Assembly: GCA_016278415.1 (NCBI GenBank)
Contig: JADQBV010000027.1
Span: forward strand, 1-7,382
Length of the DNA stretch: 7,382 nucleotides
From: Halanaerobiales bacterium
GTDB taxonomy: Bacteria; Bacillota_F; Halanaerobiia; Halanaerobiales; DTU029
Direction: 5' to 3'
Shown here one piece after another: positions 1-7,382 of the stretch. Made by a program: the position numbers and the translations under genes. The notes under the pieces were generated by a model that was given only the letters and a program-made list of their open reading frames with translations, did not search any database and was not told where the DNA came from. Positions within the stretch are counted from its first letter, which is position 1; every line of letters starts with the position of its first letter.

Positions 1-256
1 TTTTCTGAGCTTCTGCAATAATATGTAAGGCTAATGTTGTTTTACCTGATGATTCGGGACCATATAATTCGATTATCCTTCCACGAGGAACACCCCCAAC
101 CCCTAATGCAACATCCAATGGTAATGCCCCTGTAGGAATTGCTTCTATATTTAGAGCAGTTGTTTCTCCTAATCTCATGATTGACCCTTGTCCAAACTGT
201 TTCTCAATCCGTTTTACCGCAATATCCAGAGCTTGTTCTTTATCACTTTTTGCCAT
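1..256 (-). CDS. recA: RecA recombinase, N-terminal 85 codons (3' part beyond window)
   Basis: This is the DNA recombinase that forms ATP-dependent filaments on single-stranded DNA, drives strand exchange and triggers LexA self-cleavage. Reading from ATG at 256, the protein begins [20 protein letters not shown] and continues with the [10 protein letters not shown] segment typical of RecA (residues 21-30). The Walker A loop GPESSGKTT is at residues 66-74, followed by [11 protein letters not shown] to the window edge. The visible part is intact; the Walker B motif, L1/L2 loops and C-terminal domain lie outside. An AGAGGTG ribosome binding site (264-270) sits 7 nt before the ATG, which fixes the start. 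It lies 142 nt downstream of thpR. No convincing terminator separates them, so read-through from the cinA operon is possible, but the gene also has its own promoter with a LexA box. The family assignment is essentially certain. Confidence 0.98.
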
Positions 257-321
257 TTAAACTCACCTCTCACAAAGATATGAAATTTCTAAAATCAAAA
301 ACAAACTTTTGTTCTAATCTT

Positions 322-350
322 ATTATAGAACATTAGTTCACAAATTGCAA
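322..350 (-). promoter_or_regulatory. recA promoter, sigma-A type
   Basis: On the minus strand, -35 TTGCAA (345-350) and -10 TATAAT (322-327) are separated by 17 nt. The -10 is a perfect consensus and the -35 matches TTGACA at four of six positions. Transcription would start near 315, giving a leader of about 60 nt before the recA ATG. A-rich DNA just upstream (seven A on the minus strand at 362-368) could act as an UP element; that part is inference. The LexA box fills most of the spacer. Confidence 0.8.
328..339. promoter_or_regulatory. LexA (SOS) operator in the recA promoter
   Basis: GAACATTAGTTC is a perfect GAAC-N4-GTTC dyad, the core of the Gram-positive SOS box (B. subtilis consensus CGAACN4GTTCG). 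It lies entirely between the -35 and -10 of the recA promoter, so bound LexA would block RNA polymerase. This is the arrangement expected for SOS-inducible recA in Firmicutes. I saw no other full match in the window, so any effect on cinA or thpR would be indirect. Confidence 0.88.
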
Positions 351-359
351 GTGCAATTT
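342..359. repeat. 18-bp palindrome overlapping the recA -35 box
   Basis: AAATTGCA and TGCAATTT form a perfect 8-bp inverted repeat around a 2-nt centre (AG). It contains the whole -35 hexamer of the recA promoter. It could be a binding site for a dimeric regulator other than LexA. On the plus strand it is followed at once by CA and seven T, so it also resembles a weak terminator for antisense transcription coming from recA. Neither role is shown by the sequence alone. Confidence 0.5.
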
Positions 360-398
360 CATTTTTTTCCAAAAAATTATTATCATAAAACTTTCATA

Positions 399-989
399 CT
401 AGTTATTTTTTAAGATTACAGAATGTATTTCTTTATATATAGGACCTTCATTTGTCAAGGTACTTTTCATTAAACTTATCTTTTTTATTAATATATTTAT
501 CCCTAAAAGATCCTTATTCTCTGATACTTTTATACATTTTTCTAATCCAATAGAAAGCTGTTTGATATTTGTGTCATGTCGTGTTCTAGCAATTGTAATA
601 TGAGGCGTATATTTATTTTTATCCTGCTTAAATCCCAGATAAAATAATTCATTTTCTAATAGTGAATGTAATTTACTTAACTCATTGGCTCCTTCTTTTA
701 GACCGATATAAATAACTCGTGGATAATCTAAACGAGGAAAAGCAGCAATCCCTTCAATTTTTACAGACTGCTGCTGTGTATTTTCTATAATATAGTTCAT
801 CTTTTTAATAATGGCTTGAACAGAATCTTCTTTGGTCTCACCAAGGTATTTTAGAGTAATATGCATATTTTTTTCTTGAATCCACTTTAATTCATTATTT
901 AATTCATCTTTAAGATGACTAATATTATCATTTATTAATTTTTTTTTATCATCAGCTATATCTATAGCAATAAATAAACGTATGGACAT
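399..989 (-). CDS. thpR: RNA 2',3'-cyclic phosphodiesterase (2H phosphoesterase / LigT family)
   Basis: This 196-residue protein belongs to the 2H phosphoesterase family, whose members open 2',3'-cyclic phosphate ends of RNA (and were first described as 2'-5' RNA ligases). Both signature tetrapeptides are present: HITL at residues 43-46 and HITI at 130-133, which supply the two catalytic His and two Thr. The opening MSIRLFIAIDI and the segment FPRLDYPRVIYIGL (84-97) are typical of the family, and the length is close to the usual 180-190. The ATG at 989 has a TAAGGAG ribosome binding site 8 nt upstream (998-1004). It starts 29 nt after the TPR gene and precedes recA, matching the cinA–thpR–recA order common in Firmicutes. 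Its natural RNA substrate is not known in most bacteria, so the cellular role stays open. Confidence 0.93.
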   Translation of the reverse strand: MSIRLFIAIDIADDKKKLINDNISHLKDELNNELKWIQEKNMHITLKYLGETKEDSVQAIIKKMNYIIENTQQQSVKIEGIAAFPRLDYPRVIYIGLKEGANELSKLHSLLENELFYLGFKQDKNKYTPHITIARTRHDTNIKQLSIGLEKCIKVSENKDLLGINILIKKISLMKSTLTNEGPIYKEIHSVILKNN

Positions 990-1018
990 AATATTAACTC
1001 CTTAAAGATTTATTAATA

Positions 1019-2170
1019 CTATTCGGCTTGTAATTTATTTAATAGTAATCTAGCATTATTATTACTTGAATCTAAATGTAGTGTCTTTCTTAACTCTTCA
1101 ATAGCTGCCTGTTTCATATTCATTTTTTGATAAGCTAAAGCAAGATGATAATGTGCATCCGGGAAGTTAGGATTACTTTCTAATGCCTTTAGATATTGTG
1201 CCATAGCCTTATATGTTTCATCTTGATCTAGATACAGGTCACCTAATGATAAATAGGCAGTTACATAGTTCTTATTGTAACTAACTGCTTTTTCATAATA
1301 GTTAATGGCAAGTTCAATATTTTTTTCGACTTTATGATAAATTTCTCCTAAATAGTAGTAACCTTGATATATATTTTCATTAGTATTGACAACCTCAGTA
1401 TAGTACTTTTTAGCCATCTCATAATCTTTATTAAGATAGTATGCCTTAGCCAACTTAGTCTTGAGAGCAAGAAGAGAATTATCAAGTTTTACTCCTTTAT
1501 TTAATATCTCGATGGCATCTTGATATTGCCCTTTTTCCAAATAAATATCACCCATATTTGAGTATATAGAAGAATTATTAGGGGCTTCGTCAATAGCCTT
1601 CTTATATATTGTTAGAGCAGGATCCAATTTGCCGATTTCTTTATACAATCTTGCCAGATTAATATAATCTCCTACTACAGCATCTTTGTTTATAGCTAGT
1701 TCATATTCTTTAGCGGCTTTTTCAAAATTACCCAGTCCCTGGTATGCAGCAGCTAAATCACTATGTAAACCTGATGATGATATACCCAATTGTTTAGCTA
1801 ATTCTAATTCTCTTTTAGCTTCATTGTAAAATGGACTATCATAATAACCATCTTCATTAAGATACAATTGGCCTAATTTCCAATTAATTATTCCAAAATT
1901 ATATCCATTTTCATTTAATATTTTCATGTTTTTCTTTGCGCTTGTTACCTGATTTAACTCTATATATGCAAGTGTTTGAAAATATAATGCATCAACATTA
2001 TATTGCTTATTTTCTTTTAAATACTCTTTGAATTCATTTATCGACTGATTATACTCACCACTATAATAACTAGTAATTCCCTCAACAAGCATGTCATTAT
2101 CAGCAAAAACTATGATTGAGCTAAATAACATTACAGTAACAATAGTCAAAACAACAATCTTTCTCTTCAT
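1019..2170 (-). CDS. Secreted TPR-repeat protein (about ten repeats)
   Basis: The protein is a 383-residue tetratricopeptide-repeat solenoid with an export signal; such scaffolds bind other proteins, but no enzyme motif is visible. Residues 1-23 form a classical signal peptide: basic MKRK, a hydrophobic core, then VFA before a likely signal peptidase I cleavage ahead of DND. There is no lipobox cysteine, so it is probably not a lipoprotein. From about residue 27 to the end I count roughly ten 34-residue TPR units with the usual W/L–G–Y–A spacing (for example AAAYQGLGNFEKAAKEYELA, about 140-159). The third unit carries a short insertion (NEDGYYDSPFYN). The open frame extends to 2200, but ATG at 2170 follows a strong AGAGGGG site by about 9 nt and exposes the signal peptide, so I chose it. 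It sits between cinA and thpR, an unusual place. Family sure, function unknown. Confidence 0.88.
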   Translation of the reverse strand: MKRKIVVLTIVTVMLFSSIIVFADNDMLVEGITSYYSGEYNQSINEFKEYLKENKQYNVDALYFQTLAYIELNQVTSAKKNMKILNENGYNFGIINWKLGQLYLNEDGYYDSPFYNEAKRELELAKQLGISSSGLHSDLAAAYQGLGNFEKAAKEYELAINKDAVVGDYINLARLYKEIGKLDPALTIYKKAIDEAPNNSSIYSNMGDIYLEKGQYQDAIEILNKGVKLDNSLLALKTKLAKAYYLNKDYEMAKKYYTEVVNTNENIYQGYYYLGEIYHKVEKNIELAINYYEKAVSYNKNYVTAYLSLGDLYLDQDETYKAMAQYLKALESNPNFPDAHYHLALAYQKMNMKQAAIEELRKTLHLDSSNNNARLLLNKLQAE

Positions 2171-2179
2171 TATTGTTTT

Positions 2180-2188
2180 CCCCCCTCT
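2180..2188 (-). promoter_or_regulatory. Ribosome binding site fixing the TPR gene start at 2170
   Basis: The minus strand reads AGAGGGGGG here, about 9 nt before ATG 2170. The alternative ATG at 2200 has no comparable site upstream and would place ten charged, non-signal residues (MYVKRGGKTI) in front of the signal peptide. Confidence 0.75.
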
Positions 2189-2261
2189 TTTAACGTACAT
2201 TGTTAATTAATATTAATATACAACTTTAAATTTTCTCCCTAATAAATATATTCTATGTACC

Positions 2262-3509
2262 TTAAGTAAAATCCTTTTTTGACATAAGGTAATTATATAC
2301 ATAAAATAAGGCATATTGTGAACTAATCCATTTATTCCATTCCCTATCACCATGTAAATTTAGTTTGTACACTTTTGCTTTTTGTCCAGTTGCTAAACCT
2401 ATAAATACTAAGCCAACGGGTTTTTCTTTACTTCCACCACCAGGTCCAGCAATCCCAGTCAAAGATACTCCAATATCTGTTTTCATTATTTCCCGTATAT
2501 TTACTGCCATTTCCTCAGCTGTGTTTTTACTAACAGCACCATATTTCTCTAATGTTTCTTTTTTTACTCCAAGTTGTTCTATTTTAGCTTGATTACTATA
2601 TACTATCAGTCCACCCATAAAATATTGAGAGCTACCTGGTATATCAGTAATACGATTACCTACAAGTCCTCCAGTACAAGATTCTGCTAGTGATATTGTA
2701 AGGCTATTCTTACTTAAAAGCCCACCTACAATACTGGGGAAGCCTAGATCATCTGTTCCATATATATATTCACCAACTCGTTCGCGTATTTCCTGTTCGG
2801 CCTCTTTAATCAACCGAAAGACTTCTTTTTCTGAATTACCTTTAGCTGTAATCCTTATCTTAACTTCAGCAGTTCCAGCTAATAATGCTAAAGTAGGATT
2901 TAACTGTTTATCAAGAATATCTTTTATTTTCATTTCTAGGCTAGATTCACCTATAGAAAAGAAATTTAAAGTTTTAGATCTAATTATTTGATTATTTTTA
3001 TTCTTTAAATAAGGAATTACTTCATTCCTAAATATATTTTTCATTTCCCGGGGTACCCCAGGCATAGCAATTATTACAGCATCATTCATCTCTAGGAGAA
3101 TACCAGGTGCAGTTCCTAATTCATTTTTTAAAGCGATTGCACTGTCTGGAAGATATGCCTGTTTTTTATTATTTTTGGTCATCTTATATTTTCTATGTTC
3201 AAATAAATCTTCAAGATCCCTCAACAATTCAGAATTTAATTGTAGTTTTTTTCCTGTTACGTCACTTATTATTTCCCTAGTAATATCATCATCTGTTGGT
3301 CCAAGACCACCAGTAGTAATAACAATATCAGACCTTTCTGTTGCCTGTTTAATAGCTTCAAATACCCTTTTCCTATTATCACCAACTGAAGTAATAAAGT
3401 GTATATCAAAACCATAGTTAGTTAATTTACCTGCAAGGTATTGTGAATTTGTATCAACTATGTCGCCTAAAAGAATTTCTGTACCAATAGAAATTATTTC
3501 AACTATCAT
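2262..3509 (-). CDS. cinA: CinA: COG1058 domain fused to NMN deamidase (PncC) domain
   Basis: CinA is a cytoplasmic two-domain protein of pyridine-nucleotide metabolism. The C-terminal PncC domain deamidates nicotinamide mononucleotide, and the N-terminal COG1058 domain is linked to ADP-ribose/NMN pyrophosphatase-type activity. At 415 residues it has the normal full length. The N-terminal MoCF-like domain shows GTEILLGDIVDTN (9-21), TTGGLGPTDDD (65-75) and MPGVPREM (149-156). The C-terminal domain shows LAESCTGG with the conserved Ser (274-281), YSNQAK (304-309) and TGIAGPGG (351-358). All signature motifs are intact. ATG at 3509 follows AGAGGG (3515-3520) by 5 nt. It is the first gene after a terminator and a good promoter, so it probably heads a cinA–TPR–thpR unit, perhaps reading into recA. 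In streptococci cinA and recA are co-induced in competence; nothing here shows competence control. Confidence 0.96.
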   Translation of the reverse strand: MIVEIISIGTEILLGDIVDTNSQYLAGKLTNYGFDIHFITSVGDNRKRVFEAIKQATERSDIVITTGGLGPTDDDITREIISDVTGKKLQLNSELLRDLEDLFEHRKYKMTKNNKKQAYLPDSAIALKNELGTAPGILLEMNDAVIIAMPGVPREMKNIFRNEVIPYLKNKNNQIIRSKTLNFFSIGESSLEMKIKDILDKQLNPTLALLAGTAEVKIRITAKGNSEKEVFRLIKEAEQEIRERVGEYIYGTDDLGFPSIVGGLLSKNSLTISLAESCTGGLVGNRITDIPGSSQYFMGGLIVYSNQAKIEQLGVKKETLEKYGAVSKNTAEEMAVNIREIMKTDIGVSLTGIAGPGGGSKEKPVGLVFIGLATGQKAKVYKLNLHGDREWNKWISSQYALFYVYNYLMSKKDFT

Positions 3510-3600
3510 CTTTTCCCTCTCTTTCTAATAATAAAATTATATCTATTCTACTTAACGATATATCTTTGAAGTAATAGATTAAAAAATTTAATTTAAGTTT

Positions 3601-3628
3601 ATTATAACATAGCAAATATAATTGTAAA
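3601..3628 (-). promoter_or_regulatory. Promoter of cinA (extended -10)
   Basis: On the minus strand, -35 TTTACA (3623-3628; five of six to consensus) is followed after 16 nt by a perfect TATAAT (3601-3606). A TG one base upstream of the -10 gives the extended form TGTTATAAT. Transcription should start near 3594, leaving a leader of about 85 nt before ATG 3509. I see no clear operator or riboswitch in this leader. Confidence 0.72.
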
Positions 3629-3703
3629 TATTAAATTAAATTAGTAATTTTAGAAGAACTGCATTCCATTCATAGATAATTTGGCAGTATTTTCAAATAT
3701 AAA

Positions 3704-3743
3704 TACCCTATATAATAGAGAGTTAACTCCTTTATATAGGGTG
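3704..3743 (-). terminator. Hairpin terminator downstream of the FtsH-like protease gene
   Basis: ACCCTATATAA (3705-3715) pairs perfectly with TTATATAGGGT (3732-3742), an 11-bp stem that a T·G wobble can extend by one. Inside lies a second 10-bp palindrome, GAGTTAACTC (3720-3729), so the loop can itself fold. In the minus-strand transcript the stem is followed by AUUUAUAUUUG, moderately U-rich; in the plus direction no U-tract follows. It lies about 150 nt beyond the protease stop codon and before the cinA promoter, the right place to end the upstream transcript. Confidence 0.65.
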
Positions 3744-3888
3744 GCTTATAAGTTTTCAAATAGAATAACATATGTCTATATTTTTATACATAGTAATATA
3801 AATTTATAATGATCAAGTAGTTATTTTCTACAAATATTATAATTGTATGATACAGTTTTCATAGTGTACTATTCTTATTTTCATTTGT

Positions 3889-5382
3889 TTATGCAATTTT
3901 TTTTACCTTTAATAAATCGCGAAGCTGATCACCAGAAAAACGTTCTGACTCTATTAGGTCATCTGCAACACTAAGCATGAGTTCTTTATGCTCTGATACA
4001 ATTTCATATACCTGTTCTTCGATAGTTTTTAATATATTAGTCATTTCCTGGTGTAAAAGTTCTTTTGGCAATGAATCTTCTCCTACAACACCAAGGCCTG
4101 TCATTCCCGATACAACCATAGTTTTAACAAGTTTGATGGCCTGCTCAAAGTCACTTGTTGCACCAGTACTCTTATCATCAAGTAATACCTGCTCCGCTAC
4201 AGAACCTGCAATAGCGATACTGATTTGTTTCTCAAGATAGTCTTTTGTTTGTAGATATACATCATCAGTAGGGTTATGTCTTACATATCCTAGTGCTTTT
4301 CCACGCGAGGTGATAGTTATTGTTGATACAGATCCTGGATTCATGACCTCACTTATCAATGCGTGACCAGTCTCATGAATAGCCACTCTTTTCAATTCCT
4401 CTTCATTTGGTCTTCTATCTAACTTTTCACCCATTATCACTTTATCGATAGCTTCCATAAAATGTTCTTTTGTAATTACCTTACTTTCTTCCCTAAGAGC
4501 AAAAATAGCTGCTTCATTTGCTAAATTCTCTAAATGTGCCCCAGAAAATCTAAATGTCTCTCGAGCAATTTGCTCTAAATCAATATCATCAGCTAAGGGT
4601 TTATTTGCTGTATGAATCTTAAGGATACTTAATCTACCTTCTTTTGCAGGTAAGTCTACCTTTACGATTCTATCAAATCGACCTGGTCTTAGTAAGGCAT
4701 GATCAAGTACTTCCATTCTATTTGTAGCAGCAAGAATTAAAACCTGAACATCATCATCAACAGATAGACCATCCATTTCTACTAAGAGCTGATTTAAGGT
4801 CTGATCATATTCCATGTGACTACTGACTTGTCCACGTTTACCACCTAAAACATCTATTTCATCTATAAAAATGATAGCACTTTTCTTATCACTTTTTTTA
4901 GCAGTTTGACGGGCGTCTTTAAATAAATTTCGTACCCTTTTGGCTCCTAGGCCAGCATACATTTCGATAAATTCACTACCAGATGCCCCAATAAAAACTG
5001 AGTCAGTAAAACGTGCAGCAGCTTTAGCTAACATTGTCTTACCAGTCCCTGGAGGGCCACTCAATAATATACCTTTAATAGCTCTAATACCCATATGTTT
5101 TATACCCTGGATATCCTTAATAAACTCAAGGGCTTCCACAAGTTCTTTTTTTGCAGACTCCTGTCCCCCGATTTCTTTAAATTCTATTGAAGGTACCTTT
5201 TTATCGGAATCAGAACTTTTTCCAGTCGTACCAGCTATGCCTGCAACACCGCCCTGGGATAACATCTGCCACATGAAAAATGCTAAAAAGCCTATAAATA
5301 TTAATGGCAATATATTAAATCCTTGAACAGTCATTATAATTAACAAAGCAACAATCAATCCAAGACCTAGTTCTTTAACCAA
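3889..5382 (-). CDS. FtsH-like membrane AAA+ zinc metalloprotease (M41) lacking the extracytoplasmic domain
   Basis: This 497-residue protein is an ATP-driven, membrane-anchored protease that would unfold and degrade membrane or cytosolic proteins on the inner face. Two hydrophobic segments (about 5-20 and 24-40) are joined by only a few residues (around QGFN); FtsH normally has a domain of some 70-80 residues there, and a total length above 600. After a flexible linker come the AAA+ module with Walker A GPPGTGKT (109-116), pore loop FIEMYAG (138-144; aromatic Tyr where FtsH usually has Phe), Walker B IIFIDEID (170-177) and the second region of homology ending in LRPGRFDR. The M41 domain has HETGH (336-340) and the third zinc ligand Asp411 in GATSDFEQA. 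All catalytic residues are present. TTG 5382 is chosen over GTG 5391 from ribosome-site spacing. The frame overlaps the upstream membrane protein gene by 8 nt. It is probably a paralogue of housekeeping FtsH. Confidence 0.9.
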   Translation of the reverse strand: MVKELGLGLIVALLIIMTVQGFNILPLIFIGFLAFFMWQMLSQGGVAGIAGTTGKSSDSDKKVPSIEFKEIGGQESAKKELVEALEFIKDIQGIKHMGIRAIKGILLSGPPGTGKTMLAKAAARFTDSVFIGASGSEFIEMYAGLGAKRVRNLFKDARQTAKKSDKKSAIIFIDEIDVLGGKRGQVSSHMEYDQTLNQLLVEMDGLSVDDDVQVLILAATNRMEVLDHALLRPGRFDRIVKVDLPAKEGRLSILKIHTANKPLADDIDLEQIARETFRFSGAHLENLANEAAIFALREESKVITKEHFMEAIDKVIMGEKLDRRPNEEELKRVAIHETGHALISEVMNPGSVSTITITSRGKALGYVRHNPTDDVYLQTKDYLEKQISIAIAGSVAEQVLLDDKSTGATSDFEQAIKLVKTMVVSGMTGLGVVGEDSLPKELLHQEMTNILKTIEEQVYEIVSEHKELMLSVADDLIESERFSGDQLRDLLKVKKIA

Positions 5383-5932
5383 TGCTGCCACCTCCTTCTA
5401 TATTTACTAAATTATTATTAAAAACAATTCTCTTATATAATGACTTATCATTATTATCTAACTGCATATATATAGCGTTATTATCTACCCATATTTTATG
5501 ACTATCTATATTATACATCCCAACAATAGATTCTATATTTTTCTCCATCTCAAGGAAATAACCTGTATTTATACCCTGATATATAGCATAGTGTAACTTG
5601 TAATAAACCTCAGCTAGTTCTTTACTATTCTGATTATTTTCCGAAATTAATATATTACCACTTTTATTACCTAGTTTATCTTGCATAATTTGATGAACTT
5701 TTTGATATGATTCATAAAAATCTATACCTGAATGAAAGTCTATTAAAAGGTCCTTTTTATCATTATTATCGATAATACTTACATCATTAACCTCTTCTAA
5801 TGCAAGTATTTCACTTTTTATCGGTTTATCAATATTATAGATTTTAAATAGATATTGACCAGAAAAAAACAGTGCAAGAACTACAACTACTACCAAAATT
5901 ATAATATTTATTCTAAAACCCTTAAACTCCAT
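5375..5932 (-). CDS. Unrecognised single-pass membrane protein, probable partner of the FtsH-like protease
   Basis: I do not recognise this family. The 185-residue protein starts with a short basic head (MEFKGFR), then one strong membrane segment (about residues 8-26), then about 155 mostly polar residues, predicted to be outside the membrane. The outer part has two halves. The first (about 37-97) alternates strands and a helix: LALEEVNDVSII, DLLIDFHS, a helix YESYQKVHQIMQDKL, then GNILISEN. The second (about 103-170) has a helix with YYKLHYAIYQGINTGYF and a strand pair KIWVDNNAIYMQL. There are no cysteines and no catalytic motif. ATG 5932 is preferred over ATG 5947 because GGAGG (5941-5945) lies 8 nt before the former and overlaps the latter. 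Its 3' end overlaps the protease gene by 8 nt. It is not SPFH/HflK-like in size or sequence. It may replace the protease's missing outer domain or present substrates; that is inference. Confidence 0.8.
   Translation of the reverse strand: MEFKGFRINIIILVVVVVLALFFSGQYLFKIYNIDKPIKSEILALEEVNDVSIIDNNDKKDLLIDFHSGIDFYESYQKVHQIMQDKLGNKSGNILISENNQNSKELAEVYYKLHYAIYQGINTGYFLEMEKNIESIVGMYNIDSHKIWVDNNAIYMQLDNNDKSLYKRIVFNNNLVNIEGGGSIG
5391..5397 (-). promoter_or_regulatory. Ribosome binding site placing the protease start at TTG 5382
   Basis: A perfect AAGGAGG on the minus strand lies 8 nt before TTG 5382. Its last base is the first base of GTG 5391, so that GTG cannot be served by it. The site is inside the last codons of the upstream gene (encoding EGGG), and that gene's stop codon (5375-5377) lies just past the TTG, an arrangement that suggests translational coupling. 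Confidence 0.75.
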
Positions 5933-5940
5933 TTTTTTAT

Positions 5941-5945
5941 CCTCC
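5941..5945 (-). promoter_or_regulatory. Ribosome binding site placing the membrane-protein start at 5932
   Basis: The minus strand reads ATGGAGGATAAAAAAATG: GGAGG lies 8 nt before ATG 5932, while the upstream in-frame ATG (5947) overlaps this site and has only A/T-rich DNA before it. Starting at 5932 removes the five residues MEDKK and leaves a short basic head before the membrane segment. Confidence 0.75.
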
Positions 5946-6021
5946 ATTCATATTATAATATTTATACCAAATTTATTTCACTAAAGTTTTTTGACACAAG
6001 CTCTAAATCAATTCTTCTTTA

Positions 6022-6050
6022 ATTATAACACCCTATGACTTAAGTTTCCA
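6022..6050 (-). promoter_or_regulatory. Putative promoter of the membrane protein–protease pair
   Basis: On the minus strand a perfect TATAAT (6022-6027) has the extended form TGTTATAAT, identical to the one before cinA. A weak -35, TGGAAA (6045-6050, four of six), lies 17 nt upstream. The start would be near 6015, with a leader of about 80 nt. The pair could then be expressed apart from rimO–pgsA. Confidence 0.55.
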
Positions 6051-6076
6051 GGAGATAACATTTGTAATCTTTGGAA

Positions 6077-6113
6077 GAAAAAAAAGAGAAATATATTAAT
6101 CATTCTCTTCTTT
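6077..6113 (-). terminator. Possible weak terminator at the end of pgsA
   Basis: In the minus-strand transcript AAGAGAA (6103-6109) pairs with TTCTCTT (6084-6090) around a 12-nt loop. The stem can grow to about 11 pairs using one G·T wobble and A-T pairs that also form the run of eight T following it. The stem overlaps the last pgsA codons and is A/T-rich, so termination would be partial at best. Its place just ahead of the next promoter gives it some support. Confidence 0.35.
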
Positions 6114-6665
6114 AAAAAAATCTATATTTGCTTTCTTAAAATAATCTATTCCAGATAAAATCGTCACAAAAACAGCTAACCATAACAGGATATCAGCTAG
6201 GTAAAAAGGTAAGTTAATTATTTCAGGGTCTATAATCATCGCTATAACAGCAGAAATTTGCAAGCCTGTTTTCCATTTCCCCCATTTACTAGCAGCTATT
6301 ACAATCCCTTCACTAGCTGCAATCACACGCAATCCAGTTACAGCAAGTTCGCGTCCAATAATTATAATAGCTACCCAGGCGGATATCTCTTTCATGGCAA
6401 CAAATGATATCAATGCCGAGGATATTAACAATTTATCTGCTAAGGGATCAAGGATTTTACCAAATGTAGTTACAAGCTGTTGTTTTCTAGCAAAATAACC
6501 ATCTAAACCATCTGTTATTGCAGCAACACTGAATATTATTAAAGCAAATAATTTATAATAAAAACTATTACCATTATTAATCAATAGAAAGAACATAAAC
6601 ATAGGAATAAGGACTATTCTTAAAATAGTTAACCTATTTGCCAGATTCATCTTTGGTAAATTCAT
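6096..6665 (-). CDS. pgsA: CDP-diacylglycerol–glycerol-3-phosphate 3-phosphatidyltransferase
   Basis: PgsA is an integral membrane enzyme that joins CDP-diacylglycerol and glycerol 3-phosphate to phosphatidylglycerophosphate, the committed step to phosphatidylglycerol and cardiolipin. The 189-residue protein carries the complete CDP-alcohol phosphotransferase signature D52-x2-D55-G56-x2-A59-R60-x8-G69-x3-D73-x3-D77, so all metal and substrate ligands are intact. Several hydrophobic helices span about 12-30, 38-50, 79-105 and 136-172. The start NLANRLTILRIVLIP and the IIIGRELAVTGLR segment (101-113) are typical of PgsA rather than of phosphatidylserine synthase. ATG 6665 has CTCCCC on the plus strand (GGGGAG, 6673-6678) 7 nt upstream. 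It overlaps the 3' end of rimO by 32 nt, so the two are co-transcribed and probably translationally coupled; rimO–pgsA is a common Firmicutes pairing. Confidence is high. Confidence 0.96.
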   Translation of the reverse strand: MNLPKMNLANRLTILRIVLIPMFMFFLLINNGNSFYYKLFALIIFSVAAITDGLDGYFARKQQLVTTFGKILDPLADKLLISSALISFVAMKEISAWVAIIIIGRELAVTGLRVIAASEGIVIAASKWGKWKTGLQISAVIAMIIDPEIINLPFYLADILLWLAVFVTILSGIDYFKKANIDFFKEEND

Positions 6666-7382
6666 TTTTTAACTCCCCTATTAAGTCATATTCATAAGCT
6701 TCCCGTATATTACATTTTATTATATCACCAACGCTAATTTTTTTAGCAGGGATATAGACTTGATTGTCAATTTCAGGTGCATCAAATTGGGTACGAGCTA
6801 TGATATTATTTCCATCAACTTCATCTACTATCACTTCTATTTCTTTATTAAGGAATCTCTGATTATTATTATACGATATTTTTTGCTGAATTTCCATTAT
6901 CTTATTGAATCTTTCAGTTTTTATCTGTTCGGAGATTTGATCAGTAAACTTAGCAGCTGCGGTTTCTTCTTCACGCGAATACTTAAATACGCCAAGTCTA
7001 TCGAATTTAAGCTCTTTAATAAAATCCACCATATCCTGAAACTCCTCTGCGCTCTCACCAGGAAAACCAACAATTAAGGAAGTTCTAACTGCTATATCAG
7101 GTATACGTTTACGAAGCTTATTTATTAAATTCATTAAATTTTCTCTAGTTCCACGCCTATTCATCAATTTTCTTATTTTGTCAGATGAATGTTGAATAGG
7201 CAAATCAAGATAGTTACAAATTCTACTTTCATTTGCAATTAGACTTATTAATTCATCTGTAATATTCTCAGGATAACTATACATCAAGCGTAACCATTTG
7301 ATATCATTATTGTTCATCAATCTCTCAATTAAATCTGTCAAAGCTGCTTTTTGATAAATATCTTCACCATAACGGGTAATAT
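6634..7382 (-). CDS. rimO: RimO, ribosomal protein uS12 methylthiotransferase, C-terminal part (5' end beyond window)
   Basis: RimO is a radical-SAM iron-sulfur enzyme that methylthiolates a conserved aspartate of ribosomal protein uS12. The frame is open to the window edge and 248 residues are visible, a little over half of a usual 430-450. The first visible residues ITRYGEDIYQK match the RimO-type (D)TTRYG segment and not the MiaB equivalent. Then come the radical-SAM barrel elements LRLMYSYPENI, DLPIQHSS (59-66), RTSLIVGFPGE (99-109) and GVFKYSREEETAAA, and a C-terminal TRAM RNA-binding domain (about 178-238) with the FDAPEIDNQVYI segment characteristic of RimO. The N-terminal cluster-binding domain and the CxxxCxxC loop are off the window. 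Possible internal starts such as TTG 7341 are not real starts. The stop codon lies 32 nt inside pgsA. Confidence 0.94.
   Translation of the reverse strand, partial: ITRYGEDIYQKAALTDLIERLMNNNDIKWLRLMYSYPENITDELISLIANESRICNYLDLPIQHSSDKIRKLMNRRGTRENLMNLINKLRKRIPDIAVRTSLIVGFPGESAEEFQDMVDFIKELKFDRLGVFKYSREEETAAAKFTDQISEQIKTERFNKIMEIQQKISYNNNQRFLNKEIEVIVDEVDGNNIIARTQFDAPEIDNQVYIPAKKISVGDIIKCNIREAYEYDLIGELKNEFTKDESGK

What the first reader, a model, noticed from the sequence alone, without database searches (positions are those of the whole stretch)
3889..5932. Two-gene membrane protease system: FtsH-like enzyme without its outer domain, coupled to a single-pass protein that has one
The protease keeps Walker A and B, the second region of homology, HETGH and the Asp zinc ligand, but its two membrane segments are joined by only a few residues, so it has no extracytoplasmic domain. 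The gene directly upstream, overlapping by 8 nt, encodes one membrane anchor plus about 155 outer residues of a type I do not recognise. The simplest reading is that a domain normally within FtsH is supplied in trans, or that the partner is a dedicated adaptor or gate as HflKC and prohibitins are for FtsH-type proteases. The gene overlap and domain content are seen; the functional link is inference.
Basis: partly seen in the sequence, partly recalled or inferred. Interest (0 to 1): 0.8.

Follow-up and report, generated by a model that had tools for sequence, protein, structure and literature searches.

The report
Split two-gene FtsH-like membrane protease
This is a membrane protein-shredding machine, found in hundreds of Bacillota genomes beside the normal FtsH, that has lost its outer domain and almost always sits next to a gene for a separate outer-facing partner protein that may take that domain's place.

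Summary
Window 3889..5382(-) encodes a 497-aa FtsH-like AAA/M41 protease whose two membrane segments form a hairpin with almost no loop. It overlaps by 8 nt a 185-aa single-pass protein (5375..5932, -), with the protease's Shine-Dalgarno site inside the partner's last codons. The pairing is real: the partner, or an ORF of its size, lies directly upstream in 80 of 80 named loci and in 65 of 67 protease-centred loci from genome searches (the other two are cut by a contig end). In a 398-genome draw 268 genomes have both by profile; of 17 discordant ones, one truly lacks the protease. The pair stays together while pgsA, rimO and cinA around it change. Genomes checked for it also hold a canonical FtsH. 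The partner's outer part is modelled as an alpha-beta-beta-alpha-beta domain plus a second domain; the first shows a weak, method-dependent similarity to FtsH's own outer domain and a fold shared with ring-building motifs and other domains. The pair occurs almost only in genomes with the sporulation gene spoIVA, but not significantly so after correction for phylogeny. Best reading: a dedicated second membrane protease whose outer ring or gate is supplied in trans. Physical contact is untested.

The parts
3889..5382 (-). short FtsH-like AAA/M41 protease, 497 aa from the TTG start (500 aa if the GTG at 5391 is used)
5257..5370 (-). two transmembrane segments joined as a hairpin (loop about GFN), no extracytoplasmic domain
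   Evidence: boundaries by eye
4453..5070 (-). AAA ATPase domain and lid (Walker A, Walker B, SRH)
3916..4407 (-). Peptidase M41 domain, HETGH at about 4363..4377, Asp ligand at about 4150..4152
5375..5932 (-). partner: single-pass membrane protein, 185 aa
5849..5911 (-). partner membrane anchor (residues about 8-28, within a predicted helix 8-43)
5627..5851 (-). partner domain 1 (residues 28-102), predicted alpha-beta-beta-alpha-beta
5411..5626 (-). partner domain 2 (residues 103-174), predicted alpha-alpha-beta-beta-beta
5378..5404 (-). partner C-terminal tail (EGGGSIG end, low confidence in the model); its glycine codons hold the protease's ribosome-binding site
5390..5397 (-). Shine-Dalgarno site of the protease gene (AAGGAGGT)

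Best explanation
The two genes make one dedicated membrane protease, distinct from the housekeeping FtsH that the same genomes keep. Shown: an active-looking AAA/M41 subunit held by a membrane hairpin with no outer domain; a single-pass partner that accompanies it wherever it was examined, usually in an overlapping or abutting gene. Inferred: the partner joins the hexamer through its membrane helix and puts an outer layer (domain 1 as a ring or collar, domain 2 on top) over the protease, doing in trans what FtsH's own outer domain does in cis, that is holding the ring together and deciding which membrane proteins enter. More weakly inferred: its substrates belong to endospore formation, where Bacillus subtilis relies on its FtsH.
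Against: No contact or complex was predicted or measured. The FtsH_ext similarity fell to 3% in global mode and 7% under another column rule, did not gain from a larger profile, and a plain profile search gave best E 0.017 for a partner against 0.026 for a reversed one. The model of domain 1 has three strands where FtsH's outer domain has five (PMC13097134, passages). CDF-transporter C-domains and ribosomal S3 match domain 1 about as well as ring-building motifs. G232 keeps a partner without the protease. On a 136-row tree the sporulation link was not significant: of 15 supported contrasts 5.8 agree, 1.6 oppose, 7.6 show no difference, p about 0.22. No enrichment of sporulation-sigma promoters upstream of the partner. 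Eight pair genomes show no SpoIVA and 59 SpoIVA genomes no pair.
Confidence: 0.5

Rival explanations
1. The partner is a dedicated adaptor or sensor: it binds substrates or an outside signal with its outer domains and hands them to, or switches on, the protease, without being a structural stand-in for FtsH's outer domain.
For: The fixed pairing and close gene junctions fit equally well. The partner evolves faster (mostly 15-30% identity to the window copy outside its nearest kin) than the protease (50-71%), as substrate-facing parts often do.
Against: The weak FtsH_ext similarity and the exact absence of the outer domain in the protease point to replacement; neither is decisive.
Confidence: 0.3
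2. The partner is an inhibitor or a substrate whose removal by the protease is the regulatory event.
For: Membrane-associated inhibitors that are also substrates are known for FtsH, such as lambda CIII (PMC1838920, abstract start in a listing).
Against: Two well-ordered predicted outer domains, conserved across classes, are more than a degradation tag needs.
Confidence: 0.08
3. The two genes are neighbours by operon inertia only.
For: In 42 of 80 loci the pair sits in one conserved pgsA neighbourhood.
Against: The pair stays intact where neither pgsA nor rimO is recognised upstream (31 of 80), for example beside polyphosphate kinase, a diguanylate cyclase or an acyltransferase.
Confidence: 0.05
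4. The pair is a general envelope quality-control protease; the link with sporulation only mirrors ancestry.
For: Tree-corrected contrasts not significant (p about 0.22, p 0.25). No sporulation-type promoter signal, weak sigma-A signal. 59 SpoIVA genomes lack the pair and 8 pair genomes lack SpoIVA.
Against: In the class of G003 the match is 26 of 27 against 0 of 32; of three independent contrasts there 2.7 agree on average and none oppose.
Confidence: 0.45

Closest known systems
Canonical bacterial FtsH (TIGR01241; AAA + M41)
   Same: AAA domain, second region of homology, HExGH and Asp ligand, two N-terminal membrane segments, hexamer-type enzyme by homology
   Different: No outer domain, about 90 residues fewer before the AAA domain, below NCBIfam's FtsH cut-off (445.8 against 600), separate clade, and present next to a canonical FtsH in the same genomes
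FtsH-HflKC and m-AAA-prohibitin supercomplexes
   Same: An AAA/M41 membrane protease with separately encoded membrane partners facing outwards
   Different: HflKC and prohibitins are SPFH proteins (recalled) and FtsH keeps its own outer domain in FtsH-HflKC (PMC13097134, passages); the window partner matches no SPFH family and is fixed to one short protease
FtsH outer domain (FtsH_ext, PF06480; PDB 4v0b)
   Same: Place next to an FtsH-type membrane segment; collinear 53-column local profile match to partner domain 1, P 1.1e-4
   Different: Separate polypeptide, fewer strands in the model, an extra second domain; the similarity depends on the method
Ring-building motif domains (PrgK, EscJ, FliF)
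   Different: No sequence-level match seen (one search shows 25 of 110 families); CDF-transporter C-domains score about the same, so this may be only a common arrangement

Membership tests
AAA/M41 metalloprotease (FtsH-like) | AAA domain and Peptidase_M41 over their curated cut-offs | tested here: met
   127.4 and 98.0 bits against 21.2 and 29.9
AAA/M41 metalloprotease (FtsH-like) | catalytic residues (Walker A/B, arginine finger, HExGH, Asp ligand) kept in relatives | tested here: met
   key positions invariant in 32 rows
canonical FtsH (TIGR01241) | score over the curated cut-off | tested here: not met
   445.8 bits, cut-off 600; a canonical FtsH from a relative scores 888
canonical FtsH (TIGR01241) | outer domain between the two membrane segments | tested here: not met
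   median gap 2 residues against 81 (17 of 81 short ones merge into one segment); no FtsH_ext in the families shown
FtsH_ext (partner domain 1) | sequence family match | tested here: inconclusive
   no single-sequence Pfam match for the window partner; profile-profile 57% local, 3% global, 42% with a larger profile, 7% by another column rule; plain profile search no better than reversed sequences
FtsH_ext (partner domain 1) | forms a six-fold outer ring on an FtsH hexamer | not testable with these tools
   no complex modelling offered
ring-building motif | alpha-beta-beta-alpha-beta fold | tested here: inconclusive
   fold present in the model, but CDF domains score about equally
SPFH / HflKC / prohibitin (partner) | Band_7 (SPFH) domain | tested here: not met
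   the only Pfam match of the window partner up to E 1 is S1FA at 0.12
sporulation-specific gene set | confined to spore formers | tested here: inconclusive
   275 of 283 raw; not significant on the 136-row tree
sporulation-specific gene set | read by a sporulation sigma factor | tested here: inconclusive
   mean z 0.02, 0.14, 0.00 and 0.28 (standard errors 0.11-0.14) for sigma E, F, G and K over 79 loci; matrices made from recalled consensus strings

The most novel reading that the evidence does not exclude
The outer domain of an FtsH protease was split off into its own membrane protein, kept as an alpha-beta-beta-alpha-beta ring-former and enlarged by a second domain, giving a two-subunit membrane protease that many Bacillota maintain beside FtsH specifically for endospore formation.
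Probability: 0.25. Interest if true: 0.82.

Novelty: new variant of a known kind. Interest (0 to 1): 0.6.

Why it matters
What FtsH's outer domain does, and how partners such as HflKC steer the protease, is still being worked out (PMC13097134 proposes gating and threading routes; passages read). A natural FtsH-like enzyme whose outer part is a separate, removable subunit would let that be tested by adding it or leaving it out. The pair is also widespread (short protease in 277 of 398 drawn genomes), yet in the records seen it is called mostly 'AAA family ATPase', at times 'vesicle-fusing ATPase', 'ATPase' or plain FtsH. If the sporulation link holds, it adds a conserved membrane protease to a well-studied developmental programme. 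Whether B. subtilis itself has the short form was not tested; the control search shows only that it has an M41 protein.

Full report
What is in the window. The window reads, on the minus strand, rimO - pgsA - partner - short protease - cinA - a TPR protein - thpR - recA (rimO and recA named by recall). No whole genome is held. Near protein relatives with an organism name are Halanaerobiales MAGs, Natronospora and Halocella. The protease is best started at the TTG at 5382 (497 aa): many homologues start there, and a perfect Shine-Dalgarno match lies upstream, inside the codons for the partner's glycine-rich end. Recurring glycines at partner ends may therefore owe as much to the ribosome-binding site as to the protein; in the model the tail has low confidence.

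The protease. AAA, lid and M41 domains are over cut-off. Key catalytic and Walker residues, the pore tyrosine and the SRH arginines are invariant in 32 relatives, so it should be an active enzyme. It scores 445.8 bits against NCBIfam's FtsH model, under the cut-off of 600, while a canonical FtsH from a relative scores 888. A profile of the short family separates the two kinds: 733-817 bits for whole short members in one set and 632-697 for the diverged ones, against 409-459 for canonical ones. On a quick tree of the shared part the 32 short ones form one clade (SH-aLRT 100; the tool warns that their joining with two atypical M41 proteins may be false). The two membrane segments are a median of 2 residues apart in the 64 of 81 where both are seen, against 81 in canonical FtsH.

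The partner goes with it. A scan of named genomes kept 80 loci with the short protease (98 encoded a relative; the best 80 were kept). All 80 have the partner or an ORF of its size directly upstream: 76 by blastp (L010's frame is shifted, L032 is cut), four (L024, L061, L069, L079) by position and by aligning with the rest. In 398 genomes drawn around G005 the partner was found in 276 and the short protease in 277, with 268 in common. The 17 discordant genomes were opened. Of nine with the protease only, eight have a diverged partner ORF directly upstream (seven by profile, one by place and likeness to its sisters) and one is cut. Of eight with the partner only, five hold pieces of the protease, two were chance hits in giant proteins, and one, G232, truly shows none. 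For most of the 268, adjacency itself was not opened. Among 67 protease-centred loci from genome searches (at least eight are the same places as named loci), 64 have the partner by profile directly upstream, one has the ORF, two are cut; the 30 best partner-centred loci all have the protease. Surroundings vary: pgsA recognised just upstream in 42 of 80 named loci, rimO in 6, neither in 31, one cut; cinA next downstream in 42, not recognised there in 34 and too little DNA in 4 (window row left out). Polyphosphate kinase, an acyltransferase or a diguanylate cyclase lie upstream in some. So shared neighbourhood alone does not explain the pairing. In 43 of 79 junctions the genes overlap and in 54 they are within 10 nt; a Shine-Dalgarno match of at least 5/6 was seen in 75, but starts were chosen partly by that match.

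It is a second protease, not a replacement. All 18 pair-bearing genomes of one test hold a canonical FtsH too. Canonical-level M41 matches were also found in all 79 genomes of a mixed set and in 57 of 59 of the class of G003, among them all with the short form.

Spore formers. SpoIVA was found in 334 of the 398 genomes. Of 283 genomes with the pair or part of it (two false hits dropped), 275 have SpoIVA; of the other 115, 59 do (p 3e-27 without regard to ancestry). In the class of G003, 59 genomes, the short protease passed the threshold in 24 and pieces of it were found in two more (G411 cut, so its partner is unseen; G418 frameshifted, with partner). These 26 are 26 of the 27 with SpoIVA (G442 the exception); none of the 32 without SpoIVA has it. 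On a tree of 57 canonical FtsHs this rests on three independent contrasts, of which 2.7 agree on average and none oppose (p 0.25). On a wider tree of 136 rows, in which all eight counter-examples were put in, 15 supported contrasts gave 5.8 agreeing, 1.6 opposing and 7.6 without difference, p about 0.22. Promoters of sporulation sigma factors were not enriched upstream of the partner. The link is thus strong as a raw pattern and unproven after correction. It is plausible: in B. subtilis FtsH degrades SpoIIE and Spo0E, and its gene lies near spoIIE in diverse spore formers (PMC4714977, passages).

How it most likely works. Shown: fixed pairing, overlapping or abutting genes in most loci, missing outer domain, intact active sites, co-existence with FtsH. 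Inferred: the partner joins the hexamer in the membrane and forms its outer layer, which in FtsH itself is a six-fold ring (PMC13097134, passages), thereby gating or selecting membrane substrates. Rival readings, adaptor or sensor above all, fit the pairing equally well and need a complex to be told apart.

Novelty. Partnered FtsH enzymes are known; a distinct short FtsH-like family tied to a separate outward-facing protein was not described in any title or abstract start returned by six paper searches. I file it as a new variant of a known kind.

Noticed in passing
L111:2985-4652(-) and L112:2302-4059(+): A third kind of M41 protein (555 and 585 aa) with closely spaced membrane segments and a motif RGRTYWI.PGETG before the AAA domain, only 240-247 bits to the short-protease profile.
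   Followed up: no
L358:3212-3826(-) (genome G232): A partner gene without any short protease, followed by what looks by eye like a Spo0B-type protein and obgE.
   Followed up: partly
window 3510-3888, arms at about 3705-3715 and 3732-3742: Long gap between the protease and cinA with an 11-nt inverted repeat (ACCCTATATAA ... TTATATAGGGT), read by eye; perhaps a terminator.
   Followed up: no
window 1019-2200(-): TPR-repeat protein between cinA and thpR; by blastp seen in the same place only in loci L001-L003.
   Followed up: no
genomes G161, G240, G151, G229, G333, G262, G048, G214: Several genomes without the pair carry two canonical-level M41 genes, so FtsH duplication takes more than one route in this phylum.
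   Followed up: no
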